A stretch of 64,000 nucleotides of DNA, taken from contig NZ_JAQPCN010000001.1 in assembly GCF_028464225.1 (NCBI RefSeq), forward strand, positions 620,001-684,000, read 5' to 3'. This DNA comes from Zeaxanthinibacter sp. PT1 (GTDB lineage Bacteria; Bacteroidota; Bacteroidia; Flavobacteriales; Flavobacteriaceae). A program made the translations under genes and the position numbers. Under the pieces are notes generated by a model, which worked only from the letters and a program-made list of their open reading frames with translations, was not told where the DNA came from and searched no databases. Shown piece after piece: positions 1 to 64,000 of this stretch (position 1 is the stretch's first letter; each line of letters starts with the position of its first letter).

Positions 1-1415
1 TTCATTTCCACGGACTTTTTGTAATTCTCGATTGCCTTATCGTTCTCTCCCATCTCCATCATGGCTTCGGCATAGCTGTCATAGACATTAAATGATTCCG
101 GGTGGGCAGCTATATTGAGTTCAAAAACTGCGGCGGCGGCCTCGGTTTCACCCCTGCTTAACAGCTGGTAGCCTATCATATTCATCTCGTTCTCGGAGCG
201 TTTATAGTCATCTGATTCCTTCAGCTGCTCATACTGCTGCAGGGCTGCCTCCAGTCCGTCCTGGGCTATCCAGTCTTTCAGGGAATACGCCAGGGATCGC
301 TTTGGTGCCTCGTAGGGCTTATCGTGGAGAATCGCCAGCATGGATTGTGTGATATTATTCAGGGGAGCACCGCCCGTATTATTCAGCAATACTACCAGGT
401 TCTGGTTGTCCGGTTCCCTTACGATCAGGGTATTGAAGCCGTTTATTCCGCCCCCGTGTTCTATCACTTCCACACTATCACCAGAAATGCCTACCGGCAT
501 TTTGCGCACAAACCAGCCGTAAGCATAGTGGCCGCTCCCGGCCGCTACCTGGGGCTTAAACATCAGTTTGGTGTATTTTTCAGACAGGACACGGTTTTCA
601 TACAGCGCAAGGTCCCATTTGTGCAGGTCCTCCGCGGTGGAATACAGGGAGCCGGCCGCGTAGGGAATGGACATATCCAGGTAGGGCGCATTCACATACC
701 CACCATCTCCTTTTTCATAGCCGGTGGCCCGGTTTTTTAAAATGGTCTTATGCAGGTCAAAGCCTGTATCCTCCATCCCCAGGGGCTCTAAGATCTTCTC
801 CTCCAGGTTTTTTTCATAGCTCTTGCCGGTAATTTTTTCCACGAGTACTCCCAGGAGGAAGTAACCCGAATTACTGTAGGCGAATTGCTCCCCGGGGGTG
901 AACTGCAGGGTAGAATCGGCAAAAACTTTGACAAACTCTTCCGGGGTAAAGGGGTCCCGGGACATCCCCTCGAAGAAATCGGGAAATGCGGTATAGTTAG
1001 GGATCCCGGAAGAATGTGTTAAGAGGTGGTGGGTGGTAATGGTACTCCCAGTGCCCTCGGGGTAGTCGGGCAGGTAGGTGGTGACCGGCGCATGCAGGTC
1101 TATCTTCCCTTCCTCTGCCAATTGCAGGATGAGTGCAGCAGTAAACTGCTTGGTGATAGAGCCCAGGCGGTGCTTGGTATCGGCCTGGTTGGGAATATCC
1201 CACTCCATATTGGCCTGCCCTGCTCCACCTTTATAAATGGCCTCCCCCTGCTCCGCCACTAAGGCCGAACCATTAAAATACCCATAGTCGTGGTATTGAT
1301 TCAGTAGGGTTTGCAGTTGTTCGGTTTTGGTCTGTGCCGAGCCTATCAGAAGGAATAAAAAGAAGCAGCTGAAAAAGGTTAAATTTTTACGGGTGCAAGG
1401 TGCTGAGTTGGTCAT
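1..1415 (-). CDS. Secreted serine hydrolase (beta-lactamase family) with TPR tail, partial
   Basis: The reading frame runs from an ATG at 1415 off the left edge of the window, so the C-terminus is missing. The product starts with a signal peptide (hydrophobic stretch around residues 11-26). It has the class C beta-lactamase/DD-peptidase signature: SITK at about 85-88, YSN at 179-181 and HGG at 319-321. After the catalytic domain, from about residue 385, the sequence becomes helical and TPR-like (for example NDKAIENYKKSVEM near the edge). Such enzymes are periplasmic or surface esterases, peptidases or D-amino-acid hydrolases, and the substrate cannot be told from sequence. It lies 150 bp downstream of the DUF885 gene on the same strand. 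Confidence 0.9.
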   Translation of the reverse strand, partial: MTNSAPCTRKNLTFFSCFFLFLLIGSAQTKTEQLQTLLNQYHDYGYFNGSALVAEQGEAIYKGGAGQANMEWDIPNQADTKHRLGSITKQFTAALILQLAEEGKIDLHAPVTTYLPDYPEGTGSTITTHHLLTHSSGIPNYTAFPDFFEGMSRDPFTPEEFVKVFADSTLQFTPGEQFAYSNSGYFLLGVLVEKITGKSYEKNLEEKILEPLGMEDTGFDLHKTILKNRATGYEKGDGGYVNAPYLDMSIPYAAGSLYSTAEDLHKWDLALYENRVLSEKYTKLMFKPQVAAGSGHYAYGWFVRKMPVGISGDSVEVIEHGGGINGFNTLIVREPDNQNLVVLLNNTGGAPLNNITQSMLAILHDKPYEAPKRSLAYSLKDWIAQDGLEAALQQYEQLKESDDYKRSENEMNMIGYQLLSRGETEAAAAVFELNIAAHPESFNVYDSYAEAMMEMGENDKAIENYKKSVEM

Positions 1416-1565
1416 GATTGGTCTGTTTATATAGTTAGACTTCCTAATTAGGAGATTGTTACAATTTAAATTCAGTGAGCTGTCAAATCTCGGCGAATGT
1501 TATTGGCTGCCGGTAACCATAACAGCTACCTTGATTGCTAGTTGCTTCTATTCCTATAATATCCT

Positions 1566-3359
1566 TTATTGCTTAGACCGGTTCAGTACCACCCCGGTTT
1601 GCTCAGCGTTTTGCTCTGCCTCGCACCAATTCCTTACCTGTTGCTCCAGGTAACTCCAGGGCATGGTGCCCTGCTCCAGGTAAAGGCTATGGAATTTCTT
1701 AAGGTCAAACTTATCCTGCAGGCAATCCTCGGCCATGGTTCTTAGCTTACTGATCTGCAGCCAGCCAAAGCCATAGGTCATCAGGTTCACCGGGATGGAG
1801 GCACCGCGGTCTACCAGGTATTCTGCATCTTCCCGTTCAAACTCAGGGTCTACAGATAGGATATATTCAATAGCTTCTTCCTTGCTCCAGCCCTTGGCAT
1901 GAATCCCGGAATCGAATACGAGGGCCGTGAGTTCCGGGAAGAAGAGAGTTCCCATTTTGCCTTTTTCGGAGGTATAAATTCCCATTTCCAAGGCTAGTTT
2001 TTCGGAATAAATCGCCCAGGCTTCAGAATAACCGCTGCGTACGTAATACCTTGAAAACGGATGCTTATTGAGCTCCCGGGCATAGGTAGCCTCTATGTGA
2101 TGCCCCGGGATGGTTTCATGGAGCGTATTTCGTTCCACTAAACCGAGTGAAATATTTTCCGGGGGCATGGTCTTCATATAGAAGATCGCGGGTTGTGAAC
2201 CATCCATAGGAGCCTCCTGGTAATGTGGTGCCCCCTCTAACTGTTCTATTTTCGGCATAGGTTGGATCACTACATTTGCTTTCGGCATATAGGAGAAATA
2301 GTCGGGCAATTTATCTTTAGCCATTTGCAGAATATGACGGCCATGGGCTAATACTTCCTCTTCACTTTTAAAAAATAGCGACTGATCTGTTTGGTATTCC
2401 TCTTGCAGCTGCTGTAGTGTGTTAACCCCATAGATCTGCTGTCCCAGTTGTAGCAATGTTTTCTCTCGTTCTGCCACCATCTCTAAACCTTTCTGATGCA
2501 AAGTATCCGGGGAGATGTCCGAACCCAAAATTCCTTTAATCAGCGCCCGGTAACAATCAGCGCCATCCGGGATACTTGCAAGGGATATCTCTGGCCTTGC
2601 AGATGGCAGGTACTCTTGCCGTAAGAACTGCCGGTAATTTTCCAGTTCGGGCATAATTTCCTGCTCTACAATCTTCCTGAGCGCTTGCCTGAAGACCAGT
2701 GAAGAATCGCGCAAGGCAGGGAGGTAAAAATTATTATTCTCAATGGGGCCATTGATCAGGTAATCCAGCTGTTCTATGGACGTTTTCACTACTGGAGCCG
2801 GTAGGGCATAACCGTGTTCCAGCCCATATTTATTATTGGCTAAGTCGTTTCGGATGTACTGCGGGATCTTCTTCCATCGATCCAGCGTGGCTTGCCTGCT
2901 AGCTTCATCCCCCACCGGTTGTCTCTGACCTAATTTTAAAAACGGGCTGTGAAAGAAGGCTTCCTGGGCATTGATATTCCATGTTTCCTGTTTACAAACC
3001 CGCTTTACCCGGCTGGCCTCCAGCTCGTCTTTAAGTTTTATATAAACCGGGTAATCACTTCCGGTGGTATCCAGCTGGTGCAGTAATTCCCAGATAGAAT
3101 CCTCTACCCGTTGAAAACGTGCGATCCCCTGCATGCTGTTGTCTGAAAGCCGGCTATGATTGGCACCAGGCTGCCCGTCAATGGTGGCCCATTCCGGGTA
3201 ATGATCAAAGTAGGCTTGCAGGTAATCATTCGCGAGCTTATCTATATTGAAGCTTTGATCACCGGGATTTTCTTTGTTGTCCTTACAGGCGGTCAGTGAT
3301 AGAATGAGAATGGAAAAAAGGCATATAGAAGCCCGGCATAGGGGGTTAAGCTTTTCCAT
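1566..3359 (-). CDS. DUF885 family lipoprotein, putative zinc metallopeptidase-like
   Basis: I chose the ATG at 3359 rather than 3404 because it puts a charged n-region directly before a hydrophobic stretch and the lipobox LSLTAC at about residues 20-25; the longer form would add 15 residues. The mature protein matches the DUF885 family, with the zinc-ligand-like motif HETIPGHH at about 414-421 and a following YSEAWAIYSEKLALEMG segment, both hallmarks of these M32/thimet-like enzymes. The length (about 597 residues) is normal for the family. It is probably an outer-membrane or periplasmic lipoprotein. Peptidase activity is inferred from the HExxxGH-type motif, and no substrate is known. It probably lies upstream in the same transcript as the serine hydrolase at 1-1415. 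Confidence 0.85.
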   Translation of the reverse strand: MEKLNPLCRASICLFSILILSLTACKDNKENPGDQSFNIDKLANDYLQAYFDHYPEWATIDGQPGANHSRLSDNSMQGIARFQRVEDSIWELLHQLDTTGSDYPVYIKLKDELEASRVKRVCKQETWNINAQEAFFHSPFLKLGQRQPVGDEASRQATLDRWKKIPQYIRNDLANNKYGLEHGYALPAPVVKTSIEQLDYLINGPIENNNFYLPALRDSSLVFRQALRKIVEQEIMPELENYRQFLRQEYLPSARPEISLASIPDGADCYRALIKGILGSDISPDTLHQKGLEMVAEREKTLLQLGQQIYGVNTLQQLQEEYQTDQSLFFKSEEEVLAHGRHILQMAKDKLPDYFSYMPKANVVIQPMPKIEQLEGAPHYQEAPMDGSQPAIFYMKTMPPENISLGLVERNTLHETIPGHHIEATYARELNKHPFSRYYVRSGYSEAWAIYSEKLALEMGIYTSEKGKMGTLFFPELTALVFDSGIHAKGWSKEEAIEYILSVDPEFEREDAEYLVDRGASIPVNLMTYGFGWLQISKLRTMAEDCLQDKFDLKKFHSLYLEQGTMPWSYLEQQVRNWCEAEQNAEQTGVVLNRSKQ

Positions 3360-3428
3360 GGCAGGTCTGCTTAGGTTACTGATCCGGGGAACATTGATGC
3401 TCATAATAAATATAGAAAAAATTCTTTA

Positions 3429-3600
3429 ATGTGGGCGGGTGGGATAACAGGGACATTGGGACATAGTTACAGAGAGACAAAGGTGACAAGGATGACGATG
3501 GTGACGATCGTGATAACTGTGACAAAAGGACAGATCTTAACTCATCCAACTTCGAACTTCAAACCTCGAACCTCGAACATTCCCCCCCCCCCCGCCTGTA
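3429..3600. repeat. Intergenic degenerate word repeats (gtgac-type, then tcgaacct-type)
   Basis: Between two divergent genes, 3470-3532 is built from repeated variants of a gtgac/gatgac word spaced 6-9 bases apart. From 3547 to 3580 the word changes to variants of tcgaacct/caaacct, ending in a C tract. The second word type recurs in other gaps of this window (41415-41450, 47050-47100, 56490-56510, 56640-56665, 61290-61385, 61560-61620). The local ORF translates only into VT-rich low-complexity sequence and is not a gene. Confidence 0.6.
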
Positions 3601-3661
3601 ACAATTCCAAATCCTTCTACTCTTTTGTCATATTACCTATATTTATATAAACCACCAACAC

Positions 3662-5101
3662 ATGAAATTCACCCTAAGCCTGTTAGCATTCCTGCTGCTG
3701 ATCTCCTGCGGGAAGGAAGCCAAAAAGAACAGCGCGGAAGAAGCCAGCCAGTACTTGGAAAACCACTTATACCGGGAATACCACCTGGCCAGTGAAGGGG
3801 TGCAGCCCGATACCCTTCTTAACGAAATGCAAAAGCACCATGTTGTAGGCACTAGTATAGCCGTATTGCACGATGGGAAAATCCAATGGGCCAAGGGATA
3901 CGGCCTGGCCAATGACCAGGCCCCGGTAGACAGCACTACCCTATTCCAGGCGGCATCTATCTCTAAACCCATCGCCGCACTGGCGGTACTGAAGTTGCTG
4001 GAAGATGGAAAAGTGTCGCTGGACAGTAACGTGAACACCTACCTCAAAACCTGGAAACTCCCTGGAAACAAATTCACCCATGACAAAAAAGTAACCCTCC
4101 GGCAGCTGCTTTCTCATACAGCCGGTACCAATGTGCATGGCTTCCCGGGTTATACGGAGAAGGATTCTATGCCAACAGGTATCGAAGTTTTAGAAGGCAA
4201 AGGAAATACGGATGCGGTGGTGTTAGATACGGTGCCCGGCACCCGTTATAGATATTCCGGGGGTGGGTATACCATCGTGCAGCAAGTGATAGAAGATGTA
4301 AGCGGAATGACTTTTGAAACCTATATGCAGCAGCATATCCTGGAACCCCTGGGGATGCATCGCAGCACCTATGCGCAGCCTTTACCGGCAAACCGGGAGG
4401 CCGAGGCCAGTGCAGCCTTTGACGGCCAGGGCAACAAGATCAATAACGGCTGGCATCACTACCCGGAACAGGCCGCAGCCGGCTTATGGACCACCCCTTC
4501 AGACCTGCTTCGGTACGTACAGGAAATCCAGGCCATCCGTGCAGGGAAAACAAACGGCCTGTTACAGCCCGAGACCGTGAACATGATGTTGGCTGAAAAC
4601 GAGCATATGCATGGCCTGGGCCCGTCTTTGGAGAAAATTGGAGACACCCTTATCTTTTCACATGGGGGCAAGAATGCCGGTTACACCAATGTTTTTATGG
4701 GGTTTGCCGACCAGGGGAAAGGTTTGGCCGTCCTGACCAACTCGGACAAGGGGGGGCGTATCTTGAGTGCCATCTCCCGGGGCGTCTCGGATTACTACAA
4801 CTGGGGTATCTATAAACCCCAACTACTGGACACCATCTCCTTGCCCGACTCTTTTTTAGAACAATTCACCGGCAACTACACCTATGTATCCCAGGTGCCC
4901 GGCGCAGGCGGTGATTACAACATGTCTGTACAACTAAGAGAAGGGCAACTACACATCCTGGATATACCTGAGAGCACCACCTATTCTTTTGTAGCCACAG
5001 ACTCCCTCCACTTCCGAGACCTGCAAAAGAACGCCCGCATCCATTTTGATGAGGGCCCGGTGCTTTGGTGGAATGGGAGGTTTGAGTTTAGGAGGAGGTG
5101 A
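3662..5101 (+). CDS. Serine hydrolase lipoprotein (beta-lactamase family)
   Basis: The 479-residue product begins MKFTLSLLAFLLLISCGK, a clear lipoprotein signal with lipobox LISC. The beta-lactamase/penicillin-binding fold is shown by SISK (the SxxK nucleophile/base pair), YSGGGY in place of the more usual YxN, and SHGGKN for the third motif. YSG variants occur in esterase-type members, so an esterase or peptidase is more likely than a true beta-lactamase. The C-terminal 100 residues form a beta-rich tail like those that follow many serine hydrolases. It is transcribed divergently from the DUF885 gene and stands just left of the defence island. Confidence 0.9.
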   Translation: MKFTLSLLAFLLLISCGKEAKKNSAEEASQYLENHLYREYHLASEGVQPDTLLNEMQKHHVVGTSIAVLHDGKIQWAKGYGLANDQAPVDSTTLFQAASISKPIAALAVLKLLEDGKVSLDSNVNTYLKTWKLPGNKFTHDKKVTLRQLLSHTAGTNVHGFPGYTEKDSMPTGIEVLEGKGNTDAVVLDTVPGTRYRYSGGGYTIVQQVIEDVSGMTFETYMQQHILEPLGMHRSTYAQPLPANREAEASAAFDGQGNKINNGWHHYPEQAAAGLWTTPSDLLRYVQEIQAIRAGKTNGLLQPETVNMMLAENEHMHGLGPSLEKIGDTLIFSHGGKNAGYTNVFMGFADQGKGLAVLTNSDKGGRILSAISRGVSDYYNWGIYKPQLLDTISLPDSFLEQFTGNYTYVSQVPGAGGDYNMSVQLREGQLHILDIPESTTYSFVATDSLHFRDLQKNARIHFDEGPVLWWNGRFEFRRR

Positions 5102-5330
5102 GATTGATCCTTTTTCGAGAATTAGTTGGGTTTGCCGTTGGCTTTTTTACGGGGTGTGTTTTTACTAAAATACGGTGAGAAGTTCAATGTTTGGGCTGGA
5201 ATAGTATTGATTCTTGACTCGGAGAGTACAGATACCCCCCTGAATGATATAGTGGAGCAGGTACCTAGTACGTTATAGCGGGAGAGCAAAAATGACGCAC
5301 CTCAAAACAATAACGCGAACTTTGAACTTT
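5102..5330. other. Left boundary gap with a possible gene scrap
   Basis: No intact gene is seen. On the minus strand an open stretch from about 5290 to 5126 ends with a basic tail (SKNTPRKKANGKPN) and then a stop. It could be the 3' end of an eroded gene but has no plausible start and was not recognised. The gap lies between chromosomal-type sequence and the AT-richer island, beside the broken phosphoesterase. Confidence 0.3.
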
Positions 5331-5597
5331 TCAGCTCACAACCCAGTGAAAGCACAGTGCATTGTACTCGTGATTCCCCATAAGCGCCATGGCATGCCCT
5401 TATTCCACCATAGTGCGTACAATCTCTAAAGTCTCAGGAATCTTTGGGCCACGGTCAATATAATCTCCTACAAAGAAGGCCTTCCGGTCTTCATGGGCGA
5501 ATACCCCATCCTTCTTTTCATAGCCTAGCTTTAACAAAAGCTGCTGTAATTCATCCGCGTGGCCATGAATATCTCCTATGAGATCGAATTTATTTAT
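5331..5597 (-). pseudogene. Remnant of a calcineurin-like metallophosphoesterase
   Basis: The minus strand encodes NKFDLIGDIHGHADELQQLL, then FVGDYIDRGP, the first two metal-binding motifs of PrpE/ApaH-like phosphoesterases. A TAA stop at 5400-5402 follows VRTMVE. Reading through it in the same frame continues the family sequence with the third motif, MGNHEYNALCFH, until a TGA at 5331. The codon where the initiator Met is expected (before NKFD) is ATA, and the rest of the enzyme, including the later histidine motifs, is missing. The gene is therefore inactivated by a nonsense codon, start loss and 3' truncation. It marks the island edge and overlaps no functional gene. Confidence 0.75.
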
Positions 5598-5721
5598 AAA
5601 TCCGAAATTACTATTTCTAAGGTAAATAAGGTATGTGCCGATCAATATATATGTGAGCAGCAAATATGATAATATTCGTTTGTAAATGACTATTTTCGAT
5701 AGTCTAACCACCAACATATTT

Positions 5722-8700
5722 ATGAAAGAAAAGGAGTTATTCACAGATATTACTAAGGAAAATATATTAAAAGCAATACACACGGTTGATCATGAAGGAT
5801 ATCCTTCTAACCGAAAATCTACTTCTTACGATCTTGTTTATCAGAACAAGACTTATCCTCCAAAGTATTTAACATCATTAGCTGGGTATTTCTCTAACGA
5901 ATATTTTATACCTCATAGTCGATTTAGTGGAGGAGAAAATAGTGCTTGTTTTTCTATGCTACGAGATTTTGGGTTTCAAATTCTCCCAAAATCACAAACT
6001 ACAGATATAGAGGAGTCGATACCAGTATCGGGCATCCACCTAAAATATACGAACCACGCTATTCCAAATCCATTGGATGAGGAGAAATTAAACGATCTAT
6101 TTGATCAGTACGTTGAGGTTTGTCTAAATACCGATTGGCTATCAGTTCAGGAAAGTTACAAGCTCAAATTTGGTCGATGGATAGATGATCATATCGATTT
6201 TGATAGTCAAACCGATGAAGAAATAATAGCAAAATGTATTGAATCTCAGGAGCAAGTGTATTATGAGAACAGTTCGGTAAAAGGCGTCAATTTTATAGTG
6301 AGTAATCTAAGGTTTCGCGACCATTTTATCTCTTTGTTTGATGTACAACTACTTCGTAAACTTTATGATGATGAATTATTGGAGAATGAAGAGTTTAAAA
6401 AGAGTGAACTCAGTTATCCGAAATTTAGTTCTTGGGCGGGCACATTGATTCCTCATAATTATAAGCCCTATGCTAATGAGAGTTTGATTAATTGTATTGC
6501 TTATCTATTTAACCTTAATGAATATCATAAATCAGGATTAAAAGGATTTAATCTTGCAAACACATGTTTAAATGAAATCGCCAGTAGTCTTCTTGATAAT
6601 AAAAAAGAATCACTACATAAGTTGGTAGAATTGTTATTTCCAGAGGATTCAGAACTACGGGAAGTAGACTTGTCGTGGCTTGTACAAGATTTTATACTAT
6701 ATCTGCACAGGGAAGTTTTACAAGAAGAAGTGAATTATTATTGGGTCAATCAAGGATCTTCCTACAATAATGAATTGGAGAGAGGCATTATTGCTGCACC
6801 TGATAGTAAACTTCATCATCATAAGCGATTAAAGGATCTTAAGGAAGGGGATATTTTAATCCACTATTCTGAGAGTGCAGTGCGTGCAACTTCAGTGGTA
6901 TCTAAAGAATATACCATTGGCCCAAGACCTTATAACTTGGAACAATATGCAGAAGAAGATGTTATACTTGTCGGAGTCGGTTATGATGTTTTAGATTCTC
7001 CAATTCCAATAGCTAAGGTCCAAGATGTTTTTATTAATAATCGACAAATACTTCCTAAGAAATATAGTCCATTTACAAACAATCTGAAAATTAACCAAGC
7101 CTACTGCCTGAACTTCACCAAAGATGGCTTTCAAGCGCTGTTTGAATCAGGGGGTAACCCGGGGGGAGATAATGTACCTCATATAAATTATGGCAAACAT
7201 AAAAACATGGAATTTCCATTAAATCAAATCTTATACGGACCTCCTGGCACCGGAAAAACTTACGCGACCAAGGAATTAGCCGTTCGAATAGCGAAGCCTA
7301 ATATCGAGTTAGATGCTATAGAAAATGACAATGATAAAAGGCAACTGGTATTAAACGAATATGAAAAACTGGTCAACGATAGGCAGGTTGTCTTTACTAC
7401 TTTCCATCAATCATTCAGTTACGAAGATTTTGTTGAGGGAATTAAACCTACCCTTTCAGCTGGAGAAGATGAAGGAAGTGATAATGTCCATTATGAAATT
7501 AAGGCAGGACTTTTGAAAGAGATAGTTCAATCGATCAAGAATAAACAGGAGCTTCAATTGATGTCTGATAGGAATTTTAACATCCCTAAAGAAAAATTTC
7601 AGAAACCAATTAATAAAATTTCTTTAGGAAATTCACAGGTTAGCGCTGACGAGGCGATATATCAATATTGTATAGAAAATGATAGAATAGCTATTGGATT
7701 TGGCGAGGATATTAATTTTGAAGGAGTTGAAAGCGTTTCTGACATTCGTAAACGCTTTAAAGAAGGTGGCATTGAAGTAAAAGGGGCCAACGATTTCAAT
7801 GTCACAGCGATGGAGCGCTTCATTCTCTCTATGAAAAGTGAGCAGTTGGTATTTGTGTCTAACGGAACTTTTAAATTACGTGCTATAGGCGTTATCGAAG
7901 GAGATTATTTTTTAGATAAACAGGCGCCTATACCTTACAAACAATTTAGACCAGTAAAATGGTTGTACACAGATTTAGATTTACCAATTAAAGAAATTTA
8001 TGGGAAACTTTTTTCGCAACAGACTATCTATCAAATCTCTCCGGGTCAAATTTCTGCTGGTAGCTTCAGGCTGAAAGAAAGAAATGAACACGTTCCTAGC
8101 AATCAAAATCATATCCTAGTTATTGACGAGATTAACCGAGGTAATGTATCTGCTATATTCGGGGAACTTATAACATTAATAGAAGAGGATAAAAGAAGTG
8201 GAGCGGTAGAAGAAGTTTCAGTTACCCTTCCTTATTCACGAGAATCTTTTTCTATTCCTAAGAACCTTTACATTATTGGTACAATGAACACTGCAGATCG
8301 AAGTGTGGAAGCCCTGGATACAGCGCTAAGGAGACGTTTCAGTTTTAAGGAAAAGATGCCTAATCCTAATCTATTGAAAGGGAAAGTAATTGGGAGCCTC
8401 GACCTATCTACAGTTTTGGAAACGATCAACCAACGCATTGAACAATTGATTGACAGAGATCATACCATTGGGCATTCCTATTTTTTTAAGGTACAAAATA
8501 CCACAGATTTGGCTCATGTATTTAATGACAAAGTCGTCCCCTTGTTGCAAGAATACTTCTATGGGGACTACGGCAAAATAGGATTGGTTTTAGGAAAAGC
8601 CTTTGTGACAAAATCCAATGGCAGTAAAGTGAGCTTTGCTGATTTTGATTATGATACCATCGATTTTGACACTCCAGTATATACATTAAAAAAGATTGAT

Positions 8701-8769
8701 GCCGATGGCATAATAACGGCCTTAAACATCCTCTTAGGTAATTCTGTACAGGAGCATGCGGAAGCCTAG
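5722..8769 (+). CDS. mcrB: McrB-type GTPase of a modified-DNA restriction system, with EVE-like reader
   Basis: McrB is the GTP-driven AAA+ motor and DNA-recognition subunit of McrBC, which cuts DNA with modified bases. The first ~90 residues resemble the ScoMcrA N-terminal domain (YPPKYLTSLAGYFSN, RFSGGENS). An EVE/PUA-like module begins near YYWVNQGSSYNNE and spans roughly residues 338-480. Walker A is GPPGTGKT at about 505-512, Walker B VIDEINRG at about 797-804, and the sensor stretch IIGTMNTADRS follows. Between Walker A and B lies an insertion of about 150 residues (around IAIGFGEDINF) that may be a second reader-like fold. Length is about 1015 residues. I prefer the ATG at 5722 over 5686, but both are possible. 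It overlaps mcrC by 14 bases, implying translational coupling. Confidence 0.9.
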   Translation: MKEKELFTDITKENILKAIHTVDHEGYPSNRKSTSYDLVYQNKTYPPKYLTSLAGYFSNEYFIPHSRFSGGENSACFSMLRDFGFQILPKSQTTDIEESIPVSGIHLKYTNHAIPNPLDEEKLNDLFDQYVEVCLNTDWLSVQESYKLKFGRWIDDHIDFDSQTDEEIIAKCIESQEQVYYENSSVKGVNFIVSNLRFRDHFISLFDVQLLRKLYDDELLENEEFKKSELSYPKFSSWAGTLIPHNYKPYANESLINCIAYLFNLNEYHKSGLKGFNLANTCLNEIASSLLDNKKESLHKLVELLFPEDSELREVDLSWLVQDFILYLHREVLQEEVNYYWVNQGSSYNNELERGIIAAPDSKLHHHKRLKDLKEGDILIHYSESAVRATSVVSKEYTIGPRPYNLEQYAEEDVILVGVGYDVLDSPIPIAKVQDVFINNRQILPKKYSPFTNNLKINQAYCLNFTKDGFQALFESGGNPGGDNVPHINYGKHKNMEFPLNQILYGPPGTGKTYATKELAVRIAKPNIELDAIENDNDKRQLVLNEYEKLVNDRQVVFTTFHQSFSYEDFVEGIKPTLSAGEDEGSDNVHYEIKAGLLKEIVQSIKNKQELQLMSDRNFNIPKEKFQKPINKISLGNSQVSADEAIYQYCIENDRIAIGFGEDINFEGVESVSDIRKRFKEGGIEVKGANDFNVTAMERFILSMKSEQLVFVSNGTFKLRAIGVIEGDYFLDKQAPIPYKQFRPVKWLYTDLDLPIKEIYGKLFSQQTIYQISPGQISAGSFRLKERNEHVPSNQNHILVIDEINRGNVSAIFGELITLIEEDKRSGAVEEVSVTLPYSRESFSIPKNLYIIGTMNTADRSVEALDTALRRRFSFKEKMPNPNLLKGKVIGSLDLSTVLETINQRIEQLIDRDHTIGHSYFFKVQNTTDLAHVFNDKVVPLLQEYFYGDYGKIGLVLGKAFVTKSNGSKVSFADFDYDTIDFDTPVYTLKKIDADGIITALNILLGNSVQEHAEA

Positions 8770-10000
8770 AATCATTTCGGTTTTTGAACACGAGCGATTA
8801 CGGATTGGTGATAAAGGGTTTACCCAAGTGCACCTAGATGCCATGTTGCGGTTAAATGACTATCACCTAGGCGCTTATTTTGAGCCCATTTCTAAGGGGG
8901 TCAAGTTTAGTCAGTATGTAGGGGTAATCCAAGTAGATGGACTTATCATAGAAATTCACCCTAAAGCCGACAAAGATGAGGATAGTACACCTTGGCGTGG
9001 TGTTCTGTTGAATATGCTAAAGGCCTGTGGAAAATTAAAGGCTTCCACCACCGGTGCAGCAAACGTGAATCGCCGCCATTTGAATCTATTAGAGGTCTAC
9101 TTTGAGTTCTATTTACGAGAGATAGAGGGGCTTACTCGAATGGGGCTTATTAAGCAATATCGTAACGAAACGAAAAACGTAAAGGCCCTAAAAGGGAAGC
9201 TAGAATTCGCAGGCAATCTACGGCAAAACCTCATCCACAAAGAACGATTTTACACTACTCACCAAGTGTATGATACTAACCACCTCTTACATCAAGTCTT
9301 AAATCATGCCCTTGAGATTGTAGAAGAGTTCACTAAAGGCACTCGCTTATACGATTTTGTGAAACGGGTTCAATTAAATTTCCCAGAAGTGGATTCGCGC
9401 AGAATTTCGGCAAAACAGCTTTCTAAGATTAAACTCAATCGTAAATCAGCGCCTTATAATTATGCCTTAGAATTAGCCCGACTCATCATACTTAATTACT
9501 CGCCCGACATCAAAGGCGGCCAGGAGCGTATGCTTTCCCTTTTGTTCGATATGAATGAGCTTTGGGAAATATATATCTATAAGCAAGTACTTAAGGCCGT
9601 ACAGGGTACGGATATAAAGGTCATTCCTCAAGATTCCAAACCATTTTGGGGTCCTAATTCCTTGAGGCCTGATATTGTACTTCAAAAAGATTCTAAAACC
9701 TATATTATTGATACTAAATGGAAGCGCCCCATGAATAAGTCGGCCTCCATTCAAGACCTACGCCAAATGTACGCCTACTGCAGGTTTTGGAATGCAGAGA
9801 AAGCTATGTTGCTTTATCCTGGTACTCCTACTAATCAATCTTTCAAAAAGTATGAAACTGATGATTACCATAAGAATGGAGAAGAATATCCCGCCCAGGT
9901 GGAGCATGCATGTAAGTTGGGGTTTGTTTCAATTTTAAACCCCAACGATCAGTTAGACGATATGATCGGATCAAAGGTTTTATATCTTGTTGACATATAA
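8756..10000 (+). CDS. mcrC: McrC nuclease subunit
   Basis: The 414-residue protein is the nuclease partner of McrB. The N-terminal half contains the McrC adaptor-type sequence (ISVFEHERLRIG, FSQYVGVIQVDGLIIEIHPKA). The C-terminal PD-(D/E)xK nuclease is visible as LRPDIVLQ followed by YIIDTKWKRP: the catalytic Asp lies in RPD and the DxK in DTK. McrC binds the McrB hexamer and cleaves when the translocating complexes stall or collide. The start lies inside the last codons of mcrB, typical of the pair. Nothing is truncated. Confidence 0.93.
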   Translation: MRKPRIISVFEHERLRIGDKGFTQVHLDAMLRLNDYHLGAYFEPISKGVKFSQYVGVIQVDGLIIEIHPKADKDEDSTPWRGVLLNMLKACGKLKASTTGAANVNRRHLNLLEVYFEFYLREIEGLTRMGLIKQYRNETKNVKALKGKLEFAGNLRQNLIHKERFYTTHQVYDTNHLLHQVLNHALEIVEEFTKGTRLYDFVKRVQLNFPEVDSRRISAKQLSKIKLNRKSAPYNYALELARLIILNYSPDIKGGQERMLSLLFDMNELWEIYIYKQVLKAVQGTDIKVIPQDSKPFWGPNSLRPDIVLQKDSKTYIIDTKWKRPMNKSASIQDLRQMYAYCRFWNAEKAMLLYPGTPTNQSFKKYETDDYHKNGEEYPAQVEHACKLGFVSILNPNDQLDDMIGSKVLYLVDI

Positions 10001-10373
10001 CATTTTAAATTTTCATCTTCAAATATTACATATATCATTTCTCCCAAATTTATTATATGGTTCTGATTATAGATTACACTGCGACTAATAAAAGATTAAC
10101 TCTACTCGCGTAGTAATTTATCCAGAATGGCTTTGGACAGGCGTTTAATTAAAAAAAACCAAGTATCAATTCCATAAAAATAATGAGATTTATATGTTTT
10201 TATTATCAAATGATCAATTATTATTAGTTTTATTAAAAATTATTCAAAAATAACTGTGTTTTTTTGATTTAGGGTATTGACAAAGCCCTATTAAATAGAG
10301 AGGTTACTTAATGTATTTTAATCACCGGATTTAGCAGGCTAGTGCAGAATCATTACTACAAAATATCATCATT
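10001..10373. other. AT-rich intergenic region upstream of the HTH gene
   Basis: No gene is seen in these 373 bases. They are very AT-rich, and 10270-10293 holds a short inverted repeat (TAGGG ... CCCTA) about 80 bases before the HTH start. It may carry the promoter or operator for the HTH/Zn-ribbon pair, but no -33/-7 elements could be assigned with confidence. Confidence 0.35.
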
Positions 10374-10547
10374 ATGGGAAAAAACTGGAATTCAAAAACG
10401 AACAGTTGGAATGAAATTAAGAGTAAGGACGTGCTCAAGAAAGTTGAATTATGTGAACAATATAAATCTATGGGATTGTCTGTAAGTGAAATTTCGATAA
10501 AGCTAGGATTGAGTAAATCAAGAGTTTATGAGTATCTAAGAAAATAA
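10374..10547 (+). CDS. Small helix-turn-helix protein (57 residues)
   Basis: An ATG at 10374 opens a 57-codon frame ending in tandem TAA stops. The second half, GLSVSEISIKLGLSKSRVYE, is a clear helix-turn-helix of the resolvase/sigma-70 region 4 type. The first half is short and polar (MGKNWNSKTNSWNEIKSKDV). There is no other domain, so it may be a compact DNA-binding regulator, or the N-terminal part of a longer product. The next gene begins 8 bases downstream in the -1 frame with only a TTG start available, so a frameshifted HTH-Zn-ribbon fusion is conceivable. A mobile-element or phage regulator is equally possible. Confidence 0.6.
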   Translation: MGKNWNSKTNSWNEIKSKDVLKKVELCEQYKSMGLSVSEISIKLGLSKSRVYEYLRK

Positions 10548-10555
10548 TAAAGTTT

Positions 10556-11212
10556 TTGGGGGTTTATAACCATTATGTACGGTGTTCGAAATGTGATCAT
10601 TCCACAAATATAATACGGTACTATAATATCGAGATTCGTCCCAAACCTGGAGTATCTGAATCTGTTATAGAATGGAACTATTGCAAGGATTGTGAGTCTT
10701 TGACAAAATGGTTTATGGGAGAAGGGAAAATACATATTCCGCTAATTTATTCCATTAATTACTCCAAAAAGGAATGGAATATATCAGAACTCAATTATCT
10801 CTTACAACAAGAAGAAGAAAAATTAATAGAGATTCTCGAAAGAATTGAGTACTATTCAAGGAGATTCCTGATCAAGATTCTAAATACAGTGAAATTAAAT
10901 ATATTGGAAAAAGAAACAAGAGATCTAGGTAGGCGCCTTATTGAATTAAAGGATGATATCCATGTATCAACTAAAAATGTAAAGTACTTTGAGAATCTAA
11001 AACCATCCCCCAAATGTTTAGAATGTGGTAACGAAAAATTACAAGACAAACCTATTCATAAATGTGGAGGAGAAATACAGGTTGTTACTGATCAAACTTT
11101 AAGAATAGTTCCCTCAGAAATTATAGATTTTATTTATGAATATGACAATTATGGCAATGTTATCAAAGTGGAAGCTGGGGGAGGGTTAAACAACCCTATA
11201 TTTATAGCATAA
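10556..11212 (+). CDS. Unknown protein with Zn-ribbon-like cysteine pairs
   Basis: The 218-residue frame has three cysteine clusters: VRCSKCDH near the start with YCKDCESL about 35 residues later, and KCLECGNEKL with a following HKCGG near 150-170. The first two and the last two pairs could each form a zinc ribbon. A predicted helical or coiled stretch (many E, K, L) lies between them. The only early start is TTG at 10556; the next ATG would delete the first ribbon. It follows the small HTH gene by 8 bases and is probably co-transcribed with it. The family was not recognised. A nucleic-acid-binding role is inferred from the ribbons only. Confidence 0.55.
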   Translation: MGVYNHYVRCSKCDHSTNIIRYYNIEIRPKPGVSESVIEWNYCKDCESLTKWFMGEGKIHIPLIYSINYSKKEWNISELNYLLQQEEEKLIEILERIEYYSRRFLIKILNTVKLNILEKETRDLGRRLIELKDDIHVSTKNVKYFENLKPSPKCLECGNEKLQDKPIHKCGGEIQVVTDQTLRIVPSEIIDFIYEYDNYGNVIKVEAGGGLNNPIFIA

Positions 11213-11289
11213 TGGCAATTAATGTTATAGGTGAAAAATCAGATAGCAGCGATATTAGAAAGTTATAAACCCATTTAGCTGCTATTGAG

Positions 11290-11481
11290 CTATTCTGAAC
11301 GAAGGACTTCATTAAATGTCCGTTTAAAAATTCTTTGCGTTTCCAATCCCCTTAGATAGGATAAAAAGAATTCCTGATCATCTGGAAACTCCTCTCGAGA
11401 ATCAATGAATTTTCCCATAAAGTGATCAAATACCCGATTTTTACCGTCCTTATTAATTCTATTTATAGATTGATTTTTCAT
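11290..11481 (-). CDS. Small hypothetical protein (63 residues)
   Basis: An ATG at 11481 (MKNQSINRINKDGK) opens a 63-codon charged frame rich in Phe, Arg and Glu, without cysteines or membrane segments. The longer reading that starts at TTG 11511 is less likely. No family was recognised. It faces the Zn-ribbon gene and could be a small island gene or a remnant. Confidence 0.4.
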   Translation of the reverse strand: MKNQSINRINKDGKNRVFDHFMGKFIDSREEFPDDQEFFLSYLRGLETQRIFKRTFNEVLRSE

Positions 11482-12134
11482 TTGAATAAAGTTTGGTGTT
11501 TCTAATAACAAACGAACAACCTGTATAAATATTGAATATAATCTACAAAAAGCAAATATTTAAGCTGAAATTATTACGAGTATTATTTCAGTCAATTAAT
11601 ATTGATAAATTTATTATAATAATATTCTACAATCAATCCAGTTAAATTAATATTGGAACAGCCACATACTTATGTCGTACCCAATACATACACTTAAGGA
11701 ATAAGAGAAACTTCCCCTTCAAATTAGTATGTCTTGACCCCTAGAAAACACTGCAAAATTAAGTTGATTAAGAAACTATCCAAAGTAGTATGCCCAGCAG
11801 GCGGTATATTTCAAAAAGGCAAAACCTATCCGGAATTAGTAGCTCACATTGCCAGACAAAACGATTATTATCTAGACCCGGACATACCGTTTGCTACACA
11901 GGAACGGGAATTATTTCTGGCCCTCCACCCCCGAGATCTCTGAGGGTTAAATGTCATTCAGAGGAAAGAATTGAATAAACAATTAATGGCCAAGGGTCTT
12001 ACGCCTAAAGAATCAGCTTCTATAGAAGCAATGAGTACTCTGGGGGTTGCCCATAAAGCTTCGTCATTTTACTCTGAGAAAATAATAGTTGCAAAGATTG
12101 AGTATTGTTGCGTTATTCGTAGAAAATAAAATAT
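11482..12134. other. Gap with possible gene remnants
   Basis: No confident gene lies here. The plus-strand frame at 11734-11943 gives KVVCPAGGIFQKGKTYPELV and ends LALHPRDL. It looks protein-like but begins only at a TTG and has no upstream domain. A second short frame from about 11985 to 12129 (MAKGLTPKESASIEAM...) ends just before the next gene. Both may be decayed fragments of lost island genes. The rest is AT-rich. Confidence 0.35.
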
Positions 12135-12452
12135 ATGTCACAGATAATTTATCTTAAACAAGAAACCGAAGATCCTATTTATTGTTTGAAGACCGGAGAT
12201 CAGATTCTCAAATCCGACAACCAAGGCCTTCAAATTAATCAATACTTACAGGGTTTTATTATTCTAGGAGAAACAGTAGAATATATGGTTCCAGATTTGC
12301 AGTCAAAATGGGATTCCTATTATGACAATGATGAGCTAGAAGAACCCTTTAATGACTTTCTTAATAGTCTATCAGATGACTATGTGATATTCCATATTGA
12401 TTCTAGTTCCGGAGCATTACTCGAACATTCTACTTTGATATTTAAATTTTAA
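12135..12452 (+). CDS. Small acidic hypothetical protein (105 residues)
   Basis: It begins with an ATG (MSQIIYLKQETEDPIYCLKT) and encodes an acidic, probably cytoplasmic protein with a run of D/E around YYDNDELEEPFNDF. No known domain was recognised. A hairpin terminator follows 10 bases after the stop, which suggests that the gene is real and transcribed separately from the NERD-helicase gene downstream. It could be an anti-restriction or immunity-type partner, but nothing in the sequence shows this. Confidence 0.55.
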   Translation: MSQIIYLKQETEDPIYCLKTGDQILKSDNQGLQINQYLQGFIILGETVEYMVPDLQSKWDSYYDNDELEEPFNDFLNSLSDDYVIFHIDSSSGALLEHSTLIFKF

Positions 12453-12461
12453 TTAAACTAT

Positions 12462-12491
12462 AAGCTGGGGCCTTAAACTCCAGCTTGTTTT
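12462..12491 (+). terminator. Intrinsic terminator after the 105-residue gene
   Basis: AAGCTGG at 12462-12468 pairs with CCAGCTT at 12480-12486 around an 11-base loop, followed by GTTTT. It lies 10 bases after the upstream stop. Because it contains the TTG at 12485, it argues against that codon as the start of the next gene. Confidence 0.7.
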
Positions 12492-12541
12492 CATACAGCA
12501 TTCCTTATCGAAATAATACAATTTCCTTAAAAATCACCACC

Positions 12542-14335
12542 ATGGCTTTAATGAACGATCTTTCTTCAAACGCAACTGATGGAGAAATACGCTTTGCAAA
12601 TCTTATAAAAGATGTTGATGATGATTATTCGGAATTCAATCCAAGATTATACTATGAACCCAACGGGGTTGGTGAATCACCAGATTTTGCCATGTATAGC
12701 AATCAACATGGCGTAATACTATTTGAAGTCAAAGATTTTTCAATTGGCGTAATTGAAAACTTCAACTACAATGAAATGAGACATTTGGGATATGGTGATT
12801 CCCAGCTACTATCATTTGAAAAATGTCAGACTTTTAACAGCTACAAGAATGAGTTTAAAAAAGCCTTATTGGGTAATGATAAAGGAATACCAGTTGCGAA
12901 AGTTTTCGTGTTCCCTAATTTATTTGCTGATGAAATTGACGAAAAATTCGGAATTGATCTCATTACACCCTTAAAGGGATCAGACAGAGAAGAAAAAAGG
13001 CTTGCGTCTAAATTTATTTTCGCAGATGAATTTGAGGATATAGAACAGTTGTTTGCAAAGTTTAATAACATAAAAAGGTTTCGCTATAATGAATCTGATC
13101 GGTCTAGGGAAATAGCAATTGATAAAATCACTCGTAAAATTCAGTCTCCAGTTATTTCTAAGGGTAGAGATGGAGGCATACAAACTGCAATGTTTGATTT
13201 TAACCGTGGTCAAAATGAAATTTTTGTACTTAGTAAATACCAGGAGAATACCTTAAATAAGTGGTTAAACAAGCCCGGTTATCGGTTCTTAAAAGGGAAT
13301 GCAGGAACCGGAAAGACTGTGCTGATCATTGCTCGCGCACAATACCTTGCAGAGAGGATTCCTAATTGTAATATTCTAATCACCTATCACTCTTCCTCCC
13401 TAGATGGGGTATTTAGACATTTGGCAGAAAAGTACCCGCTTCAGATAAAAACTCAACGAATCATTCAGTTTTGTTATCATAAAATTAAGGGGGATAGTGT
13501 GGAGGATAAAGACTGGTCACGATATAAGAAAGAGTGTTTAGAAATTTTACAAGAAGATGAACTTCATCCTCTTCGTGGATTTTATGATTTTGTTATGGTT
13601 GATGAAGGACAAGATTTCTGTGCTGACCTGGGAGAAATTATTGATTTGATCACCAAAGGTCAGAATCATAAAGACAAAAATGTATTGGTGGCTTTTGATA
13701 ATAAACAGGCTATAAATGAGAAGGAGGCCGTAGATACTGTAAAAACTTTTGCAGGTAAGCAAAGAGGACGAGTTAAGATTCTGGATGATTCTTTCCGCTC
13801 TCCAAAGGAAATCACCATACGCGCCCAGCGTTTAATAGAGGAAGAAATTCAAAGCGTCAGAAGTGTACCAGATGCCTTTATTCATAGAGAAGTGAATTCC
13901 TTTGCGGACGTAATGATCGAGGTAGATAAGCTCATTACCAAGCTTCTATCGAGCGACCGATTCCCTGTGGAAAAGAAAGATATAGCCATAATTTATCCAA
14001 GCCTAGGGGTTATGCATCACCGTGTCGATAAAGAGATAAAAAAACTATCGCATCCATATCAGAAACATCACAGAAAACAAATTATACGACCCGACACCCC
14101 ATCTATCAAGGTATTGAGCTCCTCCTATTGTAAAGGTTTAGATTTTAAGGTGGTTTTTCTGATCTACTTTGATGAAATCACGGAACATGGAGAAGAGGTA
14201 ATTCATAAGAAAGCGAAACATCATTTATACGTAGCGCTAACTAGGGCCTTGCATTATGTAGTGGCTGTAACATCAAAGCGTAGCGATTTAATGAATCTTA
14301 TCATTCAACCGATTGAAAAGAAAGAATCTGCCTAA
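12542..14335 (+). CDS. NERD nuclease-SF1 helicase fusion
   Basis: The start is placed at the ATG at 12542 because the longer frame begins at a TTG inside the preceding terminator. The N-terminus is a NERD nuclease-like domain: GEIRFANL, then PDFAMY with Asp48 and FEVKD with Glu62 and Lys64, a PD-(D/E)xK arrangement. An SF1/UvrD-like helicase follows: Walker A GNAGTGKT near 251-258, VDEGQD near 353-358, DDSFRSPKE, then VLSSSYCKGLDF and YVALTRALHY as the late motifs. The architecture resembles that of the single-gene nuclease-helicase immunity protein Nhi, although membership was not tested. It is convergent with the Zorya operon, with only 3 bases between stops. About 597 residues. Confidence 0.85.
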   Translation: MALMNDLSSNATDGEIRFANLIKDVDDDYSEFNPRLYYEPNGVGESPDFAMYSNQHGVILFEVKDFSIGVIENFNYNEMRHLGYGDSQLLSFEKCQTFNSYKNEFKKALLGNDKGIPVAKVFVFPNLFADEIDEKFGIDLITPLKGSDREEKRLASKFIFADEFEDIEQLFAKFNNIKRFRYNESDRSREIAIDKITRKIQSPVISKGRDGGIQTAMFDFNRGQNEIFVLSKYQENTLNKWLNKPGYRFLKGNAGTGKTVLIIARAQYLAERIPNCNILITYHSSSLDGVFRHLAEKYPLQIKTQRIIQFCYHKIKGDSVEDKDWSRYKKECLEILQEDELHPLRGFYDFVMVDEGQDFCADLGEIIDLITKGQNHKDKNVLVAFDNKQAINEKEAVDTVKTFAGKQRGRVKILDDSFRSPKEITIRAQRLIEEEIQSVRSVPDAFIHREVNSFADVMIEVDKLITKLLSSDRFPVEKKDIAIIYPSLGVMHHRVDKEIKKLSHPYQKHHRKQIIRPDTPSIKVLSSSYCKGLDFKVVFLIYFDEITEHGEEVIHKKAKHHLYVALTRALHYVVAVTSKRSDLMNLIIQPIEKKESA

Positions 14336-14338
14336 ATA

Positions 14339-15172
14339 CTAGTAGACCGCTTCGAGATAGGAATTTTTCAATTCTTCAAGTTCTCTTTGATAACGAGCAA
14401 TAAAATGGTGTATCTCTCCTTTCATTCTCGATGAAGAAAAATTTTGCTGATGGTGATGATCTTTATTCGCATGACAAAGAACACATAAGCACTCAAGGTT
14501 ATCATAACGATTATCTGTTTTATCCCCATTAATGTGATGTGTGTGCCAATACCTCCGGTCCATTATCGATCTTGGAGTTATACCACAGGATTCACAGGTG
14601 AATTTCCGTGATGTACGATACAGCTTACTAATACGATTGTGATCTTTTGGATATCCAAAAATATCGACTTCAATTCCTTCGCTTTCTTCCTCCAACTTCT
14701 CAATTAACAAGTTGAAATCTTTTGTGTCATATATATCTTCATCATTTTCTAAAGCCGCAATCTGACGCCTGCAATTAGCGCATAATTCAAGCGTCTCATC
14801 TTTATATAACTCATCGGACTGAATATCTCGAATATCATTTTTAGCGGCATTGGACCATTCATATCTTTTTTTAAAACGACCATCCTGAATGAATGATTGA
14901 ATTGTAGTACATTTAATAAGGTGAAATTTTGGAAGCTCTTTCGGTCCACCATTATACCGTACATAGGCATGACTAATAAACATATAACCTCGGTATTGGG
15001 TTCCCTCATAATCAAGATAAATACCGTCTTCCCTAAACTCAATGGAGCCCTCCCGGAATGCTTTTTCGAAGTCAACGCCTTTGATCAGGCGATATCCTGA
15101 ACCTATTTGCACCTTAGGATAGCCCCTCTCATCAAGGAACTTATCCAGATTTGTAAACTTATAAATTGCCAT
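14339..15172 (-). CDS. HNH endonuclease, ZorE-like effector
   Basis: The C-terminal half has an HNH nuclease with zinc-binding cysteines: FTCESCGITP, then YWHTHHINGDKTDNRYDNLE, then LCVLCHANKDHHH. The N-terminal ~130 residues are unassigned and include another CxxC (CANC). It overlaps zorB by 14 bases and follows zorA-zorB, the gene order of type II Zorya, whose effector ZorE is an HNH nuclease that degrades or nicks invading DNA after ZorAB activation. The ZorE assignment therefore rests mostly on position and the HNH motif. It is 277 residues, complete. Confidence 0.78.
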   Translation of the reverse strand: MAIYKFTNLDKFLDERGYPKVQIGSGYRLIKGVDFEKAFREGSIEFREDGIYLDYEGTQYRGYMFISHAYVRYNGGPKELPKFHLIKCTTIQSFIQDGRFKKRYEWSNAAKNDIRDIQSDELYKDETLELCANCRRQIAALENDEDIYDTKDFNLLIEKLEEESEGIEVDIFGYPKDHNRISKLYRTSRKFTCESCGITPRSIMDRRYWHTHHINGDKTDNRYDNLECLCVLCHANKDHHHQQNFSSSRMKGEIHHFIARYQRELEELKNSYLEAVY

Positions 15173-15899
15173 TCTCCATTTGTTTTAAGACGGTATTAAC
15201 TAGAGAATCACTAGACGTGATGATGCGAAATTCCACCCTTCTCGATAATTCATTATCCGGCGGTTGGTTACTCAATGCTGTAAGTTGCTTGGAATCATCC
15301 AAAGTTCTTCCAAATGATAATCCATTCGCTGTTAACCAAAATTGTAGTTTGCGTTCCTCCTCGGGAGAAAGATTCTGATAGTATTCCATTTGCCTGAAGT
15401 ATTTCAGAACTTCTGCAGATCGTTCCTGAGATAGCCGGACGTTGCCGATATAAGGGTCTCTGTCATATGATGGCGCAGGCACCGTATCTGTATGCCCTTC
15501 TATTCGTATTTCTGAAATTCGTGATCTGTATTTTTCTTGCCTTAACACGTCAAAATAGCGGGGTAGAAATTGGTTCAGAATCACCGCAAAATCTCTTCGG
15601 ATATTTGCTTTTCCTAATTCGAAAAGGACGTCGGGGTTAGTAAATTTGATTGAGAGATCCTTGTCTAATTCAACCTCCCATTTCGCAAAATCGTCTTTAA
15701 ACTCCTTCTCCAATTCCGCGTATAGATTTTCTTTGGTCGCTTTAAATTCTTCAAAAATGATATCTCTCCTTTCCTGCTCTTTTTTAACTTCAAGGATATA
15801 AGAAATGGCAATAAACATAAAAATGACCATGAGTCCGGTCATGATATCCGATAGAGATACCCAAATATTTTCTTCTCCTTTCTTGTTTTTAGATAGCAT
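15159..15899 (-). CDS. zorB: ZorB-like MotB/OmpA peptidoglycan-anchored stator
   Basis: A single N-terminal membrane helix carries a conserved Asp in a MotB-plug-like context (SLSDIMTGLMVIFMF, residues about 15-29), the expected proton-coupling residue. A charged helical linker is followed by an OmpA/MotB peptidoglycan-binding domain with IRIEGHTDT and LSQERSAEVLKY, ending NELSRRVEFRI. ZorB dimers sit inside the ZorA pentamer and bind the cell wall, sensing envelope perturbation by phage. It starts 2 bases after the zorA stop and overlaps the HNH gene, forming a tight operon. Length (246 residues) is normal. Confidence 0.87.
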   Translation of the reverse strand: MLSKNKKGEENIWVSLSDIMTGLMVIFMFIAISYILEVKKEQERRDIIFEEFKATKENLYAELEKEFKDDFAKWEVELDKDLSIKFTNPDVLFELGKANIRRDFAVILNQFLPRYFDVLRQEKYRSRISEIRIEGHTDTVPAPSYDRDPYIGNVRLSQERSAEVLKYFRQMEYYQNLSPEEERKLQFWLTANGLSFGRTLDDSKQLTALSNQPPDNELSRRVEFRIITSSDSLVNTVLKQMENGNL

Positions 15900-15901
15900 A
15901 T

Positions 15902-17437
15902 TTATACCGTTGCGTGTTTTTCAATAATGCGTTGAATTAAACCATCAAGGTTTTGCAATGTGTCATTTAGACGGTTATAGAATTCAGCATTGATATTCTC
16001 TAAATCTGCATTTAATGCTTCACTTCCTCGAGCTATTATACCAACACCTTCTTCCAGTTGTTTTTTGGTGTTATTCCAGAACACCTCATTAATATCTTTT
16101 ATCTCATCGATCTCCTCCAAGCGTATTAGAAGTTTGGCTACGCTATCGCTGAAATTCATTTGATTCCTTACCCAGTGATTTAATTTGTTGGTGGTTTCAT
16201 CAAATGCCTCTGTATTCTCCTCCAAGGTATCTATGGTTGAACTTAGCTGATTGATGATATTCTGGAATTTGGTGTCATCCACCATGACCTCTTGCAGGGC
16301 CTCAATGAGTTTTGTCAGGTGACTGTTGTCATCGGTGAGCTTAGCGGTATTTTCGGTAATTTCTGTAATTGCAGCTGAAGAAATTTCGAACTCCTCAGAC
16401 ACTTTTTCAAATTGATTTGTGAGCTGGGTAATCATGGATTTGTTTTCCTGCTGCCAGGTGTTCATCTGCTGTACACTATTATTAAGCTCTTTGAAATTTT
16501 CTTGTATAAGCTTTTCAACAATAGCCGTCATTTGCTTATTAAACTCTTCCGTCGCAGACTTCATAACTTCAACCAGGGCCTCAGTGTTATTTTTGGCTAA
16601 AAGCTCGGAGAATTCATCGAATTTTCTGCTGATGAGCTGGCTATTGGCTGCAAGCGTCTGAACGAGATCTATTCTGAATTTCTTGTCCAGTTCTACATTT
16701 TCTGATAATGTTTCCCTTAACGTATGAAGTTCAGATTTTAAACTGCTTTGATCTTCCCCGTTAATGGCCTTACTTACTTCCTTCAGGGATTCTCTCTGTT
16801 CATCCCTCAATTTCTCCATTTGGGTAAGTAAACTGGTTTCGTCATTACCACCTAAAAGCCGTCGTACCTTTTCTAAAGACTCAGATTGGTCTTTCAAATG
16901 CTTTGTGTTGTCATGAGCAACATTCCTGAGCTTCGTCAGATGCGTAGACAAACTTTCATTATTATCACTTACTAATGCAGTGGTTAGTGCTTTGAAATGA
17001 CCATTTGTGATTTCTTGACCGTCTTTAGTAAGCGTAATAAGTTCCTGAAGCGCGGCCAGTTCATCTGTTGCCTTTGGCGGTTCATCGGACTCTACGGCTC
17101 TCAAAACTACCTGTGATATCTTACCGAAAACTAATGAAAGGACGACCCCGGCTATGGAAGTAGTAAAAGCTGTTTTGAGCCCGGTTAATAGCGCCGGTAT
17201 ACTTTCTGTGATGCGATCAACATCAAAACCCCTTAGTCCAAAATAGATTCCGACGAAAGTACCAAGCACACCCAAGGTGGTGAATACTGAGGGGATGCTA
17301 TCATAAACATAAGGGTTAACACCATCGGTACCCAGTTTACTGAGACGCCAGATGTAAAATGTTGAGAAGAGGATCCAAATAAAGAGTAGAAAATAGCCAA
17401 TTAGCATATAGCCAGGCATTTCAAATAAGGTGTTCAT
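15902..17437 (-). CDS. zorA: ZorA-like MotA/TolQ/ExbB proton-channel protein with long coiled-coil tail
   Basis: The first ~140 residues carry three hydrophobic segments with the MotA/ExbB-type signature (PSVFTTLGVLGTFVGIYFGL and LTGLKTAFTTSIAGVVLSLV). The remaining ~370 residues are almost entirely charged heptad-like helix, the cytoplasmic tail typical of ZorA, which is thought to transmit the ZorAB rotation signal to effectors. It is the first gene of the zorA-zorB-HNH operon. A palindrome lies 43-62 bases upstream. Non-defence MotA/ExbB relatives lack so long a tail and do not sit next to HNH nucleases. Confidence 0.87.
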   Translation of the reverse strand: MNTLFEMPGYMLIGYFLLFIWILFSTFYIWRLSKLGTDGVNPYVYDSIPSVFTTLGVLGTFVGIYFGLRGFDVDRITESIPALLTGLKTAFTTSIAGVVLSLVFGKISQVVLRAVESDEPPKATDELAALQELITLTKDGQEITNGHFKALTTALVSDNNESLSTHLTKLRNVAHDNTKHLKDQSESLEKVRRLLGGNDETSLLTQMEKLRDEQRESLKEVSKAINGEDQSSLKSELHTLRETLSENVELDKKFRIDLVQTLAANSQLISRKFDEFSELLAKNNTEALVEVMKSATEEFNKQMTAIVEKLIQENFKELNNSVQQMNTWQQENKSMITQLTNQFEKVSEEFEISSAAITEITENTAKLTDDNSHLTKLIEALQEVMVDDTKFQNIINQLSSTIDTLEENTEAFDETTNKLNHWVRNQMNFSDSVAKLLIRLEEIDEIKDINEVFWNNTKKQLEEGVGIIARGSEALNADLENINAEFYNRLNDTLQNLDGLIQRIIEKHATV

Positions 17438-17479
17438 AGAAAATCAGGTGGTGTTAATGATTATTTATGGCTCAGCACT

Positions 17480-17499
17480 TTTAGAAAATGCTTTCTAAA
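17480..17499. promoter_or_regulatory. Palindrome upstream of zorA, candidate operator
   Basis: TTTAGAAA and TTTCTAAA form an inverted repeat with a 4-base spacer, 43 bases upstream of the zorA ATG. Just upstream in the transcribed direction is TATTTTCG, close to the Bacteroidota -7 element TAnnTTTG. This placement suggests a repressor site or promoter-proximal hairpin. No partner regulator is identified. Confidence 0.35.
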
Positions 17500-17593
17500 G
17501 TACCGAAAATAATCATATAATTTATTAGCTATAAGAAAAATCCTATGCCTTTTTGATGAATGGTTAAATTGAAGGATAAACGGAATTAACTCC

Positions 17594-18301
17594 CTAGACC
17601 ATCAACCTTTCTAATCGATCTTTGGTAGCTTCCCAATTTGGATATACTTCAGAAAGAAGTTCAAAAAAGGCAGGACTATGGTTGAGGTATTTCAAATGAC
17701 AAAGTTCATGTACGATCACATATTCAATGCATTTTTTAGGCGCTTTAATCAATTCCAAGTTAAGATGTATTCTTCCGTTTTTATCACAGCTCCCCCAGCG
17801 TTTATCCATCCAGCGGTATACCAAATCAGGTTTCTTTCCATATAATTTCTCTGCTAGATGTGCTTTCTCTTCTAATAAATTGTGAAAGTGATAATCTGCT
17901 TTCATCTTATACCAGGCTTTTAGGATTCGCTTTACAACATCCTTATTTTCCGGGTTCTTAGCATAAACATGAAAATACCCCCCACTTAATCTGACACACT
18001 GTGAAGTTCTTTTATGTATTTTAAGCCGGTACTGTCTACCCAAATATAAATGCGTTTCCCCACTCACATATTTCCTGGGAGGGGTGAGCGGGTGAAATGA
18101 CAGAAAGAAATCCTGTTGGCGAAGAATCCAGCTGGCCTTTTTTTGGACTTTTTCTTTAATTTTTTTAAGGGCACTCCCCTCAGGCGCAATCACTTTGACC
18201 GACTTATCCGGATGCACTTGAATACCCAATGTCTTTCGGTTTGCAAAATCTAATTGAAACTTAATTATCGTGTTCCCGTATTGAATGCTCTGCTCTGACA
18301 T
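17594..18301 (-). CDS. YgjP/SprT-type metallopeptidase linked to type I restriction
   Basis: The 235-residue protein is a YgjP-like M48-related metallopeptidase: VIVHELCHLKYLNHSPAFF provides the HExxH zinc site and the downstream ligand region, preceded by RWMDKRWGSCDKNG, a signature of this family. Its start abuts the hsdR stop, so it is the last gene of the type I restriction operon. YgjP-like genes recur beside hsdR in many bacteria, and a role in controlling HsdR turnover is a reasonable guess but not demonstrated here. No signal peptide, so cytoplasmic. Confidence 0.88.
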   Translation of the reverse strand: MSEQSIQYGNTIIKFQLDFANRKTLGIQVHPDKSVKVIAPEGSALKKIKEKVQKKASWILRQQDFFLSFHPLTPPRKYVSGETHLYLGRQYRLKIHKRTSQCVRLSGGYFHVYAKNPENKDVVKRILKAWYKMKADYHFHNLLEEKAHLAEKLYGKKPDLVYRWMDKRWGSCDKNGRIHLNLELIKAPKKCIEYVIVHELCHLKYLNHSPAFFELLSEVYPNWEATKDRLERLMV

Positions 18302-21300
18302 CTACTGAAATTTACGAACCGCTACCTTCAAACAATCATCTACTAACTTATCGATAACCTCCCATTTGACATCCAGTCGATGTTCTTTTAATAGTTCGTA
18401 TACGCGATCTCCGGCATCAATGGTGATTTCCCCTAAAATTCCTTTGTTGGGCTCATCCCAACCAACAATCATACTCCCATTCTGGCGTGCCTTTTTTAAT
18501 ATTACTTCTTCCACGGTAAGACTTACCTTTTCATGTAGATCAGTTTTTAAGAGATCAGGCTCATCAAAGGCATCTTTACTAAAATTATAGAAGGCAAGTG
18601 CTGCCTCCTTTCCTTTTAGAGCTTCAGGGGCATCGTCTGAGCGGCCATGGTGAAATTTTTCTTCTAATTGACGGGCACGTTTAAGATACTCTGCCTCTTC
18701 TATACGCTTTTGGTGGTAGGCCTCAATAGTTTCCTTAATGAGTTGGGATAGCTTCTTATAATAAATCGGGTCGTCCTCCATTTTCATGGAAATTGCCTTT
18801 ATGGTTCTACTTGCTATATGATCTGCCTTAGCAGCTTTACCAACGACTTTCTCCACTTCGGCTTCCCTCGCCTCTTTATTAAATATATCTACTTGCCCTG
18901 TGATTTTCAGAACATCTCCTTCTGTAGATATATGATTATTAATGAGTTTTTGAATTTGAGGCTCAAATTCTTTATAGGACAGATCATCATTATATCGCCG
19001 TTTAACATCTACCCGCAGCTTTAAGAAGAATCGTGCGTCTTTTTTATATCTATCAATTTTATCCTGAGGAGTATTTGTCACATATTCTACCGAAGCCAAG
19101 GCTACTTTCAAAAGCCTTGAATATGCACTTAACTTTTCATAAAATCTATTACGAATATCTTCGGGAGCCAAGTACTCCTCATAAGCAGTTGCCTCAAGGT
19201 TCCGACCTTTTAAGGATGCAAATACATCCCAAAGTTCACTGTGGGCCTGGGGAAGCTGGTCCGTAATTTCAGACACCTTGGTCAGCGTACCTTCGAGTTC
19301 TTCTTCCTCAAAGCCTGCCAACCCACTATATGTACTCAAGGCACTGTCCAGATTTTCTAGATTGCCGTAATAATCAATAATGTATCCGTAATCTTTTCCA
19401 GGATAAACCCGATTTACACGGGCGATTGCTTGGAGTAAGGTGTGTTCTTTTAAGGAACGGCAAAGATATAGTATGGTGTTTCTAGGTGCATCAAATCCAG
19501 TTAAAAGCTTAGCCACTACAATGATAATTTCTGGATGCTCCCGCTTTTTAAAATTTGAAATCACATTTTTCTCAAATTTCTCAAGATCACCATACTTATC
19601 AATCATGGCCTCAAAGTATTCATCTTCTAAACGCTTATCCTCATTTACATTATAAAAACCATCTTCAGTTCCCTCTCGTTGATCGGATCGGGTTACAATG
19701 ACTTCCGAGCTGACTAGGCCAATTTCATCCAGATGTTTTTTATACCGTAGCGCAGCCTTAATAGAAGGTGCTACAAGCTGGGCCTTGGGTTTGTAGGCAT
19801 CGCCTTCTGTTTGAAAGAAATCTTTATAGTGCTCCGATATATCCCAGGCTCTGGCATATATGATTTTTTCGGTCTTATTCAGCTCATTAACCGTATTCAC
19901 TTTTCGCTTGAGATTAGCCTTCCCGTACTCACTCAAGGGTTCTGCCAGTTTATCGAAGTATCGGTTAATCGGATCTTCATCTACGGTCATCTTATTATGG
20001 CGCCCTTCATATAAAAGCGGTACCACCGCACCGTCTTCCACTGCATCTTTCACCGTGTAGGGTATGCCAATATATCCCCCGAACTTTTGTGCAGTGCTTT
20101 TTTCCTTTTTCATCAATGGCGTACCGGTAAAAGCCAGAAAACATGCATTGGGGAAGACCCGCCTCATACTCACATTAAAACTGCCGTACTGAGTCCGATG
20201 GCCTTCATCTACTAGCACAAATATATCCGCCGATAAAAAAGGTTGCTTACACTGGTTTACTGCAGCTTCAAATTTGTTTATAATCGTGGTAATTATAGCA
20301 TCACTTTTATCTTGCAATAGCTCAGTTAGATGCTTCCCGGTTTTAGCCTGCTTAACTTCTTTCTGACATTTTTTAAAAGTATCTGAAATTTGATCGTCCA
20401 GATCAATACGATCAGTTACTAGTAAAATTTTGGGATTAGTTATCTCTTTGCTTGTGGCTAATAATTGTGCAAGCATTACCATTGTTAAAGATTTACCACT
20501 TCCCTGAGTATGCCAAATCACGCCCCCCTCTCTTTTCCCAGAATTGTTAAAACCGGAAACTCGCTCAAGCGTTTCCCCAACTGCGAAGTATTGTTGATAG
20601 CGTGCGATTTTTTTAATCCCGGCATCATAAACAATGAAATTTCGCATCAAGTCCAACAAGCGCTCAGGACGACATAAGGAATACAAGAGTTCGTCTTGTT
20701 TGGTGACTGTTCGCTCTTCCTGTTCTAAACCGTCAAAATACCTTTTGGCATAATGAAAGCCGAAAGTACGATCTGAAAATAGCTTTCTTTTCTGTTCTTC
20801 ACTAAGCGGCTGATTTTTAATTTCGGTTATTTCATAGGAGAAATCTTCTTCCTCAGTTTCATTTCTAAACTGTTCTTTCCATTTAGCCCAAAATTCCTTG
20901 CTGGTCCCGGTGGTCCCGTAGCTCCCATCGTTGGTTGCAATGGAAAGGAGTAAATTGGAATAATGGTATAGAGAACGAATACCGTCCTTACTAAAATTGC
21001 GAAGGTGCTGTTCTACGGCCAATTCGGTGGGAGACTTGGTCCCTCTCAAAGCCGGACTTTTACATTCAATTACCACCATAGGGATACCATTGACGAACAA
21101 AATAATATCCGGGCGATAGGTATCCGATCTTCCTTCCCTTAAAACACTAAATTCTTCGGAAACATGATAGGTATTATTTTCGGGGTTTTCCCAATCCACA
21201 TATTGAAGGGTATGACTCTTTTTATCCCCATGAATACTTTGCTCCATTGCCTTGCCAAGGGTGATCAGATCATAAAAGGCAGCATTGGCATAAAGAAAAC

Positions 21301-21565
21301 CTTCTTGAATTGGGAGATCTTTTAAGGCAAGCACAGCAGAATTAATGTTAGATTCTGAAAATTTATATTCCCGGCCTTTTCTGGATATAACATTCATCTC
21401 CCTTAGCTGCTTTTTCAGGATTGGCTCTAGAAGCACTTGCGACTTCTTCCCGCCACGAAGCTCCAGAGCTTCGTTTGGTGTTAGATAAGTGTACCCGAGA
21501 TTAATTAAAAACTGCAGGGCCGGAACCTGAGAGATGTGGTCTTCTCTAAACGATGGTGTATACAT
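18302..21565 (-). CDS. hsdR: Type I restriction enzyme R subunit
   Basis: The 1087-residue protein has the HsdR layout. The N-terminal nuclease has RPD at 151-153 and ECK at 167-169. The SF2 motor has Walker A HTQGSGKS at about 352-359 and DEGH at 453-456, and the helicase continues with FTGTPL and later ARVNRVYPG. The helical C-terminus contacts the methylase core. HsdR translocates DNA and cuts it when the HsdMS complex meets an unmethylated site. It is separated from the M and S genes by an unusual RecQ-like helicase gene that ends 3 bases before its ATG. It is intact. Confidence 0.95.
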   Translation of the reverse strand: MYTPSFREDHISQVPALQFLINLGYTYLTPNEALELRGGKKSQVLLEPILKKQLREMNVISRKGREYKFSESNINSAVLALKDLPIQEGFLYANAAFYDLITLGKAMEQSIHGDKKSHTLQYVDWENPENNTYHVSEEFSVLREGRSDTYRPDIILFVNGIPMVVIECKSPALRGTKSPTELAVEQHLRNFSKDGIRSLYHYSNLLLSIATNDGSYGTTGTSKEFWAKWKEQFRNETEEEDFSYEITEIKNQPLSEEQKRKLFSDRTFGFHYAKRYFDGLEQEERTVTKQDELLYSLCRPERLLDLMRNFIVYDAGIKKIARYQQYFAVGETLERVSGFNNSGKREGGVIWHTQGSGKSLTMVMLAQLLATSKEITNPKILLVTDRIDLDDQISDTFKKCQKEVKQAKTGKHLTELLQDKSDAIITTIINKFEAAVNQCKQPFLSADIFVLVDEGHRTQYGSFNVSMRRVFPNACFLAFTGTPLMKKEKSTAQKFGGYIGIPYTVKDAVEDGAVVPLLYEGRHNKMTVDEDPINRYFDKLAEPLSEYGKANLKRKVNTVNELNKTEKIIYARAWDISEHYKDFFQTEGDAYKPKAQLVAPSIKAALRYKKHLDEIGLVSSEVIVTRSDQREGTEDGFYNVNEDKRLEDEYFEAMIDKYGDLEKFEKNVISNFKKREHPEIIIVVAKLLTGFDAPRNTILYLCRSLKEHTLLQAIARVNRVYPGKDYGYIIDYYGNLENLDSALSTYSGLAGFEEEELEGTLTKVSEITDQLPQAHSELWDVFASLKGRNLEATAYEEYLAPEDIRNRFYEKLSAYSRLLKVALASVEYVTNTPQDKIDRYKKDARFFLKLRVDVKRRYNDDLSYKEFEPQIQKLINNHISTEGDVLKITGQVDIFNKEAREAEVEKVVGKAAKADHIASRTIKAISMKMEDDPIYYKKLSQLIKETIEAYHQKRIEEAEYLKRARQLEEKFHHGRSDDAPEALKGKEAALAFYNFSKDAFDEPDLLKTDLHEKVSLTVEEVILKKARQNGSMIVGWDEPNKGILGEITIDAGDRVYELLKEHRLDVKWEVIDKLVDDCLKVAVRKFQ

Positions 21566-21568
21566 AAT

Positions 21569-24500
21569 CTAAACTTTAAGCCCTAAAAAGTATTCTTCAA
21601 TAAAATCCCAACGTTCTTCTGAAGTCATTTCTGTACCAAAGAACTCATGCATAAGCTGCACTCCGGTCAAATGACGCTGATAGATATCTTCAAGCAATTC
21701 ATTCTGATAATTGCCATAGGCCTCGGAACGCAGGCGGAAAGGATCATTAATACGTACATAAATTCTCGGATTTTCGCCTCCGGAAACTTCATAAGACCCA
21801 AGATCTAGTATTTCCAGAATCTGACCGATTTTCACATAGAGGTACTTTTGCGCCGAGTCTTTAGTGAGGTACTTAGTGACATGTTGCCTGGACTGGAAGG
21901 TCGAATTTATTTTACGCCTCAGTTGGCTTTCAAGCCACTTCCAGGCCCCATTAACTACCCGGTACTGGAATTCGTTTTTGTCTTTGTCTCTTTTTACCTG
22001 TAAGAAATTCGCTTCCGGGCGAACATCATCCAGTCGGAGATTGGGGTTGCTGCCACGCTTCTGACTGAATAAGGGGAGGATATAGTCGGCCAGCCGTTCG
22101 GCTTCATCTTTACCCATACCTCCTGAAACCAGCTGAAAGATGAAATCTTTTTTAGTGAAAAACCCCTCAAGATTAAAGAAAGCCCTGGAAAACTGAAGGA
22201 AGTACTCCTTGATTCGGGAGACCGTTAAACCTCCACTCTGGTTTATTGTTAGTTCAACCTTAAGTTTCGGTTTCAGGGTGAAATTTTCATAAAGCTCTTC
22301 TTTGAAAAAATTTCGTTTAATGATTCCGAATGACTTATCACTGAAACGCTCTTCCCAGATTTGATCCAGTTCCAGCTGTAGGATTAGTTTTTTCTTTTCT
22401 TTAAGGGGCGGATAGGGAATAACCCTGTAGCAATCCCTGGGCATTGCAGCCTGAAGGGCAGGAAAATCATCTTCCGAAATGCTGGCAAATACCCTGGCAA
22501 ACAGGTTTTTCGGCCGGGCTATTAAAACGGGAATCCTGCTGTATTTCGCATTCAAGTCCTTTTCCAGCAACATCAAAGCATTTTTAACTTCATTCTGTAA
22601 ACGATCCGGTTCATCCTCATTGAAAATATGGGCAAAGTCGTCTGCAGAAAGCAGCATGTTCTGTTTCCTGGAATCGTCATAGAGGGCGATCAGCCGTCTC
22701 ATAACTTCCCGTAATTGCCAGTTGTGGGTGCGGTTGAGGCCGTGAAGCACATTGATAAACTGAAAATCCCGCTGACTGTAATCTACCATGGCGGTTCCAC
22801 TCAAACCGCGTTTACGGGCAAGGCGACCAATTTCCTGAATATAATCCGTTAACAGACCGGTGGGAGCAAGGTGATAAATTTGGGTGATGTCATCTATATC
22901 CACACCCATCCCGAAGGCCTTAGTGGATACCATGGTGACCACTTCCTCTTCTTTAAAAACCCGGTAGGATTCTTCCTTGCGATCCCGGTCTAATCTTCCG
23001 TGGTAGGGGTGAGGGTGCAAGTCTTTTTTAGCGGCTTCGCGGATGATTTCAGAGACATGATTGGTGTAAGGGCAGTACACAATGGTCTTTTTACCGGCCG
23101 CTTCAAATTCTCCGATTCGCTCTGCTGCAAGTCGTACTTTCTGAGTCTGAAGATTCCCGGTGATTTCCCGTTGCCGGATGTCGAATTCAATATCATCACG
23201 GCGCGCATACCCGATATATTTTTTTGCGGAACGGATCTGCAGACTTTTAATGGTTTCAAAAACCACATCATGACGATCACCATAGGGAGCGGTGGCAGTC
23301 AGGGCCATGACTACAAATTTTAAAGGGTTGCCATTGGCGTCCTGACCATACTTGCGGATACGGCTGATATGGTATCCGAGATACCAGTAATCTACCCGGA
23401 AATCACGCCCCCAGGTGGTTACGGTATGGGCTTCATCCACGATATATAATCCCAATTTTCGGTCACCCAGAAAATGACTGATATCATAGGAGAGTAGTAA
23501 CTCGGGTGCCAGGTAAAGCAAATCTATTTCTCCCTGCTGAATACTGTCCAGTACTTCTTCCCTCTGAATTATGGTAATGTCGGAGTTAATATAAGCCACC
23601 TTCTGATAACCGGCCTTGTTCTTCAATTGTTCCACCTGATCTACCATGAGGGCTTTCAGCGGGGTAACCACAATACTTAGAGCTCCGTATTTTTCTCCGA
23701 TATACATGGCCGGCATCTGGAATAACAAAGATTTCCCGGCACCAGTGGGCGCAGTGAGAAAGATATCCTGCATCTGCTGCTCCCGAAGATTTCCATTTTC
23801 ATATTCCTCTATGGCTGCTTCTACAATTTCGGCCTGACTGATTTCAATGGTTTCTTTGGATATATCCGGATCCGCATACACTTTAAGGCTGCGGAAAGAG
23901 TCACTGTTCCAGTGTTTTTTAAGTAATGCATTTAATTCCGGACGGGAGGCTTTGGTAAGGTCGTAGGTAAGTCGGGAAAGCCGGGTGGCAATACCCAGTT
24001 TCTTCAGATAATCCAGAATCAGGCCCAGTTGCTCCTTAGCACCGGCATCAACCTTGGTGGCATTATCTACCAGAAGGTGCACCTCTTCCGGAGACGAGGA
24101 GCGAATCTTCTCCAGCTGATGCATATAATCCCGGGCATCGTAGTTAAATATGAAATGTGAATCGTTGATTTCAGACTCGGGCAGGGTTGGCAGTGATTTA
24201 TATTCCCATGGTTGTGGTTCAAAAACTGAGATTACTTCCGCCTTGTCCAGCAACTCCCCATCTCTGTATTGCACAAAGGTGTAACCATTAATATGCAGGG
24301 TGGAAGCAATAAGCTGTTGATATTCCGCCTCTTCTATATTTTCGCCTTTTTCTGCCTCCTCTTCCAGATTAGGAAGTTCCAGATCCAGGTTATTAAAGGC
24401 AAACTGGTGAACGCTGAAATCCAGAATTTTTATCTTCTTTTTCTTCAGGACAAAGGGCGGAATCTCTTCAAGGGCCAGGATCAGGGCTTCGTAAGAAATG

Positions 24501-24724
24501 AGGCCTCCTGAATCCTGCATAAATTTTTCCAGAAGTAACTCCTTGCTCTCATCAGAGAAGAGAACTTCGCTTTGAATTATGCCCTCCTTCCAGAAATCAT
24601 AATCCAGAAATTCCCCGGCCATTGAATCCGGAAGATCTGATAAGCGAATACCTTTCAGGGTTACTATCGTATCAGCGGAAGTATGTATTTTAAGTTGTTC
24701 CTCTATTAATTGAGTGATTGACAT
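21569..24724 (-). CDS. RecQ-like DEAH helicase embedded in the type I restriction operon
   Basis: The central motor is RecQ-like: Walker A TAPTGAGKS near 324-332, VDEAHTVTTWGRDFRVDYW (the RecQ DEAH plus aromatic-rich loop) near 429-447, ALTATAP, then STKAFGMGVDIDD and QEIGRLARKRG. The first ~310 residues and the last ~350 match no RecQ RQC/HRDC layout that I recognise, so this is a large (1051-residue) variant. It is not a canonical type I subunit. It lies between the small gene after hsdS and hsdR, 3 bases before hsdR, so it is surely co-transcribed. A role in unwinding or degrading restricted DNA, or an independent defence module, is inferred. Confidence 0.85.
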   Translation of the reverse strand: MSITQLIEEQLKIHTSADTIVTLKGIRLSDLPDSMAGEFLDYDFWKEGIIQSEVLFSDESKELLLEKFMQDSGGLISYEALILALEEIPPFVLKKKKIKILDFSVHQFAFNNLDLELPNLEEEAEKGENIEEAEYQQLIASTLHINGYTFVQYRDGELLDKAEVISVFEPQPWEYKSLPTLPESEINDSHFIFNYDARDYMHQLEKIRSSSPEEVHLLVDNATKVDAGAKEQLGLILDYLKKLGIATRLSRLTYDLTKASRPELNALLKKHWNSDSFRSLKVYADPDISKETIEISQAEIVEAAIEEYENGNLREQQMQDIFLTAPTGAGKSLLFQMPAMYIGEKYGALSIVVTPLKALMVDQVEQLKNKAGYQKVAYINSDITIIQREEVLDSIQQGEIDLLYLAPELLLSYDISHFLGDRKLGLYIVDEAHTVTTWGRDFRVDYWYLGYHISRIRKYGQDANGNPLKFVVMALTATAPYGDRHDVVFETIKSLQIRSAKKYIGYARRDDIEFDIRQREITGNLQTQKVRLAAERIGEFEAAGKKTIVYCPYTNHVSEIIREAAKKDLHPHPYHGRLDRDRKEESYRVFKEEEVVTMVSTKAFGMGVDIDDITQIYHLAPTGLLTDYIQEIGRLARKRGLSGTAMVDYSQRDFQFINVLHGLNRTHNWQLREVMRRLIALYDDSRKQNMLLSADDFAHIFNEDEPDRLQNEVKNALMLLEKDLNAKYSRIPVLIARPKNLFARVFASISEDDFPALQAAMPRDCYRVIPYPPLKEKKKLILQLELDQIWEERFSDKSFGIIKRNFFKEELYENFTLKPKLKVELTINQSGGLTVSRIKEYFLQFSRAFFNLEGFFTKKDFIFQLVSGGMGKDEAERLADYILPLFSQKRGSNPNLRLDDVRPEANFLQVKRDKDKNEFQYRVVNGAWKWLESQLRRKINSTFQSRQHVTKYLTKDSAQKYLYVKIGQILEILDLGSYEVSGGENPRIYVRINDPFRLRSEAYGNYQNELLEDIYQRHLTGVQLMHEFFGTEMTSEERWDFIEEYFLGLKV

Positions 24725-24790
24725 GGTGGTTAAAATTTAAATTAATTGTCAACGTATAGGGGAACGTTTTCTAGAAGTTTGCTTAGATAT

Positions 24791-25084
24791 TTAATTCAAA
24801 TGCTTTTCGGCAGCAACAGCAGCTTCATAGGCTAGTTTGTTTGGATATCGGGTAAGCGCAGTTATCCGGCCCTTTCCGCTTTCACCTACCTCTGAATTAA
24901 ATTCGAAAGTGACGTTTAGATATACCTCATTACATAGGTTCATATTGACGGTTACGTCTTTTAAAACGCTCAACTCACCCTTAGTTTTCTCGTAACATAT
25001 CGAATAAATGTTTTCCAGGTCCTTTTCAAATTCCCTTCGCTGGGCTGGACTCAGATTTTTAAGTATCTCGTATTCTTTCTTCAT
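24791..25084 (-). CDS. Small hypothetical protein in the type I operon (97 residues)
   Basis: It overlaps the end of hsdS by 4 bases (ATGA-type), so translation is coupled. The protein is charged and soluble (MKKEYEILKNLSPAQRREFE, then a predicted beta-rich half with NEVYLNVTFEFNSE). No domain was recognised. Its position between hsdS and the RecQ-like helicase suggests a partner of one of these, but this is inference. Confidence 0.7.
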   Translation of the reverse strand: MKKEYEILKNLSPAQRREFEKDLENIYSICYEKTKGELSVLKDVTVNMNLCNEVYLNVTFEFNSEVGESGKGRITALTRYPNKLAYEAAVAAEKHLN

Positions 25085-26367
25085 GATGTCTTTACACGGG
25101 TTTTTCCGGTTAACAGCTGTTGCATCAGGCCTTTTTTCTGTTCTTGCAGGAGCTCCAACGACTTGGCGTAATAATTGATTTCCTGATCAATCGTATTTAG
25201 TAGATCAGCTATTTTATCTTGCTCTTTAAGAGTGGGTATTGTTAATTTAAGATTAAAAAAATCTTTAATTCCAATATTGAGTAAACCATGAGCCCTACCA
25301 CCTTCTTGAGCAATTTTCATCAAATTTTTCACCAATAGCCCTCCTTCGAAATAATTAAGTAGAAAGTCCGAATTCACATTCTTTTTAAGAGAAAAGCATA
25401 TATAGAGCGTAGTAACCACAGCCTTATCTAAATGGTCAAGACGTTTAAAGGCTCCCATTGGATACCCTTTTGAATAACTTTTATTATATGCAAAATCACC
25501 GCGCTTTATTAAGTAGTACCCTGAAAGAGTTTTACTTGCTACGCGTTTATTAAAAAAGTCTTCTTGTCTGATAAACCCCCGCTGAGCGGATATAGTGACG
25601 ACGTTATCGTTAAGTTCTGTGTTCTTAGTAGTAATTCTTTCGGTGATTTCACCTAAAGTTATTTCCTCCCACTCCCCCTCAAACCCCGGCAGGCGTTTCT
25701 TCCCGGTGAGCAGTTGCTGCATCAGTCCTTTTTTTCGGACTTCAAGTTTCTCGATGAGCTGACTCACCTTGTCAATGGCTTCATCCCAGGTGGAGAGAAT
25801 CTCGGCGATTTTGCGTTGCTCGGGGAGGGGGGGGAGGGGGATTGTTATTTTTAATAAGTCTTTTGTGTATATCGCCGCCACGCTAGTAGTTCCAGTAGCT
25901 ATTCTTCTTAATATTCTTAGTGAATTATCGCTGTTTAGGCAATAATTCATAAAAAAACTATTCTCTACATGATGATTAAATGTTAGCCTAAGTAAATTGG
26001 AATTATATAAAGCATTTTTTAATTCATTCTTCCATATTGCTACCTTACCAACTAATTCAAGGGTGTTTCTAGTGTTGAAAAGTATATCTCCATATTTTAG
26101 AAAGTCTTCATGATTCACCGTTTGACTTTCATCTAAGTATTCTATTTTATCTGTAATAATATTTCCCCTACCTACGTTTCCCATCTTTATTAAGGGCGTG
26201 TCTGAAATTACATCTGTATTTGCATAATTTCCACCTAGACGATATTCTTCCAGAACTTCTTTAAGGGTAAATATTTCCCAATCATTAGGTATCCATCCCA
26301 TTTTGGTTTTTTTGAAGCCGTCTCTAGTTTCAGAATTCTCCTTATTTAGATTTATTACTTCCCTCAT
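25081..26367 (-). CDS. hsdS: Type I restriction specificity subunit, two-domain
   Basis: This is a full-length HsdS of 428 residues with two target-recognition domains, each followed by a conserved helical segment. The internal repeat is visible: LPPLPEQRKIAEIL with KKGLMQQLLTGK in the middle, and LKEQDKIADLLN with KKGLMQQLLTGK at the end. The first TRD starts at WIPNDWEIFTLKEV and the second at GEWEEITLGEI. HsdS sets the DNA sequence recognised for both methylation and cutting. It follows the 132-residue gene by 2 bases. Confidence 0.93.
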   Translation of the reverse strand: MREVINLNKENSETRDGFKKTKMGWIPNDWEIFTLKEVLEEYRLGGNYANTDVISDTPLIKMGNVGRGNIITDKIEYLDESQTVNHEDFLKYGDILFNTRNTLELVGKVAIWKNELKNALYNSNLLRLTFNHHVENSFFMNYCLNSDNSLRILRRIATGTTSVAAIYTKDLLKITIPLPPLPEQRKIAEILSTWDEAIDKVSQLIEKLEVRKKGLMQQLLTGKKRLPGFEGEWEEITLGEITERITTKNTELNDNVVTISAQRGFIRQEDFFNKRVASKTLSGYYLIKRGDFAYNKSYSKGYPMGAFKRLDHLDKAVVTTLYICFSLKKNVNSDFLLNYFEGGLLVKNLMKIAQEGGRAHGLLNIGIKDFFNLKLTIPTLKEQDKIADLLNTIDQEINYYAKSLELLQEQKKGLMQQLLTGKTRVKTS

Positions 26368-26369
26368 AA

Positions 26370-26768
26370 TTAATTAAACTTCTCTTGTACGTAGGACATC
26401 AATAATGAAAAATCAGAAAGACGTAAGCTTTCAGGAGTAGGTACTTTAACCCCTCCACCTAATTCCTCAATCGAAAAATGAATCTCGCCTAGTGCTGAGT
26501 TTGATAGGTGAATGGTTAATATGCATTTGTTTTCATTTTTAGTCAAATGAAAAAAATATCTTATATGAGTAAGTTCCTCATATTCATTTTTCTTCCGATA
26601 TTCTCTGAAGGTGTTATAGAGAGGGCGCGGAGAACCGCAATATGATTTATTGTTATTTTCAATCAGATATCCAGCAAACTCAACGCTTACGTTATTATAA
26701 CTGGCCAATTCTAATATCAAACCTTTAATTCTGGTATCAATCGCCAAAAAGTATTCTTCAAGATTCAT
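26370..26768 (-). CDS. Unknown protein between hsdM and hsdS (132 residues)
   Basis: The start overlaps the hsdM stop by 4 bases and its stop lies 2 bases before hsdS, so it is an integral operon member. The sequence is soluble and mixed alpha/beta (FREYRKKNEYEELTHIRYFF, then LSNSALGEIHFSIEELGG). No family was recognised. Genes inserted between hsdM and hsdS are often accessory regulators or anti-codon nuclease-type additions, but no toxin motif is seen here. Confidence 0.7.
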   Translation of the reverse strand: MNLEEYFLAIDTRIKGLILELASYNNVSVEFAGYLIENNNKSYCGSPRPLYNTFREYRKKNEYEELTHIRYFFHLTKNENKCILTIHLSNSALGEIHFSIEELGGGVKVPTPESLRLSDFSLLMSYVQEKFN

Positions 26769-28255
26769 AATAATCCTAAGGTTTTTAGGTGGCTATCTAA
26801 CTGGGTTTCCAGGCTGCTTAGCTCCGATTTCAACTTGGTAATTTTCTTTTGCGTAGCCTGAATATCTACAGGCTCCTCTTCCTCAAAGGTGTCCACATAG
26901 CGTGGAATGTTCAGATTGTAGTCATTCTCTTCAATCTCCTCTTGGCTCGCCACATAGCTGTATTTATCTATCGTATCCCAGTTGCTATAAGTGTCATAGA
27001 TTTTCTGGATATGTTCGTGGGTGAGCTGGTTCTGATTCTTCCCGCTTTCATACTCATTACTAGCGTCAATAAACAATACTTCAGTATTTTCCCCTTTATT
27101 CTTGTCAAATACCAGAATACAGGCAGGAATGCCGGTACCAAAAAAAAGGTTTGCCGGAAGACCAATGACGGCTTTCAGCAGATTCTCCTTCATGAACTGC
27201 TTTCTGATTTTCCCTTCCGAACTGCCCCGGAATAACACCCCATGCGGTAATACTACCCCGGCTCGCCCGTGTTCATTCAAGGTTTCAATCATGTGGGTGA
27301 GGAAGGCATAGTCCCCCTTGCTCTTGGGAGGTACGCCACGGTGAAAGCGGTTGTAACGATCGGAGGTGGCATCCTCTGCACCCCATTTGTCCAGGGAGAA
27401 AGGTGGATTCGCTACGACGATATCAAACTTCATCAGGGCATCATTCTCTTTCAGTTTGGGATTGTTCAATGTGTCTCCCCATTCGATATGCGCATTATCC
27501 ATTTCATGCAGGAACATGTTCATTCGCGCAAGGGCCCAGGTACTCCCGTTAATCTCCTGTCCGTTCAGGGAGATGTTCTTCGATCCTACTTCATCGGCTA
27601 CTTTCAACAACAAAGAGCCTGACCCACAGGTGGGGTCACAGACCCGGTCACCGGACTCCGGTTCCACCAGCTTCGCCAGCAGGGTGGACACCTGGGCCGG
27701 GGTATAGAACTCCCCGGCTTTTTTGCCTGCGTCTGAAGCGAAATTCGCAATGAGGTATTCATAGGCGTCCCCAATTACATCATTGCCCTGCAGGTTGGAA
27801 GGTCGCAGATCCAGGCCTTCAAAATCGCCCAAAAGATTTTTCAGTCGCCGGTTCCGGTCTTTGGTCTGCCCCAGATTAGGTTCTGAATTGTAATCGATAT
27901 TCCGGAATACCTTTTCCAGCTTGGAGCGGTTGGCGTCCTCAATATTTTCCAGTGCAATGTTAATCAGCTCCCCTAAATTGTCCGCGTTGCGGTTCTGATA
28001 AAGGTAATCGAATGAACTGTTTGCCGGTACCTGAAAGCGTTCATGGGCCATGGCCCGCTCTACCCGTGAATGATCACCGTTATATTTCTCCATATAAGCC
28101 TGACGCTTTTCCTTATTTACATCAGTAATGTATTTCAGGAAGAGCATGGTGAGGATATAGTCCTTGTATTGGGTAGCATCTATAGTGCCACGGAAGGTGT
28201 CGCAGGCCTTCCAGACTTTTTGATTAATTGTGGCTTGTGTAAGTTTCTGTCCCAT
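26765..28255 (-). CDS. hsdM: Type I restriction modification methylase subunit
   Basis: The 496-residue protein is a standard HsdM N6-adenine methyltransferase. The N-terminal helical domain leads to motif I DPTCGSGSLLLKV near 207-219 (SAM binding) and motif IV NPPF at 283-286 (catalysis), with GVLFRGSSEGKIRK and GLPANLFFGTGIPACIL after it. A C-terminal helix (KKITKLKSELSSLETQ) probably docks to HsdS. It methylates host sites and forms the core of the restriction complex. Confidence 0.95.
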   Translation of the reverse strand: MGQKLTQATINQKVWKACDTFRGTIDATQYKDYILTMLFLKYITDVNKEKRQAYMEKYNGDHSRVERAMAHERFQVPANSSFDYLYQNRNADNLGELINIALENIEDANRSKLEKVFRNIDYNSEPNLGQTKDRNRRLKNLLGDFEGLDLRPSNLQGNDVIGDAYEYLIANFASDAGKKAGEFYTPAQVSTLLAKLVEPESGDRVCDPTCGSGSLLLKVADEVGSKNISLNGQEINGSTWALARMNMFLHEMDNAHIEWGDTLNNPKLKENDALMKFDIVVANPPFSLDKWGAEDATSDRYNRFHRGVPPKSKGDYAFLTHMIETLNEHGRAGVVLPHGVLFRGSSEGKIRKQFMKENLLKAVIGLPANLFFGTGIPACILVFDKNKGENTEVLFIDASNEYESGKNQNQLTHEHIQKIYDTYSNWDTIDKYSYVASQEEIEENDYNLNIPRYVDTFEEEEPVDIQATQKKITKLKSELSSLETQLDSHLKTLGLL

Positions 28256-28259
28256 GTTT

Positions 28260-28814
28260 TTACTTAATGATTTGATTAATCACCCCTTTTTTGAATGTAA
28301 TTCTGGCTTTTAAAATTTGCTGACTCAGAGTAATTTGCTGGTCTAATAAATCTAATAATTGCACGATATGTAGTTGTTTTTTCATTTCAGGTATGGCTAT
28401 TGATATCTGTTCTAATTCTTTTTTAGGGATAGACGTAATGGTTACTCCGGCGCCTATACTTTTTAACTGATGCTGTATACGATCCGAATTTAAATAGGCT
28501 GCTAAGTACTTACCGTGAATCAATTCGGGATTAGTCCTTATAACGTAAAAGAGCGAAGAGGCAACTGCTTTTTCAAATTCCTCCTCATACGCCCAGGCAA
28601 ATATTCGCAATCCTTTCCCAGCCAAAATTACATCATTGGGTTGCAACAAATACTTCTCCTCGCATGGCTCTGACAGGTAACTATTAGAAAATAAGTCTGG
28701 AGTTGCCCATTCACTAAAATGACTTGCCTGCAGATACTTTACTACACCTTGTGAATTGGCCGACAAGTGCGGGCCAAATCGGATCGAAGCAATTTCTCCT
28801 AAAACTTGCATCAT
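28260..28814 (-). CDS. Half-size type I specificity subunit (single TRD)
   Basis: The 184-residue protein has one target-recognition-like domain (VLGEIASIRFGPHL ... GAGVTITSIPKKELEQISIAIP) and one conserved helical segment (QLLDLLDQQITLSQQILKAR, then GVINQIIK). That is exactly half an HsdS. It is the first gene of the operon, 4 bases before hsdM, while a full hsdS lies downstream. It could dimerise into an alternative specificity subunit, exchange domains with the full HsdS, or be a degenerate relic. The frame is intact, which favours a functional product. Confidence 0.75.
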   Translation of the reverse strand: MMQVLGEIASIRFGPHLSANSQGVVKYLQASHFSEWATPDLFSNSYLSEPCEEKYLLQPNDVILAGKGLRIFAWAYEEEFEKAVASSLFYVIRTNPELIHGKYLAAYLNSDRIQHQLKSIGAGVTITSIPKKELEQISIAIPEMKKQLHIVQLLDLLDQQITLSQQILKARITFKKGVINQIIK

Positions 28815-29074
28815 TGATATTATGATTATTTACGTCAAACATAACATATTTTTTTAAAAAGTAGAGCATTTCTAATATTTTATTTTTCCGTAGGGGATTT
28901 CAAATTTCACTATTTGAGTTCTGAAAGTGAATTTCTAAGACGCATTATCAATATCTGCTGTAGGTTTTATCTTTCAATATAGATAAATTTCCTATTTTCA
29001 GCTCATAAAGTAGAATTTAAACTCAATATTTTAAACTCTCTTTCGTTCCTCTTTCACCAAACCAACTAACCAAT
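28815..29074. promoter_or_regulatory. Divergent promoter region between the type I operon and the Hsp70 operon
   Basis: This AT-rich stretch of 260 bases separates two outward-facing operons and must hold both promoters. Candidate -7-like elements (for example TATCTTTC near 28968) are present, but none has a convincing TTTG at the right spacing. No repeat or RNA gene is seen. Confidence 0.4.
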
Positions 29075-31426
29075 ATGAGCGAACTCATTTATCCGGAGAG
29101 GGGTTCTGACCACTCCCTTTCTACAGATAAGACTTGCGTAGGAATTGATTTAGGAACTACTTATAGCTTAATGGCGGTGGTAAATTCCGAAAACGTAGAT
29201 TTCTCTCGCAGCAACAAAATCCCCGTGCAATTTGCTCGTATACCTCAACACAGTCCCTTTGAACATCAACCCACCATCGAAGATGAAAAGGTCGCTTCTA
29301 TCGTAGCCATTCACGATGGCAGACCATTTGTAGGTAACAATTTATATCATCTTAAAGGTCATCCGGATTTTCAGTATAGAAGAAATATTTTTTATCACTG
29401 GAAAACCGAAATGGGAGTTGATCATCACCCCATGTATCCTAATGCAATAATTGATAAACTGGATATGCCCTATAAAGTGGCCGGTGGAATCCTCAAGTAT
29501 ATGAAGGTTAACTATGGCGTTACTGTGGACCAGCAATTGGGAAACGCTGTTATAACGGTCCCTGCTTCCTTTCAGGTAAGCCAGCGCAAAGATACGCTCA
29601 AAGCAGCTGAAATGGCCGGGATTACAACTGAGTCAAATATGCTTATAGATGAGCCCAATGCTGCTTTTTTGGGGTATTTTAATCGGCTATCAGAATCGGA
29701 CAAACAAAATTGGGCTTCGCGAGTTAAAAATCAGAATGTTCTTGTCATCGATTTTGGCGGTGGAACTTTAGATCTTTCGCTATTAAATGTAGACTTCAGA
29801 AAAGACACCGGCATAACCATAAGCAATAGGGCCATCTCCCGGTATAATGATTTAGGAGGACAGGATTTTGACATGATCATTGCAGAAGAATATTTATTCT
29901 CTCAGGCCGCTGCTAAAATAGAGTCTTTAGAGGGTTATGACATGACCGAAGTACAACAATCCTTACTTCCACAATTAGCCATCATTGCAGAAGATCTCAA
30001 GAAAAAGCTTTCGGATCAAATTGCCCTAAAGGCTGTAGAACAAGATGCCACTGCTCTTGATCTAAGTGCTATTCAGGTAAGTCGGGAAGACAATATTCTT
30101 GTTTTAAATAATGAACAGGTAGATCTGGGTAGAATCTCCTTGAATGGGGAACAGTTTGAAACCCTATTTAAAAAAATCTTCACGGGTAAAACATATAAAT
30201 TCAAATACCAAGATAAAACCATACGAACCATCAGTGCCTCGATTAATGAAATTCTTGACAAATCCGAGTTGCCGTTAGATGAAGTACATTTTGCCCTCAT
30301 GGTAGGCGGGAGTAGTTTAAATCCATTCCTAGCGCCTTACTGCAGCCAAAAATTACATTCCGCTGAAATTCTAAGCAGTCATGAACCAGACAAATTAGTG
30401 GCAGAGGGAGCTGCGGTATATTCATACTTTTTGCACGTACACCATATTTCATTGATTAGTCCAATTACTAGTGAAACCTTGGGAGTCCGTTTAAAAGGAA
30501 ATCGCTTTTTTCCACTGATCGAACGTGGTCAATCGCTTCCCCAGGACATCTGTTTCCCAGAGTTTAAGCTGCAAAATAATTTACAATCAGAGGTGGTCAT
30601 ACCTGTGTGCATTAATGAGGCAGCTTACCTCGTAGGGGAGATCAGATATGAATTAGATCGGTTTTATGATATCAATACATCGATAAAACTGAAAGCAAGT
30701 GTTACTGCAGACAAGGTGTTCTGTTTACAAGTTTATATTGACGAATGTCTCCTGGGTGATGCAGAGTTTGATAACCCGTATGCTATTGGACAGCTTTCGG
30801 AAGATGAGTTAAAAGTATATAAGCGAAAGTCAGAAATGCACACCGCCATTCAAAACAAACAGACTAAAAAAGAGAGGATGGCTTTACGGGATTTGATTTG
30901 GTTACACAATGAGGTAAATAATCATCAGGGAACCTTGGAAAGCTGTGAAAAATATTTGCTGCGTTTTGACGATCAGGACCCTTATGTATGGAACATGAAA
31001 TATATTGCTAATTCCAGACTTGGTCGAAGGCAAGCCGCCTTAAATGCCTTAGAAAAAGCGATCGAAATTGAACCTAATGTACCATCCATACGCTATAATT
31101 ACTCCTTGATACTCGAAAAGGAAGATCCGAAGAGGGCATTGGAGTATTTGAATAATCTGGAACCTTCATTAAAGCATGATGAAAGCATTCGCATCAAGCA
31201 AGTTTTGTTAAAGCTTAAGTGCGATATTCCTTGTGAAATTGAAGTGCAAGAAATTATCCGGAAATACCATACAAATCCGCTTATCTTTTCAGACCACACC
31301 AAACGAGTTATGTTACCCGCCATATTTAAGCATGCGGGGGAATCATATTCATATATCTCTCCCAAAGTCAAAAAGCAAAAAGATGACGAAGGAAAATATA
31401 TAGATACTAAAAACTTACCAATTTAA
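29075..31426 (+). CDS. Hsp70/DnaK-like ATPase with C-terminal TPR region
   Basis: The first ~410 residues are an Hsp70-type actin-fold ATPase: VGIDLGTTYSLMAVV near 22-36 (phosphate 1), VIDFGGGTLDLSLL near 224-237 (phosphate 2), LMVGGSSLNPFL (adenosine motif). A divergent substrate-binding-like beta segment follows (ETLGVRLKGNRFFPLIERGQ, which resembles the DnaK ETLG start). The DnaK lid is replaced from about 590 by a helical TPR-like region (NNHQGTLESCEKYLLRFDDQ, RRQAALNALEKAIEIEP). The total of 783 residues is longer than DnaK. It is the first gene of an operon with an SF1 helicase 2 bases downstream. A housekeeping chaperone is unlikely given this context; sensing or client-gated control of the helicase is inferred. 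Confidence 0.88.
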   Translation: MSELIYPERGSDHSLSTDKTCVGIDLGTTYSLMAVVNSENVDFSRSNKIPVQFARIPQHSPFEHQPTIEDEKVASIVAIHDGRPFVGNNLYHLKGHPDFQYRRNIFYHWKTEMGVDHHPMYPNAIIDKLDMPYKVAGGILKYMKVNYGVTVDQQLGNAVITVPASFQVSQRKDTLKAAEMAGITTESNMLIDEPNAAFLGYFNRLSESDKQNWASRVKNQNVLVIDFGGGTLDLSLLNVDFRKDTGITISNRAISRYNDLGGQDFDMIIAEEYLFSQAAAKIESLEGYDMTEVQQSLLPQLAIIAEDLKKKLSDQIALKAVEQDATALDLSAIQVSREDNILVLNNEQVDLGRISLNGEQFETLFKKIFTGKTYKFKYQDKTIRTISASINEILDKSELPLDEVHFALMVGGSSLNPFLAPYCSQKLHSAEILSSHEPDKLVAEGAAVYSYFLHVHHISLISPITSETLGVRLKGNRFFPLIERGQSLPQDICFPEFKLQNNLQSEVVIPVCINEAAYLVGEIRYELDRFYDINTSIKLKASVTADKVFCLQVYIDECLLGDAEFDNPYAIGQLSEDELKVYKRKSEMHTAIQNKQTKKERMALRDLIWLHNEVNNHQGTLESCEKYLLRFDDQDPYVWNMKYIANSRLGRRQAALNALEKAIEIEPNVPSIRYNYSLILEKEDPKRALEYLNNLEPSLKHDESIRIKQVLLKLKCDIPCEIEVQEIIRKYHTNPLIFSDHTKRVMLPAIFKHAGESYSYISPKVKKQKDDEGKYIDTKNLPI

Positions 31427-31428
31427 TT

Positions 31429-32553
31429 ATGTTCCTAGTACCCTATAATCAACTATCACCAGACCAGAAAAGCATCATCCGTAGAATTTCCAGGGAAAAG
31501 CAAAATCTGTTTGTAGAAGGTCCTCCGGGATCTGGGAAGACACTTATCAGTCTTTACACACTCCGAGATATTATCCAAGAAACGAGTATACGCCCTTTGC
31601 TGCTGATGTACAATCACAGTCTTTACGGGTATTTAAAAACAGCGATGGAAGCCCTAGATATTACTGATAATATAACCATTGCCACTAAGGATAAATTTTT
31701 CTGGGATCTTGGTAAATATCACGGCGTGCGTTACGAATGGGACGAACCTTATGATCGAAAGTACGGTCAAATACTACAGCAGTTAAATAGAATAGATTTA
31801 ACCAAGCAATATGATATTACAGTGGTAGACGAGGTACAGGATTTGCGACCTGATGAATGGAAGCTAGTGCAAAAACTTTCTCATCGCATAACTTCTTTGG
31901 GAGATTTTAACCAAGGCGTCTATGAAACTAAGTTAGATCGTGGTCAGGTGGTTGGAAACGGAATGGAAGCCCAGCTATCTGAAATTTTTCGTTTTCATAA
32001 AAATATCGCGAAGCTTGCAAATGCCTTTTCACGAAAAAAAGGGAATTTAGAGGGCCAGGTTACTAAAACCTCTGCACAACAGCCAAAAATCCTCGATGTT
32101 CAAGCCTCTAGAAAAGTTGATACCGTTTCTGAAATACTAGACAGCCTTAAGCAAAATAGACAGCGAATAGGAATAATTTGTCCGGACAAACAAGTTCTTC
32201 AAGAACTTTCCAACGCATTAAAACAAAAAGGCGTGGAGCATAATTATTATATCAGGAATAAGGATTTAAGAGACCATGATTTCCAATCTAATACACCTCT
32301 GTTAATTACAAGTTTTAGCGCCAAGGGACTGGAGTTTGAGCATGTGATCATTTACGGCTTTAGTCAACATAATTCTCTTGTTAAGGGCTTACGATCTGAA
32401 GGAAGACTGAATGATGTTATTTATGTAAGCCTAACCAGAACAAACTCTAATCTTTACTTAATAAATACCCCCGATACCATTCCCGAATTGAAAAATCTAA
32501 AAGTTGAAAAGGAGGTAAATCCATCCGATTTTGATATTGATGATCTTTTCTAA
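31429..32553 (+). CDS. Compact SF1 (UvrD-like) helicase/ATPase
   Basis: The 374-residue protein contains Walker A EGPPGSGKT at 30-38, DEVQD at 134-138, SLGDFNQGVYE as the sensor motif, QLSEIFRFHKNIAKLANAF, then LLITSFSAKGLEFEHVIIYG and VIYVSLTRTNSNLYLI, the full late SF1 set. It lacks the large 1B/2B insertions of UvrD and Rep, so it is a minimal motor. The ORF ends with an acidic tail (NPSDFDIDDLF). It starts 2 bases after the Hsp70 stop and is followed 9 bases later by the ATG of the unknown third gene, giving a tight three-gene operon. Confidence 0.85.
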   Translation: MFLVPYNQLSPDQKSIIRRISREKQNLFVEGPPGSGKTLISLYTLRDIIQETSIRPLLLMYNHSLYGYLKTAMEALDITDNITIATKDKFFWDLGKYHGVRYEWDEPYDRKYGQILQQLNRIDLTKQYDITVVDEVQDLRPDEWKLVQKLSHRITSLGDFNQGVYETKLDRGQVVGNGMEAQLSEIFRFHKNIAKLANAFSRKKGNLEGQVTKTSAQQPKILDVQASRKVDTVSEILDSLKQNRQRIGIICPDKQVLQELSNALKQKGVEHNYYIRNKDLRDHDFQSNTPLLITSFSAKGLEFEHVIIYGFSQHNSLVKGLRSEGRLNDVIYVSLTRTNSNLYLINTPDTIPELKNLKVEKEVNPSDFDIDDLF

Positions 32554-32562
32554 TTGCTGTAT

Positions 32563-34374
32563 ATGACCAACTCAGAACTTTACATTAGTCTTCAGGAAGC
32601 TGAATTTCTGTCCTTTCAAAAAATATTAATTGTACCCCTTCATCGTGTCAATGTGGCCAAGCGACAGAAAGAATGGAGCATAAAAATAAAATTTCTACCA
32701 GGCAGTTCTTTAGAAAATAAAGGTAATCTTATCATTTTCAGAAACGCTGTTCTCCTGTATGAAATTCCTGAAAAAGAAGAGACTCTCTTTACTCAACATT
32801 ACTGTATACCCAAGGGTTTGTTAAGCTTTAAAGATGTAAAAGTCCGAGATGTGGAGGTAAACGAAAGTTCAAACGCACCTTCATTAGCTCTTTCTATAGC
32901 AGAAGGAGAAAAAGATGTAATTACTGAGCATTATGGCAAAATAAATAATGCGGTGACACAGCTTTACAGACTAGCACTAGACAATATCGATTACAAAAAG
33001 AATTTTCCTGACTGGTATCAGCATTTGTTAAATTGGAGACCCCTACATAGAAATTTAATTATCGCTTTAGTGAAAAGCAATCAATTCCCTTCATTGGATC
33101 TCCCGGTTGTAAAGCCTAATTATTTCTATCGCTATGCCTGGTTTGGAAAGTTCTTTAAAGAACAAGCGATTCAGCTAGGGGGAGGAGAATATTCAAAAGA
33201 AGAAATACATAAAATTAGTGATTGGTTAAAGCAATTTCTAGATGTTATGGCTATAAACGACATCAAGATAGCATTAACCAACCCTCCGGAATTAGTTGCT
33301 GAAGCGATTGATTTATTTCTGGGTTATTATATCGCCATAACAACTGTAGAAGAATATCCTTATGATAGTTTTCTAAACAATGTCCAAGCGATTTATAATA
33401 AATGGACCGGCAAACCCTGGGGGCTAGGAATATTATGGGCGGTTTTTTTCCGCTCCCTTTACGAAGATAGACTTACTTACATCCACCCTATAAATTCGCT
33501 CCGTACGGAAGTATTAAAAATCGATCATGAATTGTATTCTTTAATGGAATCTGAAGCTAATGAAAATGAATTTTCGGCAATACCCATAGTAGATATGGAT
33601 TTTGAGATTAAAGAGCAGGTAAGTGAATATCTTCAACTCAGAGAAGGATCTAAGTCATCGCCTGATTTAGTTGAAAAAGAAAAAATAGTGTCACTATTCT
33701 GTTCCAAACTTTGGAAGCCAGGACTGTCATCCCTTGGGTTTGAGGTACGTTCAGAACACGATTCACTTTTTAAGCATGCTAATACATGTTTTATTAAAAA
33801 TGGCAGCATTCATCTGAAGGAGGTATCTGACCAGGCAAGGGTGACCTATTATTGCTATCCAGACTCTCCACTACTCAATACTTTAAAAAAGAAGAAGATT
33901 AATGCTCAGCCATTGGATAAACTAATTAATAAGTCTAAGCGCGTTTTAGTGGGGTTTCTTTCTGAAAGTAATTTTAAAGGAGAATTAATAAACATATACT
34001 CTGAGGTCCTCAATGCTATAAAGGATCATAAGATAGAACGTATCATAATGGTATGGCTTCGTCATTCCGAGGCAGAAGAGTTGCAGACTACTGATTTTGA
34101 TTTGGAGAAAAGAAAATGGACTCAGCAGTTCCAAACAATATTTGCAGGGATTCCAATAGACCTTTTGGTTAAAAATGAGAGTGTTCAAAAAGATTTGGAA
34201 ATAAAAAGAAATCTTAAACACTTACTCGGCAGCTACAAGATTAATCAACTAGAAGTGATCGACGAAAATTTTGACGAGGAGAAAGCTGCTTGGTTGCTCC
34301 AAATTAATACGGAATATTTTATTACAGAAGACGGTATAGAGAATTATATGTTCTTGAATTCAGCTCCTGCTTAA
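32563..34374 (+). CDS. Unknown 603-residue protein, third gene of the Hsp70-helicase operon
   Basis: The ATG at 32563 is chosen over a TTG three codons earlier. The N-terminal ~130 residues look beta-rich (IISLQEAEF-like start, LLYEIPEKEETLF). The middle (about 150-300) is helical with several Trp (DWYQHLLNWRPLHRNLI, KWTGKPWGLGILWAVFFRSLY). The C-terminus has an alternating pattern like a Rossmann-type or PLD/TIR-like alpha/beta fold (RVLVGFLSESNFKGELINIY, KIERIIMVWLRHSEAEEL). No catalytic motif was recognised. It is probably the effector or the specificity partner of the operon, but that is inference. No signal peptide or membrane segment is clear. Confidence 0.75.
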   Translation: MTNSELYISLQEAEFLSFQKILIVPLHRVNVAKRQKEWSIKIKFLPGSSLENKGNLIIFRNAVLLYEIPEKEETLFTQHYCIPKGLLSFKDVKVRDVEVNESSNAPSLALSIAEGEKDVITEHYGKINNAVTQLYRLALDNIDYKKNFPDWYQHLLNWRPLHRNLIIALVKSNQFPSLDLPVVKPNYFYRYAWFGKFFKEQAIQLGGGEYSKEEIHKISDWLKQFLDVMAINDIKIALTNPPELVAEAIDLFLGYYIAITTVEEYPYDSFLNNVQAIYNKWTGKPWGLGILWAVFFRSLYEDRLTYIHPINSLRTEVLKIDHELYSLMESEANENEFSAIPIVDMDFEIKEQVSEYLQLREGSKSSPDLVEKEKIVSLFCSKLWKPGLSSLGFEVRSEHDSLFKHANTCFIKNGSIHLKEVSDQARVTYYCYPDSPLLNTLKKKKINAQPLDKLINKSKRVLVGFLSESNFKGELINIYSEVLNAIKDHKIERIIMVWLRHSEAEELQTTDFDLEKRKWTQQFQTIFAGIPIDLLVKNESVQKDLEIKRNLKHLLGSYKINQLEVIDENFDEEKAAWLLQINTEYFITEDGIENYMFLNSAPA

Positions 34375-34448
34375 ATTTCCCAAGCGTGGTAGACATTGCT
34401 TAATTAAATTGGTATATAGAGAATTTTAAAGTAGTATTTACATTCAAC

Positions 34449-35132
34449 ATGCTTAATAAAAACAATATACAACCAACTAACTGGAAACTCTCAAAGTCTA
34501 CTTTTCTGAAGGGAAACCAATGTGTTAAGGCTTTATACCTCAATAAGCATCACTGGAATGAGGGTACACCTCCGACGGCAGAACAGCAAGAATTATTTAA
34601 TAGAGGCCGGAAATTTGAAGCAAAGTTTCGCTCGGAATTTTTTGGTCAACAGGTCGATATAACAAAGGTTTTAGGAAAGAATTTCAAGTACTATAAAGGG
34701 TATACAGAGGAATATCTTATAAAGCATGACAAGGGTATACTTTTCGAGGCCACCTTTATTGAAGATGAAGTTATGGTAATGGTGGATGTTTTAAAAAAAA
34801 ATCAAAATAATAGTTATGACATTTTTGAAGTTAAGCTGCATACAGAATTAACCCAAGTAGTTTGGGAGGATTTGGCCATTCAAAATTATGTACTTCAAAA
34901 GGCGCTGGGAGATAAAATTAATTCTTTTCATATAGTGTATCGAAGTTCAGAAGGAGAATATATTATTAGAGAAGTTCGGGAAGAACTCAAAAATCTTGAA
35001 CTGAATATATCTGAACTCTTGGAAAACTATAAGTCCATCCTCCAGCAAAAAGAGATTCCGGATAAGGAAATGGGAGCTCAATGTGAGTCACCTTATCCCT
35101 GTAATTTCAGAGAATTCTGCTCTCAATTCTAA
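34449..35132 (+). CDS. Cas4/DUF2779-like Fe-S PD-(D/E)xK nuclease candidate
   Basis: The 227-residue protein starts with LSKSTFLKGNQCVKALYL, typical of DUF2779/Cas4-like proteins, with Cys25. The nuclease core gives MVDVLKK (Asp113) and IFEVKLH (Glu127, Lys129). The C-terminus has CESPYPCNFREFC with Cys212, Cys218 and Cys224. Cys25 plus these three is the Fe-S cluster arrangement of Cas4 and AddB nucleases. There is no CRISPR array or other cas gene in the window. It lies 74 bases after the 603-residue gene on the same strand, so it may belong to that operon, and it is convergent with the DUF488/dual-OB operon. Confidence 0.78.
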   Translation: MLNKNNIQPTNWKLSKSTFLKGNQCVKALYLNKHHWNEGTPPTAEQQELFNRGRKFEAKFRSEFFGQQVDITKVLGKNFKYYKGYTEEYLIKHDKGILFEATFIEDEVMVMVDVLKKNQNNSYDIFEVKLHTELTQVVWEDLAIQNYVLQKALGDKINSFHIVYRSSEGEYIIREVREELKNLELNISELLENYKSILQQKEIPDKEMGAQCESPYPCNFREFCSQF

Positions 35133-35143
35133 TATTTTAGCAT

Positions 35144-35848
35144 TTAAAAAGGTAAGTCGTCGTCATCGTCATCCTCAGAGTTAGAATTACTGGTACAACA
35201 GGGCTTTTCATGCTCCCCATACCAACCAGATAACTGAAGATAACAGCGTTCTTCTTCACCGTTAGGAGACCACCATCTCGCAAGAGAGACACGTACTATA
35301 GTGCCTGCAGGAATTATGTCTATTGGACTTTGATAACCTACATATGAGATAATATATCTTGGTATAGCTCCCACGGTATAAGCACATCTGCTGGAATATT
35401 CATATCGAACTTTTTGATCATAATCGTTTCGGATTAAATCCTTATCTGGAATCCAGAACCCTACGCTTCTTTCTGGCAAACCATGGCTCTTAGAAATGTA
35501 GCCACTTCCAGCGCCGGTCCACTGCAATAATCCTTCAAAGAGTTGGTTTGGATGTCCAAAGTATGTTCTTTTCTTTGCTTTATCTCTTAAATACTTTTCC
35601 AAAACTGGCGCAGGACAATTCTGAATGAACCTAAAATTTTGAGCTCTTATATCTTCAACATGTGGCGGGATACAATGAGCTACAGGCTCATAATTTATTT
35701 CATATATATCGCCTACATTTAATTCCGTGTTGATTGGTTGATTATAACCTTGTTCGTTTAAAAGGCGAACCATTTGACCGTTCCATAATACACCCCCTAC
35801 ACAGGCTGCATTGGACATCCGTGTTTTTGCTATTATTATTACTTTCAT
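35144..35848 (-). CDS. Dual-OB-like domain protein, partner of DUF488 proteins
   Basis: The 234-residue protein begins MKVIIIAKTRMSNAACVGGV and has conserved Trp/Arg segments (RVSLARWWSPNGEEERCYLQ, LSGWYGEH) and a beta-rich composition, matching what I know as the dual OB-fold family (assignment from memory, not searched). It ends in a run of aspartates (EDDDDDDLPF). It overlaps the preceding DUF488 gene by one base. OB folds usually bind nucleic acid or nucleotides, so a sensing role with the DUF488 proteins is plausible. Confidence 0.65.
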   Translation of the reverse strand: MKVIIIAKTRMSNAACVGGVLWNGQMVRLLNEQGYNQPINTELNVGDIYEINYEPVAHCIPPHVEDIRAQNFRFIQNCPAPVLEKYLRDKAKKRTYFGHPNQLFEGLLQWTGAGSGYISKSHGLPERSVGFWIPDKDLIRNDYDQKVRYEYSSRCAYTVGAIPRYIISYVGYQSPIDIIPAGTIVRVSLARWWSPNGEEERCYLQLSGWYGEHEKPCCTSNSNSEDDDDDDLPF

Positions 35849-36327
35849 TAGAGATGTGAAATTTGAAATCCCAACTGGTTTAATTTACTTCCAACTATGG
35901 AGCGATGGCAAGCTTCGGGTTCTTCTTCCACACAAAAAAGGACTACATTATTTGCGCCAATTTCATCAAGTTTATCAATAAACTGATCGAAATTATATTT
36001 CTGCAAAACTCTATTTTTGTAGGCTATGGTAAAGATCTTTCCTAATTGTTTCCGAGACCGTTTCTGATCACCTGCCATTGCATCAGCATCTTTCTGTAAT
36101 TGTCTTATTTCTTTCGTTGGGGCAAGGTCAATGACATGTTCATAATTAATATTTAATTCTTGCAATTTGGTTTGGAGTTTATTGCTATTCACAAAAGCAT
36201 ATTGAGCGCCCCGCACACCTCTCCGCTGTCGAATATCCACGAAGGTATCGATATTATTCTCTATTAATTTCCAAAAAAAATCCTCCGCAGAGGAATTGTA
36301 CACGCCTATAGTATAAAAGTTCATCAA
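35848..36327 (-). CDS. DUF488 family protein (second copy)
   Basis: The 159-residue protein shows DUF488 signatures: FYTIGVYNSSAEDF at the start, FVDIRQRRGVRG, and EEEPEACHRSIVGSKL, the conserved CHR motif. The family function is not established, although a conserved Cys-His-Arg suggests an enzymatic or ligand-binding pocket. It overlaps the upstream DUF488 gene by 4 bases. The two copies are clearly diverged, so they probably have different roles, perhaps forming a heterodimer. Confidence 0.88.
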   Translation of the reverse strand: MMNFYTIGVYNSSAEDFFWKLIENNIDTFVDIRQRRGVRGAQYAFVNSNKLQTKLQELNINYEHVIDLAPTKEIRQLQKDADAMAGDQKRSRKQLGKIFTIAYKNRVLQKYNFDQFIDKLDEIGANNVVLFCVEEEPEACHRSIVGSKLNQLGFQISHL

Positions 36328-36875
36328 TAAGATTTTCGTGAAGTAAAGTCGGTTTGATTTCCAAAAAGGTCTGTAGTTCCTTTTCCTTTAGTAAGTTCAT
36401 TCATTACCAACTCTTGTGATTTGAGTTGGTAATTCTTTGTGATATGATTCATCGAAATATTATGGCTCAATAATTCCTGACCTATTAATTTACTGCGATG
36501 ACATTCCTCTGGTTTGGATTCACTACACATCACGGCTATTTTGATCCCCTTCTGATTTGCTGTTAGTAATCTCTTTAACCCTTGTTTAAAGAATTGTTTT
36601 TTCTTTATCAAATCGTAAACAACTTTCCCCTCAGAATCGTAACAGCTTCGATCTTCCGGTAATCCCCCCAATTGATCACCCACAAATACGTAGGTAACCC
36701 CAACGCTCTTCAACGACGCTTGAAGTTCACTCTGATTGAATTGCGGATTCCATTTTGAGAATGGTTTAGAACGCACATCAAGAAGAAAATCAATCGAGAA
36801 ATTTTGAAGTTCATGTATGAAATCTTCAATTTTCTTATTGCCATGCCCAATGGAATATAGCGTTGTATCTTTCAT
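36324..36875 (-). CDS. DUF488 family protein (first copy)
   Basis: The 183-residue protein has the standard DUF488 pattern: LYSIGHGNKKIEDFIHEL, FLLDVRSKPFSKWNPQFNQ, VFVGDQLGGLPEDR and CSESKPEECHRSKLIG. It is the first gene of the DUF488-DUF488-dual-OB operon. Its short C-terminal extension (KGTTDLFGNQTDFTSRKS) is not part of the core family. The operon faces the Cas4-like gene at the right end of the defence island. Confidence 0.9.
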   Translation of the reverse strand: MKDTTLYSIGHGNKKIEDFIHELQNFSIDFLLDVRSKPFSKWNPQFNQSELQASLKSVGVTYVFVGDQLGGLPEDRSCYDSEGKVVYDLIKKKQFFKQGLKRLLTANQKGIKIAVMCSESKPEECHRSKLIGQELLSHNISMNHITKNYQLKSQELVMNELTKGKGTTDLFGNQTDFTSRKSY

Positions 36876-37308
36876 CTTTGGTTATACGAATATAATCGCA
36901 ATAGTTGAATATTAAAAAACCTGATCAAGGGGAGAACAAACTAATTTGAGAACTTATTATTTATCCTATTCAAATTTATTTATTATTCGCCGAATTACCA
37001 TATAGACAAAAGGTGAAAATAAATGTAGCAGTATGAAGTTTTTATACAGCTTGGCCTACAATTTTTTTTCCTGATTTAGAAATGCCTTAAACAATTGAAA
37101 CACGATGTTGCTAGTTGAAAGGTGAACTTAGTAGTATTCAGCTGGCGGTTAATATTTTTAAGTTTGGTGTCTAATCTTTATTGATTTGCTAAGTACCTAT
37201 GAAACTTCGGCCAATAGTGAGTATATGGATCACCACTCTTAAAGACCACGCCACCGTCCGCACCCAATTGGTCCGTACCAACTTTGCCATATTCACCTGG
37301 TCCGGACC
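36876..37308. other. Right boundary of the defence island, no intact gene
   Basis: The first ~300 bases are AT-rich like the island. From about 37200 base composition rises to that of the flanking chromosome. A short open stretch around 37225-37350 (LKDHATVRTQLVRTNFAIFT ... SGPLVNRV) ends at a stop and reads like the C-terminus of a lost gene, but it was not recognised. Composition shift plus gene scraps suggest the edge of an insertion. Confidence 0.4.
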
Positions 37309-37490
37309 CTTAGTAAATCGGGTGTGCAGCGGGCCCTGGTAGATGGCGTCAATTCTTGCAAGATTCCGGATAAGTAGCTAGCAAACAATCCGCTATCTTA
37401 GTCACAAAACTTTCTGTGAAATTTCTACGCTACCTTCTACTTCTTAATACTCCCCTCTCCTGCTCCACTCCTGCTCCTACGCGGAACGCG
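37309..37490 (+). pseudogene. Truncated duplicate of the 5' end of the SGNH hydrolase gene
   Basis: The stretch from about 37333 to 37490 aligns by eye with 37602-37757, the leader and first ~25 codons of the intact SGNH gene. Shared blocks include CCCTGG.AGAT, GTCAATTC.TGCA, AACAATC..CTATCTTAGTCA, CCTGCTCCAC and CCTGCTCCTACGC. After the signal-peptide region the copy stops at a GC-rich repeat (cggttcgcagttcgcag and a palindrome at 37512-37539). Only the promoter and signal-peptide part remains, with GTG at the start position where the intact gene has TTG. Confidence 0.65.
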
Positions 37491-37511
37491 CGGTTCGCAG
37501 TTCGCAGATTG

Positions 37512-37539
37512 CCCGTACCGAACGGCACATTCGGGCGGG
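37512..37539. repeat. GC-rich palindrome (family A)
   Basis: A variant of the dispersed CCCGCCCG ... CGGGCGGG palindrome (here starting CCCGTACCGAACGG) sits between the SGNH gene and its broken duplicate, flanked by gcagttcgcag words. Other copies are listed at 38478, 42704, 47469, 56190, 56418, 61322, 61518 and 61629. Confidence 0.75.
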
Positions 37540-37683
37540 TTCGCAGTTTGAGCATGCCTGATTATGGTTACCCCTTTTCTGGTTAATCTAATAGGTAGTA
37601 CACCCTGGCAGATAGTGTCAATTCCTGCAGGTTTCAGGATATTTAACTCATAAACAATCTTCTATCTTAGTCAAAAAATTATT

Positions 37684-38415
37684 TTGAAATCATACTGTCC
37701 ATTCCTGATTCTTCTATGTTTCTTTTCCTGCTCCACCCCTGCTCCTACGCAGCGCGCTTCGGAGCACGGGGGTGATCGCGGAAGCGATGAAAACACCACA
37801 ACTGCCGACATCCGCTACCTGGCCTTGGGTGATTCCTATACTATTGGTGAAAGCGTCTGCGATGCCTGCAGCTTTCCGGCACAACTAACCGAGGCGATCA
37901 AAGAAGAACGGAATTTCACCGCTCTGGACCTAAAAATTATTGCCCGTACCGGGTGGACGACCACCCAATTGCTAACCGCCATTGAGCAGGAAGACCCCGA
38001 CACCAATTATGACATGGTGACCCTCCTCATTGGAGTCAATAACCAGTTCCAGGGGAAGGATTTTTCCCTCTACGAGTCCGAGTTTGAAACTCTCTTACAA
38101 AAGGCTATTCAATTCGCCCAAGGGGATGTCGCCAATGTCATCGTGCTCTCCATCCCGGATTATGCGTTTACCCCCTACGGGCAAAACACTTCGGATCCGG
38201 AACGAATCTCTACCGAACTGGATGCCTATAACGCTTATGCCGCACAAGTGGCGCAGCAGTACCAGGTAACCTTTCTGAACATCACGGATATTACCCGGGA
38301 AGGGCTGGATAATCCCAGCCTGGTAGCTAGTGATGGGTTGCATCCCTCTAAAGAGGCGTATGGGAGGTTTGTTGAAAGGCTACTTCCTATTGCGTTGGAT
38401 AAGATTAAGGATTGA
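37684..38415 (+). CDS. SGNH/GDSL hydrolase lipoprotein
   Basis: The 243-residue protein starts at a TTG, because the signal peptide (MKSYCPFLILLCFFSC, lipobox with Cys16) requires it and no ATG is nearby. SGNH blocks are clear: YLALGDSYTIGE (Ser51 nucleophile), the Gly block in ARTGWTTTQL, LLIGVNNQFQG (Asn block) and VASDGLHPSKEAYGRF with the catalytic Asp and His. It probably acts on ester or acyl groups of lipids or polysaccharides at the cell surface. The gene was partly duplicated just upstream. Confidence 0.88.
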   Translation: MKSYCPFLILLCFFSCSTPAPTQRASEHGGDRGSDENTTTADIRYLALGDSYTIGESVCDACSFPAQLTEAIKEERNFTALDLKIIARTGWTTTQLLTAIEQEDPDTNYDMVTLLIGVNNQFQGKDFSLYESEFETLLQKAIQFAQGDVANVIVLSIPDYAFTPYGQNTSDPERISTELDAYNAYAAQVAQQYQVTFLNITDITREGLDNPSLVASDGLHPSKEAYGRFVERLLPIALDKIKD

Positions 38416-38445
38416 TTTTGTACTTCGTACGCGGTTTCATATTCC

Positions 38446-38681
38446 TACTTTTTTGCATTGCCCAAAAAAGTATCCAACCCGCCCGAACGTACCGTTCGGT
38501 ACGGGCGGGAAAACGCTAGGCTGCATTTTCTTTTCTGCATTTCTACGGTCTCGCGGTCTGCGCTGTCCGATACCGGCAAAAATATCTTATACATAGAAAG
38601 GAGTTTCTAACCTTCCCCTCTTCCCGGACAGCTTCCGGGAACCCTCAGGACTTGATTTACTACGGATATAAAATGATGCCG
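38446..38681 (+). repeat. Composite intergenic repeat (family H), copy 1
   Basis: The element starts with a hairpin (TACTTTTTTG ... CAAAAAAGTA), contains palindrome A at 38478-38509, then a block aaaacgctaggctgcatttt. Next is GCTGTCCGATACC, and about 60 bases later TTCCCGGACAGCTT, whose CTGTCCG/CGGACAG words form an inverted pair. It ends near aaaatgatgcc. Similar blocks occur at 39015-39171 and, inverted, at 47250-47534. The overlapping ORFs are low-complexity shadows. No transposase is seen. Confidence 0.7.
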
Positions 38682-39014
38682 TTTTTGACAGAGGATGAAT
38701 TGTAGGGTACCCTTTTCCGTGGCTGTAGTGAAAGAGGCCGTTAAGAATTTTTGAAGCCTTGGAGAAAATTTAGGCCGATTGAGCGGTTTTTGAAACGAAG
38801 GTTTCAAAAAACACCTAGTGAAAAGGCGTCTTTTCTTTTGTTTCGTTTTCTTTGGACGAGCAAAGAAAATGAAATGTAAGATTCATTACACCTGTATTCA
38901 AAAAACATGCTATTAGGGCAGAGAGGAAAACGCAGGGTAGAAGTTAGGGTAAGCAGATAAACCCGCCCGCGCAAACGAATTAGTCTGGCCAGGAACGTTC
39001 CGTTCGGAATAAGA
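38682..39014. other. Repeat-derived intergenic sequence
   Basis: No gene. The part at 38815-38880 contains caaagaaaatgaaatg-type words (cttttgtttcgttttctttgg), which have an echo at 43100-43140. A diverged palindrome A (cccgcccg at 38962 to ggaataagaggg near 39017) precedes family H copy 2. Confidence 0.5.
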
Positions 39015-39171
39015 GGGAAAACTCTAGGCTGCATTTTCTTTTCTGCACTTCTCAGGTCTGCGCTGTCCGATACCGGCAAAAATATCCTATACATAGAAAG
39101 TAGTTTCTAGCCTTCCCCGCTTCCCGGACAGCTTCTGGGACCAGAACTGCAACGAAAAGAAAATGATGCCG
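39015..39171 (+). repeat. Composite intergenic repeat (family H), copy 2
   Basis: It repeats the central and right part of copy 1: the ctaggctgcattttcttttc block, GCTGTCCGATACCGGCAAAA, the tatacatagaaag block, TTCCCGGACAGCTTCTGGGA and aaaatgatgcc, with small differences. The left hairpin and an intact palindrome A are missing. Confidence 0.7.
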
Positions 39172-39265
39172 GTTGTCCATTATTTGAAAATTGAACTCCC
39201 TATCCGGTAATCCGGCAGTTGCGGTAAAGGGAGGGTTTGTAAGCGTGTAGAGCACCCTGAAACGA

Positions 39266-41056
39266 CTATTTCCGCTTTGCAATAAAAGTTCCATTAGGCT
39301 GGATAACCCTTAGCTGTTTTATGGTGCCGTTATCATCGGAGACGAATTCTGCGAAAAATCCTTCTTCTGCACCGATAGCGAACCTCTCTTGGTCTAATGG
39401 GATAAGGTCGTACTCCCTCTGACCGGGAACAAACATTACCAAACCATCCCCCTTAAGAAATATCCTGACAGCAATACCTGGGAGCTCATACGAGCCTTCG
39501 TAGACTTGTAGGGTAGCTAGTGGAATTTCCACAGTTTCATATTCCCGGGTGAATTCTATAGGCTGGTCCAGGGTCCGCTCCAGTTTCATCTTTACTGAAG
39601 CTATCTCCCCCGTTTCATTCATGGAAAAACTCGTTTTAAATGGGACTATGTTTACGGTATCTGGCTTATTATTTAAGAATGGTATAGGCTGAAATACGTC
39701 ATAATGCTGGGGTTTAAGGTAAGAGGATCCATGAGGAGTTTTAAGGATCAAAGAATCAGATCTGACCGATACCTTTATTCCCCCGTAACCAGGGTGGTGA
39801 AAGGTCCCCGTATAGTCCGCCAGATCATGGGTAGGGCCTGCGATGGTTCCTGCTATTTCTTTCGGTGTTTCCTCCTCTGCTTCATCATCCGCGCCGGAAT
39901 TCTTCAGTATTTTACTTATCCAATCTATTTTATCCAGCTGTAACATGCGGTCTGCAATAAGGTTTCTTACCATCGGTAAGGCCATGGTGCCTGGTCGGTT
40001 AGCCAGTATTACTATTCCTATGCTATCCGTGGGATATAAGGCGACATATGCGTTAAACCCATCTATACCTCCACTATGACCCACCCTGTAATGCCCGCGG
40101 TATGAACTGATTCCCCACCCATATCCATACGTATTATTATGAATATAAGGACTCTCACTACTTGGCATTCCACTTCCGGATACCGCATGGGAACTCATGG
40201 CCTCCGTCACGTAATTCTCAGGGATCAGCTGCTTGCCGCGGTGCTTCCCCTTATTTACCCAGGTCAGCAACCATTGGGTCATCTCTCTTGCGCTACTATT
40301 AATACTGCCTGCCGGGCCCATAGCCGCGATATCATAATAGGGCACAGGGCGAAAAATACTGTCCTGCACCAACTCGTAGCCTACCGCTGTGTTTTCAGAC
40401 TCCTTTAATGCTCCTATGGTCAGGTTGGATCGCGTCATTTCCAAAGGATCAAAGAAACGCTCCTGTATATTCTGCTCCCAACTTTTCCCGGTGATTCGTT
40501 CAGCAATCACCCCCTGGACCAGGTACATAAAATTATTATAATGCCATTTTTGCCGCAGTCCTGTGAAAGGCTCTAAGTATTGAATCCGTTGGATCAGGCT
40601 ATCCTTGCTTTGAGTGGGAAACAAATACCAGGCGAGATCATGTCTCGGAATTCCAGTCTGGTGTGTCATCAGGTCCTTGATGGTGACATTATTGTTCAAT
40701 TCCGAATTGTAGAACCGCAATTCCGGGATATAATCCCTGGGATTATCATCAAAATCAAGTTTGCCTTCCTGTCTCAATAATCCAAGCAACGCCCCGGTAA
40801 ACGCCTTACTGCAGGATCCAATGGCAAAAAGGGTGTTCTGGTCTACCGGAATTTTCTTTTCGACATCCCTGTAGCCATATCCCCCTGAGAGGATGACTTT
40901 ATCCTTTTCTACCACAGCTACACTAAAACCAGGGGTTTTAGTCACCTCCAGAATTTTTTTGAATTCCTTATCCAGGTTCTTGAGTCGAGGATCTGCCTGT
41001 GCGTTTCCATTCTGAAGAAATAAAAATAATCCCAAGCATAGTACAGCTAATTTCAT
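39266..41056 (-). CDS. Secreted serine hydrolase with two C-terminal DUF3471-like domains
   Basis: The 596-residue protein starts with a signal peptide (MKLAVLCLGLFLFLQNGNAQ). Catalytic motifs of the beta-lactamase fold are SCSK, YNN in KWHYNNFMYLVQG, and HSGG in VGHSGGIDGF. From about residue 395 there is an Asp/Glu linker (DDEAEEETPKE), then two DUF3471-like beta-barrels (DYTGTFHHPGYGG and YEGSYELPGIAV), a layout known from D-aminopeptidase or esterase relatives. The substrate is unknown. It is read towards the repeat-rich gap on its left and is not in an operon. Confidence 0.9.
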   Translation of the reverse strand: MKLAVLCLGLFLFLQNGNAQADPRLKNLDKEFKKILEVTKTPGFSVAVVEKDKVILSGGYGYRDVEKKIPVDQNTLFAIGSCSKAFTGALLGLLRQEGKLDFDDNPRDYIPELRFYNSELNNNVTIKDLMTHQTGIPRHDLAWYLFPTQSKDSLIQRIQYLEPFTGLRQKWHYNNFMYLVQGVIAERITGKSWEQNIQERFFDPLEMTRSNLTIGALKESENTAVGYELVQDSIFRPVPYYDIAAMGPAGSINSSAREMTQWLLTWVNKGKHRGKQLIPENYVTEAMSSHAVSGSGMPSSESPYIHNNTYGYGWGISSYRGHYRVGHSGGIDGFNAYVALYPTDSIGIVILANRPGTMALPMVRNLIADRMLQLDKIDWISKILKNSGADDEAEEETPKEIAGTIAGPTHDLADYTGTFHHPGYGGIKVSVRSDSLILKTPHGSSYLKPQHYDVFQPIPFLNNKPDTVNIVPFKTSFSMNETGEIASVKMKLERTLDQPIEFTREYETVEIPLATLQVYEGSYELPGIAVRIFLKGDGLVMFVPGQREYDLIPLDQERFAIGAEEGFFAEFVSDDNGTIKQLRVIQPNGTFIAKRK

Positions 41057-41452
41057 ATGTCTGATTTAAAAGATTTATAGCGGGTGGAGAGAATGAGTTA
41101 TAAAGAAAGGACAACGCCTGTTTACTTTCGAATGATCTGGAGTGACCGGTGGAATTGAATGTTCATGAAATTCTTCAGAAAAAGAAGGTTGCAACTTATA
41201 AGAAGTGAATTCCATTATGGCCCGTTGGTGTAGCAGAAGTCGGGGGTAACCTTCTAATTTCCCGGAATATACAAAAAAATCTATATTCAGGAGCCCAGAA
41301 TAGAACTTTTAATCTATACCGCTAAGGTTGCCCTAATAAGACAGCGGATGAGGATCCCTTTTATGGTTATGACTTTTTGATGAATTGCCCAAAATGATTT
41401 ATAGCCGCTCTCCTTACCTCGAACCTCAAACCTCGAACCTCGAACTACCATA
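41057..41452. other. Intergenic region ending in word repeats
   Basis: The first 350 bases hold no gene, RNA or clear repeat. They should contain the promoter of the serine hydrolase on the left. At 41415-41450 the tcgaacct word is repeated about five times (cctcgaacctcaaacctcg...), directly against the stop of the next gene. Confidence 0.5.
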
Positions 41453-42589
41453 CTAATCCTTCTCCTCAAGATACTCCATCACCACCCGGTAAGTATCTTC
41501 GATCAAACTACTCCCGAACAACCGGTCATTATTCATAAAAATCGCAATATCCAACGACCGTTCCCGGTGGTGGATCACGAAGGTGTTTGCACCAAATGCT
41601 CGGCCCCCATGTAAGGCGAGATCACCGGCCACTTCCCAGCCCTTGGCATAATGTGCAGTTGTCCCTGCAAAGAATTTTATATCCGTTTCGGACCCTGGGA
41701 TGGGAATATTGTCTGCCTGGAAGATCAAATCGTGGGTCTCCGGGGAAAAGATTTTCCTATTTCGCAGCGCCTGGGTATAGGCAAAATAGTCGCTGATGCT
41801 GGTGTACATTCCCCCTGCTCCTAATAGACCGTACAGGAAATGTCCATCTACCTTTTGCCACTGCCCAAGGCTGTCCTTTTCATAACAAAAAGCGCGTTTC
41901 TTGATCTCGATGGGCCGTGCCAGGTTAAAGAAATGGGTGCGGTTCATCCCTGCCTTTTTAAAGATGTGCTCCTCGGCAAATGCGGCAAAATCCTGCCCGC
42001 TCACCTTTTCCACGATGGCCGCCAGCAGTTCGTAAGTGCCGTTGTTGTATTGCCACTCGGTTCCGGGTGTTAATGGCGAGGGTGGATTCTTTTCATAATA
42101 GGCCACCACATCCTTATTCTCTGCAATCTTTGTGCTGTCCCACTCGCTGAAAAATGCATCTTCGGCATCCGCCAGCCCGCTGGTGTGATGCACTAATTGC
42201 TCAATGGTCACATTTTTAAAAATCTCAAAGGGATAGATGGAATAGACCGTATCGCTGAGCGAGAGTTTCCCCTGGTCTACCAATGCCAGGACCGCCAGGG
42301 CCGTAAACTGCTTACTGACCGACCCCATCCGCATATTGGTGTTCATATTGATGGGTTCTTTGCGCTCCAGGTCTCGCAAGCCGTAGCCCTTCCCCACCAG
42401 GATTTCCCCGTCATAGGCAACCATCAGCGCCGCCCCCGGTTCGCCCGGCTGAACGACTTGCGCAAAAATTGAATCCAGCCGGATCTCCAAAGCCGCCAGC
42501 AGTTCTTGTTCTTGTACTTGTTTTTTCTTGCTGTCTTGTTGGCAGGATGCGATGACCAGCAGTAGTAGTAGGGATAGTAGTTTTTTCAT
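41453..42589 (-). CDS. Serine hydrolase lipoprotein, duplicate A
   Basis: The 378-residue protein begins MKKLLSLLLLLVIASCQQ, a lipoprotein signal encoded by a simple tri-nucleotide Leu run. Motifs are SVSKQF (SxxK), YNNGTY (YxN) and HGGRAFG. It is a close paralogue of the gene at 45613-46746. The middle of the two is nearly identical, while the last ~100 codons differ strongly (for example HGGRAFGANTFVIHH against HGGDWFGVNTFVIHE). About 90 bases upstream of the start are also shared. Probably a periplasmic esterase or peptidase; the substrate is unknown. Confidence 0.9.
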   Translation of the reverse strand: MKKLLSLLLLLVIASCQQDSKKKQVQEQELLAALEIRLDSIFAQVVQPGEPGAALMVAYDGEILVGKGYGLRDLERKEPINMNTNMRMGSVSKQFTALAVLALVDQGKLSLSDTVYSIYPFEIFKNVTIEQLVHHTSGLADAEDAFFSEWDSTKIAENKDVVAYYEKNPPSPLTPGTEWQYNNGTYELLAAIVEKVSGQDFAAFAEEHIFKKAGMNRTHFFNLARPIEIKKRAFCYEKDSLGQWQKVDGHFLYGLLGAGGMYTSISDYFAYTQALRNRKIFSPETHDLIFQADNIPIPGSETDIKFFAGTTAHYAKGWEVAGDLALHGGRAFGANTFVIHHRERSLDIAIFMNNDRLFGSSLIEDTYRVVMEYLEEKD

Positions 42590-42651
42590 CGGTTTGTTAT
42601 TAGAGGGGGAGGGATGTATTAAAGATATTGAATTTTGGTTTGCGGTTTGCG

Positions 42652-42671
42652 CCTGCCTGCCGGCAGGCAGG
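42652..42671. repeat. Perfect 20-bp palindrome (family B)
   Basis: CCTGCCTGCC is followed directly by its reverse complement GGCAGGCAGG. It lies in a segment (42651-42676) that is absent from the homologous leader at 46800. Related sequences are seen at 45571-45596 and 61621-61658. Confidence 0.8.
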
Positions 42672-42703
42672 GTTGGCGGTTTGCAGTTTGGGCCCTTCGA
42701 CTA

Positions 42704-42735
42704 CCCGCCCGAATGTGCCGTTCGGTACGGGCGGG
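42704..42735. repeat. GC-rich palindrome (family A) inside a target found empty at 46835
   Basis: CCCGCCCG ... CGGGCGGG with an inner CCGTTCGG core interrupts the sequence cccttcgactac/gctcagggc. In the duplicated leader at 46822-46845 the same target is uninterrupted, so 42705-42736 is a 32-base presence/absence difference. Confidence 0.85.
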
Positions 42736-43378
42736 CGCTCAGGGCAGGGTTTGGGGTTTGCAGTTCGGGGGTTTGGAGTTTGGGGTTCGGGGTTTCTGGT
42801 CTAAAATTTACTGACAAAAAATAACAGCTTCAGAAATAAAAGAGAGGCACGTATTGGCAAAACACCTCTGCATCCCAGATAGCTTCGGGGGCCGGAATTG
42901 CGACGAAAAGAACATGATGCCATTGTGAAATCGTTAAGCTAGGGAATGCCTTTTCTTCAGTATAGGCTAAGCAAACTTGGAATGCTACTCGAAAATGACT
43001 AAGCCATTTTTGGCCAAGTTTGTGTGCCGGTTTTGCGCAGCAAAAATACATATAGAAATCGAAGATTCACGAGCTCCTATGAAATTGAACATGTGCGAGT
43101 AAAAGGCAAGGAAGGCCCTTCCTTTGCTTCGTTTCTTTGGGCCAGACTCATACCATGCATCGCAGCTTGGCTGAAATGCAATTCAATGAAAAAACGATTA
43201 ATAGTGTTTCTTGGTTACATCGAATTCTGATTAATTCGCTTCTTATCCGGCAAGGTAGGCGTAGAACTACGGGGAAACCTATCCCGAAACCTTGGTGAGG
43301 GCAACAGCTCATCGTTAGAAAATTTGGTTTTACTGAGAAAAAATTCGTTATTGTTGTTCTAACCGACCAAACCTTACC

Positions 43379-45523
43379 ATGAAATACACCGCTTCCCTAG
43401 GCGCACTTCTGGTGTTTTGTTTTATTTCCTGCTCCAAGGATAATGCCCCACAGGAACCCGTAACGACTAAGGATTCGCCCACCATTAGTACTTCCGAAGT
43501 AAGTGAAACCAGTTATTATTCGGTCATGATCGGTGGCACTGTCCAAAGCGACGGCGGGGCAGAGATCACCGAAACCGGGGTATGTTACGGACTGGAACCG
43601 GATCCTAAGCGTACTGATAATTACCAGGCAACCCCATCAGCTGCTAAAGAGTTCAAGCTCGCCCTGGAAGGTTTGGAAACCAACACGGTCTATTTTGCAC
43701 GCGCCTACGCCGTCAATAGCGAAGGTACCGGCTATGGAACGGTAAAGGAGTTTAAAACCTTAAATGCAGCCGCAAGTGTAGCGACGACCGGACTTTCTAA
43801 GGTCTACGAAACCGAAGTAACAGCTAAGGGAGAGATCACCGAAGAAGGAAACAGCGAAGTATCTGCCCGTGGATTTTGCTGGAGTACTTCTCCCAGCCCT
43901 ACCCTGGACGATGATAGCCTGCAAAGCGGGGAAGGACCCGGCATCTTTGAGGAAACAATAACCGGTTTAACCCCTGGTACTACCTACTATTTACGAGCTT
44001 ATGCGGTCAATGCCGATACGACCTCCTATAGCGAATCCATAGAATTTACCACCCTTACAGAGCAGGTGGCTTTTGAAGGGGATGTGGTCCTGCAAACTCA
44101 GGATGAAGTAAATGTTTTCGGGATGTCAGGCTATACGACGATCACGGGAAATCTCTTTATCGGCTATGACTGGGGAACCGAGTCTTCCATAAGGGATTTG
44201 GGACCACTTTCAGACCTGAGACAGATAGGAGGTGACCTGATAATCAGCAACAATACCTCCCTGAAAAATTTTGAAGGCCTGGGTAAGCTGCGGAGTGTTC
44301 AGGGTTCCATGGTCTTGCGATGGAACCACCAGTTATCCGACCTCACGGCCCTATCAGCCCTAACCGAGCTGGGATCTTTAATCATCAACCGGAACAACAG
44401 CCTGGCACATCTTGATGGTTTAGAGTCGCTGCTGCGTATACAAGATCGTTTTTACCTGGATGGAACTTCCCTGGTACAGGTCAATGCACTCTCCGGGATC
44501 ACCTATATAGGAGGTGATATTCATATTGGATTTAATGCAGCTTTAGTAAGTATAGAAGGGCTTCAGGGCATTACCGAAATCTATGGAAACTTGACATTGG
44601 AGGCGAATACCCAACTGGTTTCGCTACAGGGTTTGCAAAATGTGACTAAGATAGCCGGTAACCTTGTTACCTACCAACTGGACCAACTAACGGATTTCAA
44701 AGCCCTGGCTTCCCTCTCCGAGCTTAACGGTGAGATCAGGGTAAGCTGGAATCAGAATTTAAAGAACCTGGATGGACTACAAGGCCTAAGCGCACTTTCC
44801 CGACCTATAGAAATCGGGAACAATCCCGGTTTAGAGAATTTAGAAGGCCTGAATAACCTGCTATCAACCGGCGACCTGCTTATCCATAATAATTCATCAT
44901 TAAGCTCCCTACAGGGGTTGGAGGCCTTGGTACAGGTAGGAGGCAGCCTGGAGATTTCGGACCACCCACAATTAACCAATTTATCAGGGCTTGGAAAATT
45001 AGGTGCCGTTTCAGGAAACCTGGAAATTACGGCCAATGACCAAATCACCTCCCTTTCAGGATTGAAGCAGCTGGAATCCGTGGGCGGGAGACTTGTGATT
45101 GCCGACAATAGCAACCTATTGAATTTTGACGGTCTGCAAGCCCTTGTACAGCTGGGGGGCGACCTGTATATCGGAAATAATTACAAGCTGCACTCGATTA
45201 CTGCCTTGCACGGACTCGAGGCACTTCCGGGAGGGCTTACTTTAAGCAATAATACTGTTTTGGACAATCTAGGGGGATTTGGAAACATTCGCACATGCCA
45301 TGGCATGTATATCACACGGATGGGCGCCCTGTCCACCCTGGATGGATTTCAGGACTTGGAGGAAATATCAGGGAATGTCACTATTATTAACAATACTGGA
45401 TTGAACGACTTCTGCGCGCTGCAGGCGGCCCTCAATAATGCGTTCACCAAATCGTTCAACGCCAGCTCCAATGCCTATAACCCTACTTTGGCTGATGTAC
45501 AAGCCGGTAATTGCCGGCCTTAG
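43379..45523 (+). CDS. Surface lipoprotein with two FN3-like domains and LRR/receptor-L-like repeats
   Basis: The 714-residue protein has the lipobox LVFCFISCSKD. Residues about 30-125 and 130-225 are two related FN3-like domains (both with GLxTxTxYxxRAYAVNxxGTGYGT-type ends, seen as VYFARAYAVNSEGTGYG and YYLRAYAVNADTTSYSE). From about 235 to 690 it consists of irregular ~22-residue repeats of the type GDLxIxNNxxLxSLxGLxxL, like receptor L domains. It ends NNTGLNDFCALQAALNN with a final Cys-containing tail. Such proteins are exported adhesins or binding proteins. It lies between the two duplicated serine hydrolase genes, on the opposite strand. Confidence 0.88.
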   Translation: MKYTASLGALLVFCFISCSKDNAPQEPVTTKDSPTISTSEVSETSYYSVMIGGTVQSDGGAEITETGVCYGLEPDPKRTDNYQATPSAAKEFKLALEGLETNTVYFARAYAVNSEGTGYGTVKEFKTLNAAASVATTGLSKVYETEVTAKGEITEEGNSEVSARGFCWSTSPSPTLDDDSLQSGEGPGIFEETITGLTPGTTYYLRAYAVNADTTSYSESIEFTTLTEQVAFEGDVVLQTQDEVNVFGMSGYTTITGNLFIGYDWGTESSIRDLGPLSDLRQIGGDLIISNNTSLKNFEGLGKLRSVQGSMVLRWNHQLSDLTALSALTELGSLIINRNNSLAHLDGLESLLRIQDRFYLDGTSLVQVNALSGITYIGGDIHIGFNAALVSIEGLQGITEIYGNLTLEANTQLVSLQGLQNVTKIAGNLVTYQLDQLTDFKALASLSELNGEIRVSWNQNLKNLDGLQGLSALSRPIEIGNNPGLENLEGLNNLLSTGDLLIHNNSSLSSLQGLEALVQVGGSLEISDHPQLTNLSGLGKLGAVSGNLEITANDQITSLSGLKQLESVGGRLVIADNSNLLNFDGLQALVQLGGDLYIGNNYKLHSITALHGLEALPGGLTLSNNTVLDNLGGFGNIRTCHGMYITRMGALSTLDGFQDLEEISGNVTIINNTGLNDFCALQAALNNAFTKSFNASSNAYNPTLADVQAGNCRP

Positions 45524-45570
45524 ACTGGAGGGATTATGAACTTTTGAATCCTGTATTGCATAGTTGGGCA

Positions 45571-45596
45571 GGTGCCGGTCGGACAGGCCGGCAGGC
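45571..45596. repeat. Palindrome B-like element at the 3' end of the LRR gene
   Basis: GGTGCCGGTCGGACAGGCC with a following GGCAGGC is a variant of the dispersed GC-rich palindromes. It lies between two convergent stops and could act as a two-way terminator, although it has no T tract. Confidence 0.5.
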
Positions 45597-45612
45597 AATT
45601 GCGAACCGCCAA

Positions 45613-46746
45613 CTATTCCTCCTCAAGATACTCCTGAACCAGCTCGTAGGTATTCCCGATAAGGCTACTGTTGAATAACCTATCATTATTCATAAAAATC
45701 GCAATATCCAAAGGTCGTTCTAGCTCGTGGATCACGAAGGTGTTTACGCCAAACCAATCGCCGCCATGGACCGCGATGTTCCCGGCAATCTCCCAGCCTT
45801 TGGCGTAATACGCAGTCTTGCCTTCCAAGAACTTGATGTCTGTTTGGTCTGTGGGAATAGGAAGGCTGTCGAGCTGGAAGATCAGGGCATGCGTTCCCGG
45901 CGAAAAAATGCGCTTCTCCCGCAGTGCCTGGGTGTAGGAAAAATAATCCTGCACACTGGTATACATCCCCCCTGCCCCGAGCAGGCCATTCAGAAAATGC
46001 CCGTCCACTTTTTGCCACTGCCCAAGGCTGTCCTTTTCATAACAAAAAGCGCGTTTCTTGATCTCGATAGGCCGCGCCAGGTTAAAGAAATGGGTGCGGT
46101 TCATCCCCGCCTTTTCGAAAACGTGCTCCTCGGCAAATGCCGCAAAATCCTGCCCGCTCACCTTTTCCACGATGGCCGCCAGCAGTTCGTAAGTGCCGTT
46201 GTTGTATTGCCACTCGGTTCCGGGTGTTAATGGCGAGGGTGGATTCTTTTCATAGTAGGCCACCACATCCTTGTTCTCTGCAATCTTTGTGCTGTCCCAC
46301 TCGCTGAAAAATGCTTCTTCGGCATCCGCCAGCCCGCTGGTGTGATACACTAATTGTTCAATGGTCACATTTTTAAAAATCTCGAAGGGATAGATGGAAT
46401 AGACCGTATCGCTGAGCGAGAGTTTCCCCTGGTCTACCAGGGCAAGCACGGCCAGGGCGGTGAACTGCTTACTCACCGATCCCATCCGCATATTGGTGTT
46501 CATAGTGATAGGTTCTTCGGTCTCCAGGTTCCGTAGCCCGTAACCCTTTCCGAGCAGCAGTTCCCCGTCATAGGCAACCATCAGCGCCGCCCCGGGTTCC
46601 CCCGGTTGGATGACCGTTCCAAACAGCGAATCCAGCCGGATCTCCAGGGCCGCCAACCGTTCTTGTTCTTGTACTTGTTTTTTCTTGTTGTCTTGTTGGC
46701 AGGATGCGATGACCAGCAGTAGTAGTAGGGGTAGTAGTTTTTTCAT
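45613..46746 (-). CDS. Serine hydrolase lipoprotein, duplicate B
   Basis: The 377-residue protein is the paralogue of the gene at 41453-42589, with the same signal (MKKLLPLLLLLVIASCQQ), SVSKQF, YNNGTY and HGGDWFG motifs. From about residue 95 to 255 the two proteins are almost identical and their DNA differs by only a few bases. Outside this block, and above all after residue 270, they diverge. This suggests a tandem duplication later homogenised in the middle by gene conversion. Both copies retain the catalytic residues. Confidence 0.9.
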   Translation of the reverse strand: MKKLLPLLLLLVIASCQQDNKKKQVQEQERLAALEIRLDSLFGTVIQPGEPGAALMVAYDGELLLGKGYGLRNLETEEPITMNTNMRMGSVSKQFTALAVLALVDQGKLSLSDTVYSIYPFEIFKNVTIEQLVYHTSGLADAEEAFFSEWDSTKIAENKDVVAYYEKNPPSPLTPGTEWQYNNGTYELLAAIVEKVSGQDFAAFAEEHVFEKAGMNRTHFFNLARPIEIKKRAFCYEKDSLGQWQKVDGHFLNGLLGAGGMYTSVQDYFSYTQALREKRIFSPGTHALIFQLDSLPIPTDQTDIKFLEGKTAYYAKGWEIAGNIAVHGGDWFGVNTFVIHELERPLDIAIFMNNDRLFNSSLIGNTYELVQEYLEEE

Positions 46747-46919
46747 CGGTTTGGTTTTAGAGGGGGGAGGGATGTATTAAAGATATTGAATTTTGGTTTG
46801 CGGTTTGCGGTTTGCAGTTTGGGCCCTTCGACTACGCTCAGGGCAGGGTTTGGGGTTTGGGGTCTATAATGAAGTGTTAGTTCGAGTCTTTCGTCTACAC
46901 CTTGGCTGTAACTCTATTC

Positions 46920-47041
46920 TGTCAGTTCGAGCGGAGTCGAGAACTGTTTCAAGACCATTCTAATTTACGCTGAACAATTTCAGGCGAGAACTCATCTGAA
47001 ATCGGCCTTTGGAATCACCTCTCGACTCCACTCGAGGTGAC
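46920..47041. repeat. Inverted-repeat-flanked element (family F), long form
   Basis: GTCAGTTCGAGCGGAGTCGA at the left and TCTCGACTCCACTCGAGGTG near the right are inverted arms of about 20 bases around a ~75-base unique core. A short form with the same arms lies at 61216-61286. It looks MITE-like, with no coding capacity. Confidence 0.65.
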
Positions 47042-47249
47042 AGCCTATGACCTCGAACTTCGAATTTACCTGCAGGAGGTAGGCATCAAATCTCGAACTA
47101 GCAAAACATCCCCCTCACTCCTGCTCATGTTATTCGAAGTAGCTCTGCCCTCCTTGACAGGGGGAATTCCCGAAATTAAGCCTCATACATCTGGCTATTA
47201 AATGGTTCCTCTGGAAGTAGCTTCCGAAAAGCTTTATAATGGGGAACTG

Positions 47250-47534
47250 GCATCATTTTCTATCCGTAGCAAATCAAGTCCTGAGGGTTCTAAAAAGCTG
47301 TCCGGGAAGAGAGAAGGGATAATTGCTGATATTAAGTGGTAGCTATTGTTACAGGTATCGGACAGCGCTGAACCCGAAGGCATAGATTTCAAAGATGAAA
47401 TGCTTTGCATTCACGAATACCTCAGACTAAATAGAAGTGCCATGAGTAAAAATGCAGCCTAGCGTTTTCCCGCCCGTACCGAACGGCACGTTCGGGCGGG
47501 TTGGATACTTTTTTGATCAATGCAAAAAAGTATC
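47250..47534 (-). repeat. Composite intergenic repeat (family H), copy 3, inverted
   Basis: Read on the minus strand it gives the same order as copy 1: hairpin TACTTTTTTGCATTGATCAA..., palindrome A, ggaaaacgctaggctgcatt, a longer diverged middle, GCTGTCCGATACCTG, then CCCGGACAGCTTTTTAGA and aaaatgatgcc. The middle contains about 100 bases not seen in copies 1 and 2. Confidence 0.65.
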
Positions 47535-47632
47535 AACATAAAATCAAATTGACTCTTCAAATTAGCAATAGCATTAAGAAGGCTTCTCATAATCCTTATC
47601 TTTAAGAAGCCCCGAATAAAAACGGCAACTCA

Positions 47633-49006
47633 ATGAAAAAATTCGATAATATCATAATTGGTTCCGGACAAGCCGGTACCCCATTGGCCTTTACCCTGGC
47701 CTCCAAAGGCCAGTCCGTGGCCTTTATAGAAAAGGAACACTATGGCGGCACCTGCCTGAATACCGGTTGCACCCCTACCAAGGCCTACGTGGCCAGCGCC
47801 AGGCGGATCTGGGACAGCAAGCACGGGGACGAGCTGGGCATCTACATCCCGGAAGGCGCCACTGCCAACCTGCACAATATCAAAGCCCGGAAGGATTCGC
47901 TCATCACGGGTTCTGTAGACGGGATCAAAGACGGCATTAAGAAGAACAACAAGATCACCGCCTACTGGGGGGAAGTCCGCTTTACAGGCAACAAGGAAGT
48001 GTTTGTAAACGGGGAGACCCTTACTGCAGACCGCATCTTTATCAATGTGGGGGGACGCCCCCGCATCCCTGGAGCCTATGCCACAGCCGGGCCACTGACC
48101 AACAAATCCCTCCTGGAGCTGACCGAGCTCCCGGAACACCTGGTGGTGGTCGGGGGTGGGTATATCGGGCTCGAATTCGGACAGATGTTCGCCCGTTTCG
48201 GCAGCAAGGTGACCATCGTGGAACGCGGCAGCCGCATCATTGACAAGGAAGACGAAGATGTATCAGAAGCCATACAGGAGGCCCTGGAAGCGGATGGGGT
48301 GAACTTCCGGCTCAACGCCACCTGTATGGGGGCAAAACGGCTGGAGAACGGGCAGGTGGAGGTGACCGTGAATTGCGATTCGGGCGCACCCAAGGTGACC
48401 GGTTCCCACGTACTGCTGGCCATTGGCCGCAACCCCAATGGGGATCTGCTGAACCTGGAGAAGACAGGTGTAAAAACGGATGAGCGTGGATTTATCACTG
48501 TAAATGATACCCTGGAGACCAATGTGGAGGGCATCTATGCCCTGGGCGACTGCAACGGGGAAGGGGCCTTTACCCATACTGCCTACAACGATTTCCAGAT
48601 CGTACAGGACCAGCTCTTCGGCGATGGCCAACGCAGGCTGTCGGACCGGATCACTACCTACGGGCTCTTCGTTGACCCGCCCCTCGGCCGAGTGGGGATG
48701 ACCCTGACCCAGGCTAAGGAGTCAGGCAAGAAGATTTTAACCAACACCCGCCCCATGAGCAAGGTGGCCCGCGCCAAGGAAAAAGGCGAGACCCGCGGGC
48801 TGATGCGGGTGATCGTGGACGCCGATACTGAAAAGATCCTGGGTGCCAGCATTCTCGGCACCGGGGGCGACGAAGTGATACAGGGCATCACCAACCTGAT
48901 GTACGCCGGGGCCTCCTATAAGGTGCTGCGGGATTCAGTGCAAATTCATCCGACGGTTAGTGAACTATTACCCACATTATTAGAAGGTCTAAAAGCTCCG
49001 GAATAG
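47633..49006 (+). CDS. FAD-dependent pyridine nucleotide-disulfide oxidoreductase (MerA/Lpd-like, no Hg-specific residues)
   Basis: The 457-residue protein has the FAD-binding GSGQAG near 10-15, the redox-active disulfide GGTCLNTGCTPTK with Cys41 and Cys46, the NAD(P)H-binding VVGGGYIGLEFG near 170-181, the second FAD motif YALGDCNGEGAF, and the C-terminal dimer-interface HPTVSE with the catalytic His near 439. It lacks the N-terminal HMA domain and the C-terminal Cys pair of true mercuric reductases, so a general disulfide or quinone-type reductase is more likely. A second, diverged copy of its last 20 codons lies just downstream. Confidence 0.88.
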   Translation: MKKFDNIIIGSGQAGTPLAFTLASKGQSVAFIEKEHYGGTCLNTGCTPTKAYVASARRIWDSKHGDELGIYIPEGATANLHNIKARKDSLITGSVDGIKDGIKKNNKITAYWGEVRFTGNKEVFVNGETLTADRIFINVGGRPRIPGAYATAGPLTNKSLLELTELPEHLVVVGGGYIGLEFGQMFARFGSKVTIVERGSRIIDKEDEDVSEAIQEALEADGVNFRLNATCMGAKRLENGQVEVTVNCDSGAPKVTGSHVLLAIGRNPNGDLLNLEKTGVKTDERGFITVNDTLETNVEGIYALGDCNGEGAFTHTAYNDFQIVQDQLFGDGQRRLSDRITTYGLFVDPPLGRVGMTLTQAKESGKKILTNTRPMSKVARAKEKGETRGLMRVIVDADTEKILGASILGTGGDEVIQGITNLMYAGASYKVLRDSVQIHPTVSELLPTLLEGLKAPE

Positions 49007-49044
49007 TTCTGGGGCTCGTCCTCCGAAGCTTTAGCGAAGGGGGG

Positions 49045-49107
49045 CAGATTCACCCGACGGTGAGTGAGTTATTACCGACCTTATTGGAAGGGTTGGAGGA
49101 AGTTTGA
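49045..49107 (+). pseudogene. Second copy of the reductase C-terminal end
   Basis: The 63 bases encode QIHPTVSELLPTLLEGLEEV and a stop, repeating the last codons of the reductase (QIHPTVSELLPTLLEGLKAPE) with many synonymous changes and in another frame relative to the gene. Between the two copies is a short palindrome-like element (cctccgaagctttagcgaagg, 49019-49040). It is the 3' scrap of a related reductase gene, left after recombination or deletion. Confidence 0.8.
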
Positions 49108-49335
49108 TGGAGAACTCCCCCTTGGAAGGGGGAGGAGATTCTTTCGCGAAAAGCGAAAGGATCGGAGGGGGATGTACTTCCAGTTATAGTAAAGCATACC
49201 TCGTGCTGCCTGCGAAAGGATTGGAGGGGGATGTTCATGAATCGGTCAAGATTACATTGAAGGCCCTGACGGAACTTCTTAAAAACATCCCCCGCCTTGG
49301 TAAACCAAGGCTGCCCCCTTCAAAGGGGGAATCCC
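49108..49335. repeat. Palindromic CCCCCTT/AAGGGGG repeats before the DUF559 gene
   Basis: The gap has CTCCCCCTTGGAAGGGGGAG (49113-49132), ctttcgcgaaaagcgaaag (49141-49159), repeats of ggatcggagggggatgt/ggattggagggggatgt (49159 and 49218), and CCCCCTTCAAAGGGGG (49313-49328). Inverted repeats of this kind are often seen flanking small DUF559 genes in Bacteroidota (from memory). Confidence 0.6.
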
Positions 49336-49698
49336 TCACCTCAGCTTTTGTATCACTTGTTCAATGCTCAACAATACACTGAACATTTCTTGCTTTATCT
49401 CTTGGTTACTAAAACGGATGATTTGAATGCCATAATTTGAAAGTCGTTTGGTTCGTTTCGAATCGTATTCGAAAGTCTGATCATGAATACTCCCATCAAT
49501 CTCTATGACCAGCCTGATTTCATGGCAATAGAAATCAACAATATAATCCAATAGTGGAACTTGCCTATGGAATTCTACACCTAGTGCTTTCTTCTTGAGA
49601 TGTTTCCACAATATAATTTCAGGAATAGTACTGTTCTTTCGTAGTTCTCTTGCATATCTTTTCAAGATCGGATTATATGGAATCAGCTTATTTTTCAT
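49336..49698 (-). CDS. DUF559 family (Vsr-like) endonuclease-like protein
   Basis: The 120-residue protein is a typical DUF559: MKNKLIPYNPILKRYARELR, TIPEIILWKHLKKKALG, FHRQVPLLDYIVDFYCHEIR, LVIEIDGSIHD and a final GIQIIRFSNQEI. The Asp in DYIVDFYC and the Glu in VIEIDG are the expected PD-(D/E)xK-like metal ligands, related to very-short-patch-repair nucleases. It is a single complete gene surrounded by palindromic repeats, which suggests that nuclease and repeats move or spread together. Substrate is not known. Confidence 0.88.
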   Translation of the reverse strand: MKNKLIPYNPILKRYARELRKNSTIPEIILWKHLKKKALGVEFHRQVPLLDYIVDFYCHEIRLVIEIDGSIHDQTFEYDSKRTKRLSNYGIQIIRFSNQEIKQEMFSVLLSIEQVIQKLR

Positions 49699-49994
49699 TA
49701 CGATAGGAAATTAAGCATCGCTCCTGCAAGTAAGTAGCACTAAACATCCTATAACCACTTTAATATTACTTCTGATTATCAGATCCTTACAAATTAACTG
49801 TGAAAAATCGACAAAATACACCCCCTTTGTCATTCATCGAGAAATGATAAATGGCGGCAATATGATCTGGCTGTTGTCGTTTTAAAATGCAGCGGTATTA
49901 ATTTGAGCCGGACTAACCACCCGTAATGCCGCGACCAGACCATCAAGCCCCGTAAAACGGGTGATTACTAACATACTGAACCCCCAAATCTCAG
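49699..49994. other. Intergenic region, no feature recognised
   Basis: This stretch of 296 bases separates two divergent genes. It contains no recognisable repeat, RNA gene or clear promoter motif. Confidence 0.4.
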
Positions 49995-50201
49995 ATGGAG
50001 AAGAACCTTAAGATCAATGGATTTTACTACAAGAAGAACGATAAACCTATTGAACACCACGAACGTGAAATGCTGATCCGCGACCTGATGAAAGTAGTCA
50101 AAAAACACGGGTTTGAATTCTTTGGCTACTATAACTTTGTCTCTGATGAGGACGTAAACCTGCTGGATCTCAATTTAAAGGCACCTAAGGTTAGGTCATA
50201 A
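49995..50201 (+). CDS. Small hypothetical protein (68 residues)
   Basis: It starts with an ATG (MEKNLKINGFYYKKNDKPIE) and encodes a basic, Lys-rich, helical small protein with HEREMLIRDLMKVVKKHGFE and a Phe/Tyr cluster. No domain was recognised. Codon use is like that of its neighbours and the frame is clean, so it is probably a real cytoplasmic protein. Confidence 0.55.
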   Translation: MEKNLKINGFYYKKNDKPIEHHEREMLIRDLMKVVKKHGFEFFGYYNFVSDEDVNLLDLNLKAPKVRS

Positions 50202-50547
50202 TCTTAGTATTATTTTCTATTATCTTTATTAGAATTTCAATACTATATATTGGATTAAAATCCACAATCCAGTCAATTCTGCTAAATCAAATAATCATAA
50301 TTTGATAAGACGGCATTCTTTTCTGGTCATGACAAAGATCATTTTTACTCTAGACGCACTTGTACTTTACTAAGGTAATTACAGGTCCAAGTTAGCATCG
50401 GTCTATAATTGCATAATTTCTTAATTTATTTTCTATATTTTTATTATCTTATAGGAGTTATAAAAAGTCTCCCCACGTGCATAAGAATTAAATTTCCTCC
50501 CTTAAAGGACAATACTTAAAAGTATTTACCAAATTTTGAGACTTTAG
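50202..50547. other. AT-rich intergenic region
   Basis: No gene, repeat or RNA was recognised. The stretch should hold the promoter of the following CotH-like gene; AT-rich sequence around 50410-50460 is the only noticeable feature. Confidence 0.35.
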
Positions 50548-51594
50548 ATGACGATAAAAGGCCATACATGTATCCTTTCCGTTATTTGGATTTTTCTGTC
50601 CATAAAAGTTGGATTTACACAAGTTCAGCCTGACAGTAATCTGATTACCCCCTTATTCACCCAGACAACCCCTATGCGAGTTAAATTAAGCTATTCTAAT
50701 AGGCTTATAAAAAATTTAAAGACACGGAAATATCTACCTATAAAAATCTTTTACCAGGATGAAGAACGAGGCTGGAAGAAGCTGAATGCCAAAATTAGAG
50801 CAAGGGGTAAATATAGAAGACTTAATTGTTATTTTACTCCCATAAAATTAAAAATTAGAGAATTAAATAATGTTTTTAAAAGCTCTACTCATTTAAAGTT
50901 GGTACTGCCATGTAAGCAGGAAAAGGATGCGAATGATAACGTCATTAAAGAATATCTTGCCTACAAACTATATGAGCATATATCACCTTACCATTTTAAG
51001 ACTCGACTTATTTCCCTAGAATATGAGGAAATTAGAAGAAAAAAAACAAAGCATCATAAACTAGCAGGATTTTTTATAGAACATCATAAAAACTTGGCCA
51101 AAAGATTAGATTGCCGGGTTCTTGAAAGATTTGTACATCCATTAGAACAAGAATCATTGACGGCTATTCGAAACGCTATATTTCATTATATGATTGGCAA
51201 TACCGATTATTCTACAGCATACAAACATAATCAGAAATTGCTCTTTCATAACAAAAATACTATTCCTGTACCTTACGACTTTGATATGTCTGGATTTGTA
51301 AATGCCAGTTATGCAGTAGTTTCGGAAATTCCTGGGGAAGAAATAAATATTAAAACTGTAAAAGAACGTCGTTATCGTGGATTTAAGAGAAATCCCCAGT
51401 TGTTCGAGAAGGTCCGTTTAGAGTTCCTTAAGTCTAAGAGCCAACTAATACAAATAGTTCAAGATCATAAAATTTATTTTGAACATCCACAGGAGTATAG
51501 AGAAACTTTAAAATATTTAGAAGATTTCTATGAAATTATTGAAAATGAAAAGCGTTTCAAAAGAAACATAATACAGGTGGCCAGATCTAAGTAA
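50548..51594 (+). CDS. Secreted CotH-like (atypical kinase fold) hypothetical protein
   Basis: The 348-residue protein has a signal peptide (CILSVIWIFLSIKVGFTQ). Features seen: IRARGKYRRLNCYFTPIKLK, HLKLVLPCKQEKDANDNVIK, EYLAYKLYEHISPYHFK, GFFIEHHKNLAKRL, and YMIGNTDYSTAYKHNQKLL followed by PVPYDFDMSGFVNASYA. This spacing (a Lys-bearing strand, NTDxS and a DFD motif) resembles CotH kinases and related Bacteroidota hypothetical proteins. Catalytic competence is unproven. It is convergent with the CHASE2 operon, stop to stop. Confidence 0.72.
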   Translation: MTIKGHTCILSVIWIFLSIKVGFTQVQPDSNLITPLFTQTTPMRVKLSYSNRLIKNLKTRKYLPIKIFYQDEERGWKKLNAKIRARGKYRRLNCYFTPIKLKIRELNNVFKSSTHLKLVLPCKQEKDANDNVIKEYLAYKLYEHISPYHFKTRLISLEYEEIRRKKTKHHKLAGFFIEHHKNLAKRLDCRVLERFVHPLEQESLTAIRNAIFHYMIGNTDYSTAYKHNQKLLFHNKNTIPVPYDFDMSGFVNASYAVVSEIPGEEINIKTVKERRYRGFKRNPQLFEKVRLEFLKSKSQLIQIVQDHKIYFEHPQEYRETLKYLEDFYEIIENEKRFKRNIIQVARSK

Positions 51595-52776
51595 CTATAC
51601 CATGTAAGACCGAATGGGTCTTCTTTTATTGATATAACGTACTAAATGTCGGTAGTATTTAATGAATCCAAATACAGTTATTGATATTGCCAATATAGGG
51701 GCTGATTTAAGTACAATCCCATTTTTAAATAGCCATAGTGTAATCCCAACCATAATTATAGAATATAAAAAGATGATCACTTTTCGAACGGTTCTGTAAC
51801 TGATATCCAACCTATTATCGAGATACATAAATAAAGCACTACCTAGAACGCTCAATACAAATGTAATAGCGAGAATCAGCCAGAATGAAACTTGATACAT
51901 AAACTGATTCTTTAATAACATCGCCAATATATTTGCATGAATCACTAATCCATGCATATCAGGAATACTTTTACCGGCGGTAATGCTATTTAGCGGGGTG
52001 AAATGTTTATCCTCAACGTCAAATCGATTGCCGATTGGGGTTCCAAGATAGCCCACGAGCACAATTTTATCTTTTACAAAATTGTAATTCTCAAGATTAT
52101 TTATTTCATGAAAATCAAAGGCTAAAAAGCTATTATAATTCCCATAATAGCGTATCACTCTTGAATCATTTAGTTTATTACCTATAGATTCAATTTTTCG
52201 GGAATTTCCCTCTGCAACCTTTTTAAATATTTCAAATGCAAAAGAACTGTACTTTGCCCCGTCTACCTCTTTCAATCCTTCAAACTCCCTGACAACATTC
52301 ATGTCAGTGCCAAAATCAAAATTTACATACCCTTGAGATCCATTAGTCCTAAAAACTGGATGATTTTGAAGGAGTTTTCCATCCTGAATCACCAAAGAGT
52401 TCACAATCCTTGAATCCGCAAGAACTTTTGCCAATATAGAATCAGACTGAAATTCCTTGACCTCATGAAAAATTACATCCACCCCTATAACTTTCGGATC
52501 AGCCTCTAGTAATTGATTGAGTAGATTGGCAATCGCTCCACGATCTTCTTGAGCGACATTAACTAATATTATATCGTTCTCAAGCTGATCAAGTTTGCCC
52601 ATTTCTTCAGAATAGTATACATCTAAAAAACTAAAATCCTTCAAAGCATTCACAAGCGGGTTGAAAAAATTGATATTAAAAAAGATCAACCCCAATAAAC
52701 CTATTGAGATAAACGCTAATATGGTGTTAAAAAATGCATCCCTAAATAGTAACAGCCTTTTATCTTTTTTTCCCAT
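51595..52776 (-). CDS. CHASE2-domain membrane protein
   Basis: The 393-residue protein has an N-terminal membrane segment (FNTILAFISIGLLGLIFFNI), an extracytoplasmic CHASE2 sensor (LENDIILVNVAQEDRG, DPKVIGVDVIFHE, KIVLVGYLGTPIGNRF, MHGLVIHANILAMLL), then three membrane helices near the C-terminus (FWLILAITFVLSVLGSALFM and others) and a short basic tail (NKRRPIRSYMV). It has no kinase, cyclase or GGDEF output domain, so it must work through partners. It is the last gene of an operon with a FecR-like protein, a lipoprotein and a papain-like peptidase. Confidence 0.88.
   Translation of the reverse strand: MGKKDKRLLLFRDAFFNTILAFISIGLLGLIFFNINFFNPLVNALKDFSFLDVYYSEEMGKLDQLENDIILVNVAQEDRGAIANLLNQLLEADPKVIGVDVIFHEVKEFQSDSILAKVLADSRIVNSLVIQDGKLLQNHPVFRTNGSQGYVNFDFGTDMNVVREFEGLKEVDGAKYSSFAFEIFKKVAEGNSRKIESIGNKLNDSRVIRYYGNYNSFLAFDFHEINNLENYNFVKDKIVLVGYLGTPIGNRFDVEDKHFTPLNSITAGKSIPDMHGLVIHANILAMLLKNQFMYQVSFWLILAITFVLSVLGSALFMYLDNRLDISYRTVRKVIIFLYSIIMVGITLWLFKNGIVLKSAPILAISITVFGFIKYYRHLVRYINKRRPIRSYMV
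51606..51627 (+). terminator. Hairpin terminator candidate for the CotH-like gene
   Basis: AAGACC at 51606-51611 pairs with GGTCTT at 51617-51622, loop GAATG, followed by CTTTT. It lies 12 bases after the CotH-like stop, inside the 3' end of the convergent CHASE2 gene, where it codes for residues near RRPIRS. Confidence 0.5.
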
Positions 52777-52811
52777 TGTGTTTCAAATCGAACAATGTAT
52801 GAGTGATTATT

Positions 52812-53615
52812 TTACTTAAGATTGCCTTGGAAACAATATTTAAAATCTGTACAAAGAGTTTCGCTAATCTCTTCATCAGAGTAGCCTAATGCTTTAAGAT
52901 ATTCACTTAACGCGTAGAGTTGTGATTTTAGTTCTTCAAATTCCTGTGCATTAAGCAGCTTAAAACTGTGATATTTCAGCTTTTTTAAATTTGGGAATGG
53001 ATCTGACGCTACCCCCCATTGAAATGATGAGCCTTTCTGTAGAAATATACCATCCACATAGAGTAATAATGAATTTCCGGTGATTCCAAATTTGAAAAGT
53101 TGACCAGATTGCAGATTTTCCAGAAAAAAATAATTCATCGTTGTTTTTTCAGGAATTACCCAGGAAAACTCGATCTCAGGAACAAACATATTAACCTTGT
53201 TCGCAGGTGAAAGTAGCAAGGGGGTCATACCTTCCCTATACACTACTCCAATATGGTCTTTTACTTTATCCTGTTCTGTGAATTGTTTCCATAAGTAAGA
53301 AAAATATTTTCGCATAAAAGACTCCTCAGGAGTTTCAAGACGGTATTGCCTTAAATCAGAATAAACATATACTTCAGATTTTTGTATTTCATAAATATTT
53401 CCCTCAGGACCAACTAACAAAACATAATCTTCTTCCTTTAATTCTAAAGTATCTCCTGGTGAAACTAAAGCTCCTTTAAACACCGGGCTATTCTGATTTA
53501 TTACAGGCTCGCCCCGAGCTTTGAGAACACAATAAGCAGTTTGGCTAAAACTTTCAACTGTACTCAATATGGCTATTACAGTTGTTAGAATAAAAACAAG
53601 ATTTATTTTCCCCAT
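52812..53615 (-). CDS. Secreted FecR-like hypothetical protein in the CHASE2 operon
   Basis: The 267-residue protein starts with a signal peptide ending near VESFSQTAYC. Residues about 25-85 resemble a FecR-like beta domain (GEPVINQNSPVFKGALVSPG, DTLELKEEDYVLLVGPEGNI). The rest is mixed, with a helical C-terminal end (LKSQLYALSEYLKALGYSDE). FecR-like domains are seen next to CHASE2 and peptidase genes in other groups (from memory), where they may carry a signal across the periplasm. The stop lies 35 bases from the CHASE2 start. Confidence 0.6.
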   Translation of the reverse strand: MGKINLVFILTTVIAILSTVESFSQTAYCVLKARGEPVINQNSPVFKGALVSPGDTLELKEEDYVLLVGPEGNIYEIQKSEVYVYSDLRQYRLETPEESFMRKYFSYLWKQFTEQDKVKDHIGVVYREGMTPLLLSPANKVNMFVPEIEFSWVIPEKTTMNYFFLENLQSGQLFKFGITGNSLLLYVDGIFLQKGSSFQWGVASDPFPNLKKLKYHSFKLLNAQEFEELKSQLYALSEYLKALGYSDEEISETLCTDFKYCFQGNLK

Positions 53616-53668
53616 AATAAATATTCACACCAGCGATTAAACTTCCTTATGTGCCAAATTTGAGCTTC

Positions 53669-54157
53669 TCAAGAATTCTTCATGAATTTTCTAAACCTTT
53701 CGGTTGTCCTGATAAGTTGTTGCCCTTCTAAATTAATAAAACTTAATACCGAGTAATCCTCATTCATTAGAATTATTAATCTTTGGGTTCCCTTAGTAAG
53801 TACAAATTGAGTATGGGGAATAAACCCATTTGTAAAAGAATCTTCCCAGTCGTATGAACTATCTTGATTTAGCATGTTCAGCATCCGTTTTATCGTAGTC
53901 TTTTCTGGCTGATTAGCTGACGAAAGTTTATTAGAAAACTCGTTTGTAGTGCCTTCAATTAGTGTAGGTGTAATATGAAACTTATGTACCTCAGGAGAAG
54001 CACTGAGCACTTCATATTTATCAGAATTAAGAAAATTGATCAGCTGTCTGGGTGTTCCATCACCAACCTCCTGGTCAACCTCAATTGTACCCCAATCCAA
54101 GCATTGGCAAGAAAGCATGCATAATATTAAAATCAGGAAATAAGATGAGTTTTTCAT
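53669..54157 (-). CDS. Small lipoprotein in the CHASE2 operon (162 residues)
   Basis: The signal SSYFLILILCMLSCQCLDWG gives a lipobox with two close cysteines (SCQC). The mature part is mixed and soluble (VGDGTPRQLINFLNSDKYEV, TEFSNKLSSANQ-like region, HTQFVLTKGTQRLIILMNED). No domain was recognised. It lies 4 bases after the peptidase stop, so it is co-expressed with it, and may be an inhibitor, a substrate or an anchor for the peptidase (inference). Confidence 0.65.
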   Translation of the reverse strand: MKNSSYFLILILCMLSCQCLDWGTIEVDQEVGDGTPRQLINFLNSDKYEVLSASPEVHKFHITPTLIEGTTNEFSNKLSSANQPEKTTIKRMLNMLNQDSSYDWEDSFTNGFIPHTQFVLTKGTQRLIILMNEDYSVLSFINLEGQQLIRTTERFRKFMKNS

Positions 54158-54161
54158 AATA

Positions 54162-55595
54162 TCAACTCCTACGAATATCTAATACCATCAAAGCCATACT
54201 GCCTTTTACAAACTCTGCTTTAAACCCCATTTGATCATCCTGTAATAATATTTCCTCTCTAGGGATCAGCTGATCCTTGAAGGTTATGTATAACCTATCA
54301 GTTAATGTGCCTTGCAAATTTTGCAGCTTTTCTATGGCAGCATCGATATCAATTTGTTCGAGTGAAAAAATTACTATAGTGTAATCAGAGGGCACCATCT
54401 TGTTTAACCGGAAATAATAATTTTCCTTTGGAACTACAACTGATGTATTTTCTTCACTTATGAAGGGACTTATATTCTTTTTATTTGGAAAAAGCAGGTT
54501 TACTGTGTCTTTATCTGCTCCAATCACATATACATAAGAAGGTGTACTAACATTAGCATACATCCGGTACCTTGTATTAATAGGGAAGATTCCTTCAGTT
54601 CGGTAATCACCAATGCTCTGTGGAATGCTATCGGCCACAACATCTTGAAATCCCAAAACACTCTCACCATAATCCCCAGAAAGTTTATCGACATCCATGG
54701 TCGTACCATCCCTCAACCTTAAATCTAACTTTCCGGCAAGCTTCTTAGTTTCTTTTTTTTCCGGAGCAACCGGAGGTATCATCTCATATGCATAGGGAGT
54801 GTAGTTGATAAAGTCAGGATAGCGTACCCAGATAAACCCGTCATTCCCCCATTCGTTTCCCCAACTGTTCACGATTTCAAAAGCACCTCCATATTTTTCA
54901 TCATCATAACCCACCACACACATTGCATGCCCACCAGTTATACCTAAAGAATCAGGTTCAAATACATTGCTAGCGCTATAGAAGGAGTTTTCTACCTTAA
55001 ATCCAATAATTACAGGATTCCCATTAGTCAGTGATCGTTTAACGGATTCCAATTTTACCTCATCACTTTCGTCCATCTGAAAAAGCCGTACATAATCACG
55101 TAAGCGATTTTCCTGGGCTTTGAGTTTTATACTATCTGGAATTGCCGTGTCGCACATAACATCATAGTCTCGCAAATATGGTGTCCCTTCGTCAACCATT
55201 ACCTTAAGTGCTTTATCAATATAAGCGCCTCCCTGGCAATTATAATCGTCATCCCTATTGGCGTTTAAATACACAAATACTGGAGCGAATGTATTCTCAG
55301 AAATCCGAGCTTTATCCTTTAAGTTTTTCTGTCGCGCATTAATCATAGTTCTACCATAATATGCACTGGACCATCCTACACAGGTGCCGTAACCCCCTTG
55401 ATCTCTAATCTCAGGAACAAAAGCTTTTAAAGATGCCATAGGTATATCGGACACGACATCTTGAAAGGCAAGGTTTCTCGCTTTCATAGGTGTTGATGCG
55501 TATGCTTCATCATCAAACAGAAGGCCTGTCGGTTTTTGGCCAAGGGCATTGTTAATTGAAAAGATGACAACTAATAGGGAAATAATGGCTTTCAT
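54162..55595 (-). CDS. Papain-like (C1) cysteine peptidase with DUF4384-like C-terminal domain
   Basis: The 477-residue protein has a signal peptide (MKAIISLLVVIFSINNALGQ). The C1 peptidase triad is visible: Cys72 in GYGTCVGWSSA, His223 in GGHAMCVVGYDD and Asn243 in NSWGNEWG. From about 290 a second domain (FPINTRYRMYANVSTPSYVY, VNLLFPNKKN, NYYFRLNKMVPSDYTIVIFS) resembles DUF4384, a partner of caspase-like and CHASE2 proteins. It heads the four-gene operon. Export to the periplasm is expected; self- or partner-processing triggered by CHASE2 sensing is a hypothesis. Confidence 0.88.
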   Translation of the reverse strand: MKAIISLLVVIFSINNALGQKPTGLLFDDEAYASTPMKARNLAFQDVVSDIPMASLKAFVPEIRDQGGYGTCVGWSSAYYGRTMINARQKNLKDKARISENTFAPVFVYLNANRDDDYNCQGGAYIDKALKVMVDEGTPYLRDYDVMCDTAIPDSIKLKAQENRLRDYVRLFQMDESDEVKLESVKRSLTNGNPVIIGFKVENSFYSASNVFEPDSLGITGGHAMCVVGYDDEKYGGAFEIVNSWGNEWGNDGFIWVRYPDFINYTPYAYEMIPPVAPEKKETKKLAGKLDLRLRDGTTMDVDKLSGDYGESVLGFQDVVADSIPQSIGDYRTEGIFPINTRYRMYANVSTPSYVYVIGADKDTVNLLFPNKKNISPFISEENTSVVVPKENYYFRLNKMVPSDYTIVIFSLEQIDIDAAIEKLQNLQGTLTDRLYITFKDQLIPREEILLQDDQMGFKAEFVKGSMALMVLDIRRS

Positions 55596-56052
55596 CAGGC
55601 GGTTTTTTTAAGTTATCTTTAACAAATTAGTAAATTCTAAACTATTTTCACAAAAAAAATAGAATATAATCATCTCTTATTGTGTAATTTACATGGGATA
55701 AATTAGAATTTTGCAATTATCTCCAGCTCATCCTAATGTCAACAAAACTGTTTATTCCTTAGAATTTCTAACATTCTTCAAACCAATCTGCTACTCATTT
55801 TCAGACAACATTCATTATTACTTCGTGTGACTAACAAAACGAGAAGAGTAATGCAATTATCATAAAGATCTTATGGCTGGAGATCCAGTTTACAGCAACC
55901 TAATCTCACTTCACCTGTAGATTCTTAGAAAATACTTGTTGTTCAGCAGAACCTGTAGAGCTCCAACAGCTTTCTGGAGTTAAATCTCAAGTCGCCGAAG
56001 GTGGCTTCTTAGAGTGAAACTTTCCAGTTAAGACATAAACTGTCAATTCAAA
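55596..56052. other. Upstream region of the peptidase operon
   Basis: AT-rich with no gene, repeat or RNA recognised. The ~100 bases next to 55595 should contain the operon promoter. Confidence 0.35.
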
Positions 56053-56670
56053 CCCTCCGTCTCCCGGTACCCGGGAGACACCCCCCTTTAACTAAAGGGA
56101 GGAGCTGCATTCCTAATCACCTTACAGAGTAGTTCCCTCTCCGTCTCCGACGAGTGAACGTAGAGAACGAGAGGAAGACGCAGGGCTGGCCCGCCCGTAC
56201 CGAACGGCACGTTCGGGCGGGGGTGAGGGCCGGGCCCTAAAGGGCCGTTTGAGGTTTGATGTTTGGGGTTCGATACTCGTGGGTAATTATAACCCTTTCT
56301 GTCCCTCGCCTGCAAGGCGGCCAAATAAACCCTCCGTCTCCCACTCCCCGGGAGACACCTCCATTTAAATAAAGGGAGGAGCTGCGAGCAAGTAGACCTC
56401 GAACCTTGCCCTGAGCGCCCGCCCGCCTGAATGGACCCAGTCCGGGCAGGAACGTACCGTCCGGTACGGGCGGGAAGTCGAAGGGCTCGAACATCGAACC
56501 TCGAACTTGTACAACATCCCCCTCGCTACTACTCATTGTATTCGTAGTAGCTCTTCTCCCCTTGGAAGGGGGTATCCCCATCCTCAAATAGCGACCCCGC
56601 CCAAGCCTTGCGGCTTATTCGGGCAGGCCGCCAACCCGCCCGCTCGAACCTCGAACTTCGAACTTTAAAG
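56053..56670. repeat. Mosaic of intergenic repeats
   Basis: In order: family C (56053-56108; CTCCCGGTACCCGGGAG hairpin then CCCTTTAACTAAAGGG), family E (56137-56188; gtctccgacga ... gaggaagacgcagggct), palindrome A (56190-56221), gtttgaggtttgatgtttgg words, family C again (56329-56385), a composite palindrome A in the ccctgagcg/agtcgaaggg target (56409-56487), tcgaac words, the ttcgtagtagctct/ccttggaaggggg block (56515-56580) and a diverged palindrome (56596-56640). No gene is supported here. Confidence 0.65.
56190..56221. repeat. GC-rich palindrome (family A), stand-alone
   Basis: CCCGCCCGTACCGAACGG and its partner GGGCGGG arm follow directly after a family E block. The same E-then-A order is found at 61488-61549, so the two travel together. 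Confidence 0.75.
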
Positions 56671-59526
56671 CTACCCCACCTTACTCGGCAGCAACCCAAA
56701 CTTCTCCTTAAAACTTTTGGTGAAATAGGACAGGTTAGAATATCCGACAGAATACGCGATCTCTGAGACCGAGCCCACCTTGTTTTCCAGCATTTTCCTG
56801 GCTTCGTTCAGCCTGATCTCCACGATCAGCTGGTTGGTACTCTTATCGGTCAGGGCCTTCAGTTTGCGATGCAGCTGCGAGCGACTAAATCCTACCGTCC
56901 TGGCGATATCTTCGACGGACAGTAACTCGTCATCCAGCCTCTCCCGGATCACTTTAAAAACCTGCTGCAAGAACTTGTCGTCCAGAGATGTCAGCTCCAG
57001 GTCATCCACCAGTATGCTGTCCAGCTGCTTAAATTGCTCCCAGATCTTTCGCCTGGCTTCTACCAGGTTCCTTGCACGGAGCAGTAGCTCGTCCGCACTG
57101 AAAGGTTTAGTGATATAGGCATCTGCCCCCTGGGTCAGTCCCTCCATCTTGTTGGCTTGTCCTGCTTTGGCCGTCAAAAGGATGATTGGGATATGGCTGG
57201 TCTTGTTGTTGTTCTTCAGGCTATGGCAGAGCGCATACCCATCCTTGCCGGGCATCATCACATCGCTGACGATCACATCCGGGATATGCTCCAGTGCCAT
57301 TCGCTCTCCCTGCAAACCGTCCCTAGCCAGGTTTACCCTGTATGCCCCCTCCAGGATTCCTGCCACGTAGGAACGGAGATCTTCATTGTCTTCAACAACA
57401 AGGGCCAGGGGCAGTTCATTATTAAGAGGAGTACCTAGTTCCACTGCCGGAAGTTCTGTATGAATTTCATCCGGGGAAGTCTTTGGCCCAGGAGAGAGGT
57501 CAGTATCGAGCTCTCCCTGCAAGATATTTGCAGATACGGGAAGCCGGACTTTAAAAGTGGTACCCTTACCCTTATGGCTGTTTACGCTGATCTGCCCGCC
57601 GTGCAGGTCTACCAGCTCTTTTACCAGGGCAAGACCAATTCCACTACCTTTTTCTTCGGTTCCTTCTACCCGGTAGAAACGGTCAAAAATATGTTGTACC
57701 GCTTCCTGGTCTATCCCTTTCCCCGTGTCCGAAATAGAGAGGACCAGGTGTTTCTCCTCGAAAACAACGCCCACGGTCACAGCTCCGCCGGGGGGCGTAA
57801 ACTTAAAAGCGTTTGACAAGAGGTTACTCACGATCTTCTCCAGCTTGTCCCGGTCATAGCAGGCTTGGTCCATCTCATGCGGGAAACTGGTATTCAGGCT
57901 GATGTTTTGCCGTTCGGCCATACTTTCAAAAGAATAGACCAGGGCCCTGAGGTAGGCAATGATCCCCCCTTGCTTCAGTTGTAAATGCACATTACCGCTT
58001 TCTAATCTTGAAAGATCCAATAATTGATCTACGAGCGACTGTAGGCGTATTGCGTTCTTCTTAATCATTTCATGTGATCTTGCCGGTAAAACCACGGCCT
58101 TTCCCGGTTCTCCAGGCTTGGCCTGCTGCAGCGGTCCCAGGATAAGGGAGAGCGGTGTCCTGAACTCGTGGCTGATGTTCGCAAAGAAGCGGGTCTTCAC
58201 CTCGTCCAAATCACGAATTCGTTGCATTTCTGCTTGTGAACGCTCAAAAGATAATTGATCCTCGGCCGCTTTTTTACGTAATTGCTGTTGCCTGAAGGCA
58301 ATTCCGAAGGAGTAGGCAACTATCTGTATCAAAATGCCAAAAGTATAGGGATCAAAACCCGGGTTTATGATTTCTTCAGACCAGAGTCCTCCCAGGAGGG
58401 TACAGGTGGTCGCCAGTATTGCTCCAATCCCGAAGTAGCGGGCAAAAGGGTCCTTTTGCATTGCTATAGCCGTAGCGAGGACCAGCCCCAGTATAGAAAA
58501 GAAAATAATGAAATAATAGTGGTATCCGGTGTCCGTAGTCATGATCTCAGGATTCCAGAAATTTACATATAGAATGGTGATCACCAGCTTTACGATCATG
58601 AGTATAGGAAGCGCCAGGAGGAACTTGTCCAGGAGCGGAAACTTTTCTTTAGACTTTATAAATGCTCTCCCAAAAAACCAGAACGTATACAACATACTGT
58701 TGGGAATAAGCAGCCATACTGTGAACCGCCATTGCGGGTATTCCCCCAACAAGAATTTGGTGTCTAGGCCTACCGTCATCACCTGGGTAAGGGTACAGAA
58801 GAGCAGCCAGAGAGAAAACCATAGAAAGATTCTCTCTCGGGTATACACCCACATGAGAAAATGGTATAGCAGCGTGATAAAGCTTATGCCCAGTACAAAC
58901 CAGAGAAAAACAATATTGGAAGGGTTAACGGGGAAGTAATCCGCATAAGACGGGTGTCGTAACGATAGGTTAAAATAAGGCCAATACCCGAAACTGTTAG
59001 AGGTCACGCGGATTATAAATGTAGCCGTCTCCCCTGCTTCGAGATCAAGTCTAACCCGGTTAATATTCCAGGGTTCAGGGATCTCCCGTTCAGAAGCCGG
59101 GTAATCTACCCCTGTTTTGCTGTGCCTCTGCAGCTCGCCATCAACAACTTTAAACACATCGACATTCCCGTTGCTACGATCCCAGAAAATACTATTCATA
59201 AGGGGATCTTCCAGGTGTAATTCCCAGCCTTGGATTTCCCTGTCGCTGTGTAGCAAGACCTTTCCCCAATATACCGTCGAAATCTCCAGGTTTTCACCCA
59301 ACTCGGCCCTCTTCACAAAATCTCCAGCGGGTTTTTGATGTACCTCTTCCCAGCTTAACTTACCCTCCTCGTCCACAAGTATATCCAGGTGTTCCATTAA
59401 GGGCTGCACCGGGTAGTCCGGGTTCACCTGGTACACTTCCTGCCCGCTAAGCCGGAATACTGCACAGCAAAGCAGCAGCAAAAAGCTGCTACTCCAGGAA
59501 AACAGGTATGGTTTGGTGCCGGTCAT
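56671..59526 (-). CDS. Hybrid two-component sensor (7TM-DISM, HisKA, HATPase, REC, AraC HTH)
   Basis: I prefer the ATG at 59526 (MTGTKPYLFSWSSSFLLLLC) because it begins a signal peptide; the longer frame starts at 59562. Domains in order: extracytoplasmic 7TMR-DISMED2-like beta domain, seven membrane helices, HisKA with the phospho-His in FFANISHEFRTPLSLI, HATPase (SNLLSNAFKFTPPGG, GSGIGLALVKELVDLHGG), a receiver with Asp in VIVSDVMMPGKDGYAL, and a C-terminal AraC HTH (VGFSRSQLHRKLKALTDKST, VGYSNLSYFTKSFKEKFG). One protein thus senses and regulates transcription, typical of Bacteroidota polymer-responsive systems. The ligand and target genes are not visible. Confidence 0.93.
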   Translation of the reverse strand: MTGTKPYLFSWSSSFLLLLCCAVFRLSGQEVYQVNPDYPVQPLMEHLDILVDEEGKLSWEEVHQKPAGDFVKRAELGENLEISTVYWGKVLLHSDREIQGWELHLEDPLMNSIFWDRSNGNVDVFKVVDGELQRHSKTGVDYPASEREIPEPWNINRVRLDLEAGETATFIIRVTSNSFGYWPYFNLSLRHPSYADYFPVNPSNIVFLWFVLGISFITLLYHFLMWVYTRERIFLWFSLWLLFCTLTQVMTVGLDTKFLLGEYPQWRFTVWLLIPNSMLYTFWFFGRAFIKSKEKFPLLDKFLLALPILMIVKLVITILYVNFWNPEIMTTDTGYHYYFIIFFSILGLVLATAIAMQKDPFARYFGIGAILATTCTLLGGLWSEEIINPGFDPYTFGILIQIVAYSFGIAFRQQQLRKKAAEDQLSFERSQAEMQRIRDLDEVKTRFFANISHEFRTPLSLILGPLQQAKPGEPGKAVVLPARSHEMIKKNAIRLQSLVDQLLDLSRLESGNVHLQLKQGGIIAYLRALVYSFESMAERQNISLNTSFPHEMDQACYDRDKLEKIVSNLLSNAFKFTPPGGAVTVGVVFEEKHLVLSISDTGKGIDQEAVQHIFDRFYRVEGTEEKGSGIGLALVKELVDLHGGQISVNSHKGKGTTFKVRLPVSANILQGELDTDLSPGPKTSPDEIHTELPAVELGTPLNNELPLALVVEDNEDLRSYVAGILEGAYRVNLARDGLQGERMALEHIPDVIVSDVMMPGKDGYALCHSLKNNNKTSHIPIILLTAKAGQANKMEGLTQGADAYITKPFSADELLLRARNLVEARRKIWEQFKQLDSILVDDLELTSLDDKFLQQVFKVIRERLDDELLSVEDIARTVGFSRSQLHRKLKALTDKSTNQLIVEIRLNEARKMLENKVGSVSEIAYSVGYSNLSYFTKSFKEKFGLLPSKVG

Positions 59527-59584
59527 TGCTATAAAGTTCACGACACCCAGTGGGGCAGGCATCGTGAACCTCGTAAAAAAGTTA

Positions 59585-60361
59585 CTAAAATTCTTCCAGA
59601 CCTTCCATCAAGATGGTGTATATCCCGGTCTCTTCATCAAAACAGATCGTAAGCTCATCCGGATACATCCCCGGAGTCTGGTAGGCTTCGGGCCTTCGGA
59701 TCTCGTAAGACACACGTTCTTTAGTGAGCAGGAAATCCCGGGTCACCATGGGTTCCAGGAAATTCATTAACCCGTTATATTTACCGTAAATAAAGGTGTA
59801 AGTAAAGATCCCGGTACCAGCGATCTCGGGCGAAAGTAGGTCGATGATATGCGCTCCCATCCGTGGCACTCCCCCGGGAGTCTCCAGGTACATAGGCGGC
59901 AGGTTGATCCCCGGTAGCGGTTTATTGAACTCGGCTTCATCGGTTGGCCCGATGCCGTCCCGTTCGGCCATGGAGATCATGTAAAAGTGGATATCAAAAT
60001 GCGGCAGGTCGTACACCCCGGGTGGTTCGTGTCCCATTTCATTCCAGTCCAGCGTTACATGGTCATAGGGCGCAACAGGTTTTCCCCCGGGTAATTGTAA
60101 GACGGTTTCATGCGCGTGGGCATGGCCGCTTGGCAGGTTCTCCAAGGCAGCTTTGGTAAACTGTATTCCAATGGCCAGTGGGTTCCCGTAGTGATCAGTC
60201 TTTACAATGGTCCAGGCTTGCCCGTCCCCTATATTTACTTTTTCGCCAGTGTATTTAACTTGTTGTTCTTCGTGGTCGTACTCGGCTCCTTCCCCGTAAT
60301 ACTTGCAACCCTGAAATGCCAATAGGCAAAAAAGCAGGGTTATGAATTTAATTGTTCTCAT
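59585..60361 (-). CDS. DUF5602-like lipoprotein
   Basis: The 258-residue protein has the signal MRTIKFITLLFCLLAFQGCK with a lipobox ending at Cys19. The mature protein has several metal-ligand-like clusters: GHAHAHETVLQLP, DHVTLDWNEMGHEPPGVYDL and HFDIHFYMIS, in line with the DUF5602 family (name from memory). The function is unknown; the conserved His and Glu suggest metal binding. It ends 58 bases before the hybrid sensor start and may share its transcript. Confidence 0.7.
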   Translation of the reverse strand: MRTIKFITLLFCLLAFQGCKYYGEGAEYDHEEQQVKYTGEKVNIGDGQAWTIVKTDHYGNPLAIGIQFTKAALENLPSGHAHAHETVLQLPGGKPVAPYDHVTLDWNEMGHEPPGVYDLPHFDIHFYMISMAERDGIGPTDEAEFNKPLPGINLPPMYLETPGGVPRMGAHIIDLLSPEIAGTGIFTYTFIYGKYNGLMNFLEPMVTRDFLLTKERVSYEIRRPEAYQTPGMYPDELTICFDEETGIYTILMEGLEEF

Positions 60362-60554
60362 AAGGCTTTCATTTTGTGGTTTACCTAAAGGTTTCCAATT
60401 ATTCCCGGAAAGATTAACCCAATTGTTTCACCCTATAACACTGTTGTTGCAGCAGCTGGCGGATGCGACAAAAGTGGTATCCCCTGCAACCCTTCTATTA
60501 AAGCTTACAAGCTCGCTACACTAGTTTTATAACATCCTTTAAAACCATACGATT

Positions 60555-61091
60555 ATGAAACGAAACGAATTTTTTAAGTCGACCCTGGCTTTCGGTGTAG
60601 GGATGATGGCCATACCCCAGTTAGCCACCGCCGGGATCAAAAAGACTTTTGGTAAAAAGCAACCGAGGATAATAAGGTCTTCGGACGGGGAAGCTCATAA
60701 TGTGCTGGGCGACCATATGACCTTTAAGCTTACCGGGGCAGATACTAACGGGGCCTTTACCCTGATCGAAGAACTGAATGAGCCCGGGACTATGATTCCC
60801 ATGCATGTACATGACGATGAGGATGAAGTCTTCAAGGTACTTGAGGGCCAACTGGAACTCACGGTAGGTGGAGAGACCACGGTATTAAAAGCAGGAGACC
60901 TGGCCTATGGTCCCAAGGGAGTTCCCCACAGCTGGAAAGTAGTGGGAGATGAAAAAGCCCGGGTCATCCTTAGCGTTTTCCCTTCCGGTATCGAAGAGAT
61001 GTTCCGCGAACTGGGCGCTATGCCCCCGGGGCCTCCCAATTTTGAAAAGGTCAGCGAGATCTGCGGCAGGTACAATATTCGCTTCGTGTAA
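60555..61091 (+). CDS. Exported cupin-domain protein
   Basis: The 178-residue protein starts with an N-terminal export-like segment (RNEFFKSTLAFGVGMMAIPQ, without a clear twin Arg). The cupin core shows MIPMHVHDDEDEVFKVLEG (His84, His86 and an acidic cluster) and AYGPKGVPHSWKV with the second-motif His. It is a small one-domain beta-barrel that probably binds a metal. The substrate is unknown. It is followed by a hairpin terminator and divergent from the DUF5602-like gene. Confidence 0.85.
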   Translation: MKRNEFFKSTLAFGVGMMAIPQLATAGIKKTFGKKQPRIIRSSDGEAHNVLGDHMTFKLTGADTNGAFTLIEELNEPGTMIPMHVHDDEDEVFKVLEGQLELTVGGETTVLKAGDLAYGPKGVPHSWKVVGDEKARVILSVFPSGIEEMFRELGAMPPGPPNFEKVSEICGRYNIRFV

Positions 61092-61097
61092 GATTTA

Positions 61098-61125
61098 GGT
61101 AAGCAATTCGGGGGAGCTGCTTACC
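61098..61125 (+). other. Hairpin downstream of the cupin gene
   Basis: GGTAAGCA and TGCTTACC form an 8-base stem (9 with flanking A and T) around a 12-base loop, starting just after the cupin stop. It lies immediately before the terminator and may stabilise the mRNA end. Confidence 0.5.
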
Positions 61126-61132
61126 TATCGCA

Positions 61133-61161
61133 ACAGCACTCGGTGAGGGTGCTGTTTTTTT
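61133..61161 (+). terminator. Intrinsic terminator after the cupin gene
   Basis: ACAGCAC at 61133-61139 pairs with GTGCTGT at 61149-61155, followed by a run of T to 61161. This is the clearest Rho-independent terminator in the window. Confidence 0.85.
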
Positions 61162-61661
61162 GTGAGATGTTAGGTCGAGCCCTTGGGCTACATCTAGGCT
61201 GTAGCTTTATTCTGTCAGTTCGAGCGGAGTCGAGAACTTGTCATGTGAGTCTATTAAATGGGTCTCGACTCCGCTCGACCTGACAGCTGATAACATCGAA
61301 CTTCGAACCATGCCCTGAGCGCCCGCCCGAACGTACCGTCGGTACGGGCGGGAAATCGAAGGGCTCGAACCTCGAACTCCTTCACCCTCCGTCTCCCGCT
61401 CCCCGGGAGACACCCCCCTTTAACTAAAGGGAGGTGCTGCTAGCAAAATTCAAAATAATGTTTTCCTCTCTCCCCTTCCGTCTCCGACGACAGAACGAGA
61501 GGAAGACGCAGGGCTAGCCCGCCCGAACGTGCCGTACGGTACGGGCGGGGGTGTGGGATTTCGAACCTCGAATTTACCTACCGAAGGTAGGCCTCAAACC
61601 TCGAACCTCGAACCTCGAACCCTGCCTGCCCGCCCGTGCCGGTCGGACGGGCCGGCAGCCC
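61162..61661. repeat. Mosaic of intergenic repeats before murQ
   Basis: In order: the short TIR element F (61216-61286), tcgaacttcgaac words, the ccctgagcg/atcgaaggg target with palindrome A (61312-61363), tcgaacct words, family C (61384-61440), family E (61488-61516), palindrome A (61518-61549), more tcgaacct words (61560-61620), and a B/A-like palindrome (61621-61658) directly against the murQ stop. The order C, E, A matches that of 56053-56221. Confidence 0.65.
61216..61286. repeat. Inverted-repeat element (family F), short form
   Basis: GTCAGTTCGAGCGGAGTCGA and TCGACTCCGCTCGACCTGAC are near-perfect inverted arms around a ~25-base core. It is the short form of the element at 46920-47041, with no coding capacity. 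Confidence 0.7.
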
Positions 61662-62477
61662 TCACCCCTTATACCGCTCCAGCACCTGCCTGACGTTTTT
61701 ATACTTTTCCAGGAGCAAGCGCGCCTGGCCTTCCTCCATTTGCAGTTCTTCCATCAACATCTTAATCCCGCGGTTGACTAGTTTATTGTTAGACAATTGC
61801 ATGTCCACCATCTTATTGCCTTTTACCCTGCCCAGGCTGATCATCACCGAGGTGGAGATCATATTGAGGGCCAGCTTCTGGGCCGTTCCCGCTTTCATAC
61901 GGGTACTGCCGGTAACGAATTCGGGTCCTACTACCAGTTCTATAGGGATATCTGCCGCTGCAGACAGTGGTGATCCTGCATTACAGGAAATACTGCCGCA
62001 TAGCACCCCGTGCTTCCGGGCCTGTTCCAGTCCGCCAATCACGTAAGGAGTAGTGCCCGATGCGGCTATCCCGAGCAGCACATCATTCTCATCAATAAAA
62101 TAATGTTCCAGGTCTTTCCAGGCCTGCAGTCGGTCATCTTCGGCATTCTCAACCGCCTTGCGCAATGCTTTATCCCCTCCGGCGATCAGCCCGATGATCC
62201 AGTTGTCGGGCACCCCGAAAGTAGGGGGGCATTCAGAAGCGTCGAGCACTCCCAGTCGCCCGCTGGTTCCGGCACCGATATAAAAGAGCCTCCCGCCCTT
62301 CTTCATCTTGGCAACGGTGGCATTCACGAATTGTTCGATCTGGGGCAATGCTTGTTCAATAGCGGCCGGCACAGATTTGTCTTCCGTGTTCATGTCTCGC
62401 AGCAACTCGGCTACGCTCTTTTGTTCCAGGTTATCGTACCTGGAGGCCTGTTCTGTAGTAGGTTTTGTAGTATCCAT
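61662..62477 (-). CDS. murQ: N-acetylmuramic acid 6-phosphate etherase
   Basis: MurQ splits the lactyl ether of MurNAc-6-phosphate to give GlcNAc-6-phosphate and D-lactate in peptidoglycan recycling. The 271-residue protein shows the SIS-domain signature FYIGAGTSGRLGVLDASECP (with the catalytic Glu) and PTFGVPDNWIIGLIAGG, IAASGTTPYVIGGL, and EFVTGSTRMKAGTAQKLALN. Its ATG abuts the stop of the symporter gene, so both are in one operon that pairs sugar import with recycling. The protein is slightly shorter than the ~300-residue norm but complete in motifs. Confidence 0.95.
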   Translation of the reverse strand: MDTTKPTTEQASRYDNLEQKSVAELLRDMNTEDKSVPAAIEQALPQIEQFVNATVAKMKKGGRLFYIGAGTSGRLGVLDASECPPTFGVPDNWIIGLIAGGDKALRKAVENAEDDRLQAWKDLEHYFIDENDVLLGIAASGTTPYVIGGLEQARKHGVLCGSISCNAGSPLSAAADIPIELVVGPEFVTGSTRMKAGTAQKLALNMISTSVMISLGRVKGNKMVDMQLSNNKLVNRGIKMLMEELQMEEGQARLLLEKYKNVRQVLERYKG

Positions 62478-63929
62478 TTATTTTTTGCGGATGATGATAA
62501 GGCCCAGGATTGTCAGCAATCCATTGAGCGCAATGTTGATAAAGCCCAGGTTAAACTGGTAGGTGTTTTCCAGGAATACACCGAGTCCATAAGTGATAAA
62601 GGGGGCCAGTAAACAGACCAGGGGAACCCATTGGTCCTTGACTTTCTGTTTGGTGAACATCCCGTACACAAACAGTCCTAACAGGGGTCCGTAGGTATAT
62701 CCGGCCACCTCGAAGATCAGGGAAATAACGTCCCCCCGACTGTTGGCAAAGAGCATGATGATCAGGAATACGATGCCTGAAAAGCCGAACAACACCCAAT
62801 TCTTATATTTCTTCCTGACCTCCGTTGGTTTATGCGATATATCCAGAAAATCGTAGGTAAAAGAGGTGGTAAGGGCCGTTAAGGACGAATCTACGCTGGA
62901 AAAAGAGGCGGCAATGATCCCTAGTATAAAGAAGACACCTGCAGCGATCCCCAGGTGGTTCAGGGCCAGGTTTGGAAAAAGGGTGTCGGTATCCAAGAGC
63001 ATCCCATCTGCTCCCCTGGGTAAACTGATCCCATTGGCATCGGCATAGAGGTATAAGAGCACCCCAAGGCCCATAAAAAGGAACTGGGTTGCAGCCAGGA
63101 TCAGGCTATAGGTCAGCGTATTCTTCTGTGCGTCCCAAAGGTTTTTGCAGGTCAGCGTCTTTTGCATCATATTCTGGTCCAGCCCTATCATAGCTATGGC
63201 CACCAGTATACCTGCGATGAATTCCTTATAAAAATTATGACTGGATAAACTCCCCCATTCAAAGACGTCAAAATAAGGGTGGGTCACCACTTCGGTCACG
63301 GCCTCAGTAGCGGAGAAATCCAAGGTATTAATGATGGTGATGGTGGTAATGATAGCCCCCGCCAGTAAGAAGATGGTTTGCAGGGTATCGGTCCAGACAA
63401 TGGTCTTGATCCCACTCTTATTAGAATACAACCACACCAGGACCAGGATGATGATAACGGTCACCGCAAATGGGATCCCGAACTGGTCAAAGAAAGCGAA
63501 TTGCAAGATCTTGGCTGCCAGCAGCAATCGCAACGCAGCTCCAAAGGATTGAGAGACCAGGAAAAATAAGGATCCTGTTTTATAGGTCCTGGAACCAAAT
63601 CGGTTCCCCAGGTAGGTATAGACCGACACCAGTTTCATCCGGTAGTACAATGGGATCAGCACAAAGGTGATAAAGAGGTAACCAGCTACATTCCCCAGTA
63701 TGAATTGAAAAAAATGAAAGTTGTGGTTGCCTACCATCCCCGGGAGGGAGACAAAGGTGACCCCGGACAGCCCGGCACCGATCATCCCGAAAGCCACGAG
63801 GAACCAGGGCGATTGCCGGTCCCCGGTAAAATAAGACTCCTCACTCCGGTTCCTCGAAGTAAAGTGACTAATGGTCATCAACAATAAAAAATACGCGGCA
63901 AGAATGGCTAAGATAAAGTAAGGATTCAC
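62478..63929 (-). CDS. Sodium:solute symporter family transporter
   Basis: The 483-residue protein is an SSS-family permease with about 13 membrane helices. Seen are GMIGAGLSGVTFVSLPGMVG (the Na+-binding helix 1 region), YNRMKLVSVYTYLGNRFGSR-like loop, and SFSSVDSSLTALTTSFTYDF (helix with Ser/Thr typical of the Na2 site). The start is GTG at 63929: an in-frame TAA lies 15 bases upstream at 63942 and no ATG is available. Being in the murQ operon, it probably imports a sialic-acid-like or MurNAc/anhydro-MurNAc-type sugar (inference). Confidence 0.9.
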   Translation of the reverse strand: MNPYFILAILAAYFLLLMTISHFTSRNRSEESYFTGDRQSPWFLVAFGMIGAGLSGVTFVSLPGMVGNHNFHFFQFILGNVAGYLFITFVLIPLYYRMKLVSVYTYLGNRFGSRTYKTGSLFFLVSQSFGAALRLLLAAKILQFAFFDQFGIPFAVTVIIILVLVWLYSNKSGIKTIVWTDTLQTIFLLAGAIITTITIINTLDFSATEAVTEVVTHPYFDVFEWGSLSSHNFYKEFIAGILVAIAMIGLDQNMMQKTLTCKNLWDAQKNTLTYSLILAATQFLFMGLGVLLYLYADANGISLPRGADGMLLDTDTLFPNLALNHLGIAAGVFFILGIIAASFSSVDSSLTALTTSFTYDFLDISHKPTEVRKKYKNWVLFGFSGIVFLIIMLFANSRGDVISLIFEVAGYTYGPLLGLFVYGMFTKQKVKDQWVPLVCLLAPFITYGLGVFLENTYQFNLGFINIALNGLLTILGLIIIRKK

Positions 63930-63941
63930 AGTGCTGTAATT

Positions 63942-64000
63942 TTAGTGTTGCAGGTCTTTGGTAGCGTAAATTTTATTTCCCTGATAAGAATTCGGCCGGC
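63942..64000 (-). CDS. C-terminal end of an upstream gene, partial
   Basis: The minus strand frame in line with the symporter reads RPNSYQGNKIYATKDLQH and stops at 63942. The other frames stop earlier (AEFLSGK) or run into the symporter start. The family is not recognisable from 18 residues. If real, it is the preceding gene of the symporter-murQ operon, ending 12 bases before the GTG. Confidence 0.4.
   Translation of the reverse strand, partial: RPNSYQGNKIYATKDLQH

Follow-up and report, generated by a model that had tools for sequence, protein, structure and literature searches.

Two short GC-rich palindromes, A (32 bp) and B (20 bp), are present in the leader of one of two duplicated serine hydrolase genes of Zeaxanthinibacter sp. 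PT1 and missing from the leader of the other. Such palindromes form discrete, dispersed units that occupy fixed points, occur nested and mark loci that are filled in one species and empty in another, and A leaves no target duplication. Unit insertion is supported by the occurrence of A in unrelated hosts, by the presence of several palindromes at one and the same point and by the orthologous filled and empty sites. We consider it very likely for these palindromes in general, with the proviso that no insertion was observed directly and that strain-level polymorphism data are lacking. For this particular leader we lean towards direct insertion without great confidence; that it was insertion rather than excision is inferred.

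A filled and an empty leader

The analysed stretch of DNA, here called the window, comprises 64,000 bp (G000:C1:620001-684000) of the 3.34-Mb genome of Zeaxanthinibacter sp. PT1 (G000). Comparisons within the genus were made with three congeners, G001, G002 and G003, the last of which we take to be Zeaxanthinibacter enoshimensis DSM 18435. Between window positions 39266 and 46746 three serine hydrolase genes (PF00144) lie on the minus strand; those at 41453 and 45613 are recent duplicates, and a plus-strand ORF of 714 aa separates the last two. The duplicated pair has the following features.

41453..42589, minus strand: serine hydrolase (beta-lactamase family, Pfam PF00144) with the filled leader
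45613..46746, minus strand: duplicate serine hydrolase (Pfam PF00144) with the empty leader
42652..42671, no strand: palindrome B, CCTGCCTGCCGGCAGGCAGG, 20 bp, perfect; missing from the 46.8-kb leader
42672..42678, plus strand: degenerate heptamer GTTGGCG next to B; array unit or imperfect 7-bp duplication
42693..42703, plus strand: CCCTTCGACTA, left half of the filled copy of host repeat C
42704..42735, no strand: palindrome A, 32 bp, within host repeat C; missing from the 46.8-kb leader
42736..42744, plus strand: CGCTCAGGG, right half of the filled copy of host repeat C
46824..46843, plus strand: host repeat C of the paralogous leader, empty, CCCTTCGACTACGCTCAGGG; C is also empty at C1:165931 and C1:1309256

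With 92% identity over 652 bp the two leaders are homologous, and the alignment places the indels as two segments that are extra in the 42.6-kb leader relative to the 46.8-kb leader. When positions 42652-42678 and 42704-42735 are deleted from the former, the latter is obtained letter for letter over 66 bp. The initial annotation, made from the sequence alone, had described two extra segments in homologous leaders, and this held; lack of homology between the leaders, which it had named as part of its refuting condition, was not borne out. Its length of 26 bases for the first segment had to be corrected to 27 bp, i.e. the 20-bp palindrome B plus one GTTGGCG unit of the surrounding GTTTGCG heptamer array; the 32 bases given for the second segment, with palindrome A, proved exact. 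It had also seen no clear target duplication. This holds for A, whose junction between CCCTTCGACTA and CGCTCAGGG is ambiguous by a single C; for B, the extra heptamer may possibly reflect slippage of the array or an imperfect 7-bp duplication.

The A pattern (at most three mismatches) occurs six times in the window and not once in 100 dinucleotide shuffles; the B pattern occurs once, again against none in 100 shuffles. Both palindromes fold, and both meet the REP-like size range of about 20-50 nt. The intergenic region beside the leader measures 886 bp, whereas the orthologous region of Z. enoshimensis measures only 209 bp and contains none of these repeats. It was not possible to locate the leader in G002 or in G001, the assembly of which is 68% complete.

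Copies and hosts of palindrome A

At up to three mismatches, A is present in 18 copies in G000, 21 in Z. enoshimensis and eight in G001, and the same pattern search yielded no copy in G002. Near-identical 32-mers, often identical to the letter, were found in 26 of 397 genomes of the Flavobacteriaceae, against zero matches for the reversed pattern in the same 397. All repeat censuses rest on pattern searches and extracted stretches. Besides the copy in the leader, the window contains the following copies.

37508..37539, minus strand: A copy, one end degenerate
38478..38509, plus strand: A copy in the GTATCCAA/AAAACGCTAGGCTGC repeat
47469..47500, minus strand: A copy, repeat type as at 38478
56190..56221, minus strand: A copy
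61322..61352, plus strand: A minus one base, within host repeat C
61518..61549, plus strand: A copy

A DUF559 (PF04480) nuclease-like ORF lies at 49336-49698, about 1.8 kb from the copy at 47469. No known RNA family (Rfam) was found between 37 and 62 kb of the window.

The hosts in which A sits seamlessly are unrelated to each other and comprise arrays of 8-mers, a second palindrome and copies of tRNA genes. In G000 alone at least four such contexts can be distinguished, namely the GGGTTACA- and GGGACAAA-type arrays, the GTATCCAA/AAAACGCT repeat and palindrome C; in Z. enoshimensis most copies occupy one phase of TGATGCGG-type arrays, and in many genera A is located within tRNA-gene copies. 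Intergenic arrays of 7-8 bp (L003, L004, L012 and L014 in G000; L044-L055 in Z. enoshimensis) carry the same palindrome at a fixed phase, and the array unit differs between species of the genus (GGGTTACA/GGGACAAA in G000 versus TGATGCGG in Z. enoshimensis).

None of the 81 distinct copies of A is flanked by a target duplication of 3-6 bp, so that the criterion for a MITE is not met; the flank matches of 7-8 bp correspond to tandem arrays of that period. The tetranucleotide GTAG is found in its canonical place directly 5' of the palindrome at a single one of these 81 copies. The flanking triplets are mixed, and the idea of one short tag preceding every insertion was dropped. Carriage by phages or plasmids was likewise rejected, as A was not found among 50,697 phage and 72,556 plasmid records, and a search of IMG/VR limited to the exact pattern gave no match.

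One insertion point shared by several palindromes

The host repeats C (CCCTTCGACTA/CGCTCAGGG) and E (TTCTCGACTC/CGCTCGAA) have the core GAGCG/NAGTCGA in common, in which the slash marks the insertion point. In G000 this point is empty at window positions 46824, 46929, 61222 and 61265 and at C1:165931 and C1:1309256. Where it is filled, the filling is A, B, the 29-bp palindrome D, or A with the 25-bp palindrome F inside. In addition to the copies of C listed above, the window holds:

46929..46940, plus strand: empty host repeat E, GAGCGGAGTCGA, with the target core as in C
61222..61233, plus strand: empty host repeat E
61265..61276, minus strand: empty host repeat E
56418..56474, plus strand: A within host repeat C, interrupted by the 25-bp palindrome F (56426-56450), a three-level nest

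The internal insertion point of the F type recurs in a related palindrome of Z. enoshimensis (L185), and the second genomic copy of B (C1:597559) lies within a GAGCG/GAGTCGA repeat. A gapped-pattern search of 22 chosen genomes returned 28 matches in nine genomes, whereas the reversed pattern gave two; almost every match is a point occupied by a palindrome specific to its genus, other genera included.

The outer arms of the host repeats vary from locus to locus but are still complementary (mean 4.2 and 3.6 bp, versus 1.3 and 1.1 bp when shuffled). Variable and yet complementary arms make a hairpin function or hairpin origin of some kind likely for C and E. Some 18 of 27 empty host repeats combine complementary arms with GTCA four bases upstream; CGTC-tagged REPs, with which these repeats were compared only in general and not family by family, are defined by a CGTC, TGTC or CCTC tag, an AT-first stem and a short loop. 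At window 61613-61650 a B-type palindrome is apparently split close to the middle by a further palindrome (CCTGCCTG(CCCGCCCGTGCCGGTCGGACGGGC)CGGCAG, the insert in brackets).

Palindromes and GIY-YIG genes at tRNA-gene copies

In the relatives, tRNA genes often have a truncated 5' copy that holds A precisely behind nucleotide (nt) 21/22, with the intact copy adjoining. Other palindromes in tRNA copies occupy either this place or one at nt 10, and B occurs in tRNA-Leu gene copies of G001. By a strict test, A or another GC hairpin is located at the break in 13 of 19 tRNA 5' copies, versus 2.2% of random positions, and several of the six misses still show a palindrome by eye. The sample is biased upwards, because most loci were fetched on the ground that they or their genomes hold A.

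Filled and empty alleles can be compared at two tRNA genes. In G003 and G001 the tRNA-Ala gene contains, after nt 22, palindrome A, GAGCGC, a GIY-YIG gene (PF01541, E 2.8e-16) and a copy of nt 1-22, followed by the remaining tRNA. The insert measures 314 bp, its first bases are exactly A, and its copy of nt 1-22 was seen whole in G003. In G000 the upstream flank is that of the filled G003 and G001 loci, with the intact tRNA only; G002 also has only an intact tRNA-Ala. At tRNA-Gly, an A-bearing insert of about 120 bp is present at both loci of G001, G000 and G003 are empty, and the inserts contain no GIY-YIG gene. As the tRNA inserts may also be read as a duplication of 21-28 bp with A inside one of the copies, A need not be the terminus of an element.

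A small GIY-YIG gene is present at many of the tRNA-copy sites. On a tree based on a short alignment (74 columns) the tRNA-linked GIY-YIG proteins separate from the free-standing ones with two changes, whereas shuffling gave a mean of 15.6 and none of 500 shuffles reached so low a value; the tRNA isotypes cluster. Most A copies of the genus are distant from GIY-YIG genes, and none adjoins the window site, which suggests that these genes may be tied to the class of target and not to mobility. Tandem GIY-YIG units adjoin tRNA-Asn in G000 (L122, C1:518500-524000) and in Z. enoshimensis (L126); in the tRNA-Asn copies of these loci part of the anticodon arm is replaced by TCCCGCAGCTGCGGGA or TCCCGCACCTGCGGGA. 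Three tandem units lie at tRNA-Arg in G161 (L141, C1:1003800-1008000), and each 5' copy there has one palindrome after nt 10 and another after nt 22.

Alternative explanations

The alternative that survives best is gene conversion or recombination between dispersed repeats, in which the C repeat of the leader would have been overwritten by an A-bearing copy of C and A itself would not have been inserted there. In its favour, other C copies with A lie in similar heptamer-array contexts (C1:1311713 and C1:606573, and also window 56418 and 61322), and the leader around C matches C1:1311689-1311775 for 90%. However, the tract must end inside about 50 bp, because the flanks beyond C equal the empty paralogue exactly, and the AATG variant of the leader's A was not seen in the other A-bearing C copies. 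Conversion also leaves unexplained how A first entered C, the arrays and the tRNA copies, and why B, D and A are found at one point. We judge it unlikely, although it remains possible for the leader.

A second possibility is that A and B are REPs, moved in single-stranded form by a TnpA-REP (Y1 HUH) transposase. The size, the hairpin form and the missing target duplication would fit, and Y1_Tnp matches were obtained in nine of 22 genomes tested, some of them carriers of A. The check for a REP-type tyrosine transposase suggested in the initial annotation nevertheless failed: no Y1_Tnp (PF01797) was detected in G000, G001, G002 or G003, which include two A-bearing congeners, in a search that was positive in E. 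coli and others. Moreover, the GTAG tag is in place at only one of the 81 A copies, and copy numbers are around 20 (18 and 21), not hundreds. The explanation is very unlikely, and with no Y1_Tnp in the four genomes and the tag missing it was rejected for the genus.

Precise excision, whereby both leaders were once filled and the 46.8-kb copy lost its palindromes, cannot be dismissed on the pair itself, as a single pair in one genome gives no direction. Yet there is no flanking direct repeat at A to guide a precise loss, C is empty at two other loci too, and the orthologous intergenic region of Z. enoshimensis is free of the repeats (209 bp versus 886 bp), all of which makes excision very improbable. 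The earlier claim of insertion or excision in whole units is in this respect supported, with insertion the better backed of the two.

Finally, hairpins that are fixed in place and serve structure or regulation (as terminators or RNA elements), in leaders that differ by ordinary indels, would agree with the location in leaders and between genes and with the variable but complementary outer arms. They are all but ruled out by identical 32-mers across unrelated hosts and genera, by the exact insertion points, by the absence of an Rfam family and by the tRNA loci that are filled in one species and empty in another, which speak against a purely fixed element.

Comparison with known systems

The GTAG- and CGTC-tagged REP elements and their RAYT/TnpA-REP transposases offer a parallel in that REPs are palindromes of 20-50 nt, dispersed and mostly intergenic. 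From A. variabilis, T. roseum and H. neapolitanus, REPs have been described that lie within another palindrome (PMC3733652), and host repeat E, often with GTCA upstream followed by arms and a loop, may by inference resemble a CGTC-type REP. A and B differ in lacking the GTAG tag, in residing in a genus without Y1 transposase, in their low copy number, in the use of one point by several palindromes and in their D-arm sites in tRNA copies. GTAG-tagged REPs usually exceed 100 copies per genome.

Mitochondrial GC clusters, double-hairpin and repetitive hairpin-forming elements are likewise short, GC-rich, non-coding mobile hairpins that merge and shuffle, and endonucleases have been proposed as their helpers (PMC4478555; PMC2800124). 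In contrast to these, A and B are located on a bacterial chromosome, and GC42 has a putative AG target duplication whereas A has none of 3-6 bp.

The filled tRNA-Ala allele with a nuclease gene, with an empty allele in relatives, is reminiscent of GIY-YIG homing endonucleases and tRNA-targeted integrative elements, as is the carried 5' copy that leaves the tRNA gene intact; truncated tRNA copies are a usual scar of mobile elements (PMC9897764). The tRNA inserts described here are, however, only about 120-314 bp and lack an integrase, the truncated copy carries a GC palindrome at one constant place in its D-arm, and cleavage or homing has not been shown. The Rickettsia palindromic elements (RPEs) also are palindromic units at many loci, but lie in frame within ORFs (PMC3733652), whereas A is found in leaders, repeats and tRNA copies and its 32 bp are not a multiple of three. 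One possible in-frame case is an A-like unit in G016 (L022, C21:177398), near the start of a gene that reads as paaA-like.

A possible mechanism and its meaning

In the reading we prefer, A and B would be short mobile GC-rich palindromes that enter DNA whole, without target duplication, at preferred points. Such points would be of three kinds: the middle of the widespread hairpin repeat GAGCG/NAGTCGA (C and E), one constant phase within tandem arrays of 8-mers and, in tRNA-gene copies, the D-arm, where entry would follow nt 21/22 or sometimes nt 10. Within the window, one duplicated leader would have received A in its C repeat and B in the adjoining heptamer array. The mover, which we infer not to be encoded by the palindromes, would have to act in trans. 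The best candidate would be the clade of small GIY-YIG nucleases adjoining tRNA genes, which may cleave the target, after which repair would copy in a palindrome-bearing donor. A GIY-YIG nuclease as the driver is no more than possible: it is inferred from an association at tRNA sites only, and cleavage, homing and the repair step are not shown. The full statement, i.e. unit insertion at preferred points by a GIY-YIG mover through cutting and repair copying, could as well prove wrong as right.

The literature searched, coverage of which was incomplete, contained no account of these palindromes, their D-arm sites or their tie to GIY-YIG genes. How bare palindromes move is unsolved for most bacterial repeats outside REP/RAYT, and the mover of the mitochondrial GC clusters is likewise unidentified. 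Here, exact target points are available together with filled and empty alleles in related species, one of them a cultivated type strain. With the shared point and a candidate enzyme clade beside the tRNA-copy sites, these make the question directly testable.

A bolder reading, offered as a possibility, is that a family of small GIY-YIG nucleases, with tRNA D-arms and hairpin repeats as their targets, spreads coding-free GC palindromes in the Flavobacteriaceae. Each palindrome would then seal the cut site against re-cutting, and the carried 5' copy would keep the tRNAs intact. If true, bacterial mobile DNA would include a class whose transposing unit is a bare hairpin.
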